A stretch of DNA of 42,081 bases from Gemmatimonadota bacterium (GTDB lineage: Bacteria > Gemmatimonadota > Gemmatimonadetes > Gemmatimonadales > GWC2-71-9). This document shows, in pieces, positions 1-42,081 of this stretch. Positions within the stretch are counted from its first letter, which is position 1. Each line of letters begins with the position of its first letter. The DNA lies in NCBI GenBank assembly GCA_022566515.1, contig JADFIT010000009.1, forward strand, positions 1 through 42,081, read 5' to 3'. The notes below the pieces were generated by a model. It was not told the origin of the DNA, did not search any database, and saw only the letters and a list, made by a program, of their open reading frames with translations. Position numbers and translations under genes: made by a program.

Positions 1-1255
1 CCACGGCACGGTCGGCATCGAAGATCACCCGGCCCACGGCAGCTCCCGGAGAGGCGGGAAGCCCCGTCGCCAGAACATCGACTGGGGCAGTGGGGTCGAT
101 GGTCGGGTGGAGCAGCTGGTCGAGCTGATAGGGATCCACCCGACACACGGCTTCCTGCTCTGTGATGAGTGAATCGTGGACCATGTCCACGGCGGCACGT
201 ATCGCGGCTTGAGCGGTTCGCTTGGCGGAGCGTGTCTGAAGCAGATAAAGGTGGCCACGTTCTACCGTGAACTCCACGTCCTGCATGTCGCGATAATGTC
301 GTTCGAGTGCCTCACACGTCTTGCGGAGTTGCTCGTAGGGCATGGGGAACTTTGCAGCCATGGCGTCGATCGGCTCCGGAGTCCGGATTCCCGCTACGAC
401 GTCCTCTCCCTGCGCGTTGACCAGGAACTCTCCGAACAGCTTCGGCTCACCGGTAGACGGGTTTCGCGTGAAGATGACACCCGTGGCGGAGTCCTCTCCC
501 ATGTTTCCGTACACCATGGTCATGACGTTCACCGCGGTACCTAAATCACCGGGGATGTTATTGAGGCGTCTGTAATCGATCGCTCGCCTCGTATGCCAGC
601 TACGGAACACGGCTTCGATAGCATGCCACAGTTGGTCCCACGGGTCGTCGGGGAACGACAGCCCGGCTTCCCGCTCGACGAGCGACTTGATGGTGATTAC
701 CAGTTCTTGCAGGTCTGACGGATCGAGATCGATCGCTCGCTTCGCGTTGCGGAGACTCTTGATCTGTTCGATCGCGTCTTCGATAGGATGAGCGCCGTCC
801 TCCGGTTTGAGATTCAAGACCACGACGGCGTACATCTGAACGAAGCGACGGTAGGAATCGTACGCAAAGCCGGGGTTGCCGGTCTGCTCCGCCAGTGCCG
901 CGACGGTAGCGTCATTGAGGCCGAGATTGAGAATGGTGTTCATCATTCCCGGCATCGAGAACTTCGCGCCGGAACGCACGGATACGAGCAGCGGAGCTTT
1001 CGTATCGCCAAAGCCGCGCCCGGTCACAGACTCGAGTTGGAGCATGGCTTTGGTAACTTCGTTGCGGAGTTCTTCGGGAAGTTTTCGTTCGGTGAGATAT
1101 TCAGCGCACAACTTGGTGGAAATCGTAAACCCCGGCGGAATCGGAAGCCCGAGCCTGGTCATTTCGTGAAGGTTGGCACCTTTACCGCCAAGTATGTCTT
1201 TCATCCGGGCGGAGCCGTCCGCCCGTCCATTCCCAAAGAAGAAAACGTGTTGCAT
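1..1255 (-). CDS. ppdK: Pyruvate, phosphate dikinase, N-terminal part (runs off the window)
   Basis: The enzyme interconverts pyruvate, ATP and phosphate with phosphoenolpyruvate, AMP and pyrophosphate in the cytoplasm. Reading the minus strand from an ATG at 1255, the protein opens with MQHVFFFGNGRADGSARM and then KDILGGKGANLHEMTRLGLP, the usual PPDK start and glycine-rich ATP-grasp region. SVRSGAKFSMPGMMNTILNL follows, and later DVEFTVERGHLYLLQTRSAK. The last visible residues, LPASPGAAVGRVIFDADRAV, are the start of the swivelling phosphohistidine domain. About 418 residues are present of the roughly 880 usual for the family. The catalytic histidine and the PEP/pyruvate barrel lie outside the window. 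The start lies 22 bp after the purF stop on the same strand, so co-transcription is likely. No clear Shine-Dalgarno sequence is seen. The frame is open throughout. Confidence 0.95.
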   Translation of the reverse strand, partial: MQHVFFFGNGRADGSARMKDILGGKGANLHEMTRLGLPIPPGFTISTKLCAEYLTERKLPEELRNEVTKAMLQLESVTGRGFGDTKAPLLVSVRSGAKFSMPGMMNTILNLGLNDATVAALAEQTGNPGFAYDSYRRFVQMYAVVVLNLKPEDGAHPIEDAIEQIKSLRNAKRAIDLDPSDLQELVITIKSLVEREAGLSFPDDPWDQLWHAIEAVFRSWHTRRAIDYRRLNNIPGDLGTAVNVMTMVYGNMGEDSATGVIFTRNPSTGEPKLFGEFLVNAQGEDVVAGIRTPEPIDAMAAKFPMPYEQLRKTCEALERHYRDMQDVEFTVERGHLYLLQTRSAKRTAQAAIRAAVDMVHDSLITEQEAVCRVDPYQLDQLLHPTIDPTAPVDVLATGLPASPGAAVGRVIFDADRAV

Positions 1256-1277
1256 GACTAGGATGTCTTTTTGTGTA

Positions 1278-2678
1278 CTATCTGACAGCGGCAGGAATTG
1301 GGATATCGACCGACGATGCCTCGCTTTCCAAGTCGGGGGTTGCGATAGGGTAGTTGCCGGAGAAACAAGCGTCGCAATAACCCGTGGCGCTTCCGGTAAG
1401 GGAGTTGTGCATGCCATCCAGCGACAAGTAGCCCAGTGAGTCCACCTTGAGGTGCTCCCGTATCTGCTCTACGCTGTGTGCCGATGCGATGAGTTCGCCC
1501 CGAGTGGGCGTGTCGATTCCGTAATAACAAGGACCTGTAATTGGCGACGATGCGATACGCAGGTGGATCTCCCGCGCGCCGGCCTCGCGGATCATCTTGA
1601 TCAACGCGCGAGAAGTCGTTCCCCGCACCAACGAATCGTCGACAACGACGACACTCTTCCCGTCTACGACCCCACGAACCGGATTGTACTTGACACGCAC
1701 TTTTTCCGTGCGCGTGGATTGGTCCGGACTGATGAACGTTCGCCCAACGTAGTGATTACGGATCAGGCCATGCTCCAACTTGACGCCGCTCTCCTCGGAA
1801 TAGCCGAGCGCCATCGCGTTCGAGGAGTCGGGGACAGAAAATACACACTCGGCGCCGGGGGCCGGATGCTCTCGGGCGAGTCGGCGGCCGAGATTTCGCC
1901 GCACCAGGTCTACAGACTCTCCGAACACTTCGCTGTCGGGGCGCGCAAAATAGATCAGCTCAAAGATACAGCGCCGGTGTGGCTTGGTCGGCAATGGGGG
2001 GAGGTCGTGGACTCGACCATCCTCGATGCGCATCCACTCGCCGGGTTGTAGCTCTCGGACGAGCGTCGCACCGATGATGTCGAGGGCGCAAGTTTCTGAA
2101 GCGGCGACGAAGCCATCATTGAGTTTGCCCAAGACCAGCGGACGGAAGCCGCGCGGATCAACAATGGCGTAGAGCGCTTTCCCAATCGTTAGAACCAGCG
2201 TGTAAGCGCCCTCGACACGTTCCAACGCGTCCAGGATCTGGTCTTCGGGCTCCCGCGCCTCCGACCGTGCGATCAGATGGACCAACACCTCGGAGTCAGA
2301 TGACGTTTGAAAGATGGAACCCTTCTCGACCAGGTCGCGCTTCAACTCGGCGGCGTTGGTGAGATTCCCGTTGTGCGCGAGTGCCAGGGGACCTGTGTGG
2401 TAGTCGACAACGCATGGCTGGGCGTTCGAAAGTTCCGAGCTGCCGGTGGTCGAGTAGCGCGTATGCCCGATGGCTACTGACCCCGGAAGTTTGTCGAGAA
2501 CTGTCGGGCTGAAGATGTCGGAGACGAGCCCCATTCTCCGATGCGCGTGCGCGACCTCATCATCGTCAACCGAGATGATGCCCGCTGATTCCTGACCTCT
2601 ATGCTGAAGGGCGTAGAGGCCCAGGTACACCACGCGGGCCGCGTTGGGGATGTTGGAAACACCAAGAACGCCACACAT
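1278..2678 (-). CDS. purF: Amidophosphoribosyltransferase (PurF), iron-sulfur type
   Basis: PurF catalyses the first committed step of purine synthesis, moving glutamine amide nitrogen onto PRPP to give phosphoribosylamine. The 466-residue protein begins MCGVLGVSN, so the nucleophilic Cys2 is exposed simply by removing Met, with no propeptide. ALQHRGQESAGI is the class II glutaminase signature. VVVVDDSLVRGTTSR is the PRPP-binding loop in the C-terminal half. Cysteines in RRCIFELIYFARPDS, GPCYYGIDTPTRGE and YCDACFSGNYP match the four ligands of the 4Fe-4S cluster known from the Bacillus subtilis enzyme, so this is the oxygen-sensitive cluster-bearing type rather than the E. coli type. It precedes ppdK by 22 bp and is separated by 121 bp from the zinc-finger gene upstream. 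The other purine genes here, purB and purC, are about 4 kb away on the same strand. Confidence 0.97.
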   Translation of the reverse strand: MCGVLGVSNIPNAARVVYLGLYALQHRGQESAGIISVDDDEVAHAHRRMGLVSDIFSPTVLDKLPGSVAIGHTRYSTTGSSELSNAQPCVVDYHTGPLALAHNGNLTNAAELKRDLVEKGSIFQTSSDSEVLVHLIARSEAREPEDQILDALERVEGAYTLVLTIGKALYAIVDPRGFRPLVLGKLNDGFVAASETCALDIIGATLVRELQPGEWMRIEDGRVHDLPPLPTKPHRRCIFELIYFARPDSEVFGESVDLVRRNLGRRLAREHPAPGAECVFSVPDSSNAMALGYSEESGVKLEHGLIRNHYVGRTFISPDQSTRTEKVRVKYNPVRGVVDGKSVVVVDDSLVRGTTSRALIKMIREAGAREIHLRIASSPITGPCYYGIDTPTRGELIASAHSVEQIREHLKVDSLGYLSLDGMHNSLTGSATGYCDACFSGNYPIATPDLESEASSVDIPIPAAVR

Positions 2679-2799
2679 GTTTAAGGCACTCGAGCCTGGT
2701 CGCCGCTTGATCCCAACGGTCGTAGAATCGCTCCGAGGCTAACCGTCTCCAATTGCTGCGACTCGAGAGCAGAGTGGCGTGCTAGACGCAGGGTGAGCG

Positions 2800-3123
2800 T
2801 CATTTGGTGGTGGCCTTGCCCCGCACGCCCCGAAGGACCGCCCCAAATACGCTGTGAAACATGCTGTCGTGCTCTCCGTCGAGAAGCTCCTCGGCCTCCC
2901 CAGCGTCAAACCACACGCCGGCGCACTGCGTACAACGATCGACCTCGAGGCCGTGATACTCTTCCGTCTTGAGATCGAAGCCGCATTTCGGGCACTTCAT
3001 GTAATGGGTCTTGCGCTCCGCCTCGGCCTGTTCTCTCCCGGCCTCCGCACGGCGGGCCTTTAGCAGCTCGGCTTCCTTCAGGGCAAAGAACTCTTCCTCG
3101 TTGCGACTCGGCTTATCTGTCAT
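2800..3123 (-). CDS. Small TFIIB-type zinc-finger protein
   Basis: This is a 107-residue cytoplasmic protein. An acidic and basic N-terminal helix-forming stretch of about 40 residues is followed by the motif CPKCGFDLKTEEYHGLEVD and then RCTQCAGVWFDAGEAEELLD. That is the CxxC-x(n)-CxxC zinc ribbon of the zf-TFIIB domain family, with its usual WFDAGE tail. Members are common in bacteria and their function is mostly unknown; a regulatory or metal-binding role is an inference. The start overlaps the stop of the upstream lipoprotein gene by 4 bp (ATGA, 3120-3123), so the two are probably translated together. The C-terminal 30 residues show no domain that I recognise. Confidence 0.8.
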   Translation of the reverse strand: MTDKPSRNEEEFFALKEAELLKARRAEAGREQAEAERKTHYMKCPKCGFDLKTEEYHGLEVDRCTQCAGVWFDAGEAEELLDGEHDSMFHSVFGAVLRGVRGKATTK

Positions 3124-3674
3124 CCGTTCAATCCGATAGTATCTGAGAAGACGACCGGTGGCGTGAATTCGGCGACTCTGTCAGGGGGTGATGAGGACAC
3201 GCCGGCATACGTATGGCCGACTCCACGCACAATCGCGTCCACGACCTGACCACCTTCGAGCATCACGAGGTCGAAAGTTCCGCACGCCCATTCGCATCCG
3301 TTTCGGAAATAGAGAAAGGTCCAATTTCCGATCGTACGGTCGGCAACAGGAGCGCCCCATACCCCTATGACCTCGTCCGCCGTCATGCCCGGGCTGATCG
3401 TACCCGTCTCGGTGGGGAACCAGGCTTCCTCGCGCGCTTGGCCGGGCGTGGCCCGGGCCTCTCGCACGGGGGTCTGCTGTGGCTCCGGCTCAACCGGCTC
3501 GGGTTCCGGCGCCTGAGGTGTCGCAGCCACCGGTGCCGCTGGGGTGGGGGTCGTGTCGGGGACCACCTCGGCTTGGGCTGCGTCGTCTGCCTTCTTTCCC
3601 AAGAACGGAATCTTGTCACAGCCGAGCGAGACAAAGCCGGCCATCGCTACTATCGTAAGACACCGCCAATTCAT
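3120..3674 (-). CDS. Predicted lipoprotein, unknown function
   Basis: This is a 184-residue predicted lipoprotein. The start chosen is the ATG at 3674, because an AGGAGG sits 5 to 10 bases upstream and because it places a classic lipoprotein signal at the N-terminus: MNWRCLTIVAMAGFVSLGC, with lipidation on the cysteine of SLGC. A longer in-frame ORF extends 28 codons upstream but has no such signal. After the signal comes a Pro/Glu/Thr/Ala-rich linker of about 60 residues, typical of a periplasmic spacer. A compact C-terminal domain of about 90 residues contains ISPGMTADEVIGVWGAP and a central YFRNGCEWACGTFDLVMLEG. The first motif resembles the SmpA/BamE fold (GMT..EV..l.G.P), but this is only a resemblance. 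The two cysteines in GCEWAC could form a disulfide. The gene is coupled to the downstream zinc-finger gene. Confidence 0.75.
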   Translation of the reverse strand: MNWRCLTIVAMAGFVSLGCDKIPFLGKKADDAAQAEVVPDTTPTPAAPVAATPQAPEPEPVEPEPQQTPVREARATPGQAREEAWFPTETGTISPGMTADEVIGVWGAPVADRTIGNWTFLYFRNGCEWACGTFDLVMLEGGQVVDAIVRGVGHTYAGVSSSPPDRVAEFTPPVVFSDTIGLNG

Positions 3675-3979
3675 CGCGAGCCTCCTGAAAAGAGCCCTAC
3701 GCCCATAGGCACAGATACCGTGCCTCGCCATACCTAAACGGCAGTTGAAAGATAGCACCCTTTTCCCGACCGGTTGTGAACGAGGTCACATTGTTGCCAA
3801 GGCCAACGGGCCCTGGCCGAGTGGAAAAGCACCGTCATGAATGCGGCATCCGGAGCCGGAAAGCCTCCCCTGGGCGCAATAGCCCCGTGCTCGTGGCAGC
3901 ACCGCCGTCCCTGCTCGGGCAACCGGAAAAGGTATGACCTGGATGCCTCGGCCGAACAGCGGCGAACACCAATTCCGGA
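3675..3979. other. Intergenic region between pssA and the lipoprotein gene
   Basis: This 305-bp stretch holds no convincing gene. It contains the 3' side of pssA and the upstream region of the lipoprotein gene (both minus strand). A CRP-like inverted repeat lies at 3775-3790. No strong hairpin followed by a T run was seen behind pssA. Confidence 0.5.
3775..3790. promoter_or_regulatory. Candidate CRP/FNR-type operator
   Basis: The sequence TGTGAACGAGGTCACA matches TGTGA-N6-TCACA, the consensus of CRP-family regulators, at all ten conserved positions. It lies about 100 bp upstream of the lipoprotein start at 3674. No CRP-family gene is present in the window, so the binding protein is unknown and the regulatory role is an inference from the motif alone. 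Confidence 0.35.
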
Positions 3980-4807
3980 TCAGGGGTCAGATTTCCGCTG
4001 TCTCTCATCTGTCTCGTGAATCACCAGCTGGGGACGCTCGTCGATTTCGTTGCTCTCCTCATCACCCCGTTCAACGACGGCAAGGACCGCACCGCGGGCC
4101 ATGCCGTAGGCGACGTACGTGATCCCCATAGGGAAGAAGAAGATGTCGCGATTGAAAATGCCGAACCAAAGGACGATGAGGTGTACCGTTAGGCCCGCGA
4201 CCCCGCGAAGAGTACGCACACCGATACGTGGCAGCCTTGCGTACTCAACGTTACTCACCATTGCCAAGCTCAGAGCGATCATGAGGAAGATCATGATCTG
4301 GGACCAAGGAAGTGCCTGGAGTTGCGCCTGGTAAAACGCCGTCTGGGTGAACGGATAGTACACGGCCAAGGCCATGCCGGCGGCAGTGGAGGGCAGGCCG
4401 GTGAAGTTTCGCTTGTGACCGCTGTCGGACTGCTCGTTGAACCGAGCGAGGCGCAGCGCCGCACAGACCGCAAAGGCGTAGGAGAATACCCACGCGAAGG
4501 TCTCTTGAGGCGAAAACAGCAGGAAGAACATCAGTACGGCCGGCGCGATTCCGAAGCTCACCATATCGACGATGGAATCGAGCTGGGCCCCGAACGCCGA
4601 GCCGGTCTTGCTCACGCGAGCCGAAAGACCGTCGAGCGTGTCGAGGATGCCAGCTATCACGATCCACCAGCTGGCGCGGTAAAAGTCCCCCTGCGCGGCC
4701 AGTACCATGGACCAGAAGCCGAAAAACAGGTTGGCCAGCGTGAAGATGCTGGGAACGACCACTACTACGCGCCGCACCCGTCGCTTGCCGCGCTCTCTCT
4801 TTCTCAT
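3980..4807 (-). CDS. pssA: CDP-diacylglycerol-serine O-phosphatidyltransferase
   Basis: PssA makes phosphatidylserine from CDP-diacylglycerol and serine in the inner membrane. It is a 275-residue protein. The stretch DTLDGLSARVSKTGSAFGAQ followed by LDSIVD is the CDP-alcohol phosphatidyltransferase motif, with all four aspartates in place. About seven hydrophobic segments are visible, beginning with IFTLANLFFGFWSMVLAAQG. A very basic N-terminal stretch ([13 protein letters not shown]) precedes the first segment, and the tail is acidic and polar. The start is taken as the ATG at 4807, which overlaps the psd stop as ATGA; a GTG three codons upstream is possible. The next enzyme of the pathway, Psd, is the gene immediately upstream, so phosphatidylethanolamine synthesis is encoded as a coupled pair. 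Confidence 0.95.
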   Translation of the reverse strand: MRKRERGKRRVRRVVVVVPSIFTLANLFFGFWSMVLAAQGDFYRASWWIVIAGILDTLDGLSARVSKTGSAFGAQLDSIVDMVSFGIAPAVLMFFLLFSPQETFAWVFSYAFAVCAALRLARFNEQSDSGHKRNFTGLPSTAAGMALAVYYPFTQTAFYQAQLQALPWSQIMIFLMIALSLAMVSNVEYARLPRIGVRTLRGVAGLTVHLIVLWFGIFNRDIFFFPMGITYVAYGMARGAVLAVVERGDEESNEIDERPQLVIHETDERQRKSDP

Positions 4808-5448
4808 TGTCCCCACTCCGCGATAACTGTCTTGCCGGCCACGGCGCGATCACCCGGCTCCACGAGCACCCGTGCGGACGGAGGTAGAAAAACATCTACT
4901 CGAGATCCGAACCGTATGAGGCCGAGGCGGTCTCCCTGCTGCACAACATCACCTGGCGCGTGGTCCGTGACGATCCGTCGCGCGATCAGGCCGGCTATTT
5001 GCCGGATCAGGATCGGCCCATGAGTCCCCCGGACGCCCACCGACATCCGCTCGTTGAACTGGCTCGCCTTGTCCAATGTGGCGTTGATGAACTTGCCGGG
5101 ACGATAATTGCGGTATTCAACCGTCCCGGCTATCGGGTGGCGGTTCACATGAACGTTGAAGACGTTCATGAACACCGAGATTCGGGTCGCTTTGCCCTTG
5201 AGATACTCCGGCTCGTCGACCTCCTCAATGCTCACGACTCTTCCGTCAGCCGCCGCAATCACCAGTTCGTGTCTTCGTGGTCCTGTCCGAATCGGGTTGC
5301 GGAAGAACGCGAGGACCCAAACGGCCACCGGCGCCCATGCCAGTGCGATCCACCAACTTCCGTCCCAGTTCCAGGCCCATCCCACGAGCCCGGCCAGGAT
5401 TGCAAGCGCGACCGCTGCGAACGGTACTCCCTCGGGGGCGATTCTCAC
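4804..5448 (-). CDS. psd: Phosphatidylserine decarboxylase proenzyme
   Basis: Psd decarboxylates phosphatidylserine to phosphatidylethanolamine. The protein is a proenzyme that cleaves itself to form a pyruvoyl cofactor. The site is the Gly-Ser of [13 protein letters not shown] near the C-terminus, which leaves a short alpha chain. [16 protein letters not shown] is the other family hallmark. Two hydrophobic segments near the N-terminus anchor it in the membrane. The GTG at 5448 is chosen because it overlaps the purC stop as GTGA, has AAGG five bases upstream, and gives a 214-residue protein, usual for the short bacterial Psd type. A longer ORF beginning at 5562 would overlap purC by more than 100 bp and is rejected. 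The gene is followed by pssA with another 4-bp overlap. Confidence 0.93.
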
Positions 5449-6371
5449 GGCGACCTTGGCAACTCCTCGCCTGTGATGCGCCGATACGCGTCGAGGTATC
5501 GGTCGCTCGTAACCTGTACGGTCTCGGGTGATAATGATGGTGGAGGGGAGTTCCCATCCCACAACCCGGCTCCTCGCAAACCATCCAAGTAATCGCGCAA
5601 AGGTTGTTTGTCGAAGCTCTTCTGCCCGCGACCCGGCTCGAAGTCGTCTGCCAGCCAGAAACGCGACGAATCGGGCGTGAGCACCTCGTCGATCAAGATC
5701 GGATCTCCACTGTTGGTGTGGCCGAACTCAAATTTTGTGTCCGCGATTATGAGGCCACGCTCGGCGGCCTCCTTGCTACCAGCCGAATACAACTTGAAGC
5801 TCGTCGCTTGCAGCGTTTCAGCGAGGGCGTCGCCCAGCGCATTGCGCAGGTGGTCTACGGTGACGTTTTCGTCGTGGCCGGTCTCGGCTTTGGTGGCCGG
5901 TGAGAAAATAGGCGGATCGAGTTTGGCTGATTCGATGAGACCTTTCGGGAGCGGCTCGCCGGCCAAGGTGCCCCGGGTCGCATATTCCTTCCAAGCGGAA
6001 CCCGAGAGATATCCGCGCACGACGCACTCGAAGGGCAGGGGCGTCGTACGCCGCGCCAACATAGCGCGGCCGGCTAGAGCTTCCTCACACCCCGCCAGTG
6101 CCGGAACGCGGGCGATGATGTCTCCGGCGTCCGCGCTGATGAAATGGCTGGGCATGATTGCCGCCAGGGTGCGGAACCAAAACGCGCTCATCTGGGTGAG
6201 CACAGCGCCTTTGTACGGAATCGGCTCGTTCATTACCACATCGAACGCGCTGATCCGGTCACTGGCAACCAGCAAAACTGTCTCGTCGTCTACCTCATAG
6301 ACTTCACGCACCTTGCCTTTGCGTAGCAGTGGCAATCGGAGTGTGCTTTCCAGCACCGGACCCACGTTCAT
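5445..6371 (-). CDS. purC: SAICAR synthetase (phosphoribosylaminoimidazole-succinocarboxamide synthase)
   Basis: PurC joins CAIR and aspartate using ATP in purine synthesis. The 308-residue protein starts [20 protein letters not shown] and continues with [20 protein letters not shown] and SAFDVV, the ATP-binding N-terminus of the family. [18 protein letters not shown] and the later [20 protein letters not shown] are the two PROSITE-type signatures. The length is that of the longer PurC form, about 300 residues, also seen in yeast and several bacterial phyla, rather than the 240-residue E. coli form. The ATG at 6371 overlaps the purB stop by 4 bp. Its product SAICAR is the substrate of PurB, encoded immediately upstream, so consecutive pathway steps are coupled. 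Confidence 0.97.
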
Positions 6372-7795
6372 ACAGTGATCTCTCCCGCATCGGTGGTGAA
6401 TTCTCGCAAGGACTCCAATAGAGCGGCCAGCGTACCTTCGCTGAATTCCATCACTTGCTCAGACGACCGACCCACGTATCGAGTCGGATCCAATTCGGCC
6501 TGTAGCGCAGCACGATCGACCTTGGCAAATGCCTCATGCTTGGCGAGTCGATCGAGCAAATCATTGCGTGAGCCGTGCTCCATGGCCTCGGTCACGGCTT
6601 GGCTCTCACGGCGAATCACCTCGTGCAATTCCTGTCGGTCGCCGCCGGCCTTGACGCCGAGCATCAGCCATCGCTCGGTCGACATGAACGGCATCACGCA
6701 CTCAACATTTCGACGCATGGTTGCCGCGCGCACCTCCAATCCCTTCGTGACGTTGTGCAGCAGGATCAGCAGTGCATCGGTTGCCAAGAAAGCATCCGGT
6801 AGCACGATTCGCCGATTGGCGCTGTCATCCAGCGTGCGCTCGAGCCATTGCGTAGCGGCCGTGTAGGCGCCGTTTTCCCGCAATGCAATGACGTACCGAG
6901 ATAGAGAGCAAATACGCTCGCAACGCATGGGGTTTCGCTTATACGCCATCGCACTGGAACCTATTTGCTCTTGCTCCGCAGGCTCGAGAATCTCTCCTTC
7001 GTGCTGCAGCAACCTGATGTCGGTTGCAAATTTCGACGCTGTCTGGGCAACTCCGGCTAGGACGTCGAGAACACGGCTATCGAGCTTGCGAGTGTAGGTC
7101 TGCCCGCTCACCGCTATCGACTCGAAACCGAACGCCGCTGCGACCCGCTGGTCCAGCTCGCGTACCTTGGCGTGGTCTCCGTCGAACAGTTCAAGATAGC
7201 TCGCTTGCGTCCCAGTGGTCCCTTTGCAACCTCGGAAGGGTAGGGTGGTCAGCGTGTGGTGCAAGGCCTCGGCGTCCAGCGCGAGATCCTGTAGCCACAG
7301 CGTGGCCCGCTTCCCGACGGTGGTGAGTTGCGCCGGCTGAAAGTGAGTAAAGGCAACCGCCGGCATCGTGCGATGTTCTTCGGCAAAGGCGCGTAAGGTG
7401 TGCAGCACCCCAACCAAACGTCCTAGCAACAGACGCATGCTGTCGCGCATCAGCAGCAGGTCTGTGTTGTCAGTCACGAAAGCGCTGGTGGCGCCCAGGT
7501 GAATGAAGGGCCGTGCCGCCGGCGCCTGATCCCCAAAATGATGAATGTGCGCCATGACGTCGTGGCGAAAACGTCGCTCGTACTCCTCGACCGCCTCGAG
7601 GTTCACCGTATCGAGTTGCGAGCGCATCTCCTCGATAGCATCGTCCGGAATGTCGAGCCCCAACCGTCGTTGCTCTTCGGCCAGCGTCAGCCAAAGCCTG
7701 CGCCATAGCCCAGTCCGGTGTCCAGCGTTCCAAAGCTGTTGCATCTGCCGCGACGCGTACCGCGTACCGAGCGGCGACTGGTAGGTCTCAGTCAT
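6368..7795 (-). CDS. purB: Adenylosuccinate lyase
   Basis: PurB removes fumarate from SAICAR and from adenylosuccinate, so it acts twice in AMP synthesis. The 475-residue protein belongs to the fumarase/aspartase superfamily. [20 protein letters not shown] (about 98-117) is the first conserved region, [16 protein letters not shown] (148-163) carries the conserved Thr-His pair, and [16 protein letters not shown] (278-293) is the superfamily signature loop with the catalytic serine. Its sequence order and length fit the eukaryote-like PurB group, which has a longer C-terminus than the B. subtilis enzyme. The ATG at 7795 overlaps the stop of the protease gene (ATGA), and its own stop overlaps the purC start, so it sits inside a continuous chain of coupled genes. 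Confidence 0.97.
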
Positions 7796-9222
7796 ATCGA
7801 TTGCACGTAGAAATCGCTAATGCGCATGCGGCCCCCGCGCTCGAAATACGCGCGCACCGCCCTGCGACCCGCCCGCTGAAAGATGTCCCGCGCGTCCTCG
7901 GCGGTGGTTATCTGCCGGTTGTTGATTTGGAGGATCACGTCTCCAGAACGCATTCCTGTCGCACCCCGCGCCTGTTCTCCAATGGAGTAGATGAGCGCGC
8001 CGAAGCTCCTCTGGAGACCACGTTCCTGTTGGATGGCAGGCGTGACCGTGATCAGCTCGAGATCCAACACCGATATGCGCTCGGCTTGCGTCGTGGGCAG
8101 AGCGGCAATGCCTAGTCGAACGCTGCGCTCCCGCCCGCTGCGCAGGTACGTCACCGGAATGGAGTCCCCCGGACCAACATCGAGCTTGACTGCCTCCCAG
8201 TCGAGAAAAGTACGCACCGGCCGTCCGGCAGCCGAAGTCAACACATCGCCTGCACGTAGGCCGGCGTCGCTTGCCGGGCTCGGCCGCGCCACCTTCGTCA
8301 CCGTCAGGCCCCCGGTCTCTTTCCAACGCCGCAAATCTTCCGATCCCCCTACCCCCAAGCCCACCCAAGCTCGCTGCACGGTGCCGTATCGCTGGAGCTC
8401 TCTCGCGACGCGTATCGCCCGCTCGATCGGAATGGCAAAGCCGATGCCTACAGAGCCACCAGAGCTGGTGAAAATCGAGCTGTTTACCCCCACCACTTCG
8501 CCCGTGACATTGACCAGCGGTCCACCGCTGTTCCCCGGGTTGATGGCCGCATCGGTCTGAATCATGTCGACGTACACACCCGGTTGGTTCCGTGACGGCA
8601 GGAGGTTGCGGCCCACGGCGCTGACCACACCCGCCGTGACGGTGGGCTCGGTGTTCCCCAGCAGGTAGGAGTACGGGTTGCCGATGGCGACCACCCATTC
8701 GCCAATGGCGAGATCGCGACTGGAGCCAATCGCGATCGTGGCAAGTCCTTCGGCGTCGATCTTGAGCACCGCGATATCCGTGAGCGGGTCCTCACCCAGA
8801 AGTTCCGCCGCGTAATCCGTTCCATCACTCGTGGTGACGATGATCTGCTCCGCGCCTTCCGTCACATGTTGATTCGTGATGACAATCCCGTCCTCTGAAA
8901 TCACGAAACCCGAACCCACACCCTCTACCAGAGCCTCGTACTCGCGTGGCATGAAGAAATCGAAGACGGAACGTCTGGCGACTCGCCGTTGCCGCCTGAT
9001 GATGTTCACGCTCACAACGGCCGGCCGGGCGCGAGCGGCCGCATCGACGATCGCAGAGTGACGTGCCTGGGAAACCTGCTCGTTAAGCCGCCGCCGGACC
9101 GTATCCTGTGGGACGGATCGTGGGGCAGGGACGGCAGTGTCGAGGGCAACGGCGCCCGGCGTGGAGGCGGCATCGCCGCAACCGAGGGCGGCAGCGAGAC
9201 CGAGAGCCCAGATCAAACGCAC
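7792..9222 (-). CDS. HtrA/DegP-type serine protease, predicted lipoprotein
   Basis: This is a trypsin-like S1C protease with two PDZ domains, likely acting on misfolded envelope proteins. The catalytic triad is visible: His119 in VITNQHVTEGAEQ, Asp149 in PLTDIAVLKID and Ser232 in AAINPGNSGGPLVNVTGEVV. PDZ1 covers roughly residues 285-375 and PDZ2 the last 95 or so. The N-terminus reads MRLIWALGLAAALGCGDAAS, a signal with a lipobox ending at Cys15, so the protein is probably membrane-anchored rather than freely periplasmic like E. coli DegP. It starts with GTG and has no obvious ribosome binding site. It lies between truA (45 bp upstream) and purB (4-bp overlap). The link with purine genes looks like operon packing rather than shared function. 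Confidence 0.93.
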   Translation of the reverse strand: MRLIWALGLAAALGCGDAASTPGAVALDTAVPAPRSVPQDTVRRRLNEQVSQARHSAIVDAAARARPAVVSVNIIRRQRRVARRSVFDFFMPREYEALVEGVGSGFVISEDGIVITNQHVTEGAEQIIVTTSDGTDYAAELLGEDPLTDIAVLKIDAEGLATIAIGSSRDLAIGEWVVAIGNPYSYLLGNTEPTVTAGVVSAVGRNLLPSRNQPGVYVDMIQTDAAINPGNSGGPLVNVTGEVVGVNSSIFTSSGGSVGIGFAIPIERAIRVARELQRYGTVQRAWVGLGVGGSEDLRRWKETGGLTVTKVARPSPASDAGLRAGDVLTSAAGRPVRTFLDWEAVKLDVGPGDSIPVTYLRSGRERSVRLGIAALPTTQAERISVLDLELITVTPAIQQERGLQRSFGALIYSIGEQARGATGMRSGDVILQINNRQITTAEDARDIFQRAGRRAVRAYFERGGRMRISDFYVQSI

Positions 9223-9267
9223 GCCTGGCCGGCCGGGGCGGTAGGAATCGGCCTCATCCTTCCTGTT

Positions 9268-10062
9268 TCATAGATCGAGCACGAAATCATTGACTCGGCA
9301 CAACTCCGAGTGAGGGTACAGTGCACCGAGCATGTAGAGGCCCTGAGGTGGTGCGGGAGCGCTGGCCTCTGCATTGCATGTTGCCGCCAGCAGCGTGGAG
9401 ATATCGGTCAAAGGACGTCGTTTTCGCCCCACGTCGACCATCGCTCCAACCATGAACCTCACCATCCGATGCAAGAAACGATCGGCTTCGATCTTGAAAA
9501 TAAACCCTTCTTGCCTCGGTCGCTCCTGCCAGCTGCAGATGGTCACCCCGCAGCGATAGTGGGTTTTCTCCTGCCCTACAGCCGAGAAGGAGCGGAAATC
9601 GTGCTCTCCCAGGAAGAGCTGCGCGGCGGCGGCTAGGAGTTCAGGATCTGCCGCTTCGCCCAGAGCCCATTCGTATGGGCTGCGAAAGGGGGAACGGGCC
9701 CCCGTGTCGCACCCTAGGACAAAACGGTAGCGTCGCGCCGAGGCGTGCTTCCTGGCGTGAAAGCCCGGTGGAGCCACCCCGACCTCGGCGACCCAGATAT
9801 CGCTGGGCGTAACGGAGTTCAGCGCCCGCTGTAGGTCTCTTGGATGCCACGTATCGGGTACTTCGAAGCTCACTACCTGGCCGAGGGCGTGCACGCCGGC
9901 GTCGGTGCGTCCCGCGGCGTTGGTGACCACCCGTCGGTTGACCAGCCGGCCGAATCCCTCCTCCAACACCCCCTGGACCGTGCGGTTCTTCGGCTGGCGT
10001 TGCCAGCCTGCAAAACCGTGCCCCACATATTGGATTATAGCGTAAAACGACCGATCCGACAT
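9268..10062 (-). CDS. truA: tRNA pseudouridine(38-40) synthase
   Basis: TruA isomerises uridines 38 to 40 in the anticodon stem-loop of many tRNAs. The 264-residue protein contains the catalytic Asp54 in NAAGRTDAGVHALGQVVSFE, the hallmark of the family. The N-terminal YVGHGFAGWQRQPKNRTVQG and the FLHRMVRFMVGAMVDVGR stretch near the C-terminus are also typical. The length matches the family (about 250-270). It begins with ATG at 10062, 82 bp downstream of lexA, and leads into the protease and purine genes on the same strand. Confidence 0.96.
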   Translation of the reverse strand: MSDRSFYAIIQYVGHGFAGWQRQPKNRTVQGVLEEGFGRLVNRRVVTNAAGRTDAGVHALGQVVSFEVPDTWHPRDLQRALNSVTPSDIWVAEVGVAPPGFHARKHASARRYRFVLGCDTGARSPFRSPYEWALGEAADPELLAAAAQLFLGEHDFRSFSAVGQEKTHYRCGVTICSWQERPRQEGFIFKIEADRFLHRMVRFMVGAMVDVGRKRRPLTDISTLLAATCNAEASAPAPPQGLYMLGALYPHSELCRVNDFVLDL

Positions 10063-10144
10063 GTGGGATGAAACTACGGATGGACCTCCCTATCCACAAG
10101 CGCCGCAGCGACTTGCGTGCTGCCCAGGCTGCCGTATGGCGGCT

Positions 10145-10753
10145 TCAGTACTTCCGAATGACGCCGACGACGATACCCTGCACGAGCATCTGATCTTCCT
10201 GTACCCGGATGGGTGGGACGTTCTCGTTGGCCGGTTGCAGGCGAATCCAGCCGCCCGGCTCACGGTAGAACTTCTTTACCGTGGCCGAGGTGCCATCGAT
10301 CAATGCGATGACCATTTCGCCGTTCTCAGCGGTATTGCGGCTGTTGACGACGACGAAATCACCATCCTGGATGTGCTCGTCGATCATCGAGTCACCCCGG
10401 ACTCTCAGAACGTAGCTCGATCCTCTTCGAGGGATCAGGTCGTCGGGGACGGCTATGGTCTCCTGGGTGGTGACCGCTTCGATGGGGACGCCTGCCGCAA
10501 CCTGGCCCAGCAGGGGCAGCTCGGTGGCACTCGCGTGCCCGGGTTCTGGCACAATCTCGATAGACCGACTCTCGTTGTGGCTTCTCCGGATGAACCCCTT
10601 TTGCTCCAGATTGGTCAGGTGTTCGTGGACCGTAGCCAGGGAGCTGAACGAGAAATGCTGGGCGATTTCCTCAAAAGACGGCGCATACTGCTTTTCTTCG
10701 ATGTACGCCCCCAAATAATCCAGGATTTCCCGCTGTCGCTTCGTCAAAGGCAT
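10145..10753 (-). CDS. lexA: LexA, SOS regulon repressor
   Basis: LexA represses DNA-damage genes until RecA filaments trigger its self-cleavage. From the ATG at 10753 it is 202 residues, exactly the usual length, and GAGAGGG lies a few bases upstream. The N-terminal winged helix-turn-helix spans about residues 5-65 (SFEEIAQHFSFSSLATVHEH). The cleavage bond is Ala87-Gly88 in LLGQVAAGVPIEAV. Ser122 (RVRGDSMIDEHIQDGDFVVV) and Lys160 (GTSATVKKFYRE) form the catalytic dyad. An ORF extending 87 codons upstream is rejected because it has no family similarity and crosses the promoter region. Operators are likely in its own upstream region, where a perfect palindrome lies at 10821-10836. Confidence 0.97.
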   Translation of the reverse strand: MPLTKRQREILDYLGAYIEEKQYAPSFEEIAQHFSFSSLATVHEHLTNLEQKGFIRRSHNESRSIEIVPEPGHASATELPLLGQVAAGVPIEAVTTQETIAVPDDLIPRRGSSYVLRVRGDSMIDEHIQDGDFVVVNSRNTAENGEMVIALIDGTSATVKKFYREPGGWIRLQPANENVPPIRVQEDQMLVQGIVVGVIRKY

Positions 10754-10787
10754 GATGCCCTCTCTATACCGAAAGTAATCCGAAGAC

Positions 10788-10817
10788 AGTATACACCAAA
10801 CACACCCCGAAACACAA
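10788..10817 (-). promoter_or_regulatory. Candidate lexA promoter
   Basis: On the minus strand a TATACT box (10788-10793, five of six bases of the -10 consensus) is preceded at 18 bp by TTGTGT (10812-10817, three of six bases of the -35). The -10 box ends about 34 bp before the lexA start codon. This is the best sigma-70-like pair in the region, but the -35 is weak. Confidence 0.4.
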
Positions 10818-10820
10818 GAG

Positions 10821-10836
10821 TCACAACCGGTTGTGA
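10821..10836. promoter_or_regulatory. 16-bp perfect palindrome upstream of lexA, candidate operator
   Basis: TCACAACCGGTTGTGA is its own reverse complement. It lies just upstream of the candidate -35 box and 68 bp from the lexA start. Because lexA genes are normally autoregulated, it could be the LexA operator of this lineage. It does not match the E. coli (CTGT-N8-ACAG) or Bacillus (GAAC-N4-GTTC) boxes. It could also serve the divergent gene starting at 11179. Confidence 0.4.
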
Positions 10837-11178
10837 TGGGGATGGGCGGTGTGGCTGGCAGCCAGCGGCTGTTGCTGGGGCAGATTGGGACGGACCGCAC
10901 AGCGGAATGGGGCGCAAAGCTGCAGAATGATAGTCTGGTTCGGTCCGAATCGATCACGGCACCTGGTGTTGAGACGTGACCAACGAGGTATCCGAACACG
11001 GGCGTTCGGCTCAAACGGATGGGGGATGTGCCGCTACGCGGGTTGTGTCATTTAGTGAGCGTTATATTGCACGGCATCTGAAATCGGGAGTCCGCTTGAC
11101 GCAACAGAAATTCAGGGCGTCACGACCGTTCACGGTGGGCCGAGATCCTCGAGTCTTCGAGTCGGGAGGAGGGTGAGC

Positions 11179-12882
11179 GTGTCAGCGCCGCACCAGTCCG
11201 GCGTGGAGCCCCTAGCCGATTACAAGGCCGTTGAAGAGCTGATTCAGGCTTTCGTGAAGGGTTTGCGGGCCATTCAGATCTACCTCCCCAACAACCCCAT
11301 TTACGAGAAGGCGTGCAGCAAGGTTACCAACGCGTTCGAAGCTGTGTGGCGCGCGACGGACGAACTCATCCTGGAGGTGACGGACACGGAGATTCGGTGG
11401 GAGGAAGAGATCGTCTATTCCGAGCCGAACAAATCCGAGAGTGTGGCGTGGACGCTGTATGAAGATGGCGTGCGGTCGGTCACGATGCTCCCGGGAGTGG
11501 AAGAGGGCGAGGTGATCCGGTTTCTTGAAGTGTTGAGCCGGATTCGGAGCTTGCCTCCGGAAGGGGCAGACGATCTCCTCACCCTGCTATGGGAGCAGGA
11601 GTTCGACCGGATTCGCTACGCCACGGTCGAATTGGGCGAGGAAGACGGCAGTGCCATCGAAGGATCGGGTGGTGGTGGTGGTGAGGCAGCTCCCCCGGCG
11701 GAGGAGGTGCGTGCCGAGGTGCGGCGCCAGCTTGCCGGGCCAGCCGAAGAAGAGAAGGCGACCGAATTCATCTCAATGGAGGATGTCGACTCTTCACTCT
11801 ATGAGTTGGAGCCGGATGAAGTTGCGTACCTCAAGCGTGAACTCGCTCGCGAGTACGACCAGGATCTCCGCACCAACGCTCTCGCTATCCTTTGCGATAT
11901 CTTCGAATTCCAGTCGAACGCCGATATCCGGTCGGAAGTGCTCACGATTCTCGGGAGTTTTGTTCCTCACCTTCTTGCGGTGGGCGATTCTGATTCAGTC
12001 GTGTATGTGCTTCGGGAGACACAAGCGATCCGCAAGCGAGTCAAGGATCTCACCGAGGAGCAGGCGACGGCGCTGGACCAACTCCCCGCACGCTTGTCTG
12101 AGCCGGTTGCGTTTGGCCACCTCCTGACCGCACTCGACAAAGGGAGCACTAACGTCAGCGATCAAGAGTTGGAGCGGCTCTTCGGAGGTCTGCGACCTGA
12201 GGTATTCGAGACCGCACTCGAGTGGCTCCCTCAGCTCGCGACCGAGCGGATCAAGGCGCTTCTCGAGGATGCGCTCATCAAGATTGCGATTGCCAATTCG
12301 AAGGTTTTGACTGATGCGCTAGAGTCCCGCAGCAGAGAGGTTGCCCACGTCGCAGTAGGGTTTGCCAAGACGTTAGCTCTTCCCGAAGTGGTGCCGCCTT
12401 TGGGGCGGTTGCTTCAGAGCCCCGATAAAGATTTGCGGGCCGAGGTGGTGGATGTGTTGGAGGTGATCGGCACCTCCGAGGCGATGCAGGAACTCGAAAA
12501 GGCCATAGATGACCCGAATCGGGCTATCCGGCTTGCAGCGATCCGCACGCTGATGGGGCACGGTCACGACGGTGTGGTCGAGAGGATCAAAGCCAAAGTG
12601 ACGGACAAGGAGTTCAGGAGCACCGACCTCACGGAGAAAAAGGCCCTTCTCGAGGCGTACGGAGTGCTTGCTGGATCACCCGGCGTCGAAGTTCTGGCGC
12701 TGATGCTCTTGCCGCGCGGTTTTTTGAGGCGCAAAGAAGACCCTCAGGTGCGCGCGTGTGCGGCAATGGGTTTGGGAAAGATCGGCACGCCGGAGGCCGC
12801 CGCCGTATTGAGGCGAGTTGCCGCAGATAAAGATGCCTTAGTGCGTAACGCGGTGAATCAAGCTCTCCGCGAAGAGGAGTGA
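11179..12882 (+). CDS. HEAT-repeat protein with an N-terminal domain shared with its neighbour
   Basis: This is a 567-residue soluble protein of unknown function. The GTG at 11179 is chosen over the GTG at 11173 because AGGAGG (11167-11172) is six bases from the former and abuts the latter. Residues about 15-125 (for example AFVKGLRAIQIYLPNNPIYE and later MLPGVEEGEVIRFLEVLSRI) form a mixed alpha/beta domain that resembles the N-terminus of the downstream HD-GYP protein. A Gly-rich linker (SGGGGGEAAPP, about 163-173) follows. From about residue 390 to the end there are HEAT-type helical repeats, such as VVPPLGRLLQSPDKDLRAEV and VRACAAMGLGKIGTPEAAAV. HEAT repeats usually bind proteins, so a scaffold or adaptor role for the neighbouring HD-GYP and MCP-like proteins is a reasonable inference. 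No signal peptide or membrane segment is seen. Confidence 0.8.
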   Translation: MSAPHQSGVEPLADYKAVEELIQAFVKGLRAIQIYLPNNPIYEKACSKVTNAFEAVWRATDELILEVTDTEIRWEEEIVYSEPNKSESVAWTLYEDGVRSVTMLPGVEEGEVIRFLEVLSRIRSLPPEGADDLLTLLWEQEFDRIRYATVELGEEDGSAIEGSGGGGGEAAPPAEEVRAEVRRQLAGPAEEEKATEFISMEDVDSSLYELEPDEVAYLKRELAREYDQDLRTNALAILCDIFEFQSNADIRSEVLTILGSFVPHLLAVGDSDSVVYVLRETQAIRKRVKDLTEEQATALDQLPARLSEPVAFGHLLTALDKGSTNVSDQELERLFGGLRPEVFETALEWLPQLATERIKALLEDALIKIAIANSKVLTDALESRSREVAHVAVGFAKTLALPEVVPPLGRLLQSPDKDLRAEVVDVLEVIGTSEAMQELEKAIDDPNRAIRLAAIRTLMGHGHDGVVERIKAKVTDKEFRSTDLTEKKALLEAYGVLAGSPGVEVLALMLLPRGFLRRKEDPQVRACAAMGLGKIGTPEAAAVLRRVAADKDALVRNAVNQALREEE

Positions 12883-12883
12883 G

Positions 12884-14377
12884 ATGAAGGACCGCGGGCG
12901 TTCTCTCGTAGATGCAGTCGAGCGCATCGAGTCGGTACACCGCCAAAAGGGGCGGGCGTTTCTGCTGAACCTCGGCGCGGCGCTACGCAGCTTCAGACTG
13001 TATCCACTCGAAAACGAGCAAGTACAGCGGTCGCTGAACGAGCTGATGGAGTCGGCGCGTGCGCTGCATCAGGTCGATCCGGTTCTGGAGCTGCATGTTG
13101 CCGACGAAGCCGTATTCATAAATAAGACCCGGCTCCGCTTGGCCCTCGATCGCTACGCGGCATTGGGTCACGTCCTGAACACGTTCAAGGACGCGGGGAT
13201 AGGCGCACTTGTCGTAGACGAGGCCGTGAGTGCCAAAGAATGGCAGAGTCTGTTCTCGTTGCTCCTCGATGTGAAGGCTCCCGAACAGGTTTCTGAAGAG
13301 GATATCGACTATCTCGGCGAGCTTCAGGACGGGCTGGCGGAGCGTGGGGTTACCCACATCACTCTGGGTCCGCCCGCCAAAGTAGGTGGAGGGGGAGGTG
13401 AGGAACTCAGCGCCGAAAACCGCGCAATACAGATCGCAAAGCGGACTTACCAGCGGTCTGTCGCAGTCTCAAAAGAGGTCGTGAACGCGGTTCGGATGGG
13501 CCGGGCGGCCAACCAGCGGAAAATCAAGCGAGCAGTCCAGAGTATGGTCGACCAAGTGCTGAACAATGAGATCTCTCTCGTCGGTCTCACCGCCATCCGC
13601 GATTACGACGAGTATACGTTTACCCACTCGGTCAACGTCTGTATCTTCGCGATTGCGATCGGGAAGCGTCTCCACCTGGGGAGGCGACAGCTGTATGACC
13701 TTGGGGTTGCCGCATTGCTGCACGACGTGGGAAAGAGTCGCGTGCCGCTGGAGCTGATACAAAAAGAAGGAGCGCTTACAGAGGAAGAGTGGCGGTTGAT
13801 GCAATCCCACCCTTGGTATGGCGTGCTGGCGCTGTTTCAGATGCAGCAGTCGAGCGATTTGCCCTACCGGGGGATGGTCACGGCGTACGAGCACCACATG
13901 AAGCTAGATTTGACCGGTTACCCTCGGCCTGTTCGCCGACGCAACATCTCGTTTTATTCCAAGATCGTCGCCGTGGCAGATGGGTTCGACGCCGCAACGA
14001 GCCGCCGATCGTATCAGACGCCGATTCAGCCGGATGAGGTGCTCCGCGAAATGTGGCAGAACCGCCGCCGCGGTTACGATCCCGTGTTGGTGAAAGAGCT
14101 GGTCAACCTAGTAGGGATCTATCCGGTGGGCACGTGTTTGATCCTCGATACAAGCGAGGTTGCGATCGTTCAAAGCCGCAACCCGGAACCAGATCTCCTC
14201 AGCCGACCCCTCGTTCGGATTGCCATCTCTGCCGAAGGTGAGATCATGAAACCGACCCCCCTGGTTGATCTGACGGAGAAAGCTGCCGGAGGCCGGTTCA
14301 AGCGATCGATCGTCAAGGTGGCTGATCCGTCAAAGTTCGGTATCACGCCAGGTGACTTTCTCATCGGACAAACCTGA
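12884..14377 (+). CDS. HD-GYP domain protein, possible cyclic-di-GMP phosphodiesterase
   Basis: This is a 497-residue cytoplasmic protein. HD-GYP domains usually hydrolyse cyclic-di-GMP. The core covers about residues 240-400: His248 ([17 protein letters not shown]), His280-Asp281 ([13 protein letters not shown]), His309 ([10 protein letters not shown]), His337-His338 and Gly345-Tyr346-Pro347 ([13 protein letters not shown]), and Asp366 ([13 protein letters not shown]). The metal-binding His and Asp residues are in place, but the usual HHExxDGxGYP reads [11 protein letters not shown], so Glu and the first Gly are lost. That leaves activity uncertain. Residues 25-130 resemble the N-terminal domain of the HEAT protein. 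A Gly-rich linker (about 167-172) separates the halves. The start at 12884 follows a GAGGAG, one base after the upstream stop, so the two genes form one operon. Confidence 0.88.
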
Positions 14378-14381
14378 GGTC

Positions 14382-16487
14382 ATGATACGAGTACGAATCA
14401 CAACGCTGGTCCAGTGGTTTTCCCGGTGCCTGGCGTATGGTGGTCCAACGCTGCTCCTCGTAGCAATGGTGTTGGATACCCGCTGGGTGAGCGAGCTTCC
14501 TGCGATGGCGGTCATGGTGGTTGCCACGCTGGCGTTGCGGGCGATTACGGTGCCGCTGGGCAAGTATTCCTATGCCTCGCCGTCAGGTCTGGTGGCGGTG
14601 AGCGGCTCTTTGTTGGTCGGAGGGGTGCCGACAGCCATGGCGGTGGCGGTGGGCATAGGGGTGGCCGATTGGGTAGTTCAGCGCAAAGGTGGTTGGGCAG
14701 TCCTCGTCAACGCCGGTCGTGAAGTTATCAGCCTGCTCTCGGCGTATGGGTTTCACTCTTTTCTGCTGGACCTGTCGGGTGGCGCTTCCGCTCTCGACTC
14801 TGATGGCTTTCTGGCGAGCGTGGTGTTTGTCGGGGCGTATTTCTTTATATCGCGATCGCTGTTCTACTACAGCCTCCTCATCCGAAAAAAACTGGGTCCC
14901 GGAGAACAACGGATTATTCTGCGCTACGAAATCGTCCATGCAGCGTTGCTGATTTTGGCTTCCGCTCTGGTGATAAGCACGATCGTCGCCTTGCCTATTG
15001 CAGCGTGGCCGTTTGCTGGAGCGTTACTGATCTTCGGCGCCGTCATGGCGAAACAGATCGGGGAAGAGGTCATACAGGCCGAAGAACTGAACAAGCTGCA
15101 CGCCATGGACGCGGTTATTACGGGCACGTCCGGCCTAGAGGAATCGTTCGCACAAATCGAAGATCTGGCCAACCGGACTCTGGATTGGGGCGCCTACCGG
15201 GTGTCCGGCTATCGCGAGGGAACGTTTTCCCACCTGTACCTAGGCAGGATCGGCCGGAGCGACAAAGAGGTGGCTCCTGACGGACTGGAAATACTGCGTT
15301 CCGAAGTCGTCGAGTCGGGTGAATCCATAGTCATTGAAGACACCGGGCGTGATGCACGAACGATGGATTTCCCCAACCACGTTAGGTGCGTTGCCGTGAC
15401 GCCGCTGCGGTTGGGTACCGATATCATCGGCACCTTGGAGCTGGAGCACCACAAGCGTCGGGAGTATCGGCGCATTCAGCTCGCGCTGATTGAGGCGTGC
15501 GCGCAGCGCATCACAGCCGTGGTCCACATCCACGACCTCAGACAGCCACTCGTGGCCACCGTAGCGCGCATCAACGAGGAGGTCGCTCTTCTGAAGCAAG
15601 CCACCGACGCGCTGCGCGAGGCAGCTTCCGGCATGACCCAATTGACGGCGGCTATCGGGGAGGGACTATCGCAGCAAGATCTCGAAGTCGCAGCCGGGTT
15701 TGCGCATACGGAAAAGCTCTCTCGATCGTCGACCGAAGTCGTTGCCGAAGGGGCAGAAGCGGCTACCGTCAGCTCGATGGCGAGCGAGGTGGCCCGCCAG
15801 AGCCGAGAAACCATCGGTGAAGCCATCGAGAAGCTGGTCGACTTGAAAGGGTTCGTAGCGGAGAGTTCGGACAGAGTGGCAGAGTTGGAAAAGGTGACCC
15901 GGAAAATCGTGAGGTTCATCTCCTCGATACGGGAATTGGCTGATCTCACCAATCTGCTTGCACTCAACGCCGGCATCGAAGCGGCGCGGGCAGGCGAACA
16001 CGGAAGAGGGTTCGCGGTCGTGGCCCAGGAAGTAGGAAGACTAGCCGAACAGAGTGCGTCGGCCGCCTCCGAGGCAGCGGAGTTCATAACAGATCTCCAG
16101 GCTCGGCTCGGCGAGGTCGTCCAGCAAATGAGAAGAGGGAACCTTGCAGTAGCCGATGTGGAGGAGGTGAGCACCGAAGGGTTGCGGGCAATGGATTCCA
16201 TTGTACAAGCCACTGCAGAGGCCACCCAGAAGGCCCGGCACATTGCAGAAACGGCAGAAGGACAGCGGGGTGCCTTTGCGGAACTCCGGGAACGAATCAG
16301 CGCCATCGCCGCCATCTCGTCGCGTAACCGCGCCGATGCCACCGACGTGGTCCAAAGGGCGAAAGAGGTGGAGGCTAGACTCGATGAAATGGGACAAGTC
16401 TCTCGCGAACTCGAAGGCGTGGCGTCGATGCTCGCGGATATCACGGGCAAATTTACAGCCACCGAAACGCGGGATATTGCCCTTTGA
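14382..16487 (+). CDS. Membrane protein with GAF and MCP-type signalling domains
   Basis: This is a protein of about 701 residues. The N-terminal 230 residues hold six or seven hydrophobic segments with short loops, for example [17 protein letters not shown] and [16 protein letters not shown], resembling the MASE-type integral sensor modules. A GAF-like domain follows (about 245-395, ending [20 protein letters not shown]). The C-terminal 300 residues are an alpha-helical chemoreceptor signalling domain whose tip reads [20 protein letters not shown] then [10 protein letters not shown]. There is no periplasmic ligand domain and no clear HAMP domain. No CheA, CheW or methylation enzymes lie in the window. 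The ATG at 14382, five bases after the HD-GYP stop, is preferred over a GTG at 14352 that overlaps it. It probably works with the two genes upstream. Confidence 0.85.
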
Positions 16488-16521
16488 CGATGCCGGCCTG
16501 CCCCGCCTACCATTGCTCGCT

Positions 16522-16899
16522 ATGACTCAGGACTGCATTTCGCTCAAAGCGATGCGCTTTCACACCTGTGTGGGCCTGCTCCCGCACGAGGAGCATGTTC
16601 CCCAACCGCTGGAACTCGATCTGACCGTCTGGCTTTCGCTGCGGCACGTGGGTGAGACCGACTCACCCAAAGCACTGCTCGATTACCGTCGGCTCTACCA
16701 GATGGTCGCGGAAACAGTGGGGGCGAGCCCACACAAACTCTTGGAAGCGCTATGCGAGAAGATTGCGGCGCGGGCGTTGGCGATGGAGCCGGTAGAGCGA
16801 GTGCGCATTGCTGCACGCAAGCCGCACGTCCCCATCGAGGGGCCCCTCGACTTTGTCGAAGTGGTCGTCGAGCGCGGCGGGTCGAATGCCATCGACTGA
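16522..16899 (+). CDS. folB: Dihydroneopterin aldolase
   Basis: FolB cleaves dihydroneopterin to 6-hydroxymethyl-dihydropterin and glycolaldehyde in folate synthesis. The 125-residue protein matches the family length (about 120). ISLKAMRFHTCVGLLPHEEH near the N-terminus, the LLDYRRLYQMV segment with the conserved Tyr, and the C-terminal VRIAARKPHVPIEGPLDFVE are all typical. Upstream in-frame codons belong to a longer shadow ORF across the MCP gene; the ATG at 16522 gives the normal length. There is no strong ribosome binding site. Its 3' end overlaps the next gene by 14 bp, and that gene encodes the following step, so the pair is coupled. Confidence 0.93.
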   Translation: MTQDCISLKAMRFHTCVGLLPHEEHVPQPLELDLTVWLSLRHVGETDSPKALLDYRRLYQMVAETVGASPHKLLEALCEKIAARALAMEPVERVRIAARKPHVPIEGPLDFVEVVVERGGSNAID

Positions 16900-17842
16900 G
16901 TTGGTCTTCGTCGCGCTCGGATCGAATCTGGGAGACCGCCGTGCGCACCTCGAAGCCGCGCGGCGCAAGCTCGCGAACCTTCCCAACACTTCCGTGCTTG
17001 CCGAGAGCGCGATAGAGAAAACGAAACCCCTGGGACCGATTCCCCAAGGCAAATATCTCAACCAAATGCTGTTGTTGAGGACGGAGCTTCCTCCCAACGA
17101 GGTGCTCGAAGCCGGACTCGAAGCCGAGATGGAGGCCGGTCGAGTGCGGGCAGAGCGTTGGGGACCCCGCACCTTAGATGTTGATCTCGTCCGGTTCGGC
17201 GACCGGGTCATCCGCGAGCCACACCTCACCGTGCCCCACCCGGAACTTCCCAACCGTCCGTTCTGGTTGCGCGAACTCGCGGAGCTGCTGCTGTCCGTGA
17301 ACGGGCACGGGCTGCCGGAATGGGCACGAGTGGGGGCATCGCGCCGCAACCACATCCGTCGGGTGGCCGCCCTGGTGGAAGCATGGGGCATGGCGATGAG
17401 TCGCGAACCCGACGAGCGGGCGCGATGGGTCCGCGCGGCATTCCTACACGACGCCCTCCGGGATGCTCCCGAAGACGAACTTGCCCGACTGGCAGACCGG
17501 AAATGGGACGTTTCCGGGTTGTACCATGGTCCTGCGGCCGCAAGACTCGCCGAGGAGCACGGCGAAACAGACACCGGAGTCTTGGATGCTGTTCGATACC
17601 ACTCGGTGGGGTACGCACGATGGGATGATGTAGGTCGGATGCTCTATCTGGCTGATTACCTGGAGCCTGGAAGGTCGTTCAAGCGTAAGAAGCGGGCTGC
17701 GCTCGCCGCACGGGTACCTCGAAAACCCCGGGGCGTTCTCGAGCGCGTCGCACGCAAACGTATGACCAAGTCGCAAGAGAACCAAGGTCGAGTCATTCCC
17801 GAAGAAGTCGAGTTTTGGAACCATCTCGTCGGTTCTTCCTAG
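16886..17842 (+). CDS. Fusion of FolK (HPPK) and a YqeK-like HD hydrolase
   Basis: This is a 318-residue protein with two domains. Residues 1 to about 145 are 6-hydroxymethyl-7,8-dihydropterin pyrophosphokinase: FVALGSNLGDRRAHLEAARR at the start, then RWGPRTLDVDLVRFGDRVIR and LTVPHPELPNRPFWLRELAE, the HPPK signature with its catalytic aspartates. Residues from about 150 on form an HD domain: NHIRRVAALVEAWGMAM, RAAFLHDALRD, YHGPAAARLAEEHGETDTGV, AVRYHSVGY and MLYLADYLEPGRSFKRKKR. The last motif is typical of YqeK, a diadenosine tetraphosphate hydrolase normally encoded next to nadD. The C-terminus is long and basic. Here YqeK is joined to FolK, and the LytR_C gene that often follows yqeK is next. 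Whether both activities work, or why they are linked, is unknown. Confidence 0.88.
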   Translation: MPSTELVFVALGSNLGDRRAHLEAARRKLANLPNTSVLAESAIEKTKPLGPIPQGKYLNQMLLLRTELPPNEVLEAGLEAEMEAGRVRAERWGPRTLDVDLVRFGDRVIREPHLTVPHPELPNRPFWLRELAELLLSVNGHGLPEWARVGASRRNHIRRVAALVEAWGMAMSREPDERARWVRAAFLHDALRDAPEDELARLADRKWDVSGLYHGPAAARLAEEHGETDTGVLDAVRYHSVGYARWDDVGRMLYLADYLEPGRSFKRKKRAALAARVPRKPRGVLERVARKRMTKSQENQGRVIPEEVEFWNHLVGSS

Positions 17843-18234
17843 CACTCGTCGCCGGCGTACTCGTGTTCCTGGTACTCGGTGCCTGGTGGATGCTGCGTGT
17901 CCCGCCGGACATCTCCACGTCGCGCATTCCGGGTGAAGGGAATCGGGTCACTGTCGAGGTCCTGAACGGAACGACGGTGAATGGATTGGCCCGCCAGGTT
18001 ACCCGTCAACTCCGACGCCGGGGGATCGACGTCGTCTATTTCGGATCCGCAGCAAGCCCGGACGCCGATTCTACGTTGGTGATCGCTCGACGGGGAGACA
18101 CCGCCGCCGCTGGGATTGTCCGGAACGCGCTGGGTGTGGGCACCATCACCGACGAGCCGTCGGCTCAGTTGCTGCTGGACGTAACGGTTGTGCTGGGTAG
18201 GGATGCGGCGAGGTCCGTTTCCGTTCGCAATTGA
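17815..18234 (+). CDS. Membrane-anchored LytR C-terminal domain protein
   Basis: This is a 139-residue protein with one N-terminal membrane segment (FFLALVAGVLVFLVLGAWWM) and an extracytoplasmic LytR_C-type domain. The domain starts VTVEVLNGTTVNGLARQVTR and includes GIDVVYFGSAASPDADSTLV and ends near LLLDVTVVLGRDA. LytR_C domains are found at the ends of LCP cell-wall enzymes and as small stand-alone proteins; their role is unclear. The TTG at 17815 overlaps the end of the FolK-YqeK gene by 28 bp and is the only start that keeps the full membrane segment. In many bacteria such a gene sits between yqeK and rsfS, so this order is a remnant of that arrangement. Its last 70 bp overlap the 3' end of rlmN on the other strand. 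Confidence 0.8.
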   Translation: MEPSRRFFLALVAGVLVFLVLGAWWMLRVPPDISTSRIPGEGNRVTVEVLNGTTVNGLARQVTRQLRRRGIDVVYFGSAASPDADSTLVIARRGDTAAAGIVRNALGVGTITDEPSAQLLLDVTVVLGRDAARSVSVRN

Positions 18235-19229
18235 CCGCAGGCGGCGCTGATGTCCAGGCCGCGGCTGCGGCGCACCGTCACATTCACACCCAATTCCTTC
18301 AGACGCCGGGCGAATTGCCGGGTCGGGCCGGCGGCCACGGGCGTGAGTCCTGCGGCTCCCCCCGGGTGGAGTGGCAGGATGTTCACCAGAGCCCCCAGCG
18401 GTGTGGCGATCTTCGCCAGCTCGTCGGCATCGCGCACAGAGTCATTGGCGCCTTTTATCAGCACGTACTCAAACGTGATGCGCCGGGCAAAAGCCCGGAG
18501 CGCCTCCATCAACTTGCCGATCGGGTATTTCTTCTCGACCGGCATGATCGCGGCGCGGCGCTCCGAAACGGCGGCGTGCAACGAGATGGCAAGGCGGAAT
18601 TGCTCGGGACGGGCGGCCAGCCTGGCAAGTTTGGGAACGATCCCGACAGTGCTCACGGTAATGTGCCGAGCGCCAATGCCGAAACCGTGGGGATCGTTCA
18701 GGATGGTCAACGCCTTATCGACCGCGTCCCAGTTGTGGAGCGGCTCTCCCATGCCCATGAACACCACGTTGGTCGGCTTGCCGAACTCGGGATCCAGGAG
18801 CAACTCGCGAACCTGACCCGTGATCTCCCACGGGTCGAGATGCCGCTGGAACCCCATGCGGCCTGTAGCACAAAACACGCACCCAAACGCACAGCCGGCC
18901 TGCGACGAGATACAAAGTGTGCGCCGTCGGCCCTCGGGAATCCACACGGACTCCACGGCGAGCCCGTCGTGAAGACGCCAGAGGAATTTGACGGTTCCAT
19001 CAGTCGACGTCTGTCGGGTTTGCAACTGGAGGCGGCAAATCGGGGCAGAGGTGGTGAGATCGTCGATCAAGGCGCGAGGGAGTTCCGTGACTCCCGTCCA
19101 GTCCGCCGCCGGATGGGTCCACAAGCGCGGGAAGATCTGGCGCAGTCGGTATGGCGGCTCGCCTCGTTCTGCCACCCAAACGGCGATGCTTCGTTCGGCG
19201 TCGTTCGGCGTCAGGTTCAAGAGGTTCAT
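18165..19229 (-). CDS. rlmN: 23S rRNA/tRNA (adenine-C2) methyltransferase RlmN
   Basis: RlmN is a radical-SAM enzyme that methylates A2503 of 23S rRNA and A37 of some tRNAs. From the ATG at 19229 it is 354 residues, near the usual length. The cluster ligands are Cys113, Cys117 and Cys120 in SQAGCAFGCVFCATG. NVVFMGMGEPLHNWDAV and HITVSTVGIVPKLARLA are strongly conserved. The C-terminal Cys in SAACGQL (about residue 331) is the resolving cysteine. Upstream in-frame codons to 19496 have no family similarity. The tail after ACGQL is about 25 residues long and overlaps the LytR_C gene by 70 bp tail to tail. A short ORF with a signal-like N-terminus ends in an ATGA overlap with this start. Confidence 0.95.
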   Translation of the reverse strand: MNLLNLTPNDAERSIAVWVAERGEPPYRLRQIFPRLWTHPAADWTGVTELPRALIDDLTTSAPICRLQLQTRQTSTDGTVKFLWRLHDGLAVESVWIPEGRRRTLCISSQAGCAFGCVFCATGRMGFQRHLDPWEITGQVRELLLDPEFGKPTNVVFMGMGEPLHNWDAVDKALTILNDPHGFGIGARHITVSTVGIVPKLARLAARPEQFRLAISLHAAVSERRAAIMPVEKKYPIGKLMEALRAFARRITFEYVLIKGANDSVRDADELAKIATPLGALVNILPLHPGGAAGLTPVAAGPTRQFARRLKELGVNVTVRRSRGLDISAACGQLRTETDLAASLPSTTVTSSSN

Positions 19230-19429
19230 CGCGCGATGTCGCCGTCCGAGCCTGAATGGGGCCGCCCGGTGAGAGGAGTCCCGAGCGTCACTGAAGGACC
19301 CCATCTGCATGGCAGGACGGCGCAATGGGGGCGGCTGCCCCTTCCATATATGCCCGCCGATTGTGGAGCCTGAGCGGCCACAGGACCGGGGAGGAGAGAG
19401 ATGGAGCCGAGAGCCAGGACGGGTTTCAT
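19226..19429 (-). CDS. Possible small secreted protein upstream of rlmN (doubtful)
   Basis: This is a 67-residue ORF starting MKPVLALGSISLLPGPVAAQ, which looks like a signal peptide with cleavage after an Ala-Gln-Ala. The rest is short, Gly/Pro/Arg-rich and matches nothing that I recognise. Its TGA overlaps the rlmN start as ATGA, the same coupling seen at many true gene pairs here. No good ribosome binding site precedes it. It may be a small leader gene, a gene remnant or chance. Confidence 0.2.
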   Translation of the reverse strand: MKPVLALGSISLLPGPVAAQAPQSAGIYGRGSRPHCAVLPCRWGPSVTLGTPLTGRPHSGSDGDIAR

Positions 19430-19729
19430 GGCTCGAAGGTTCGATGGCCGGGATGCGGCAGTCAAGGTGCCGCTTGCTGGTGTTTCTGGCCGCCATTATG
19501 TTCGAGTGACCCTAACACTTGGACGGTTGATTCGGCGTGTATTCACACAGTTCGCTGAGCCCCGCAGGTCACCGGCTCGGCTTCATATCATCTGGTCCGA
19601 TCCGAAGGCGCAGCGGGTTTCGCCTTCCCGACGGCGGCGTCGGTTTCGTGGGTGCCTGTTGAGGACAGGATCTCGCCGAGTTGTCTCCATCCTTGTCCCA
19701 ACCCGCCAAGCGATTGCCCTGAGATCACC
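19230..19729. other. Divergent intergenic region between rlmN and aspS
   Basis: This 500-bp gap lies between divergent genes. Apart from the doubtful minus-strand ORF (19226-19429), it shows no convincing gene or tRNA. A short GC hairpin (GGGGC-GGCT-GCCCC, 19328-19341) has no following T run. Promoters for both flanking genes should lie here, but I cannot place them with any confidence. Confidence 0.4.
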
Positions 19730-21493
19730 ATGACGCGAACGGCAATGCGGACGCACCTGTGCGGCGCACTCCGCTCGGATCACGTAGACGAGCAAGTCCG
19801 ATTGGGTGGCTGGGTGCACCGCCGCCGCGATCTCGGTGGCATCGTGTTCTTCGACCTGCGCGATCGAGAGGGCATCGTCCAGGTAGTGTTCAATCCTGAC
19901 TGGTGTGAGGCCGACGTCATCGCCCGGGCCCAGGGAGTGGGCGCAGAAACCGTGGTGTTGGTGGAGGGCACGGTCGCGGCCCGGCCGGTGAGCGCCAGGA
20001 ACGCGGATATGGCTACGGGAGACGTCGAGGTGCACGCCACTGGCTTTCGCATCGTGGGACCTGCGGAAACACCTCCGATTCCCGTCTGGCGCACCAAGGG
20101 CGAGGAACTGCCCTCGGAGGAGCGAAGGCTGGAGTACCGCTACCTCGATTTGCGGAGGCCCGAACTCCACAGAAACCTTGCTCTGCGGCACCGTCTCCTG
20201 CAGCGGGCCAGACTGACCCTGTCGGATCTCGGTTTTTACGAGATAGAAACACCTATTCTCACCCGGCCCACACCGGAAGGTGCCCGCGATTACCTCGTCC
20301 CATCACGCGTGCATCCCGGGCAGTTCTACGCGTTGCCCCAATCGCCGCAGATATACAAGCAGGTCTTGATGGCTGCGGGGTTCGATCGCTATTTCCAGCT
20401 CGCCCGTTGTTTCCGGGACGAGGACCTGCGGGCCGACCGGCAGCCGGAGTTCACCCAGATCGATCTGGAGGCGTCCTTCGTGACGTCGGACGATATCTAC
20501 ACAGTGGTGGAGGCGGTGTTGGTGGCGCTTTGGGACGAGGCGGGCGAAAGCGTGCCTGCCCCCTTTCCCCGGATGTCGTTTGCCGCTGCCATGGAACGGT
20601 ACGGCACCGACAAGCCGGACTTGCGGTTCGGGTACACCATCGAAGACCTGAGCGACTTCGTCCGCGGTCGTGGGTTTCAAGCGTTCGACGCTGCGTTGAG
20701 CGAAGGCGGAAGAGTACGAGGCATACGGGTTGACGAAGGGGCGAAACTCTCTCGCAAAGCGATCGACGCGCTCACCGAGGATGCCAAGCAAGCCGGTGCG
20801 GGTGGGCTGGCCATACTCAAGCGCAGAGGTGACGAGCTCAGCGGTCCGCTGGCACGCCTCGACGGCATGACGGTGGAAAGCTCCGGCCTCCAGAGTGGAG
20901 ATTTGCTATTGGCAATGGCGGGCCCCGATTCGGTGACGTCGCCGGCGCTCGACCGAGTTCGCCGTAGCTTGATCAGCCGGTTGGAAGTGGCACCTCGTGA
21001 GGCACACGCGTTTACGTGGATCGAGGAATTTCCGTTGTTCGAGCGCGACGAAGAGGGCACGCTGGAGCCGGCACATCATCCCTTTACCGCACCGCACGGG
21101 GACGACGTTTCTCGTTTCGAACGAGGCGACCTGGACGGCGTGCGCGCTCTGCACTACGATGCGGTGTACAATGGGACCGAGTTGGGGAGCGGTTCGATTA
21201 GGATCAGCGATCCGGAGCTTCAGTTACGGGTGTTGGAAGCGTGGGGCTTGTCGCGAGAAGAAGCAGTGGAGCGGTTTGGATTCTTGCTGCGCGCGCTCCG
21301 GGGAGGTGTGCCTCCCCATGGCGGCTTTGCGTTGGGATTTGACCGCATCGTGATGCTCCTGGCCGGTGCCCACAACTTGCGCGACGTGATTGCGTTTCCC
21401 AAGACCACCGCCGCGCGGGCCCTCTTCGAGGACACACCGACCTCTGTGTCGCAGGACGATCTCCTGAAGCTGCATATTCGGACGGTATTGTGA
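19730..21493 (+). CDS. aspS: Aspartyl-tRNA synthetase, bacterial type
   Basis: AspS charges tRNA-Asp (and possibly tRNA-Asn) with aspartate. The 587-residue protein has the N-terminal OB-fold (VRLGGWVHRRRDLGGIVFFD), class II motif 2 (LARCFRDEDLRADRQPEFTQ, followed by IDLE) and motif 3 (GGFALGFDRIVMLLAGAHNL). The inserted GAD domain, found only in bacterial-type enzymes, lies between about residues 290 and 410. Whether it is specific for tRNA-Asp cannot be settled by eye. The ATG at 19730 fits the family start (MRTHLCGALRSDHVDEQV follows), while the in-frame upstream codons do not. The stop overlaps the phoH start as GTGA, so it heads the operon. Confidence 0.97.
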   Translation: MTRTAMRTHLCGALRSDHVDEQVRLGGWVHRRRDLGGIVFFDLRDREGIVQVVFNPDWCEADVIARAQGVGAETVVLVEGTVAARPVSARNADMATGDVEVHATGFRIVGPAETPPIPVWRTKGEELPSEERRLEYRYLDLRRPELHRNLALRHRLLQRARLTLSDLGFYEIETPILTRPTPEGARDYLVPSRVHPGQFYALPQSPQIYKQVLMAAGFDRYFQLARCFRDEDLRADRQPEFTQIDLEASFVTSDDIYTVVEAVLVALWDEAGESVPAPFPRMSFAAAMERYGTDKPDLRFGYTIEDLSDFVRGRGFQAFDAALSEGGRVRGIRVDEGAKLSRKAIDALTEDAKQAGAGGLAILKRRGDELSGPLARLDGMTVESSGLQSGDLLLAMAGPDSVTSPALDRVRRSLISRLEVAPREAHAFTWIEEFPLFERDEEGTLEPAHHPFTAPHGDDVSRFERGDLDGVRALHYDAVYNGTELGSGSIRISDPELQLRVLEAWGLSREEAVERFGFLLRALRGGVPPHGGFALGFDRIVMLLAGAHNLRDVIAFPKTTAARALFEDTPTSVSQDDLLKLHIRTVL

Positions 21494-22449
21494 ACGAGCC
21501 GATTACACATCGCCTGTCTACTGAGGGGGCCGATCAGCTGACCCTGGTCGGTGTGAACGATGCAAATCTTGTTGCGTTGGAGCGCGTCACCGGAGTCAGG
21601 GCTACGCTGCGGGGGGATCACTTCACCCTGGCCGGAGACATCGATGCGGTGGAGCGTGCTACCAAGATTGCCTCCGCCATGATTGACGTGGCACGTATGG
21701 ATCAAGCGTTGACACCGGATGACGTGGAACGACTCGCTGCCAACGGCGACCAAGCATTCGGAACGTGGACCGAGGGAGCGGAATCCCTCAAGATTGTGCT
21801 GCCCGGGGTGCGGCGCCCCGTTCAACCGAAGACTCCCGGCCAATCCGATTTCGTTCGTGCCATGCGGGAAAGCGACATCGTGGTGGGTATTGGACCGGCG
21901 GGAACGGGCAAGACGTACCTCGCGGTGGCCCTGGGTGTCGAGGCTCTGGCCCGCAAGCAAGTTCGCCGCTTGGTGCTTGCCAGACCGGCGGTAGAGGCAG
22001 GGGAACATCTCGGTTTCTTGCCGGGAGATCTCCAGGCCAAGATCGATCCGTATTTACGGCCACTCTACGATGCTTTGGAAGAGATGATGCCATACGACCG
22101 CGTTCAGCGCGCCATTGAGAATCGCACCATCGAGATCGCGCCGCTGGGCTACATGCGGGGAAGGACCCTGGCGGACGCGTTCGTGATTCTGGACGAAGCC
22201 CAGAACGTGACCGGCGGTCAGATGAAGATGTTTCTCACCCGGCTAGGGTTGAATTCCCGGGCGGTCGTCATCGGGGACAAGACCCAGATCGATCTCGACG
22301 ATCGCGAAGAGTCTGGTCTGCTACAGATCGAGCGAATCCTCCCGGGTGTCGAGGGCGTGTCATTCTGCTATCTGGATGAAGACGACATCGTGCGGCACCG
22401 GTTGGTACGCCAAATTCTGCGCGCCTACGTCGAAGACAAGAACGGATGA
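21490..22449 (+). CDS. phoH: PhoH-family ATPase
   Basis: This is a 319-residue cytoplasmic ATPase of the PhoH/YbeZ type, thought to act in RNA metabolism with YbeY. An N-terminal KH-like region of about 110 residues (VNDANLVALERVTGVRATLR) precedes the ATPase core. Walker A is GIGPAGTGKTYLAVALG and Walker B is AFVILDEAQNVTGGQMKMFL. LARPAVEAGEHLGFLPGDLQ and SRAVVIGDKTQIDL are also characteristic. It starts with GTG, overlapping the aspS stop by 4 bp, and its own stop overlaps the next gene as ATGA. The order phoH, 7TM-HD gene, ybeY is widely conserved and supports a link to ribosome and RNA maintenance. Confidence 0.95.
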   Translation: MNEPITHRLSTEGADQLTLVGVNDANLVALERVTGVRATLRGDHFTLAGDIDAVERATKIASAMIDVARMDQALTPDDVERLAANGDQAFGTWTEGAESLKIVLPGVRRPVQPKTPGQSDFVRAMRESDIVVGIGPAGTGKTYLAVALGVEALARKQVRRLVLARPAVEAGEHLGFLPGDLQAKIDPYLRPLYDALEEMMPYDRVQRAIENRTIEIAPLGYMRGRTLADAFVILDEAQNVTGGQMKMFLTRLGLNSRAVVIGDKTQIDLDDREESGLLQIERILPGVEGVSFCYLDEDDIVRHRLVRQILRAYVEDKNG

Positions 22450-24653
22450 ACTCATCTACGACCGTGAGCGACAAGACAGGCGCGTTGGAGCGATTCCGTC
22501 AGAGCCGGTACGCGTACCATGGGGCGCGCTGGCTCCCATTGGCATGCCTGGCGTTGCTGACATACGCTCTGTTCCCGGTGGCTGCGGGCCTCACGGTGTT
22601 CGTGCCGGAGGTGGGTGACGTGTCGACCGAGGAAGTAGTCGCACCGTTCGAATTCGATGTCTTCAAGACGGAAGCGGAGCGGCAGCAAGAAGGCGATGAA
22701 CTCGCCGCCCAGGTCGTCCCAATCTACGAATACCGGTCCGGCATATCGGATTCAATAGCGGCCCACGTCGGTCGGATCTTTGCCTCGTTGGACAGTGCCG
22801 ATACCGCGACAACGATACTCGATATCGCTCGACGCCTGGATATGTCCCTCACCCCGCAAGAAGCGGTGTACCTCGAGGACGTCCAGGTGCGCAGTGCGTT
22901 TCGCCGTTCCATCGTGCGTATGATCAACATACATCTGGCCCGTGGAGTAGCCGCACGGAGGACCATCGAGACCGAGACTCAGTCTGAGGTTTTCCTTCGT
23001 CGTGGCGGCGACGAAGTCCGAATGCATCGCGACAGCATCACCACGCAAGCCCAGTATCTGGCACTCCGGGCATCGGAGAATCCGGATCCCAATTCCGCGG
23101 CGGCGGATTTTCTTTTTGTCAACTTGCTCAACAAGTTTTTCCGGCCTACCATCGTTCCCAATCTGCCTGACACGGAGTCCCGCCGCGAACGTGCCAGGGC
23201 CTCGGTGGATCCGGTCAAGGACCATGTGCGTGCCAACGAACGCATCATCAACAACCATGAGATTGTCACCGCCGAGGCCAAAGATAGACTACTCGGCCTG
23301 CAGCAGACACTGCTGAACATGGGAGAGCTGGACCAGGCGAGTGTCGGCCGAATCCTGGGGCAGGTGCTCACCAACGGCCTCGTCTTGGCGGTGTTTTGGC
23401 TTCTCTTGTTGCTGTATTTGCCGAACATCTACGCCGAGTTGCGGCACGTGCACGTATTTTCAGCATTGTTTGCCGTCGTAATCCTGGCTGCCGCGGCGAC
23501 TTTCCGGTTCATACATACCGGCGCCGAGCTTATTCCGATTCCGTTTGCCGCGATCATCATGACTGTCTTGTTCAACGGGCGGATTGCCATGGTGGCGGCG
23601 ATGGTGTTGGCGGCTCTCTTGGGCTTCCAGGTTGCCTACGGCGGGCCGGATGCCTTTTACATCGCCTTGCTGGGAGGCGTTACCGCCGCCCTGAGCGTTC
23701 GGACCATCAGTCGCAGGACGGAAATCCTCTGGTCCACGGCGCTGGTGGTTGCAGCGTTCGCAACGGCAGCGTTTACGCTAGGATTGCGAGACGGCTGGTC
23801 TGCCGCTGAGTTTGGGCTCAGTGTGCTGCGGGGTGCCGGCAACGCCACGCTGTCGGCAGGACTCGTCTTTCTCGCGTTGCCGATCTTCGAGCGTTGGGCA
23901 CACATCACGACCGGCATGTCCCTGCTCGAGCTTTCGGACCCGAATCGCCCCCTGTTGCGTCGCTTGGCCACGGAGGTCCCAGGCACCTACGCCCACAGTT
24001 TGGCCATGGCCAACCTGAGCGAGCGCGCCTGCGATGCCATCGGAGCCGACGGGCTCCTGGCCCGTGTGGGTTGCTACTACCACGACATCGGCAAGCTGCA
24101 GAAACCGCTTCACTTCGTGGAGAATCAAGGTGCCGGTGGCAATCCCCACGATCGGCTACCACCCGACGTGTCCGCGACGATCATTCGAAACCACGTCATC
24201 GAAGGGCTGGCCCTCGCCAATGAGCACGGTTTACCGCACGGGCTGAAGGCGTTCATTCCGGAGCACCACGGGACTGCGGAGATCACCTACTTCCTGGACC
24301 GCGCGCGGCAGAACGGAGAGGTGCCTGAAGAATCATTATCCCTCTACCGGTATCCGGGCCCTCGGCCCCGGTCGGTCGAAACCGCCGTGTGCATGTTGGC
24401 GGACGGCGTCGAGGCTGCCCTCCGCGTCCTCGCGGAACCATCGCCGCAAAAGCTTCGCGCGGCGATCGATCACGTTGTCAATCAGCGGGTAGAGAGCGGC
24501 CAGCTCGATGAAGCGCCGTTGACATTGGCCCAGCTCAACAAAGTCAAGGAAACGTTTGTGCACACGTTGAGCGGTATGTACCACAACCGCCTTGACTATC
24601 CGGAGGGGGCCGGTGGCATCACGGCTAACTGGGAAGAAAACTCCAAGACTTGA
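22446..24653 (+). CDS. 7TM-HD membrane phosphohydrolase (PgpH/YqfF type)
   Basis: This is a 735-residue membrane protein. The domain order is an N-terminal transmembrane helix (ARWLPLACLALLTYALFPVA), a large extracytoplasmic 7TMR-HDED region (about 50-290), a block of about seven transmembrane helices (about 295-480), and a cytoplasmic HD domain. The HD motif is GCYYHDIGKLQKP, with GTYAHSLAMANLSERAC before it and FIPEHHGTAEITYFLDRA after it. This is the architecture of PgpH of Listeria, which degrades cyclic-di-AMP. That substrate is inferred from the family, since no cyclic-di-AMP synthase is in the window. The HD ligands look intact. It overlaps phoH by 4 bp and ybeY by 41 bp, so expression is tightly linked to RNA-processing genes. 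Confidence 0.92.
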   Translation: MNSSTTVSDKTGALERFRQSRYAYHGARWLPLACLALLTYALFPVAAGLTVFVPEVGDVSTEEVVAPFEFDVFKTEAERQQEGDELAAQVVPIYEYRSGISDSIAAHVGRIFASLDSADTATTILDIARRLDMSLTPQEAVYLEDVQVRSAFRRSIVRMINIHLARGVAARRTIETETQSEVFLRRGGDEVRMHRDSITTQAQYLALRASENPDPNSAAADFLFVNLLNKFFRPTIVPNLPDTESRRERARASVDPVKDHVRANERIINNHEIVTAEAKDRLLGLQQTLLNMGELDQASVGRILGQVLTNGLVLAVFWLLLLLYLPNIYAELRHVHVFSALFAVVILAAAATFRFIHTGAELIPIPFAAIIMTVLFNGRIAMVAAMVLAALLGFQVAYGGPDAFYIALLGGVTAALSVRTISRRTEILWSTALVVAAFATAAFTLGLRDGWSAAEFGLSVLRGAGNATLSAGLVFLALPIFERWAHITTGMSLLELSDPNRPLLRRLATEVPGTYAHSLAMANLSERACDAIGADGLLARVGCYYHDIGKLQKPLHFVENQGAGGNPHDRLPPDVSATIIRNHVIEGLALANEHGLPHGLKAFIPEHHGTAEITYFLDRARQNGEVPEESLSLYRYPGPRPRSVETAVCMLADGVEAALRVLAEPSPQKLRAAIDHVVNQRVESGQLDEAPLTLAQLNKVKETFVHTLSGMYHNRLDYPEGAGGITANWEENSKT

Positions 24654-25086
24654 GGTCCGTGTGTCCTTTGCCGGCGAGCGACGGGCGCTGTCGGTGCCCA
24701 CGGTCCGCCGTGCCGTGACCACGGTGCTCGACGGCCAAGGGGCAGGGGCAGGGGCGGCGTCTGTAACCGTTACATTCATGTCGTCCCACCGAATGCGCGC
24801 TCTCAACCGACGAACGTTTGGACGAGACTACGCCACCGACGTCATTGCCTTCTCGCTTCCTCATGCAGGCCGTCTCATCGGGGACGTGTATGTCTGTCCC
24901 TCCCATGCGCGGCGTGCGGCACGGCGCTTTGACGTGACTCCGCGCGAGGAATTGCTGAGACTCGTGGTTCATGGCACGTTGCACGTCCTCGGCCACAAAC
25001 ACCCCGATGATGGGACGCGAACACAGTCTCCAATGTGGGAGCTCCAGGAGCGATACGTCCGCGTCCTGACTGGAGGGAGCGCGTGA
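24613..25086 (+). CDS. ybeY: Endoribonuclease / rRNA maturation factor YbeY
   Basis: YbeY is a zinc-dependent endoribonuclease needed for 16S rRNA 3'-end maturation and ribosome quality control. The 157-residue protein carries the zinc motif HGTLHVLGHKHPDD (HxxxH-x5-H) near the C-terminus, preceded by SSHRMRALNRRTFGRDYATD and VIAFSLPHAGRLIGDVYVCP, both typical. The GTG at 24613 is chosen because GGAGG lies six bases upstream; a TTG at 24592 has no such support. It overlaps the upstream membrane gene by 41 bp, and its stop overlaps the next start as GTGA. Confidence 0.95.
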   Translation: MASRLTGKKTPRLEVRVSFAGERRALSVPTVRRAVTTVLDGQGAGAGAASVTVTFMSSHRMRALNRRTFGRDYATDVIAFSLPHAGRLIGDVYVCPSHARRAARRFDVTPREELLRLVVHGTLHVLGHKHPDDGTRTQSPMWELQERYVRVLTGGSA

Positions 25087-26291
25087 CTTCGGTTCCTATG
25101 GGCGTTATCGCCATCATCACGGCACTGGTGGCGGCGTCCTGGGCGGCACTGTTGGCCTTGGCCGAGGAGTCGCCCAAAGTGGCGCGCGCCCTGGCCGATA
25201 CCACGACGGAGCGTGAAGAGCCCAGCACTCGTTACCGCATCATCCACCTGAGCCGTCTGGCCTTGCTCTTTATTGCCGGTGTATCCGGAGCGTACGCCGT
25301 CGAGTGGTGGCAAAGGAACCCCCTGCCCGCACTCGGTGTGATCATAGTCTCAGTGGGTTTCCTCTACATGATTGCCGAAGCTCTTCCCCGAGCAGTCGGT
25401 CTTCTCGCGCCGGACGTGGCGGCGGCTGCAGCTCCGGCCGCCGAGCGCACCGCCTTTGTTTTCCGTCCGCTGCTGGCGCTCGTAGCGACTGTTGAGAGAG
25501 CCGTGCGAGCAATCCTTCCCGACCGGCGGGCCGGCGAAAGCGGCTTCCGATCCACGCAACGAGATCTCGTGATGGGAGTGTTCTCCCTGGGTGAGACTAC
25601 GGTCGGGGATATCATGACGCCACGCCTGGACATCGTTTCCCTCGACGACCGAGACGAGTGGCACGACGTCGTAGAGGTGGTCAGGCGCAGCGAGCACGCC
25701 CGCATCATCGTCTACAGGGATACTCTCGACAACGTTTCGGGTGTTCTCTACGCCAAGGACCTCGTTCCGGCCGTGGGAGGCTTGGCATCGGTACCGGATC
25801 CATGGCAGAATCTCCTCCGGCCGCCTCAGTTCGTGCCCGAGTCCAAGCCGCTCACGGCGCAGTTGCGCGACTTCCAGCGCGGCCCTGCACACATCGCGGT
25901 CGTGGTCGACGAGTTTGGTGGTACCGCTGGGTTGGTAACGCTCGAAGACATCCTAGAAGAAGTCGTGGGCGAGATTCACGGTGAATACGACGCCGACGAG
26001 AAACCCCCAATAGAGCGCGAGGGGGCAGACAAGTTCTGGGTCGACGGAGGAGTCACGCTCGACGAGCTGGGTGCCTTGCTGGAAACCGACCTGCAACAAG
26101 ACGACGTCAGTACGGTTGGTGGACTCGTGTACTCCGAGCTGGGTAGGGTGCCGAATCCCGGAGATGAGTTCCGGTTGGGAGACTTTCGAGTGGTGGTGGA
26201 GCGGGTGATCCGGCACCGCATCCGTCGCGTCTATTTCGAGCGGCTGGTGCAACCGGAGGCCGAGCCCGCAGATGAAGGTGGTTCGGAGTGA
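25083..26291 (+). CDS. CorC/HlyC-like CBS-domain membrane protein, copy 1
   Basis: This 402-residue protein has a short membrane part at the N-terminus (IAIITALVAASWAALLALAE, LALLFIAGVSGAYAVEW and a third helix) that takes the place of the DUF21/CNNM domain. A pair of CBS domains follows (about 190-310: TVGDIMTPRLDIVSL, YRDTLDNVSGVLYAKDL, VVDEFGGTAGLVTLEDILEE). A C-terminal CorC_HlyC domain ends it (about 325-395). The family is tied to divalent cation, mainly magnesium, efflux or homeostasis. The GTG at 25083 overlaps the ybeY stop (GTGA) and follows GGAGG. In other bacteria ybeY is often followed by corC, so the position is normal. A paralogue is immediately downstream. Confidence 0.9.
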   Translation: MTSVPMGVIAIITALVAASWAALLALAEESPKVARALADTTTEREEPSTRYRIIHLSRLALLFIAGVSGAYAVEWWQRNPLPALGVIIVSVGFLYMIAEALPRAVGLLAPDVAAAAAPAAERTAFVFRPLLALVATVERAVRAILPDRRAGESGFRSTQRDLVMGVFSLGETTVGDIMTPRLDIVSLDDRDEWHDVVEVVRRSEHARIIVYRDTLDNVSGVLYAKDLVPAVGGLASVPDPWQNLLRPPQFVPESKPLTAQLRDFQRGPAHIAVVVDEFGGTAGLVTLEDILEEVVGEIHGEYDADEKPPIEREGADKFWVDGGVTLDELGALLETDLQQDDVSTVGGLVYSELGRVPNPGDEFRLGDFRVVVERVIRHRIRRVYFERLVQPEAEPADEGGSE

Positions 26292-27478
26292 TCGGGTGGG
26301 TTCTGATCTCGGGCGGGTTGGCCGTGGCAGCACTGGGAACCACGGTCGCCGTGGGAGCGGCGGCGGTGGGACGGCTCGAACTCATGCGATGGATATCGCG
26401 GCACCTCCGTGGGGCCGCGGTCGCCAGCACCTTGCTGGCGAAACCGGGACGAATGCTTCGCACCGCGACCGCTGCCGGGACGATTGGCCTGCTGACTGCC
26501 GCAATGGGACTAGCGGCAGTCCTGCCGAGTACGACGGTGCCGGTCACGGCGTTGCTAGTTCTCTTGGGGGCGGTTCCAATTGTCTCGATCCTCGCGTACG
26601 CCGTGCCACGTGCCATCGGACAGCGATGGTGTGAGCCTGTGGTGAGGCGGATGGGACCTTGGATGGAACGTTTGGCGGCGCTACTCCGCCCGATCTTGCC
26701 CGGATCACAGAGTGCTCGTGGCACCGAGTTGGCCGATATCCTCAGGGCTGGAAACGCCGAAGACCTTCTCGAGCCCGGTGAGGTCACAGTGATTGCGGGA
26801 GTGCTCGATTTTACTCGCCGGCCCGTCCGGGACGTGATGACACCGCGGCCCGACGTCGTGGCGCTCCCCGAGGGTGCGTCCCTCGAAGAAGTCGGGCAGA
26901 CATTCGCGGACTCGGGGTATTCGCGGTTGCCGGTCTATCGAGATTCGCTCGATCATATCACCGGTATGATCTATGCCTTCGACCTGCTCAAGGTGGCACC
27001 TGCGAGCGAGCTTCCCGTCCGGCCCGTCACGGTAACTCCTGGATCGAAGCCGTGCGCCGAGGTGCTCCTGGAGCTGCAGCGTGAGCGTCGCCAAATGGCG
27101 GTGGTGCTGGACGAATTCGGGGGAACCGATGGAATCGCGACAATAGCGGATCTCCTCGGGTTGCTCGTCGGCGACATTTTCGAGAAAACCGAGCCTTCCT
27201 ATACACTCGATGCGACGGCAAACATCTTGGAGCTGGACGGTGCCGCACCGAGCAATGAAGTCACCATCCGGTTTGGGGTATCTCTCCCGGGCGACTCGGA
27301 AACGATCGGCGGATTCCTTGCCCGTGCCGCCGGGAGGATTCCACATTGCGGCGATCGGTTTACCTTGAACGGACTCGAATTCGATGTCATCGCGGCCTCA
27401 CCGACCCGAATCGAACGAGTCGTGGTGAGGCGCGGGCCCGTCAAGACCGTTTCGCTGAAGCGCAGTTTGACGGATTGA
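26288..27478 (+). CDS. CorC/HlyC-like CBS-domain membrane protein, copy 2
   Basis: This 396-residue paralogue of the preceding gene has the same layout. Its N-terminal membrane segments are VLISGGLAVAALGTTVAVGA, TIGLLTAAMGLAAVLPSTTV and ALLVLLGAVPIVSILAYAV. The CBS pair (about 175-300) includes PVRDVMTPRPDVVALPEG, YRDSLDHITGMIYAFDLLKV and VVLDEFGGTDGIATIADLLG. The CorC-type C-terminal domain is shorter. It begins with GTG in a 4-bp overlap with copy 1. The tandem arrangement suggests a duplication, or two subunits that work together. With mgtE next, the three genes form a magnesium-related block. Transport activity is inferred from the family only. Confidence 0.88.
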   Translation: MIGWVLISGGLAVAALGTTVAVGAAAVGRLELMRWISRHLRGAAVASTLLAKPGRMLRTATAAGTIGLLTAAMGLAAVLPSTTVPVTALLVLLGAVPIVSILAYAVPRAIGQRWCEPVVRRMGPWMERLAALLRPILPGSQSARGTELADILRAGNAEDLLEPGEVTVIAGVLDFTRRPVRDVMTPRPDVVALPEGASLEEVGQTFADSGYSRLPVYRDSLDHITGMIYAFDLLKVAPASELPVRPVTVTPGSKPCAEVLLELQRERRQMAVVLDEFGGTDGIATIADLLGLLVGDIFEKTEPSYTLDATANILELDGAAPSNEVTIRFGVSLPGDSETIGGFLARAAGRIPHCGDRFTLNGLEFDVIAASPTRIERVVVRRGPVKTVSLKRSLTD

Positions 27479-27546
27479 TCGCCGTCGGTCACTGAACGAC
27501 CGGCACCTCCACAAACGCCAACCATCCTCAAACCGAACGCCGGCGA

Positions 27547-28887
27547 ATGTCTAAACCCATTCAGGTCGTGGAAGAACTCAAGCGCCTAGCGAAGGCGGGA
27601 GACGTGCAGGCGTTCCGCGCAAAGGCCGAGCAGGTTCACGCCTCCGATTTGTCGGACGCGTTTGCTGCGCTGGATGACGAACTCCGGGTGCGACTGATCC
27701 GGCAGCTGCCGCCGGAGTTGGTCTCTGGGGCCTTGGCCGAAATGGAGCCTGAGGAGCGGCCTTCCGAAGTGCTCGAGGCGCTTCCCGATGAGCATGCCGC
27801 CGACATAGTCGAAGAGTTGGCGGTGGACGACGCGGCAGACGTCATTGCCGAACTCCCACCCGATCGCGCCGACACCATCCTCAAGTTGGTGGACGATCGA
27901 CGGGAGATCGAAGACCTCCTGCGATACGACGAGGACTCGGCTGGCGGCATCATGACCTCCGAGATCGTGTCGGTCGATCAGGGCGCCACAGCCGCCGAGG
28001 CGATAGAAGAGATACGACGACAGAGCGAGCAAGTGGAGGACTTCTATCAAGTCTACTGTGTCGATGCCGATCAGAGGCTGGTAGGCGTTCTGCCCCTTCG
28101 TCGTCTCGTTTGCACTGCGCCGAACACACCCGTCGCAAACATCATGGAGGCTACGCCCGCGGTGGCTAGCTCGGACCTCGACCAGGAGGATGTAGCGCGG
28201 TTGATGTCGCGATACAACGTCGCCGCCGTGCCCGTGGTAGACGAGGTCGGGCGGTTACTGGGCCGCGTCACCTTTGACGACGTGATCGATGTGGTTGAAG
28301 CGGAGCAGACGGAGGATCTGCTGAAATTCGGCGGTGGGTCCGGCGACGAACAGCTGGGCGGCGGCTGGTTCAGCGCGGTTCGCAAGCGGCTCCCGTGGCT
28401 GTCCGTCAACCTGCTCACGGCGCTCCTCGCAGCCCTCATCATCAGGTACTTCCAGGACACCATCGAAGCTATTCTCGTGCTGGCAGCCCTCGGCCCCGTG
28501 ATCGCCGGTATGGGTGGCAACGCCGGAACCCAGGCGCTGGCCGTTACCGTGCGAAGGCTTGCGCTCGGGCTGGTTTCGCGGGAACAGGCGGCCCGGGTGA
28601 TAGGCAAGGAGATCCTGGTGGGAGTGATCAACGGGTTGGTGATGGGAGTGGTCATGGGGGCCATGACAGCTTCCGTTCTGGGAACCGGATGGACGCTCGG
28701 TGTGGTCGTCATGTTGGCCATGTGGGGCAACATCATGGTGGCGGGTATGGCTGGAGCTGCCATCCCGCTGCTGTTGGACCGCTTGGGAATCGATCCGGCC
28801 GTGGCCAGTTCGGTTTTCGTGACCACCTTTACGGACATTGTCGGCTATTTTCTCTTCCTCGGCCTGGCATCCGCTTTCCTCCTCTAG
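27547..28887 (+). CDS. mgtE: Magnesium transporter MgtE
   Basis: MgtE is a magnesium-gated channel in the cytoplasmic membrane. The 446-residue protein shows the full domain order: an N-terminal superhelical domain (about 20-130, with repeated motifs such as LPDEHAADIVEELAVDDAAD), a CBS pair (about 135-260, DSAGGIMTSEIVSVDQGATA and YNVAAVPVVDEVGRLLGRVT) and five transmembrane helices (about 285-446). The pore motif is PVIAGMGGNAGTQALAVTVR and the last helix includes FTDIVGYFLFLGLA. The start at 27547 is 68 bp after the CorC-like gene; no M-box-like leader fits in that space. Regulation is probably by the protein's own magnesium-sensing cytoplasmic domains, as known for the family. Confidence 0.96.
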   Translation: MSKPIQVVEELKRLAKAGDVQAFRAKAEQVHASDLSDAFAALDDELRVRLIRQLPPELVSGALAEMEPEERPSEVLEALPDEHAADIVEELAVDDAADVIAELPPDRADTILKLVDDRREIEDLLRYDEDSAGGIMTSEIVSVDQGATAAEAIEEIRRQSEQVEDFYQVYCVDADQRLVGVLPLRRLVCTAPNTPVANIMEATPAVASSDLDQEDVARLMSRYNVAAVPVVDEVGRLLGRVTFDDVIDVVEAEQTEDLLKFGGGSGDEQLGGGWFSAVRKRLPWLSVNLLTALLAALIIRYFQDTIEAILVLAALGPVIAGMGGNAGTQALAVTVRRLALGLVSREQAARVIGKEILVGVINGLVMGVVMGAMTASVLGTGWTLGVVVMLAMWGNIMVAGMAGAAIPLLLDRLGIDPAVASSVFVTTFTDIVGYFLFLGLASAFLL

Positions 28888-29099
28888 GCCCTCCCCGCAT
28901 CGACGCCGGCCGGTTCACTAGTACGGCGTGTCACAAGTACGGTGACATGTTACCGCAATTCCGGCCCGGAGTACTGCCCGGCACCGGTTTCCGCCGGAGC
29001 TGTGCAAAGGCCCTGCCCTGAGACGTCATACAAGTGAACCCGCGGAGGGACGCGGCCATCCGTCGCCCTTCCCGCCCGCTCAACAAAGGAGTGTTCAAG

Positions 29100-30515
29100 G
29101 TGTTACGCATCATACTCTGCACAGCACTCGCCCTCTGGCCAATGTCAGCTTGGGCCCAGGCACCCGCCCGGCAGATGCAATCGACAGCAGCTGATCGGCG
29201 GGATATCGCGATCACTGTCTACAACCAGAATTTCGGCCTCGTCCGGGAGGTGCGCGATCTTGTCCTGGGCAACGGGCGAGTGGCCTTGGAATTCGGTGAC
29301 GTGGCGTCGCAGATCCAGCCGGAAACGGTTCATATCAGAAGCCTGGGGGGAACCAACGGCCTGAGTATCCTGGAGCAGAACTACCGCTACGATCTGCTCA
29401 ACCCACAGAAGCTCCTCGAGAAGTACTTGGGCCGAACCATCAAGGTCTATCGGTACAACTCGGTCACGGGTCGAGAAGAAGAATACGAGGCGGAAGTGCT
29501 GTCGGTGAACCAGGGAACCATTCTCAGGATCGGGAATGAGATCACGTACAACTTCCCGGGCCGCTTCGCGTTTCCTGAGATACCCGACAACCTCATCGCC
29601 AAGCCTACATTGGTATGGCTGCTGGACAGTCGCGAGGCGCGGCAACAGGTGGAGGTCTCCTACCTGACGCGCGGTCTCAACTGGAAATCCGATTACGTGA
29701 TGGTCCTCAACGAAGACGATACCCTGGCGGATCTGACCGGATGGGTCACCCTCACGAACCAGAGCGGTACGTCATTCGAGAATGTTCGTCTCAAGCTGGT
29801 GGCGGGCGACGTGCAGCGAGTTACCCCCCAAGTTCGCCGGCGCATGGGAATGGACGCATTGCGGGCAGTGCCGGAGCAGCAGTTTCAAGAGGAAAGCTTC
29901 TTCGAGTACCACCTCTACACGTTACAGCGTGCCACGACCCTCAGGCAAAACGAGCAAAAGCAGGTCACGCTGCTCGAGGGTTCGGACATCGGCGTCGACA
30001 AGCGCTTGATCTTCTACGGTGCGGCCCAGTACTATCGCGGATCGTACGGGCAGGTGGTATCCAATCAGAAAGTCGGCGTCTACCTCGACTTCCAGAACAG
30101 TGCGGCGAACAATCTGGGTGTTCCGCTTCCTCAGGGGATCGTGCGCGTGTATAAGGCCGATCCGAGCGGTGCTCAGCAGTTCATAGGCGAGGATCGAATC
30201 GACCACACGCCGCGTGGTGAGCGGGTGCGCATCAAGATGGGAGAGGCCTTCGATGTAGTGGGAGACCGCCGCCAAATGGATTACGACATCATCAGCGGCT
30301 GCGTCTCGGAGAGCGCGTGGGAGATAACCCTGCGCAACCACAAGGACCAAGCTGTGGAGGTCGAGGTCGTCGAGCCAGTGGGTGGTGACTGGGATCTCAT
30401 CTCCTCGAGCCATCGAGCCGAGAAGCTGGACGCCCACACATTTAGATACATTGTGACGGTTGGGGCGCGCGACGAGGCCAAGATCGAATACCGCGTTCGA
30501 GTGAGATGGTGTTGA
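29100..30515 (+). CDS. Secreted DUF4139-like protein
   Basis: This 471-residue exported protein has a signal peptide (LRIILCTALALWPMSAWAQA) with cleavage after AWA. The GTG at 29100 is preferred because AAGGAG (29086-29091) lies eight bases upstream; a GTG at 29034 would give an extra hydrophilic arm before the signal. The mature part begins DIAITVYNQNFGLVREVRDL and contains VSYLTRGLNWKSDYVMVLNE and DLTGWVTLTNQSGTSFENVR, typical of DUF4139 proteins, whose function is unknown. The rest is predicted mostly beta. It stands 212 bp after mgtE and 98 bp before meaB, so it may be transcribed alone. Confidence 0.85.
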   Translation: MLRIILCTALALWPMSAWAQAPARQMQSTAADRRDIAITVYNQNFGLVREVRDLVLGNGRVALEFGDVASQIQPETVHIRSLGGTNGLSILEQNYRYDLLNPQKLLEKYLGRTIKVYRYNSVTGREEEYEAEVLSVNQGTILRIGNEITYNFPGRFAFPEIPDNLIAKPTLVWLLDSREARQQVEVSYLTRGLNWKSDYVMVLNEDDTLADLTGWVTLTNQSGTSFENVRLKLVAGDVQRVTPQVRRRMGMDALRAVPEQQFQEESFFEYHLYTLQRATTLRQNEQKQVTLLEGSDIGVDKRLIFYGAAQYYRGSYGQVVSNQKVGVYLDFQNSAANNLGVPLPQGIVRVYKADPSGAQQFIGEDRIDHTPRGERVRIKMGEAFDVVGDRRQMDYDIISGCVSESAWEITLRNHKDQAVEVEVVEPVGGDWDLISSSHRAEKLDAHTFRYIVTVGARDEAKIEYRVRVRWC

Positions 30516-30613
30516 CCCATCTGTAATAGCTTCACGGGAGCGAACTGCATGCTTGATCCACGATCCGAGAGATCCAGCGCCCCCGGCGAGTCGTCTGGGA
30601 GATCGCCGGGGTA

Positions 30614-31624
30614 ATGGATGGAGCAATGGGCAGCGATCCGGGCATCGACAAGCTGATCGTTGAGTTCCACGACCGCAGCGTCCGTGCTCTCGCGAGGACG
30701 ATTTCCATTGTGGAAGACGGCCGCCCCGGCTTCGAGGAGATCCTGTCGCGACTCCATCGGGATTTGGGGTCCGCCCACCGTATCGGGATCACAGGGGCGC
30801 CCGGAGTGGGCAAATCGACCCTTGTCGAGCGACTCGTGCAACATTATCGACGGCTCGACAAGACCGTCGCTGTAGTTGCTGTGGATCCCACGAGCCCTTT
30901 CACTGGTGGTGCGTTCCTGGGCGACCGAATTCGCATGGGGTCGGTTGCACTCGATTCAGGGGTGTACATACGATCCATGGCCACTCGCGGGGCGTCGGGC
31001 GGATTGGCCATCACGACACGTGAGGTCTGCGATGTGCTGGACGCCTTTGGATTCGATCGAATCTTGGTAGAGACAGTCGGCGCGGGACAGTCGGAGCTGG
31101 CCATCGCGGGCGCTGCAGACACGGCTGTCCTCGTCCTCGTGCCCGAGTCCGGGGACGGCATCCAGGTTCTCAAGGCCGGCGTCATGGAAATCGCCGATCT
31201 CTACGTCGTGAACAAGTCCGACCGCCCGGGGGCAGAGCAGATGGTGACCGAATTGCAGGGCATCCTGTCGATCCGGGCCGAAGTCCCGACATCGAGGGGA
31301 ATCTCCAATCCTCCGAAGTGGAACCCGCCGGTGCTTCGGACCGTTGCAACTGAGGACGAAGGCATAGAGGAATTGGTGAACGCTTTGGAAGAGCACGTAG
31401 AGGCCATGCGAGCAACAGGCGTGCTGGGTCAGCGCCGGAAAGAGCGTCTCATCAGGCACACTCGTGATGTGGTAGATAGGTCTCTCAAGCAGCGTGTATG
31501 GAAAGCCTCAGACGGACAGCAACGGATTGCGGAAAGCGTCGATCAGGTCGTTTCGGGTGCTATGAGTCCGTATCAGCTGGCGGAATTGATCATCGAAGCA
31601 GGACTACGACGAGTCGGCGACTGA
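30614..31624 (+). CDS. meaB: Methylmalonyl-CoA mutase-associated GTPase MeaB
   Basis: MeaB is a G3E-family GTPase that loads and protects the B12 cofactor of methylmalonyl-CoA mutase. The 336-residue protein has Walker [18 protein letters not shown], the family motif [19 protein letters not shown], the switch region [12 protein letters not shown] and the guanine-specific NKSD. The C-terminal region, from about residue 270, fits the dimerisation arm. Two close ATG starts (30614 and 30626) cannot be told apart by ribosome binding site. It precedes the B12-binding subunit gene, as expected. The mutase large subunit is not in the window. Confidence 0.95.
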
Positions 31625-31689
31625 GTTCTTCGGGCACGGTTCTGGTGCCAACTTGTCTCGCCTCTCAGGCGGTACTAGCTTCCCCCACG

Positions 31690-32142
31690 ATGGAACACGC
31701 CGCGAAAGCGAGTCTCGTTGACTCGCATAAGCACTCCCGCTCCCGCCCCATTCGTGTTCTCGTCGCCAAGCCAGGGCTCGACGGACACGACCGGGGCGCC
31801 AAGGTCGTGGCGACGGCACTTCGTGACGCCGGCATGGAGGTGATCTACACCGGATTGCATCAAACGCCGGAGATGATTGCGGATGCCGCCGTCCAGGAAG
31901 ATGTCGACGTGGTTGGACTGTCCATCCTGTCGGGTGCCCACCTGACCTTAGTTCCCCGTGTCCGTGAGCTTCTCGAGGAGAAAGGGCGAGGGGACGCATT
32001 GCTCGTGGTAGGCGGCATCATACCACAGGCGGATATCCAACAGCTCGAGGAACAAGGCGTGGCCAAACTCTTCGGACCGGGAACTCCCACCGGTGAGATC
32101 GTGAGCTTTATTGCCGCCTGGGCGGAGCATCGTTCCGAGTGA
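31690..32142 (+). CDS. Stand-alone B12-binding subunit of methylmalonyl-CoA mutase type
   Basis: This 150-residue protein is one cobalamin-binding domain. [20 protein letters not shown] carries the DxHxxG motif whose His ligates cobalt from below. [20 protein letters not shown] and [20 protein letters not shown] followed by KLFGPGTP complete the Rossmann-like fold with its SxL and GG loops. In most mutases this domain is the C-terminus of one chain; here it is separate, as in the split mutases of some bacteria and archaea. The ATG at 31690 gives a short arm before the domain. The catalytic barrel partner must be encoded elsewhere. Its stop overlaps the carboxyltransferase start as GTGA. Confidence 0.92.
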
Positions 32143-33758
32143 CCGGCTCTCCATCCACGTCGAAGAAGAACCGGCTTCGGGAACTCACCGACGAATATCT
32201 CGAGCTGGCCATCCGGCTGCGTCAAGGCGGTGGCGCGGCCAAAATAAAAAAGCAACATGGCCAGGGAAAGCTTACGGCCCGCGAGCGCGTCGCGCGCTTA
32301 TGCGATCCGGATAGTCCCTCGCTCGAGATCGGGTTACTTGTGGCGTACGACAAATACGATGGAGCCGCACCTGCCGCAGGTGTCGTGACCCTACTCGGAG
32401 TCGTCAACGATCGTCCCGTCATGATTGTGGCCAACGATGCGACCGTGAAGGCAGGATCGTGGTGGCCGGAGACGATCAAGAAGATTTTGCGTGCCCAGGA
32501 AATTGCTATGCGCCAGCGCATACCGATCGTATACCTGGTCGATTCCGCCGGAGTCAACCTTCCCTATCAGGAGGGTGTCTTTCCGGGACAGTACGGCGCG
32601 GCGCGGATTTTCTACTATAACTCGATCATGAGACGGTACCTGCGCGTTCCCCAGATCAGCGCCGTCATGGGTCCGTGCATTGCGGGGGGAGCGTACCTCC
32701 CGGCATTGTCCGACGTGATCTTCATGGTGGATGGGACGGCTTTCATGGGGCTGGGTGGATCAAACCTGGTCAAGGGTGCGACGGGGCAGGACGTCGACGG
32801 CGAAGAATTAGGGGGGGCACGCACCCACACGGTCAAGAGTGGCGTGGCGCACTACTGCGTCGAGAACGATGACGCGTGTATCACCGAAATTCGAAAATAC
32901 CTAGGCCGCCTCCCCAAACCGGCGTGCGCCTCACAGGGTAGGACGGCAGGCAATTATCGAAGTGGCAGGGCCGCTACTGACTTATATGACATTCTGCCCG
33001 GTAATCACCGCATGGCGTATGACATGTTGGAAGTCTTGGCCTGCTTTCTCGATGACGGTCGGCTCGACCAATTCCAACCCGAGATAGCGGGCGAGATACT
33101 GTGCGGGCACGGCGCAATTGAGGGATATCAGGTCGCGGTGATCGCGAACAAGCGTGGCATCGTCAAGGATACGAGGGAAGGACCGGCGCGATTTGGCGGG
33201 ATCATCTATACTGAAAGCGCCGAAAAGGTTGCTTACTTCATCGAGAACGCCAGCCGAGAGGGCCTGCCGATCCTGTTTGTGCAGGACGTCAGCGGGTTCA
33301 TGGTCGGGCCGGAGGCGGAACACTCGGGAATTATTCGGTCGGGTGCTCGGTTTGTCGAGGCGATGGCAACTGCAGTGGTGCCGAAAATCGTGCTCACGAT
33401 AAACCATGCGTCGGGAGCGGGGTACTACGCGATGGCCGGCCAGGGGTTCGATCCGGATTTCATCCTCTCCTGGCCGACTGGACGCATGGGAGTCATGGAG
33501 GGCGAATCCGCAACGTCGGCCGTATTTGGTGACAAAGTGAATGATCCCGAATTCACGGATGCAGTGCAAGAGATGCGAGATGATTACGAACATCAGCTCG
33601 ATGCCAAGTACGCAGGAGCCAGGGGGTACGTGGACGCGCTCGTGGCTCCCGAAGAGACACGAGAAGCGCTGGCGCTGACGCTGCGAACCGCGATGCAGTA
33701 CGACGGTCCCCACCTCGGCGCGTTTGTACTTCCACCTTTGGACATCAACCAGCGGTGA
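32139..33758 (+). CDS. Acyl-CoA carboxylase, carboxyltransferase (beta) subunit
   Basis: This 539-residue biotin-dependent carboxyltransferase moves CO2 from carboxybiotin to an acyl-CoA. Both crotonase-like halves are present: the N-half has [36 protein letters not shown] and [20 protein letters not shown]; the C-half has [40 protein letters not shown] and [15 protein letters not shown]. The sequence has features of methylcrotonyl-CoA and propionyl-CoA carboxylase beta chains, and the acyl specificity cannot be fixed by eye. Neighbours argue both ways: MeaB and the B12 subunit suggest propionyl-CoA, while AtuA-like and enoyl-CoA hydratase genes suggest leucine or terpene-like breakdown. No biotin carboxylase subunit is in the window. 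Confidence 0.9.
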
Positions 33759-33767
33759 AGAAAGACA

Positions 33768-36665
33768 ATGCAATTTAAGGAATATGGCGCCTGGGCCTTG
33801 CTGGTAGTGTTGAGCGCCGGGGCATGCGCCAAACCCGGAGCGGAGTCTCAGGAACCCACACCTACCGAAGCCGCCGACGGTGCCGACCCGGAAGAAGAGC
33901 CGGCCCCGCGGCGGCGGTCGGAACCATCGGTCGAGCCGCGCGTTGCGAATCTGGTCGGTCTCATGCCCCTGTCGAGCACGGGAGTCGACGAATTCCTTCA
34001 GCGACATCCGACGTGGGACGGGCGAGGGGTGCTCATTGGAATCCTCGACAGCGGCCTGGATCTCGATCTGCCGGGTTTGGATCAGACCACGACAGGCGAG
34101 CCCAAAGTGCTTGACGTTCGCGACTTCTCGCGCGAAGGCCGAATAGAACTCGAACTCATCACGGTCACCGGAGACACAGTCTACTTCGGTGGTCAGACGC
34201 TGAGCGGCTTCGGGCGAGTGGCGGCTTTGGCCAGCCCGCCGTATTACGCCGGCATCTTCCGAGAGCTGCCGCTAGGGAAGGTTCCCGCCGCCGACCTCAA
34301 CGGCAACAACAACAACACCGATGAGTTCGTCATGCTCGTGGTTCGAACCGTGAGCGGCTGGGCGTTGATTACCGATGTGGACAACGACGGCAGGCTGGAT
34401 GACGAAGCACCCATACACGATTACAGTGTCGCCTCCGAGCGGTTCAGCTATGGACTCAAGGACGAGGAGCGGGACAAGGGTCTGATGACTATCGCGGTGA
34501 ACTTCAGCGAGGTCGACGGCCGTCCCGTGCTGGATCTGTTCTTCGACAACTCCGCACATGGAAGTCACGTCGCAGGCATCGCGGCCGGTCACAACATGTT
34601 CGGCAGGAAGGGATTCAACGGTGTGGCTCCTGGTGCGCAGATCCTCGCGATCAAGATCAGTAACAACGCTCGCGGTGGACTCTCGGTCACAGGGAGCATG
34701 CTCCGGGCCATGAACTATGCCGCCGATTACGCGCAGCAACGCGGCATGCCGCTCATCTTGAATATGAGTTTCGGGGTTGGAAATGAATCTGAAGGCGAGG
34801 CGGCAATCGATTCACTGGTCACCGAGTTCGCGCTGAAGCACCCCGACGTGTTGTTTGTCATCAGTGCAGGTAACGAGGGCCCGGGCATATCCACTATTGG
34901 GTTCCCCGGATCGGCCGAGCACATCTTGTCCGTCTGTGCGCTATACCCTGGTGTGTTCTCAGGCTCCCGTCCAGCGGGCCTGGCAATCGATGCCGACGTG
35001 ATCGCCGATTTCAGCGCTCGGGGCGGCGAAACTGCCAAACCCGACGTCTGCGCACCCGGCGTCGCGTTTTCTAATGTTCCACGGTGGAATCTTGGAGGGG
35101 AAATCTCTGGCGGCACCAGCATGGCCGCTCCGCAAATTGCCGGCGCCGCGGCGCTCTTGCAGTCGGCGCGGCTGCAGGCCAACCGTGCTGCCCGCGCCAC
35201 GGATTTGCGACAGGCCCTCATTGCGTCAGCCCGACGCTACCGCCATGCCACCTTCCTGGACATGGGAGCTGGCGTTCCCAACGTCAACGCCGCCCACGAA
35301 TGGCTCGTCGCGGGTCATCAGGCCGGCGTGTATTCCATCCGCGCCCAGCCGGACGGCGGGAATACGTCCCTTATGGAGGGCGCCTATCGTCGCAACGGAT
35401 TGGCGTCGCCCGCCGACACCCTTCAGCGATTCGTCATTCGATCGGTGGCCGGGCAACCGGCGGCGCGCTTTCTGCTCCGTTCGGACCAGAGATGGCTTCG
35501 TGCGCCGGAGGTGCTGGAACTGAGCGGTGGCCCGGCAACCGTAGAGGTCACTTACAACACGCGCCGGCTCCGCACTCCCGGCCTTTACGTCGGTACGGTG
35601 TACGCCACCCCGGCAAGCGACACACTGGCAGGACCGGCCTTCCGGCTCGTCAATACGATTGTCGTTCCCCAGCTGTTGAATCAGCCGTTCGTGGAAGGCA
35701 GAGACCTGGGACCCGGACGGTTTCAACGCTACTTCTTTGCGGTGCCGGAAGACGCAGGCGGTCTCACCGTCGAGATGGAGGTACGCTACCGGACGCAGCG
35801 CGGCTCGCTCTTTTTGTTCGAGCCGAGCGGCCAACCGTTCCGCGGCGGTAGCAAGGAAGAAGCCAGTGCCGGCTCCAACGTCGTCCGGATCGAGGTTCGC
35901 GGAGAGGACCTCATCCCGGGTGTCTATGAGGCCGTGGTCGCGGCCCCGGATAACTCCGCACTGTCGTACGACATCCGTGCAGCGCTTCCGCGGTACACGG
36001 TGGACCAGATCGGCACAGGGCCAAGCGCTGTGATTCGCAAACGCGCCGATGTGCCCGAGCTGATTCAAGACGCCGCCGTCTTCCAACGTTCGGACAGCAG
36101 CGCCAACACCACCGACGACGTTCGCGTTACGGCGACTGACATCGGCGCGGTTACTACGATTACCGTGTCGGGTACAGGAGACACCCCGAAGCTCCTCCCG
36201 GTAGAGGTACCCGAGTGGACCCGGGATATGATCGTCGACGTGCGCCTTCCCGACGGTGCATGGAATCAGTTGACCGATTTCGGCGTGACGTTGTTCGATT
36301 CCGCTGGGGCGCAAATCGACATTGGACCACTGAGCTTTGGTTTCGGGCGGCACGAGTTCGAGCTGTCGCGCCGCCACCGGGGTAAGACGCTCCAACTCGA
36401 GTTCTTCCCTGGGTACGCGCATTTGCAACCGCCACCATCTTGGCAAGCAGAAGTCACCATCTATCTGATCGCGAGGGCGCCTGCGAAGCTGGACGCCGCC
36501 GGTGCGGACACCACGGCGGTCGTACTGGACCCTGGCGAATCCACCGGACTGCAGTTCCTGCCGCCCGAGACACGCGCAATGCCCGATGGGTTTGTTCCCC
36601 TTATCGAGGTCGTGGCAATGCCTGCCGGCGGAGCACCGATGACACGCTGGGGCAGGCTTAACTGA
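33768..36665 (+). CDS. Subtilisin-family (S8) peptidase lipoprotein, tripeptidyl-peptidase II-like
   Basis: This 965-residue secreted peptidase has a signal peptide that ends in a lipobox (VVLSAGAC, lipidated Cys20), followed by an acidic and proline-rich spacer. The catalytic residues are Asp94 (GVLIGILDSGLDLDLPGL), His264 (DNSAHGSHVAGIAAG), Asn369 (FVISAGNEGPG) and Ser451 (EISGGTSMAAPQIAGAAAL). About 170 residues separate Asp and His, and the motif after Asp (PGL..TT.GEPKVLDVRDF) resembles tripeptidyl-peptidase II rather than classical subtilisin. The insert contains possible calcium loops (DLNGNNNNTDEF, DVDNDGRLDDE). The C-terminal 500 residues are mostly beta domains. It stands 9 bp after the carboxyltransferase gene and 1 bp before the AtuA-like gene, so it is embedded in a metabolic operon. 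Confidence 0.92.
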   Translation: MQFKEYGAWALLVVLSAGACAKPGAESQEPTPTEAADGADPEEEPAPRRRSEPSVEPRVANLVGLMPLSSTGVDEFLQRHPTWDGRGVLIGILDSGLDLDLPGLDQTTTGEPKVLDVRDFSREGRIELELITVTGDTVYFGGQTLSGFGRVAALASPPYYAGIFRELPLGKVPAADLNGNNNNTDEFVMLVVRTVSGWALITDVDNDGRLDDEAPIHDYSVASERFSYGLKDEERDKGLMTIAVNFSEVDGRPVLDLFFDNSAHGSHVAGIAAGHNMFGRKGFNGVAPGAQILAIKISNNARGGLSVTGSMLRAMNYAADYAQQRGMPLILNMSFGVGNESEGEAAIDSLVTEFALKHPDVLFVISAGNEGPGISTIGFPGSAEHILSVCALYPGVFSGSRPAGLAIDADVIADFSARGGETAKPDVCAPGVAFSNVPRWNLGGEISGGTSMAAPQIAGAAALLQSARLQANRAARATDLRQALIASARRYRHATFLDMGAGVPNVNAAHEWLVAGHQAGVYSIRAQPDGGNTSLMEGAYRRNGLASPADTLQRFVIRSVAGQPAARFLLRSDQRWLRAPEVLELSGGPATVEVTYNTRRLRTPGLYVGTVYATPASDTLAGPAFRLVNTIVVPQLLNQPFVEGRDLGPGRFQRYFFAVPEDAGGLTVEMEVRYRTQRGSLFLFEPSGQPFRGGSKEEASAGSNVVRIEVRGEDLIPGVYEAVVAAPDNSALSYDIRAALPRYTVDQIGTGPSAVIRKRADVPELIQDAAVFQRSDSSANTTDDVRVTATDIGAVTTITVSGTGDTPKLLPVEVPEWTRDMIVDVRLPDGAWNQLTDFGVTLFDSAGAQIDIGPLSFGFGRHEFELSRRHRGKTLQLEFFPGYAHLQPPPSWQAEVTIYLIARAPAKLDAAGADTTAVVLDPGESTGLQFLPPETRAMPDGFVPLIEVVAMPAGGAPMTRWGRLN

Positions 36666-36666
36666 A

Positions 36667-38037
36667 GTGAGCAAGAACACCATCCGCATCGCCTCGGGGC
36701 AGGGGTTCTGGGGCGATTGGCTCGAAGCGCCGGTTCGGCAGGTGGAAGCCGGGCCGATCGACTATCTCATGATGGACTATCTCGCCGAAGTGACGATGTC
36801 CATCATGCAGAAACAGCGTTCGCGCAACCCGGAACTCGGCTACGCCAAGGATTTCGTTCCTCTGATGCGGCGATTACTTCCCACGCTGGTTCGCAAAGGG
36901 ATACGCGTGAGCGCAAACGCCGGAGGTGTGAATCCCAGAGCGTGCGCCACCGCAGTGCTGAACGAGGCCCGCGACGCCGGGCTCGCAGGCAAGGTGGCGA
37001 TCGGTGTCATAACGGGAGACGACCTCATGCCCCGGCTCGAGCAGCTGCTGGCGGCCGGGCATGAGCTGAAGAACATGGATACGGGCGAGCCGTTGGAGAC
37101 GGTGCTCGATTCGGTGCAGAGCGCGAACGCCTACCTCGGCGCGTGGCCGCTCGTCGAAGGCTTCCGCAGGGGTGCCAACATTCTCATCACAGGTCGGGTG
37201 ACCGATACGGGACTGACCCTCGCACCGATGATCCACGAATTCGGATGGGCGCCGGACGCGTGGGATCTCTTGGCTGCCGGTACGGTGGCCGGCCACATCA
37301 TCGAGTGCGGCGCCCAGTGCAGCGGAGGCAACTGCATGTATCGGTGGGAGCGGATCCCCAACATGCACGACCCCGGATATCCGATTGTCGAGGCGCGTCC
37401 GGATGGTGGTTTCGTGGTCACGAAACACGATGGGACCGGAGGACGGGTGTCCGTGCAGAGCGTCACGGAACAGCTATTGTACGAAATGGGCGACCCGACG
37501 GATTATATCACGCCGGACTGCATCGCAGATTTCACGACCGTTTCCTTGAAGAAAAGCGGCAAGGATCGGGTTGAGATTTCCGGGGTACGCGGCCGGCCGG
37601 CAACGGATTTGCTCAAGGTGTCGATCTCCTATTCGTATGGCTACAAGGCGATCGGAACCTTGGTATATGCATGGCCCGAGGCGGTCAAGAAAGCGCGGGC
37701 GGCCGACAAGATCATCCGCGCACGCCTCGATCGTTTGGGCTTGAATTTCGACGAGACGGTCACCGAAATCATCGGAGCGGACGCGACCCACGGCCGGCTC
37801 GCCGGCAAGCCGGATCCGGACATAGCTGAGGTGCAGCTCCGCATCGGCGTGCGAGGGCGCGAGCGGACGCCCGTGGAACGCTTCTCCCGAGAGATCGCAC
37901 CTCTCATCCTCAACGGCCCGCCCGGCGTCACCGGCTTTGCCGGCGGTCGACCGAAGGTAGAGGAAATCGTGGCCTATTGGCCCGCGTTGATCCCGAAATC
38001 CGAGGTCTGCTCGCAGGTTGAGATTCTCGAGGCGTAG
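36667..38037 (+). CDS. AtuA-like protein (DUF1446), N-terminal part of a split AtuA
   Basis: This 456-residue protein matches the DUF1446/AtuA family, named for the acyclic terpene utilisation cluster of Pseudomonas. Its exact reaction is not established. Typical segments are IRIASGQGFWGDWLEAPVRQ, YLMMDYLAEVTMSIMQKQ, VSANAGGVNPRACA, LITGRVTDTGLTLAPMIHEF and GHIIECGAQCSGGNC. In Pseudomonas one chain carries this part plus a C-terminal ferredoxin-like-fold domain; here the second part is the next gene. The GTG at 36667 lies directly after the peptidase stop. The context of carboxyltransferase and enoyl-CoA hydratase resembles the Atu and Liu pathways for terpenoid or leucine-derived acyl-CoAs. 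Confidence 0.9.
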   Translation: MSKNTIRIASGQGFWGDWLEAPVRQVEAGPIDYLMMDYLAEVTMSIMQKQRSRNPELGYAKDFVPLMRRLLPTLVRKGIRVSANAGGVNPRACATAVLNEARDAGLAGKVAIGVITGDDLMPRLEQLLAAGHELKNMDTGEPLETVLDSVQSANAYLGAWPLVEGFRRGANILITGRVTDTGLTLAPMIHEFGWAPDAWDLLAAGTVAGHIIECGAQCSGGNCMYRWERIPNMHDPGYPIVEARPDGGFVVTKHDGTGGRVSVQSVTEQLLYEMGDPTDYITPDCIADFTTVSLKKSGKDRVEISGVRGRPATDLLKVSISYSYGYKAIGTLVYAWPEAVKKARAADKIIRARLDRLGLNFDETVTEIIGADATHGRLAGKPDPDIAEVQLRIGVRGRERTPVERFSREIAPLILNGPPGVTGFAGGRPKVEEIVAYWPALIPKSEVCSQVEILEA

Positions 38038-38091
38038 GCTCTAGTCACCGACGCGATGCCGAAGAAGAAATCACACAAGGTGAAGAAGCGT

Positions 38092-38430
38092 ATGGCAACC
38101 AAGAAGGTACGGCTGCTCGAGCTGGCGCACGCCCGCAGTGGGGACAAGGGAGACACCGCGAACGTGGGGCTCATTGCGTTGAAGGCCGAGTACTACCCAC
38201 TCTTGAAGCAACAAGTCACGGCAGCCCGGGTGGCCAAGCACTTTCGCGGTGTGATACAGGGCGGCGTGGAACGTTTTGAGCTACCCAACCTCCGGGCCTT
38301 GAATTTCCTGCTGCATGGTGCGTTGGGTGGTGGTGGTACTCTATCTCTGAAGACGGACGCCCAGGGCAAAGTGTTTTCGACGGCTCTTTTGAGAATGGAA
38401 ATCGAGGTGCCACGGAGTTTGCGTGTCTGA
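38092..38430 (+). CDS. AtuA C-terminal domain protein, second part of a split AtuA
   Basis: This 112-residue protein corresponds to the C-terminal domain of AtuA. LLELAHARSGDKGDTANVGL is the signature, and NLRALNFLLHGALGGGGTLS follows near the C-terminus. It probably associates with the product of the preceding gene. The start at 38092 puts the domain five residues from the N-terminus and has an AAGGTG nine bases upstream; an in-frame ATG at 38056 would add twelve very basic residues (MPKKKSHKVKKR) and cannot be excluded. The next gene overlaps by 8 bp. Confidence 0.85.
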   Translation: MATKKVRLLELAHARSGDKGDTANVGLIALKAEYYPLLKQQVTAARVAKHFRGVIQGGVERFELPNLRALNFLLHGALGGGGTLSLKTDAQGKVFSTALLRMEIEVPRSLRV

Positions 38431-39187
38431 CAGGCTTGTGCGTCAACTGGGCGAGAACGGCGTGCTCACGCTGCGGCTCAACCGGCCGGACAAGCGCAAC
38501 GCCATCGACACGCTCATGATCGACGCGTTGCTGACCGAACTCGAAACCGCGGATCTGGATTCGACCGTCAACGTGGTGGTGGTCCGTGGGGCGGGGAAGG
38601 ACTTCTGCTCAGGAGCCGATCTGGTCGAGTTGCTCGCGTCGGCCGACCGGACGCCGGAGGAGAACGCCGCGGATGCGGCCCGGCTCGGCGACGTGTTCAT
38701 ACACATGCGGGATCTTCCCAAGCCGGTGGTAGCCGTGGTGCAGGGTAGGGCGCTGGCTGGCGGATGCGGATTGGCCACCGCCTGCGACATCGTCCTGGCC
38801 CACGAAGACGCCGTGTTCGGATATCCCGAGGTCCAGCGTGGCTTCGTGCCCGCCATGGTCATGGCCATGCTTACGCGTGCGGTCGGGGAAAAGGTCGCGT
38901 TCGACCTGGTCGCTACCGGACGCATGCTTCCGGCCTCCGAGGCGCTGGCCATAGGGTTGATATCACGTGTGATGCCGTCGGCGAACTTCGAAGCGGACGT
39001 GGCTAGCGTTGTCGAGCAGCTGGCCTGTGCGGGTTCGACGACCCTCGCCCTCATCAAGAAGCAGTTATACGAATTGGACGGCCGGTCGTTTCCCGAAGCC
39101 GTCAAGCTCGGCTCCGAGGTGAATGCCATAGCCCGCAGCACGCCGAGTTTCAAAGAAGCCGTCGCACGGTTCTTGAGCAAAGAGTGA
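38423..39187 (+). CDS. Enoyl-CoA hydratase/isomerase family protein
   Basis: This 254-residue crotonase-fold enzyme probably hydrates an unsaturated acyl-CoA. TLRLNRPDKRNAIDTLMID, GAGKDFCSGADLVELLAS (first oxyanion strand) and VQGRALAGGCGLATACDIVL (second oxyanion loop) are clear. YPEVQRGFVPAMVMAMLTRA contains a Glu at the usual second-residue position. It resembles methylglutaconyl-CoA hydratases, and the neighbouring carboxyltransferase and AtuA genes would fit such a role, but the substrate cannot be set from sequence alone. The GTG at 38423 overlaps the AtuA C-terminal gene by 8 bp. Confidence 0.92.
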   Translation: MSDRLVRQLGENGVLTLRLNRPDKRNAIDTLMIDALLTELETADLDSTVNVVVVRGAGKDFCSGADLVELLASADRTPEENAADAARLGDVFIHMRDLPKPVVAVVQGRALAGGCGLATACDIVLAHEDAVFGYPEVQRGFVPAMVMAMLTRAVGEKVAFDLVATGRMLPASEALAIGLISRVMPSANFEADVASVVEQLACAGSTTLALIKKQLYELDGRSFPEAVKLGSEVNAIARSTPSFKEAVARFLSKE

Positions 39188-39191
39188 ACCG

Positions 39192-39518
39192 ATGACACTC
39201 ATCCCCTGTCCGGAGTGCGATCGCCCGGTGTCGGATATGGCGTCGGCGTGTCCCAGCTGCGGCTTTCCTGTTGTGGCAGGCATCAGACACGCGGTGGACC
39301 AAATCACGGACGATGAGAAAACGAAATCGGCAAGGCAGCAACATGCGGCCGCAAAACTGCAGAGTTGGGGCGAGCGGTACAAGAGTTCCCGTCAGGTGGA
39401 TCCTCTCACCCGACAAGGGGACACATTCCTGGATCGCCATTGGAAGGGGATTCTGTTCGTCATCGTGACGATCATCCTGATCCTTCAGTTGACCTGGCTG
39501 CTGTCGATGTATCGGTGA
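39192..39518 (+). CDS. Small zinc-ribbon membrane protein
   Basis: This 108-residue protein starts with a zinc ribbon (IPCPECDRPVSDMASACPSC, two CxxC pairs). The middle is polar, charged and probably helical, and one C-terminal membrane segment (GILFVIVTIILILQLTWLL) ends it. It is likely tail-anchored with the ribbon in the cytoplasm. Function unknown. It begins 4 bp after the hydratase stop and is the last gene before the recQ 5' duplication, whose first copy starts 25 bp after its stop. Confidence 0.75.
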   Translation: MTLIPCPECDRPVSDMASACPSCGFPVVAGIRHAVDQITDDEKTKSARQQHAAAKLQSWGERYKSSRQVDPLTRQGDTFLDRHWKGILFVIVTIILILQLTWLLSMYR

Positions 39519-39543
39519 GAGGTGGGGAGTATCACACGCGTCA

Positions 39544-39692
39544 GCGTTGATCTGATCCCTGCTGCAATATTTCGGTAAAGCACCGCCGGCGTCGCGTCGT
39601 CATCGTTGTGCCGTGTGTACCGTTGAACGTTCACTCTCCGCGGCGCGCAGAGTGCTGTCTCGGGTGTGGCGGTATGACGACTTCCGCTAGGC
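39544..39692. repeat. 149-bp direct repeat, copy A (dead copy of the recQ 5' region)
   Basis: This segment aligns without gaps with 40809-40957, with about 17 mismatches by hand count (roughly 89% identity). It starts GCGTTGATCTGATCCCTGCT and ends CTTCCGCTAGGC. Copy B contains the beginning of recQ; copy A ends in a stop at the matching place. The two copies bracket 1116 bp of accessory DNA. Confidence 0.9.
39613..39690 (+). pseudogene. recQ 5' fragment in repeat copy A
   Basis: Read in the recQ frame from a GTG at 39613, this gives VCTVERSLSAARRVLSRVWR then YDDFR and a TAG (39688-39690) exactly where the intact recQ has TGG for Trp. Homology to recQ ends one codon later. It is therefore a 25-codon remnant of a second recQ allele. 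Confidence 0.75.
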
Positions 39693-39725
39693 TGCAAGGG
39701 CCCGGGTCGCCACATTAGGCTCTCT

Positions 39726-39757
39726 ATTCACCGCTGAGACCGCCGAGGGCGCAGAGA
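39726..39757 (+). repeat. Inverted repeat, left arm (32 bp)
   Basis: The left arm starts ATTCACCGCTGAGACC and ends CGCAGAGA. It matches the reverse complement of 39866-39897 at 26 of 32 positions. The arms flank the GxxExxY relic. Confidence 0.75.
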
Positions 39758-39852
39758 TGAACGGGGTGAATGAGCTTACTAACGAAATCATCGGGGCTGC
39801 GATCGAGGTGCATCGTACACTTCACAATGGGCATCCGGCGCCTCGTCCATGA
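39757..39852 (+). pseudogene. GxxExxY-family gene remnant
   Basis: An ATG at 39757 begins MNGVNELTNEIIGAAIEVHR and continues TLHNGHPAPRP before a TGA. This is the typical N-terminus of GxxExxY proteins (about 125 residues, PD-(D/E)XK nuclease-like fold), which normally continue with a GxG.LE..Y.. segment. Only about 25 family residues remain before the frame departs and stops, so the gene is truncated and non-functional. Confidence 0.75.
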
Positions 39853-39865
39853 GCTTCCAGAATAA

Positions 39866-39897
39866 TCTCTGCGATCTCCGCGTGCTCGGCGGTGAAT
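39866..39897 (-). repeat. Inverted repeat, right arm (32 bp)
   Basis: The reverse complement starts ATTCACCGCCGAGCAC and ends CGCAGAGA, pairing with the left arm at 39726-39757 (26 of 32 positions). With the arm on the other side, it makes a miniature-element-like unit of about 172 bp (39726-39897). Confidence 0.75.
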
Positions 39898-40055
39898 ACG
39901 TCACCGCAATTCGGGCCGGGAGAACTAGTCATAGGCGCGTTTCCAAAAAACCGAAAGGTCGGCCACCATGGCTGTTCCAGAGTGGCAGAAAAGGTCTTCG
40001 AGAAGATTCGGCAGGCGCAGCTGAGCGCCCATTCCGCTAGGCCGTTGACGAGCCC

Positions 40056-40313
40056 ATGCCAGAGATCTCACGTTTCCTCGGTATCGTAGTCGGCATGTTC
40101 TACAGCGAACATGGGGTCGCGCACTTCCACGCCGTCTACGGGGAGCAGGAAGTTTCGGTCGAACTGGAATCTGGGGCGGTTCACGGTACTTTTCCTACAC
40201 GAGCGCTCCGACACGTTCTTGAATGGGCGGAACTTCACAAGGCAGAATTGTTGGCCAACTGGGATCTGGCCCGGCAGGGCAGGCCGCTCAATCGGATTGC
40301 TCCCTTGGAGTGA
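40056..40313 (+). CDS. DUF4160 domain protein
   Basis: This is an 85-residue protein of the DUF4160 family. MPEISRFLGIVVGMFYSEHG then VAHFHAVYGEQEVSVELESG is the characteristic start, with the conserved HFH-like core, and LRHVLEWAELHKAELLANWD the usual C-terminal helix. Function is not established. DUF4160 genes are very often paired with DUF2442 genes, and the pair is suspected to be a toxin-antitoxin-like module. The DUF2442 gene starts 4 bp after this stop. The ATG at 40056 gives the normal length. Confidence 0.88.
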   Translation: MPEISRFLGIVVGMFYSEHGVAHFHAVYGEQEVSVELESGAVHGTFPTRALRHVLEWAELHKAELLANWDLARQGRPLNRIAPLE

Positions 40314-40317
40314 CGCT

Positions 40318-40563
40318 ATGGACTATCACGTTGTAGAGGCCCGGTACGTTGGCGGACATGTCGTGTGGCTTCGGTTTCGCGATGGCACGGTCGGAGAGAT
40401 TGACCTCGGCCCGGCGCTGCGTGGCCCCGTTTTCGAGCCACTCCGTGATCCGGATTACTTCAAGACGTTCACGGTTCATCCAGAGTTTCACACGCTCGTC
40501 TGGCCGAACGGCGCTGACTTTGCACCCGAGTTTCTCCACGACACCGTGCGGGTGACGGCCTAA
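40318..40563 (+). CDS. DUF2442 domain protein
   Basis: This is an 81-residue protein of the DUF2442 family. VVWLRFRDGTVGEIDLGPAL, FEPLRDPDYFKTFTVHPEFH and TLVWPNGADFAPEFLHD are the conserved blocks. Many members have this small size and lie next to DUF4160, as here. One partner may neutralise the other, but this is inference. The start at 40318 is four bases after the DUF4160 stop, so the two form an operon. Both genes appear intact, unlike the GxxExxY relic beside them. Confidence 0.88.
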   Translation: MDYHVVEARYVGGHVVWLRFRDGTVGEIDLGPALRGPVFEPLRDPDYFKTFTVHPEFHTLVWPNGADFAPEFLHDTVRVTA

Positions 40564-40808
40564 CAATAAGGATTGTATCCGGAGTGCTCATGAGCCGTGA
40601 GCCTGAGCGGCGTTGGTGCATGGCTCGAGGTTGAGGTCAGGGTCGCCCTACTCCCCGGGCATAGGGATCACTCCAGCTGGTAGCTGTCGGGCATCCCCAG
40701 ACGGGTCATCGTGTTGAGAATCCTGCGCCCGAGCTGCGCCGCCACACCGGCGTGTATCAACAAGTTGGCGAGAGAGGCGCAAACACGACGGCGATACCGC
40801 TGTAGGGG
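40564..40808. other. Right part of the accessory island, no recognised gene
   Basis: Between the DUF2442 stop and repeat copy B there is no plus-strand gene that I recognise. The only open frame of note is the doubtful minus-strand ORF at 40668-40868. No terminator hairpin with a T run is seen after DUF2442. Confidence 0.4.
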
Positions 40809-40868
40809 GCGTTGATCTGGTTCCTGCTGCAATATTTCGGTAAGGTACCGCCGGCGTTGCGTAGTCAT
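40668..40868 (-). CDS. Doubtful 66-residue ORF divergent from recQ
   Basis: The frame starts MTTQRRRYLTEILQQEPDQR and has a hydrophobic middle (SLANLLIHAGVAAQLGRR). I do not recognise it and no ribosome binding site is seen. Its first 20 codons lie in repeat copy B; the same codons in copy A read MTTRRRRCFTEILQQGSDQR before a stop. Of six codon differences, five change the amino acid, which argues against selection on this frame. Confidence 0.15.
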   Translation of the reverse strand: MTTQRRRYLTEILQQEPDQRPLQRYRRRVCASLANLLIHAGVAAQLGRRILNTMTRLGMPDSYQLE

Positions 40869-40957
40869 TGTTATGTCGTGTGTACCGTTGACCGCTCACT
40901 CTCCGCGGCACGCAGAGTGCTGTCTCGTGTGTGGTCGTATGATGACTTCCGCTGGGC
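40809..40957. repeat. 149-bp direct repeat, copy B (intact recQ 5' region)
   Basis: This is the partner of 39544-39692, aligned without gaps and with about 17 mismatches. It covers the upstream region and the first 26 or so codons of recQ, ending at the CGC-TGG-GC of the open frame. Sequences outside both repeat copies do not match in direct orientation. Confidence 0.9.
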
Positions 40958-42081
40958 CCAGCGACGCGTGATACTCGGCGCGCTGCGCGGCAGGGATGTG
41001 CTGGCCGTGCTGCCCACCGGCGGGGGGAAATCCCTCTGCTTTCAGGTGCCTGCCCTCGTGCTTCCGGGCACGACGATCGTCGTCTCGCCCTTGATTTCAC
41101 TCATGCAAGATCAGGTGTCCGCACTGCAACGTCGCGGTGTTGCGGCGGAGTATCTGAGCAGCTCTCAAGAGCCACACGAGCAACGCGAGGTGTGGAAAGC
41201 CTACACCGAAGGACGGCTGAAGCTCCTGTATGTGGCACCGGAGAGAATGGCACAGCTCATCGCCCGCAAACCCGATGCGCCAACCCCACTCCTTGCCATC
41301 GATGAGGCACACTGTATCAGCGAGTGGGGTCACGACTTTCGGCCTCACTACCGGGCTCTGGGCCAACATCGGATCGCTCTGGGACGTCCGCCGACCATCG
41401 CGCTCACCGCGTCCGCCACGCCTATGACTCGCACCGACATCATTCGCCTCCTCCGGATGCGCCGGCCCGTGGTGGCCCTCAACTCCTTCGACCGGCCCAA
41501 CCTCCACTTCAGCGTGAGCCGTGCTACAAGTCAGATCACGCGTTTGCGCGAAACAGCCTCGTTGCTCAAGCGGCATCCGGAAACAGCCATCGTGTACGTT
41601 CCAACGAGAAACCACACCGACGGAGTGGCGGCCGTTCTCCTGCGGTGGGGATTCCGGGCCGCGCCGTATCATGCCGGGTTGCCGCCCAAGGCTCGTACAG
41701 AACTCCTCGAGCAGTTCTTGGACGGCCGAGTGCGCGTCATGGTCGCGACCAATGCCTTCGGCATGGGCATCGACAAGAGCGACGTTCGCTTGGTTCTCCA
41801 CCTCGGCATTCCCACGCGCCCGGAGGCCTACTACCAGGAAGCCGGCAGGGCAGGGCGCGACGGTAACCAGTCCTGGTGCCGCCTCCTCTGGCTCAAGGAG
41901 GACTTGCGGCTGGCCACCGCGATGGCTCTGAAGCCCGGTACGCCGAATGTGAGCCAATCCCCCGATCACCTTCGGGCGAAGAAGGCAGGGCTGAAGACGA
42001 TGCGGGAGTACGTGCTGAGCCGGCGGTGTCGGAGGAGAATCCTGCTGGGTTACCTGGGTGAAGAGATCTCGACCTGTACCG
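40878..42081 (+). CDS. recQ: RecQ-type ATP-dependent DNA helicase (runs off the window)
   Basis: RecQ unwinds DNA in the 3'-5' direction during recombination and repair. About 401 residues are visible. The ATP site is VLAVLPTGGGKSLCFQVPAL (about residue 50), the Walker B and aromatic loop read LAIDEAHCISEWGHDFRPHY, and motif VI is YYQEAGRAGRDGNQSWC. The end reaches the zinc-binding region (RRCRRRILLGYLGEEISTC), so the rest of that domain and any HRDC domain are outside. The GTG at 40878 is one of several possible starts (others at 40917 and 40929). It is chosen because codon differences between the two repeat copies are mostly silent from about this point onward. The 5' end lies within repeat copy B. 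Confidence 0.93.
   Translation, partial: MCTVDRSLSAARRVLSRVWSYDDFRWAQRRVILGALRGRDVLAVLPTGGGKSLCFQVPALVLPGTTIVVSPLISLMQDQVSALQRRGVAAEYLSSSQEPHEQREVWKAYTEGRLKLLYVAPERMAQLIARKPDAPTPLLAIDEAHCISEWGHDFRPHYRALGQHRIALGRPPTIALTASATPMTRTDIIRLLRMRRPVVALNSFDRPNLHFSVSRATSQITRLRETASLLKRHPETAIVYVPTRNHTDGVAAVLLRWGFRAAPYHAGLPPKARTELLEQFLDGRVRVMVATNAFGMGIDKSDVRLVLHLGIPTRPEAYYQEAGRAGRDGNQSWCRLLWLKEDLRLATAMALKPGTPNVSQSPDHLRAKKAGLKTMREYVLSRRCRRRILLGYLGEEISTCT

Follow-up and report, generated by a model that had tools for sequence, protein, structure and literature searches.

How does a gene come to have its own beginning standing twice before it, with other genes between the two copies? The question is raised by the window analysed here, a stretch of 42,081 nucleotides from a Gemmatimonadota bacterium. 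Near its right end an ungapped direct repeat of 149 nt occurs at 39544–39692 and again at 40809–40957, on the forward strand, with 89% identity and a spacing of 1265, exactly where a sequence-only reading had placed it. Both copies consist of the recQ upstream region and the first codons of the gene and, as that reading also held, only the second leads into an open recQ frame, the first being a stub. The copies differ at 17 sites, of which 9 belong to the noncoding part (69 bases) and 8 to coding sequence. In copy 1 the recQ frame continues without indels up to a TAG at 39688–39690, a codon that is TGG in copy 2. The gene behind copy 2 (40878–42081, plus strand), truncated by the contig end at 42081, matches the Pfam families DEAD, Helicase_C and RecQ_Zn_bind and the RecQ family of NCBIfam; its start is putative, the frame being open from 40812 and the conserved core beginning at about 40878–40896.

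Our search of the bacterium's own genome (a 3.59-Mb draft in 241 contigs) finds the 149-bp unit in two places only, both at recQ; it is not scattered away from the gene. The noncoding part of copy 1 resembles the recQ upstream region of a relative from the same genus (G003), an alignment that none of 300 shuffles equalled, which identifies the repeat as inherited recQ sequence rather than a mobile one. Nor is it a product of chance, as no more than two further repeats of such size were found among about 88 Gemmatimonadales recQ loci. Promoter- or terminator-like sites were sought at the locus and none was found, an Rfam search gave no match, and a recQ tree meant to tell which copy is foreign gave no resolution. 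Elsewhere in the genome, a lone 60-bp recQ fragment, 93% identical to positions 41822–41881 of the window, lies between two unrelated genes (L202, contig C233, 2585–2644).

The place where the repeat lies is variable in relatives. Many of the Gemmatimonadales loci surveyed share the order S8 protease, atuA, ferredoxin-like gene, ech and recQ, always on one strand, with 121 bp to ∼6 kb between ech and recQ. The left neighbour of the repeat in the window is a gene for a zinc-ribbon protein (39192–39518, plus strand), with weak matches to zinc-ribbon Pfam families below their cut-offs and a position conserved in G001 and G003, the two same-genus relatives whose recQ locus is assembled. In G001 the ORF next to it matches no family, in G003 the next gene has a CAP domain, and in each case one recQ start follows. 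Loci with just one recQ 5′ end, preceded by different genes or by none, are one of the results that the sequence-only reading had named as support. The closest relative, G002, yields no match to the zinc-ribbon gene, and its recQ contig begins inside recQ. A scan of GTDB contigs with recQ returned distant genes only, among the matches listed.

We searched each relative's recQ locus for a repeat of the recQ start that it contains, and found that the arrangement recurs with other cargo, the other result named as support. In G030, a member of another family, 109 bp are repeated at 84% identity upstream of recQ with 269 bp between the copies, and the stub continues into an AAA ATPase gene fragment. 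In G070, from another genus, 74 bp at 98.6% identity flank 1.7 kb of inserted DNA that carries an AAA_14/DUF4143 ATPase gene; this 74-bp repeat was examined at the recQ locus only and could be a dispersed repeat of the G070 genome. Weaker second-copy matches in L024, L069, L093 and L118 turned out to be chance or other genes. Self-comparison of the ∼88 Gemmatimonadales recQ loci (645 kb; spaced repeats of at least 60 bp at 78% identity or more) detects three spaced direct repeats only, namely those of G000 (the window's genome), G030 and G070. All three lie at the 5′ end of recQ, in three genera and around different cargo. Against other long ORFs of the same loci the preference for recQ has a P-value of 0.005 by Fisher's test in a sample that includes the index case, and of 0.03 without it. 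Among 180 kb of other loci from the same family one such repeat was found, in G003. Of the unrelated recQ loci surveyed (1.13 Mb), ∼9 contain repeats of such size, with no duplicated recQ start found among them. Repeats of this kind are therefore not rare as such, and it is their position at recQ that is notable. We regard the scars of the two relatives as independent cases, which arose separately from that of the window. The type of event is already known; what is new, and rests on few cases, is its recurrence at recQ.

The substitutions between stub and working copy bear on how the two diverged. A stub that was dead from the outset would spread its differences over all codon positions. In G030, 13 of 17 differences fall at third codon positions (P = 3e–4) and only 4 residues change, as few as in 2 of 20,000 random sets. 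For the window the corresponding figure is 5 of 8 coding differences (P = 0.09), which alone is not significant, and for both cases pooled it is 18 of 25 (P = 9e–5); the G070 copies, at 98.6%, are too similar for this test. Such a bias points to copies that diverged as working genes, probably in separate genomes, and that were joined by transfer later. This applies to G030 and, less surely, to the window.

What lies between the copies had been read as one accessory island holding a decayed GxxExxY gene. Positions 39703–39929 do start like a GxxExxY gene, of which no intact version exists in the same genome while G002 and G003 have one. The segment is instead one of about 25 copies, full or partial, that a dispersed, GxxExxY-derived repeat has in the genome. 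It is MITE-like in being short, non-coding and present in many dispersed copies; it also contains an internal 34-bp inverted repeat. Its right end of 40 bp is strongly conserved (GCGGTGAATACGTCACCGCAATTC...ACTAG), its left end differs among copies, and certain copies start with CTAGTACT and finish with AGTACTAG; a target duplication was not seen. Like MITEs, the repeat is short and dispersed and has no gene of its own; unlike them, it stems from a GxxExxY gene, its left end is variable, and no matching transposase was identified. Copies are present in contigs C139, C126, C230, C130, C108, C109, C225, C53, C164, C178 and others, and several N-terminal GxxExxY fragments occur as well in G029, which belongs to a different family.

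After 126 bp without assignment (39930–40055), whose similarity to recQ or to the intervals of relatives does not exceed that of shuffles, two short genes follow on the plus strand. The DUF4160 gene (40056–40313; Pfam PF13711, 2.5e–16) resembles the DhiT toxin (NCBIfam NF048015, 5e–17, with 62 bits under a cut-off of 100) and the DUF2442 gene (40318–40563; Pfam PF10387, 7e–14) the DhiA antitoxin (NF048016, 2e–4, with 22 bits under a cut-off of 200). The pair (40056–40563), which the earlier reading had named, is a predicted DhiT/DhiA-like toxin–antitoxin module. The domains and their order are those of type II DhiTA systems, with the two short genes adjoining, and the difference is that the scores stay under the NCBIfam cut-offs. 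Dickeya has a DUF4160–DUF2442 pair that goes by the name dhiTA (PMC8198452), and on Thermus plasmids, whose DUF4160 protein is 51% identical to the predicted one of the window, such a pair enhances plasmid persistence (PMC12724237).

Next come the left half of a second dispersed repeat, a palindromic one (40556–40606), with matches in G003, G084, G086, G106 and contig C234 of the same genome, and the end of an IS5-family element on the minus strand (40607–40745), 85% identical to a sequence in contig C182 and with copies in G008, G023 and G086. In common with IS5-family remnants, the latter retains a terminal repeat (∼40609), of which there is only one, and a transposase tail, here only the last 25 codons and the stop at 40668–40745 (tblastn 69% over 26 aa, E = 1e–6, to the IS5 transposase of L156); the relative's copy in L156 encodes a full transposase that passes NF033579. 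The last 63 bp before copy 2 (40746–40808) have no assignment and no similarity above shuffles. The earlier reading had seen no integrase or transposase to explain the island; an integrase is indeed absent from its ORFs, and remains of a transposase are present. With a dispersed MITE-like repeat and an IS5-family remnant bearing a terminal inverted repeat, the middle is a mosaic and not a single accessory unit. Of the proposed insertion at the recQ start the geometry holds, with an old start left as a stub, a second one supplied and cargo in between, and the idea of one accessory island does not.

On one side of copy 2 there is homologous recQ sequence and on the other unrelated cargo. We favour, at about even confidence, the reading that the two-copy frame is a scar left by related DNA that was imported imprecisely. 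The donor would be a diverged relative with cargo upstream of its own recQ start, whose DNA recombined into the chromosome. On the recQ side the incoming DNA would have joined through homology, leaving recQ whole, and on the other by an illegitimate join within the resident recQ, without homology. One-sided homology of this kind would account for all the features described, and a circle integrating by single crossover would produce the same picture. The resident upstream region and first codons would have been abandoned as the stub, and recQ would now begin, and presumably be expressed, at the second copy. Survivors would be those outcomes that kept recQ whole, and the gap before recQ in the S8–atuA–ech–recQ cluster may be a repeated landing place for cargo. 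The insert, whose original extent is presumed, is or has since become the mosaic of MITE-like repeat, DhiTA-like pair, half palindromic repeat and IS5 remnant. In the presumed order of events mobile elements eroded it afterwards, and the 149-bp repeat may have been shortened at both ends by insertions and deletions where the MITE-like repeat and the IS5 remnant lie.

It is this possible later trimming that keeps viable another, rather unlikely explanation, in which two complete recQ genes were formerly adjacent, either tandem duplicates or the native gene with a xenolog next to it. The left gene would have been lost through MITE-like insertion and deletion and the upstream part of the right one through IS insertion and deletion, with the 149 bp as what survives of both. 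Mobile remains do lie near both repeat ends, with 10 bp between copy 1 and the MITE-like repeat and 63 bp between the IS5 remnant and copy 2, and the third-position bias is compatible with two working genes. G001, in an assembly with 7% contamination, has two recQ genes of this type, and the additional 60-bp fragment (93%) alone in contig C233 could be a further trace. Against this, the island holds no recQ remnant past codon 48, and nothing inside it resembles recQ or the zinc-ribbon gene above chance. The G070 repeat, moreover, is recent (98.6%) and just 74 bp long, so a short duplication can form at once. The draft state of the genome also makes it possible, though very unlikely, that two loci were fused by an assembly misjoin at the MITE-like repeat, given 241 contigs and up to 93 identical bases common to this copy and the one in contig C230. 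The C230 copy is itself resolved inside its contig, the remainder of a second recQ is in none of the genome's contigs, and G030 and G070 have the same frame without the MITE-like repeat.

Some integrative elements carry a replacement 5′ end for the gene, other than recQ, into which they integrate. An island that integrates in the recQ 5′ end, brings a new 5′ end with it and has lost its integrase would explain why the gene start is restored in three cases and why cargo is flanked by direct repeats. We consider it very unlikely, as we do the misjoin: stubs end at about codon 20, 26 and 34 (by assumed starts) and repeat lengths differ as well, which leaves no attachment site in common and argues against one site-specific island, nothing is common among the cargos, and an integrase is absent also from the G030 and G070 inserts. 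Breakpoints that differ between cases are what an illegitimate join is expected to leave. Slightly less doubtful, though unlikely as well, is a reading in which a class of insertions without an integrase targets the recQ 5′ end in Gemmatimonadales and, by regularly duplicating the gene start, keeps the helicase working; such a class would be a gene-specific route of cargo turnover anchored on a repair-helicase gene.

The preferred reading, imprecise import, has known counterparts in homology-facilitated illegitimate recombination and truncated single crossovers. In E. coli single crossovers left duplications of 109–950 bp around inserted DNA (PMC3240628), and a similar process was proposed for arrays of T6SS immunity genes in V. 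cholerae (PMC5361080). As there, new DNA lies next to homologous sequence that is conserved and serves as anchor, some of the anchor or of a displaced gene stays behind, and no integrase is present. The recQ case differs in being read from genomes only, in having recQ as anchor and its 5′ end as leftover, and in the 11–16% divergence of the copies in two cases. One-sided homologous import is known mainly from laboratory transformations; the three cases would be natural scars of such imprecise import, all at a single conserved gene and in bacteria that are mostly uncultured. If further cases confirm it, the gap before recQ would be a place where import rates and breakpoints can be read from genomes. 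The locus also advises caution: the lack of an integrase in a small accessory island does not by itself make the island an unknown element.

A few observations lie beside this argument. An integron cassette was considered for the DUF4160–DUF2442 pair because of an attC-like half palindrome after its stop codon and a true integron integrase elsewhere in the genome (L183, contig C168, 7484–8452; 442 bits versus a family cut-off of 265). We rejected it: other copies of the pair lack the palindrome, the palindrome family is similar beyond its attC-like boxes, and no adjoining repeat array was seen at the integrase. The dispersed repeat of this family, found at 40556–40606 as a left half and also in L186, L188, L189, L190 and L191, is ∼120–150 bp long and has attC-like outer boxes RYYYAAC ... 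GTTRRRY. The repeat in G003 mentioned above (L242, contig C30, 1638–1742 and 2640–2742) is a direct repeat of 106 bp at 82% that resembles the 5′ end of a protein-kinase gene; downstream of recQ it flanks a HepT/nucleotidyltransferase pair, so that here too a toxin–antitoxin-like pair lies between two gene-start stubs. A further dispersed repeat lies in the window at 28917–28975, with short matches in contigs C187, C88, C39, C225 and C108.

Follow-up and report, generated by a model that had tools for sequence, protein, structure and literature searches.

The window, a stretch of 42,081 nucleotides from a Gemmatimonadota contig, contains a short ORF that opens like a GxxExxY protein, soon breaks off and lies between inverted repeats. 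This raises the question whether the locus is a miniature form of a mobile element and whether intact GxxExxY genes, to which to our knowledge no role has been assigned, are themselves enclosed by ends of this kind. In the literature searched, which left subscription journals mostly outside, we found no description of arms around GxxExxY genes, and those portions of the papers naming GxxExxY that were available did not address flanks, arms or hairpins.

A GxxExxY remnant between inverted arms

In the window, the left arm occupies positions 39725-39758 on the plus strand and consists of TATTCACC followed by the units CGCTGAG, CGCCGAG and CGCAGAG, which are separated by AC and GG. The right arm, inverted and on the minus strand at 39865-39898, likewise begins with TATTCACC and continues with CGCCGAG, CGCGGAG and CGCAGAG, spaced by CA and AT. 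Each arm is 34 nt long, the two are 82% complementary, and 106 nt lie between them. They score 38, and none of 500 shuffled versions of the 225-nt stretch exceeded 27 with the same scorer; the inverted arms claimed in an earlier note on this DNA are real. Three-unit arrays of the pattern CRCNRAG occur only twice in the 42-kb window, namely as the two arms, and did not appear in 50 shuffles of the window.

The first 25 or so codons of the enclosed ORF (39757-39852, plus strand) correspond to the start of a GxxExxY gene (NELTNEIIGAAIEVHRTL), as had been proposed. When compared with PF13366 (PDDEXK_3), the ORF matched the first 21 positions with an E value of 0.093 and 13.5 bits, the cut-off being 22. 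As this match lies under the curated cut-off, we take the ORF, judged from its sequence, to be a remnant of a GxxExxY gene and not a member gene of the family (TIGR04256; PF13366), of which the intact genes are members. The last 12 codons of the gene, MGIRRLVHELPE followed by a stop codon, are also present within the arms in a second frame (39827-39865, plus strand), and G000:C230, a sister copy, has retained LGLLINGNVKQRAMGIRRLVHELPE, about 13 codons more of the C-terminus than the window copy; for comparison, the C-terminal consensus of GxxExxY proteins is GLLINFNV..L..GI. This C-terminus and the sister copy make the tie of the window copy to GxxExxY firmer than the PF13366 score. Since the start and the C-terminus both lie inside the arms, the ends of the gene have been kept and its middle has been deleted, and the idea of a miniature unit formed by internal deletion was borne out for what is a multi-copy derivative.

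The limits of that unit had to be redrawn. Positions 39726-39897, originally taken for the whole, are its inner part, and the repeated unit, one copy of a family dispersed in the genome, extends from 39704 to 39928 (plus strand), with CTAG at its right end (39925-39928) and perhaps a left end at the CTAG of 39687-39690. The window copy would be a dead derivative that has lost the middle of its gene and sits inside a CTAG-ended repeat multiplied in this genome. By eye, a second repeat of about 140 nt (GTTGATCTG..TCCTGCTGCAATATTTCGGTAA...) is seen at 39548-39700 and 40815-40950, flanking the unit. Beside the repeat, a DUF4160 gene and, behind it, a DUF2442 gene (40056-40563) make up a small two-gene unit.

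Arms around intact GxxExxY genes

The genome that harbors the window has no intact GxxExxY gene (TIGR04256 was without match there), and the gene is likewise absent from G001 of the same genus. It is present in G002 and G003, two further members of the genus, and the intact genes at the same-genus loci L032 and L034 lie between inverted arms of the same build as those of the window, in other letters. Arms were assessed on a wider scale at 80 intact loci, which are the best 80 of 559 confirmed hits and therefore a sample that leans to the query type. They span Chloroflexota, Planctomycetota, Bacteroidota, Acidobacteriota, Verrucomicrobiota, Proteobacteria, Cyanobacteria and others. The motif test required that two coding-strand units precede the gene and that the same units follow it in inverted orientation; with a motif formed on previously read loci, 29 of the 30 own-phylum loci among them, and then applied to the 80 loci, arms were found at 64 of 80 and at none of 358 displaced flanks. 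A motif-free score of at least 34 was reached by the flanks of 52 of the 80 loci and by 3 of 358 flank pairs taken at displaced positions on these contigs. Within the phylum of the window 19 of 30 loci passed the arm score, a count that uses all 30 and includes L069, which is the same place as L029. PIN-domain genes, which served as a small, multi-copy control, had arms by score in 0 of 30 cases.

The earlier note had proposed looking for ATTCACCGC...CGCAGAGA arms on intact genes and had named intact genes without arms as a refuting result. Most of the intact genes tested do have such arms, the letters given being one version of a variable unit, and 16 of the 80 intact loci are armless by the motif test. 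The unit is directed: in 49 of the 52 scored arms, the 5' side has it in coding-strand orientation. The best repeat spacing is 8, 9 or 10 in 48 of the 52 scored loci, and the outer end of the arm follows the consensus TT(C/A)ACCRCRGAG.

Six GxxExxY copies in G263 have six unlike arm sequences, the two arms scoring at least 34 against each other in five copies and 28 in the sixth; in G095, all five copies fetched had an arm score below 34. As far as can be told from sequence, the arms belong to the element and not to the genome. Mapped onto a tree of 89 proteins, arm type requires 30 changes, compared with at least 38 in 200 shuffles, and the G+C content of the host may add to this agreement. 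The tree holds 89 of 117 proteins (with scored arms); L096 and L119 were left out because of internal stop codons. L119 is the sole archaeal locus (Methanophagales), and its arms score 35 around a GxxExxY frame with an internal stop codon.

GxxExxY genes were found in 103 of 295 genomes, and one site is filled or empty within a single genus (see below), in keeping with the patchy presence suggested at the outset. Eight plasmid records contain a GxxExxY relative, two of which were read, and phages gave no match to the one GxxExxY protein used as query.

The GxxExxY protein

Three intact genes were tested and all belong to the TIGR04256/PF13366 family of PD-(D/E)XK proteins. The conserved residues comprise an invariant G..E..Y, followed by D and E.K, and the active-site pattern D..E.K is kept; a Q...Y motif is present that we take to be the one of RecB and Cas4 nucleases. 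The predicted structure (pLDDT 94.8) has its best structural match in SSO0001, presumably a Cas4 protein, with Z 10.1 over 97 residues and an rmsd of 3.1. The next matches were 3ijm, which is restriction-endonuclease-like (Z 7.9), Hjc 1gef (Z 7.2) and Cas4 4r5q (Z 7.0), and Z values near 7-8 or below 8 perhaps reflect only a common arrangement. The predicted fold is thus similar to Cas4/RecB-like and Hjc-like nucleases; the difference is that by sequence GxxExxY has no relative among solved structures. Foldseek with the model yielded no match at E < 0.001.

Presence, absence and re-use of an insertion site

With the intact element of G227 and its flanks as query, an element was found behind the same gene at one site in G227, G213, G333 and G338. 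The same site is empty in G071, G111 and G016 (genus g14) and in G024 of the same family, where 15-40 nt take the place of the 510-550 nt of filled sites, and no hairpin is left at these four empty sites. G336 of the same genus has 93 nt there, containing GATTCACCGCCGA, which are perhaps the remains of a lost element; for the remaining genomes, the matches listed covered mostly the left flank only. On the right, the extra DNA at the filled site stops where the right arm stops; on the left, it includes about 67 nt beyond the arm. The proposal that the arms are the mobile boundary fits the right end of this site and is not supported for its left side, nor for the window family, which shares sequence beyond the arms.

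The proteins at this site, that of G017 included, are 50-70% identical, and the arms are unlike between species. For two of the five site proteins, L030 and, narrowly, L274, the closest relatives are elements at other places, which suggests that the site was probably used more than once. In Bacteroides, two GxxExxY genes behind radA are 54% identical and have unlike arms. Among 21 GxxExxY copies from five genomes (G277, G218, G263, G095 and G256) none were near-identical, the maximum being 72% over at least 300 nt, and recent movement of the gene was therefore not seen. At the few sites that were read, the insertion lies immediately downstream of a stop codon. Neither the filled/empty site nor the fetched hairpins described next show a target-site duplication.

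Dispersed hairpins without a gene

In G244 and G257, 37 of the 40 places fetched are arm-arm hairpins of 65-92 nt that are like the arms of the GxxExxY gene of these genomes and enclose no gene, and the agreement outside their arms fades over 15-25 nt. Six congeners without a close copy of the G244 element had no arm matches beyond the gene region. G359 and G360 do have close copies of this element (92% and 81%), yet they show 6 and 7 arm matches in all.

Of the strict three-unit pattern, the 103 genomes that encode GxxExxY contain 1,437 occurrences, and the 192 that lack the gene contain 48. At least 10 arrays are present in 24 of the former and in none of the latter (Fisher p 1.5e-12, Mann-Whitney p 2.7e-15), and the tie between arrays and gene is also seen within family f2 (p 0.005). 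The tie of array number to the presence of GxxExxY is a correlation; 54 of the 103 genomes with the gene have no arrays, and 17 of the 192 without it have at least one (G000 nine, G071 six). A backward control pattern occurred 240 times in genomes with GxxExxY and 27 times in those without, 196 of the occurrences being in two genomes. In G170 (143) and G070 (53), both of which have GxxExxY, the backward pattern is another repeat with a 9-bp period and different letters. Compared by eye with the arms of the genome's own gene, the scattered arrays match clearly in G244, G257, G204 and G039, and the match is unclear in G108 and G112.

Clean empty sites for the hairpins of G257 were sought in G244 and G359 with ten queries, and none was found among the four counterparts read in G244. 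Two of these, L370 and L372, have different hairpins, a short CACAGAG palindrome occupies L378, and L380 contains a different insert of about 250 nt with inverted ends of its own. Of the 24 hairpin loci fetched from G257, five could be aligned for more than 1 kb to one of the 16 loci fetched from G244, and at a single orthologous site a CGCAAAG hairpin stands opposite a CACAGAG hairpin. Both G244 and G359 are rich in other hairpin types as well (CGCGGAG and CACAGAG, including nested ones; flank of L367, L370, L372).

Outer ends of the window family

Positions 39700-39920 of the window matched their own genome 35 times; some of these matches are fragments of a single place, and ten are about 100 nt or longer. 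Besides the window copy, there are nine long copies with 76-95% identity. The copies remain alike for about 20-90 nt outside the left arm and 30 nt outside the right arm; several end in CTAG, and several start with CTAGTACTGCG and finish with GGAGAACTAG. Several copies have CTAG at each end, which may represent either the end of the element or its target. The outer ends also occur alone, as 60 nt without arms, at G000:C187 and at 28918-28977 of the window (plus strand; CTAGTAC...GGAGTACTGC); the latter has neither arms nor gene and comes nearest to an empty outer repeat. At L255 (C88), two arms without a gene lie mid-way in such a CTAGTAC-type pair of ends. Taken together with the copies that contain a gene remnant, these loci form a series from ends alone via ends with arms to ends with arms and remains of the gene. 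One family copy, L222 (G003:C195), has a CTAG end that overlaps the TAG stop codon of the preceding gene.

G029 contains a second relic family, in which GxxExxY remains within arms are enclosed by other terminal repeats, GTAGTGGGTCAGTTT and AACTGACCCACTAC. When the window copy was searched against 81 genomes of its family, no copy with an intact gene was among the matches listed, and an intact parent of the window family was found neither there nor in its own genome. The outer ends of the window family look like ordinary transposon ends. Since the shared sequence reaches the CTAG beyond the arms, and since G029 has outer repeats as well, other enzymes may do the copying there, and the window family may be copied by an enzyme other than GxxExxY.

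A candidate mobile element and competing explanations

The finding of intact genes between arms of the same build, together with gene-less arm pairs scattered in genomes that carry the gene, makes GxxExxY look like the engine of a previously undescribed mobile element. We consider it probable that GxxExxY genes are the coding part of a nuclease-driven mobile element of about 0.5 kb whose hairpins are moved in trans. In such an element, a single gene for a PD-(D/E)XK nuclease of about 130 amino acids would lie between a left arm and its inverted counterpart, each built from a few CRCNGAG units with a period of mostly 8-10 bp, and a short stretch would precede the left arm. We infer from the arrangement that GxxExxY binds, cuts and moves the DNA: the nuclease would recognize the repeats within the arms as its end sites, would act on DNA and not on an RNA stem, and would cut at the ends, with the unit moving into intergenic DNA, and the gene-less arm-arm hairpins would be the same ends moved in trans, as REPINs are by RAYTs. 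If GxxExxY genes were mobility genes, their role would be named and a large set of unexplained intergenic palindromes would gain a source. It would also mean that an element is moved by a small stand-alone PD-(D/E)XK nuclease, which is testable at the bench, and small ORFs running through repeats would deserve a re-check in annotation.

The REPIN/RAYT systems provide the closest parallel in several respects. Here too, a single-gene unit lies between inverted short repeats (64 of 80 GxxExxY loci by motif, 52 of 80 by score), the same repeats occur as dispersed palindromic pairs without gene (37 of 40 places in G244/G257), and high repeat numbers are seen only with the gene (at least 10 arrays in 24 of 103 versus 0 of 192 genomes, a correlation). 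In contrast to RAYTs, GxxExxY is a PD-(D/E)XK nuclease and not an HUH tyrosine transposase (Y1_Tnp), its arms consist of CRCNGAG units in tandem, with a period of mostly 8-10 bp, that are unrelated to the REPIN repeats, and the element is found across many phyla. By analogy, the GxxExxY element would work like the RAYT system without being a member of it. A REPIN/RAYT-like system with another enzyme appears to be the simplest reading that joins the directly observed features, i.e. the arms and their spread across phyla, the polarity of the units, presence and absence at one site, the dispersed hairpins and their tie to the gene.

For the window family itself, a different origin is about evenly balanced in our judgment and is compatible with the nuclease-driven element: the family may be a MITE of a CTAG-targeting transposase (IS type), in which a GxxExxY element landed, lost its middle and is now only cargo multiplied by that transposase. 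MITEs are short, non-coding and multi-copy with inverted ends and an internal gene deletion, as is this family. CTAGTAC...GTACTAG-like ends outside the arms are common to several copies, the ends occur without arms (28918-28977 and G000:C187) and, at L255, with arms in their middle, the genome lacks an intact GxxExxY gene, and G029 repeats the arrangement with GTAGTGGGTCAGTTT...AACTGACCCACTAC as outer repeats. The left ends of several copies, that of the window included, fall short of a clear CTAGTAC end, however, and a MITE is silent on the arms of intact genes in other phyla and on the tie to hairpin numbers.

The hairpins could instead be independent repeats that act as landing sites, with GxxExxY genes as passengers that insert there or are swapped by recombination between arms. 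Unlike elements in one intergenic site behind the same gene, with proteins 50-70% identical, the pair of genes behind radA in Bacteroides, and the CGCAAAG and CACAGAG hairpins at one orthologous site all fit this hot-spot reading. We nevertheless regard it as unlikely, since the four empty sites retain no hairpin, the left and right arms of one element resemble each other but not the arms found on further elements of that genome, PIN genes, which are likewise small and multi-copy, lack arms, and large numbers of arrays occur only together with GxxExxY. An even poorer prospect is that the arms act as RNA, be it as terminators, as processing stems or as an excised intervening sequence as in 23S rRNA. 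Inverted arms could indeed form an RNA stem, and the four-helix-bundle genes of 23S rRNA intervening sequences have inverted arms too (25 of 30). Mismatches between the arms showed no excess of the G.U type (185 versus 209 of the A.C type, p 0.25) in a count of the 80 loci plus 35 others mostly chosen for arms already seen, 97 of these 115 having passed the score, and this lack of bias makes a role at the DNA level fit better than an RNA stem. No Rfam family at gathering score covers the element in ten loci, and the two Rfam matches in the window at 39000-41500 are both under their cut-offs. The RNA explanation was disfavored on these two grounds.

Arms around a second gene family

The genes of 23S rRNA intervening sequences (PF05635) encode a four-helix bundle, a fold unrelated to that of GxxExxY. 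Like GxxExxY genes, they are small and patchy and have inverted arms of short tandem units. At the loci L163-L192, arms were found in 25 of 30, with units mostly of 7-8 bp; the letters of these units, GTCAGGA, TATCAGG and CTGTTGG, are different from the CRCNGAG of GxxExxY. One paper terms the 23S intervening sequence of Coxiella, with its S23 ORF, a selfish element (PMC4990558). More tentatively, and with rather more doubt than confidence on our part, GxxExxY may represent a class of mobile element across the bacterial tree, in which a stand-alone Cas4-like PD-(D/E)XK enzyme reads CRCNGAG ends and to which PF05635 genes with their 7-bp arms would be a parallel system, both families driving elements that make palindromes. 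The genome of the window contains four PF05635 genes.
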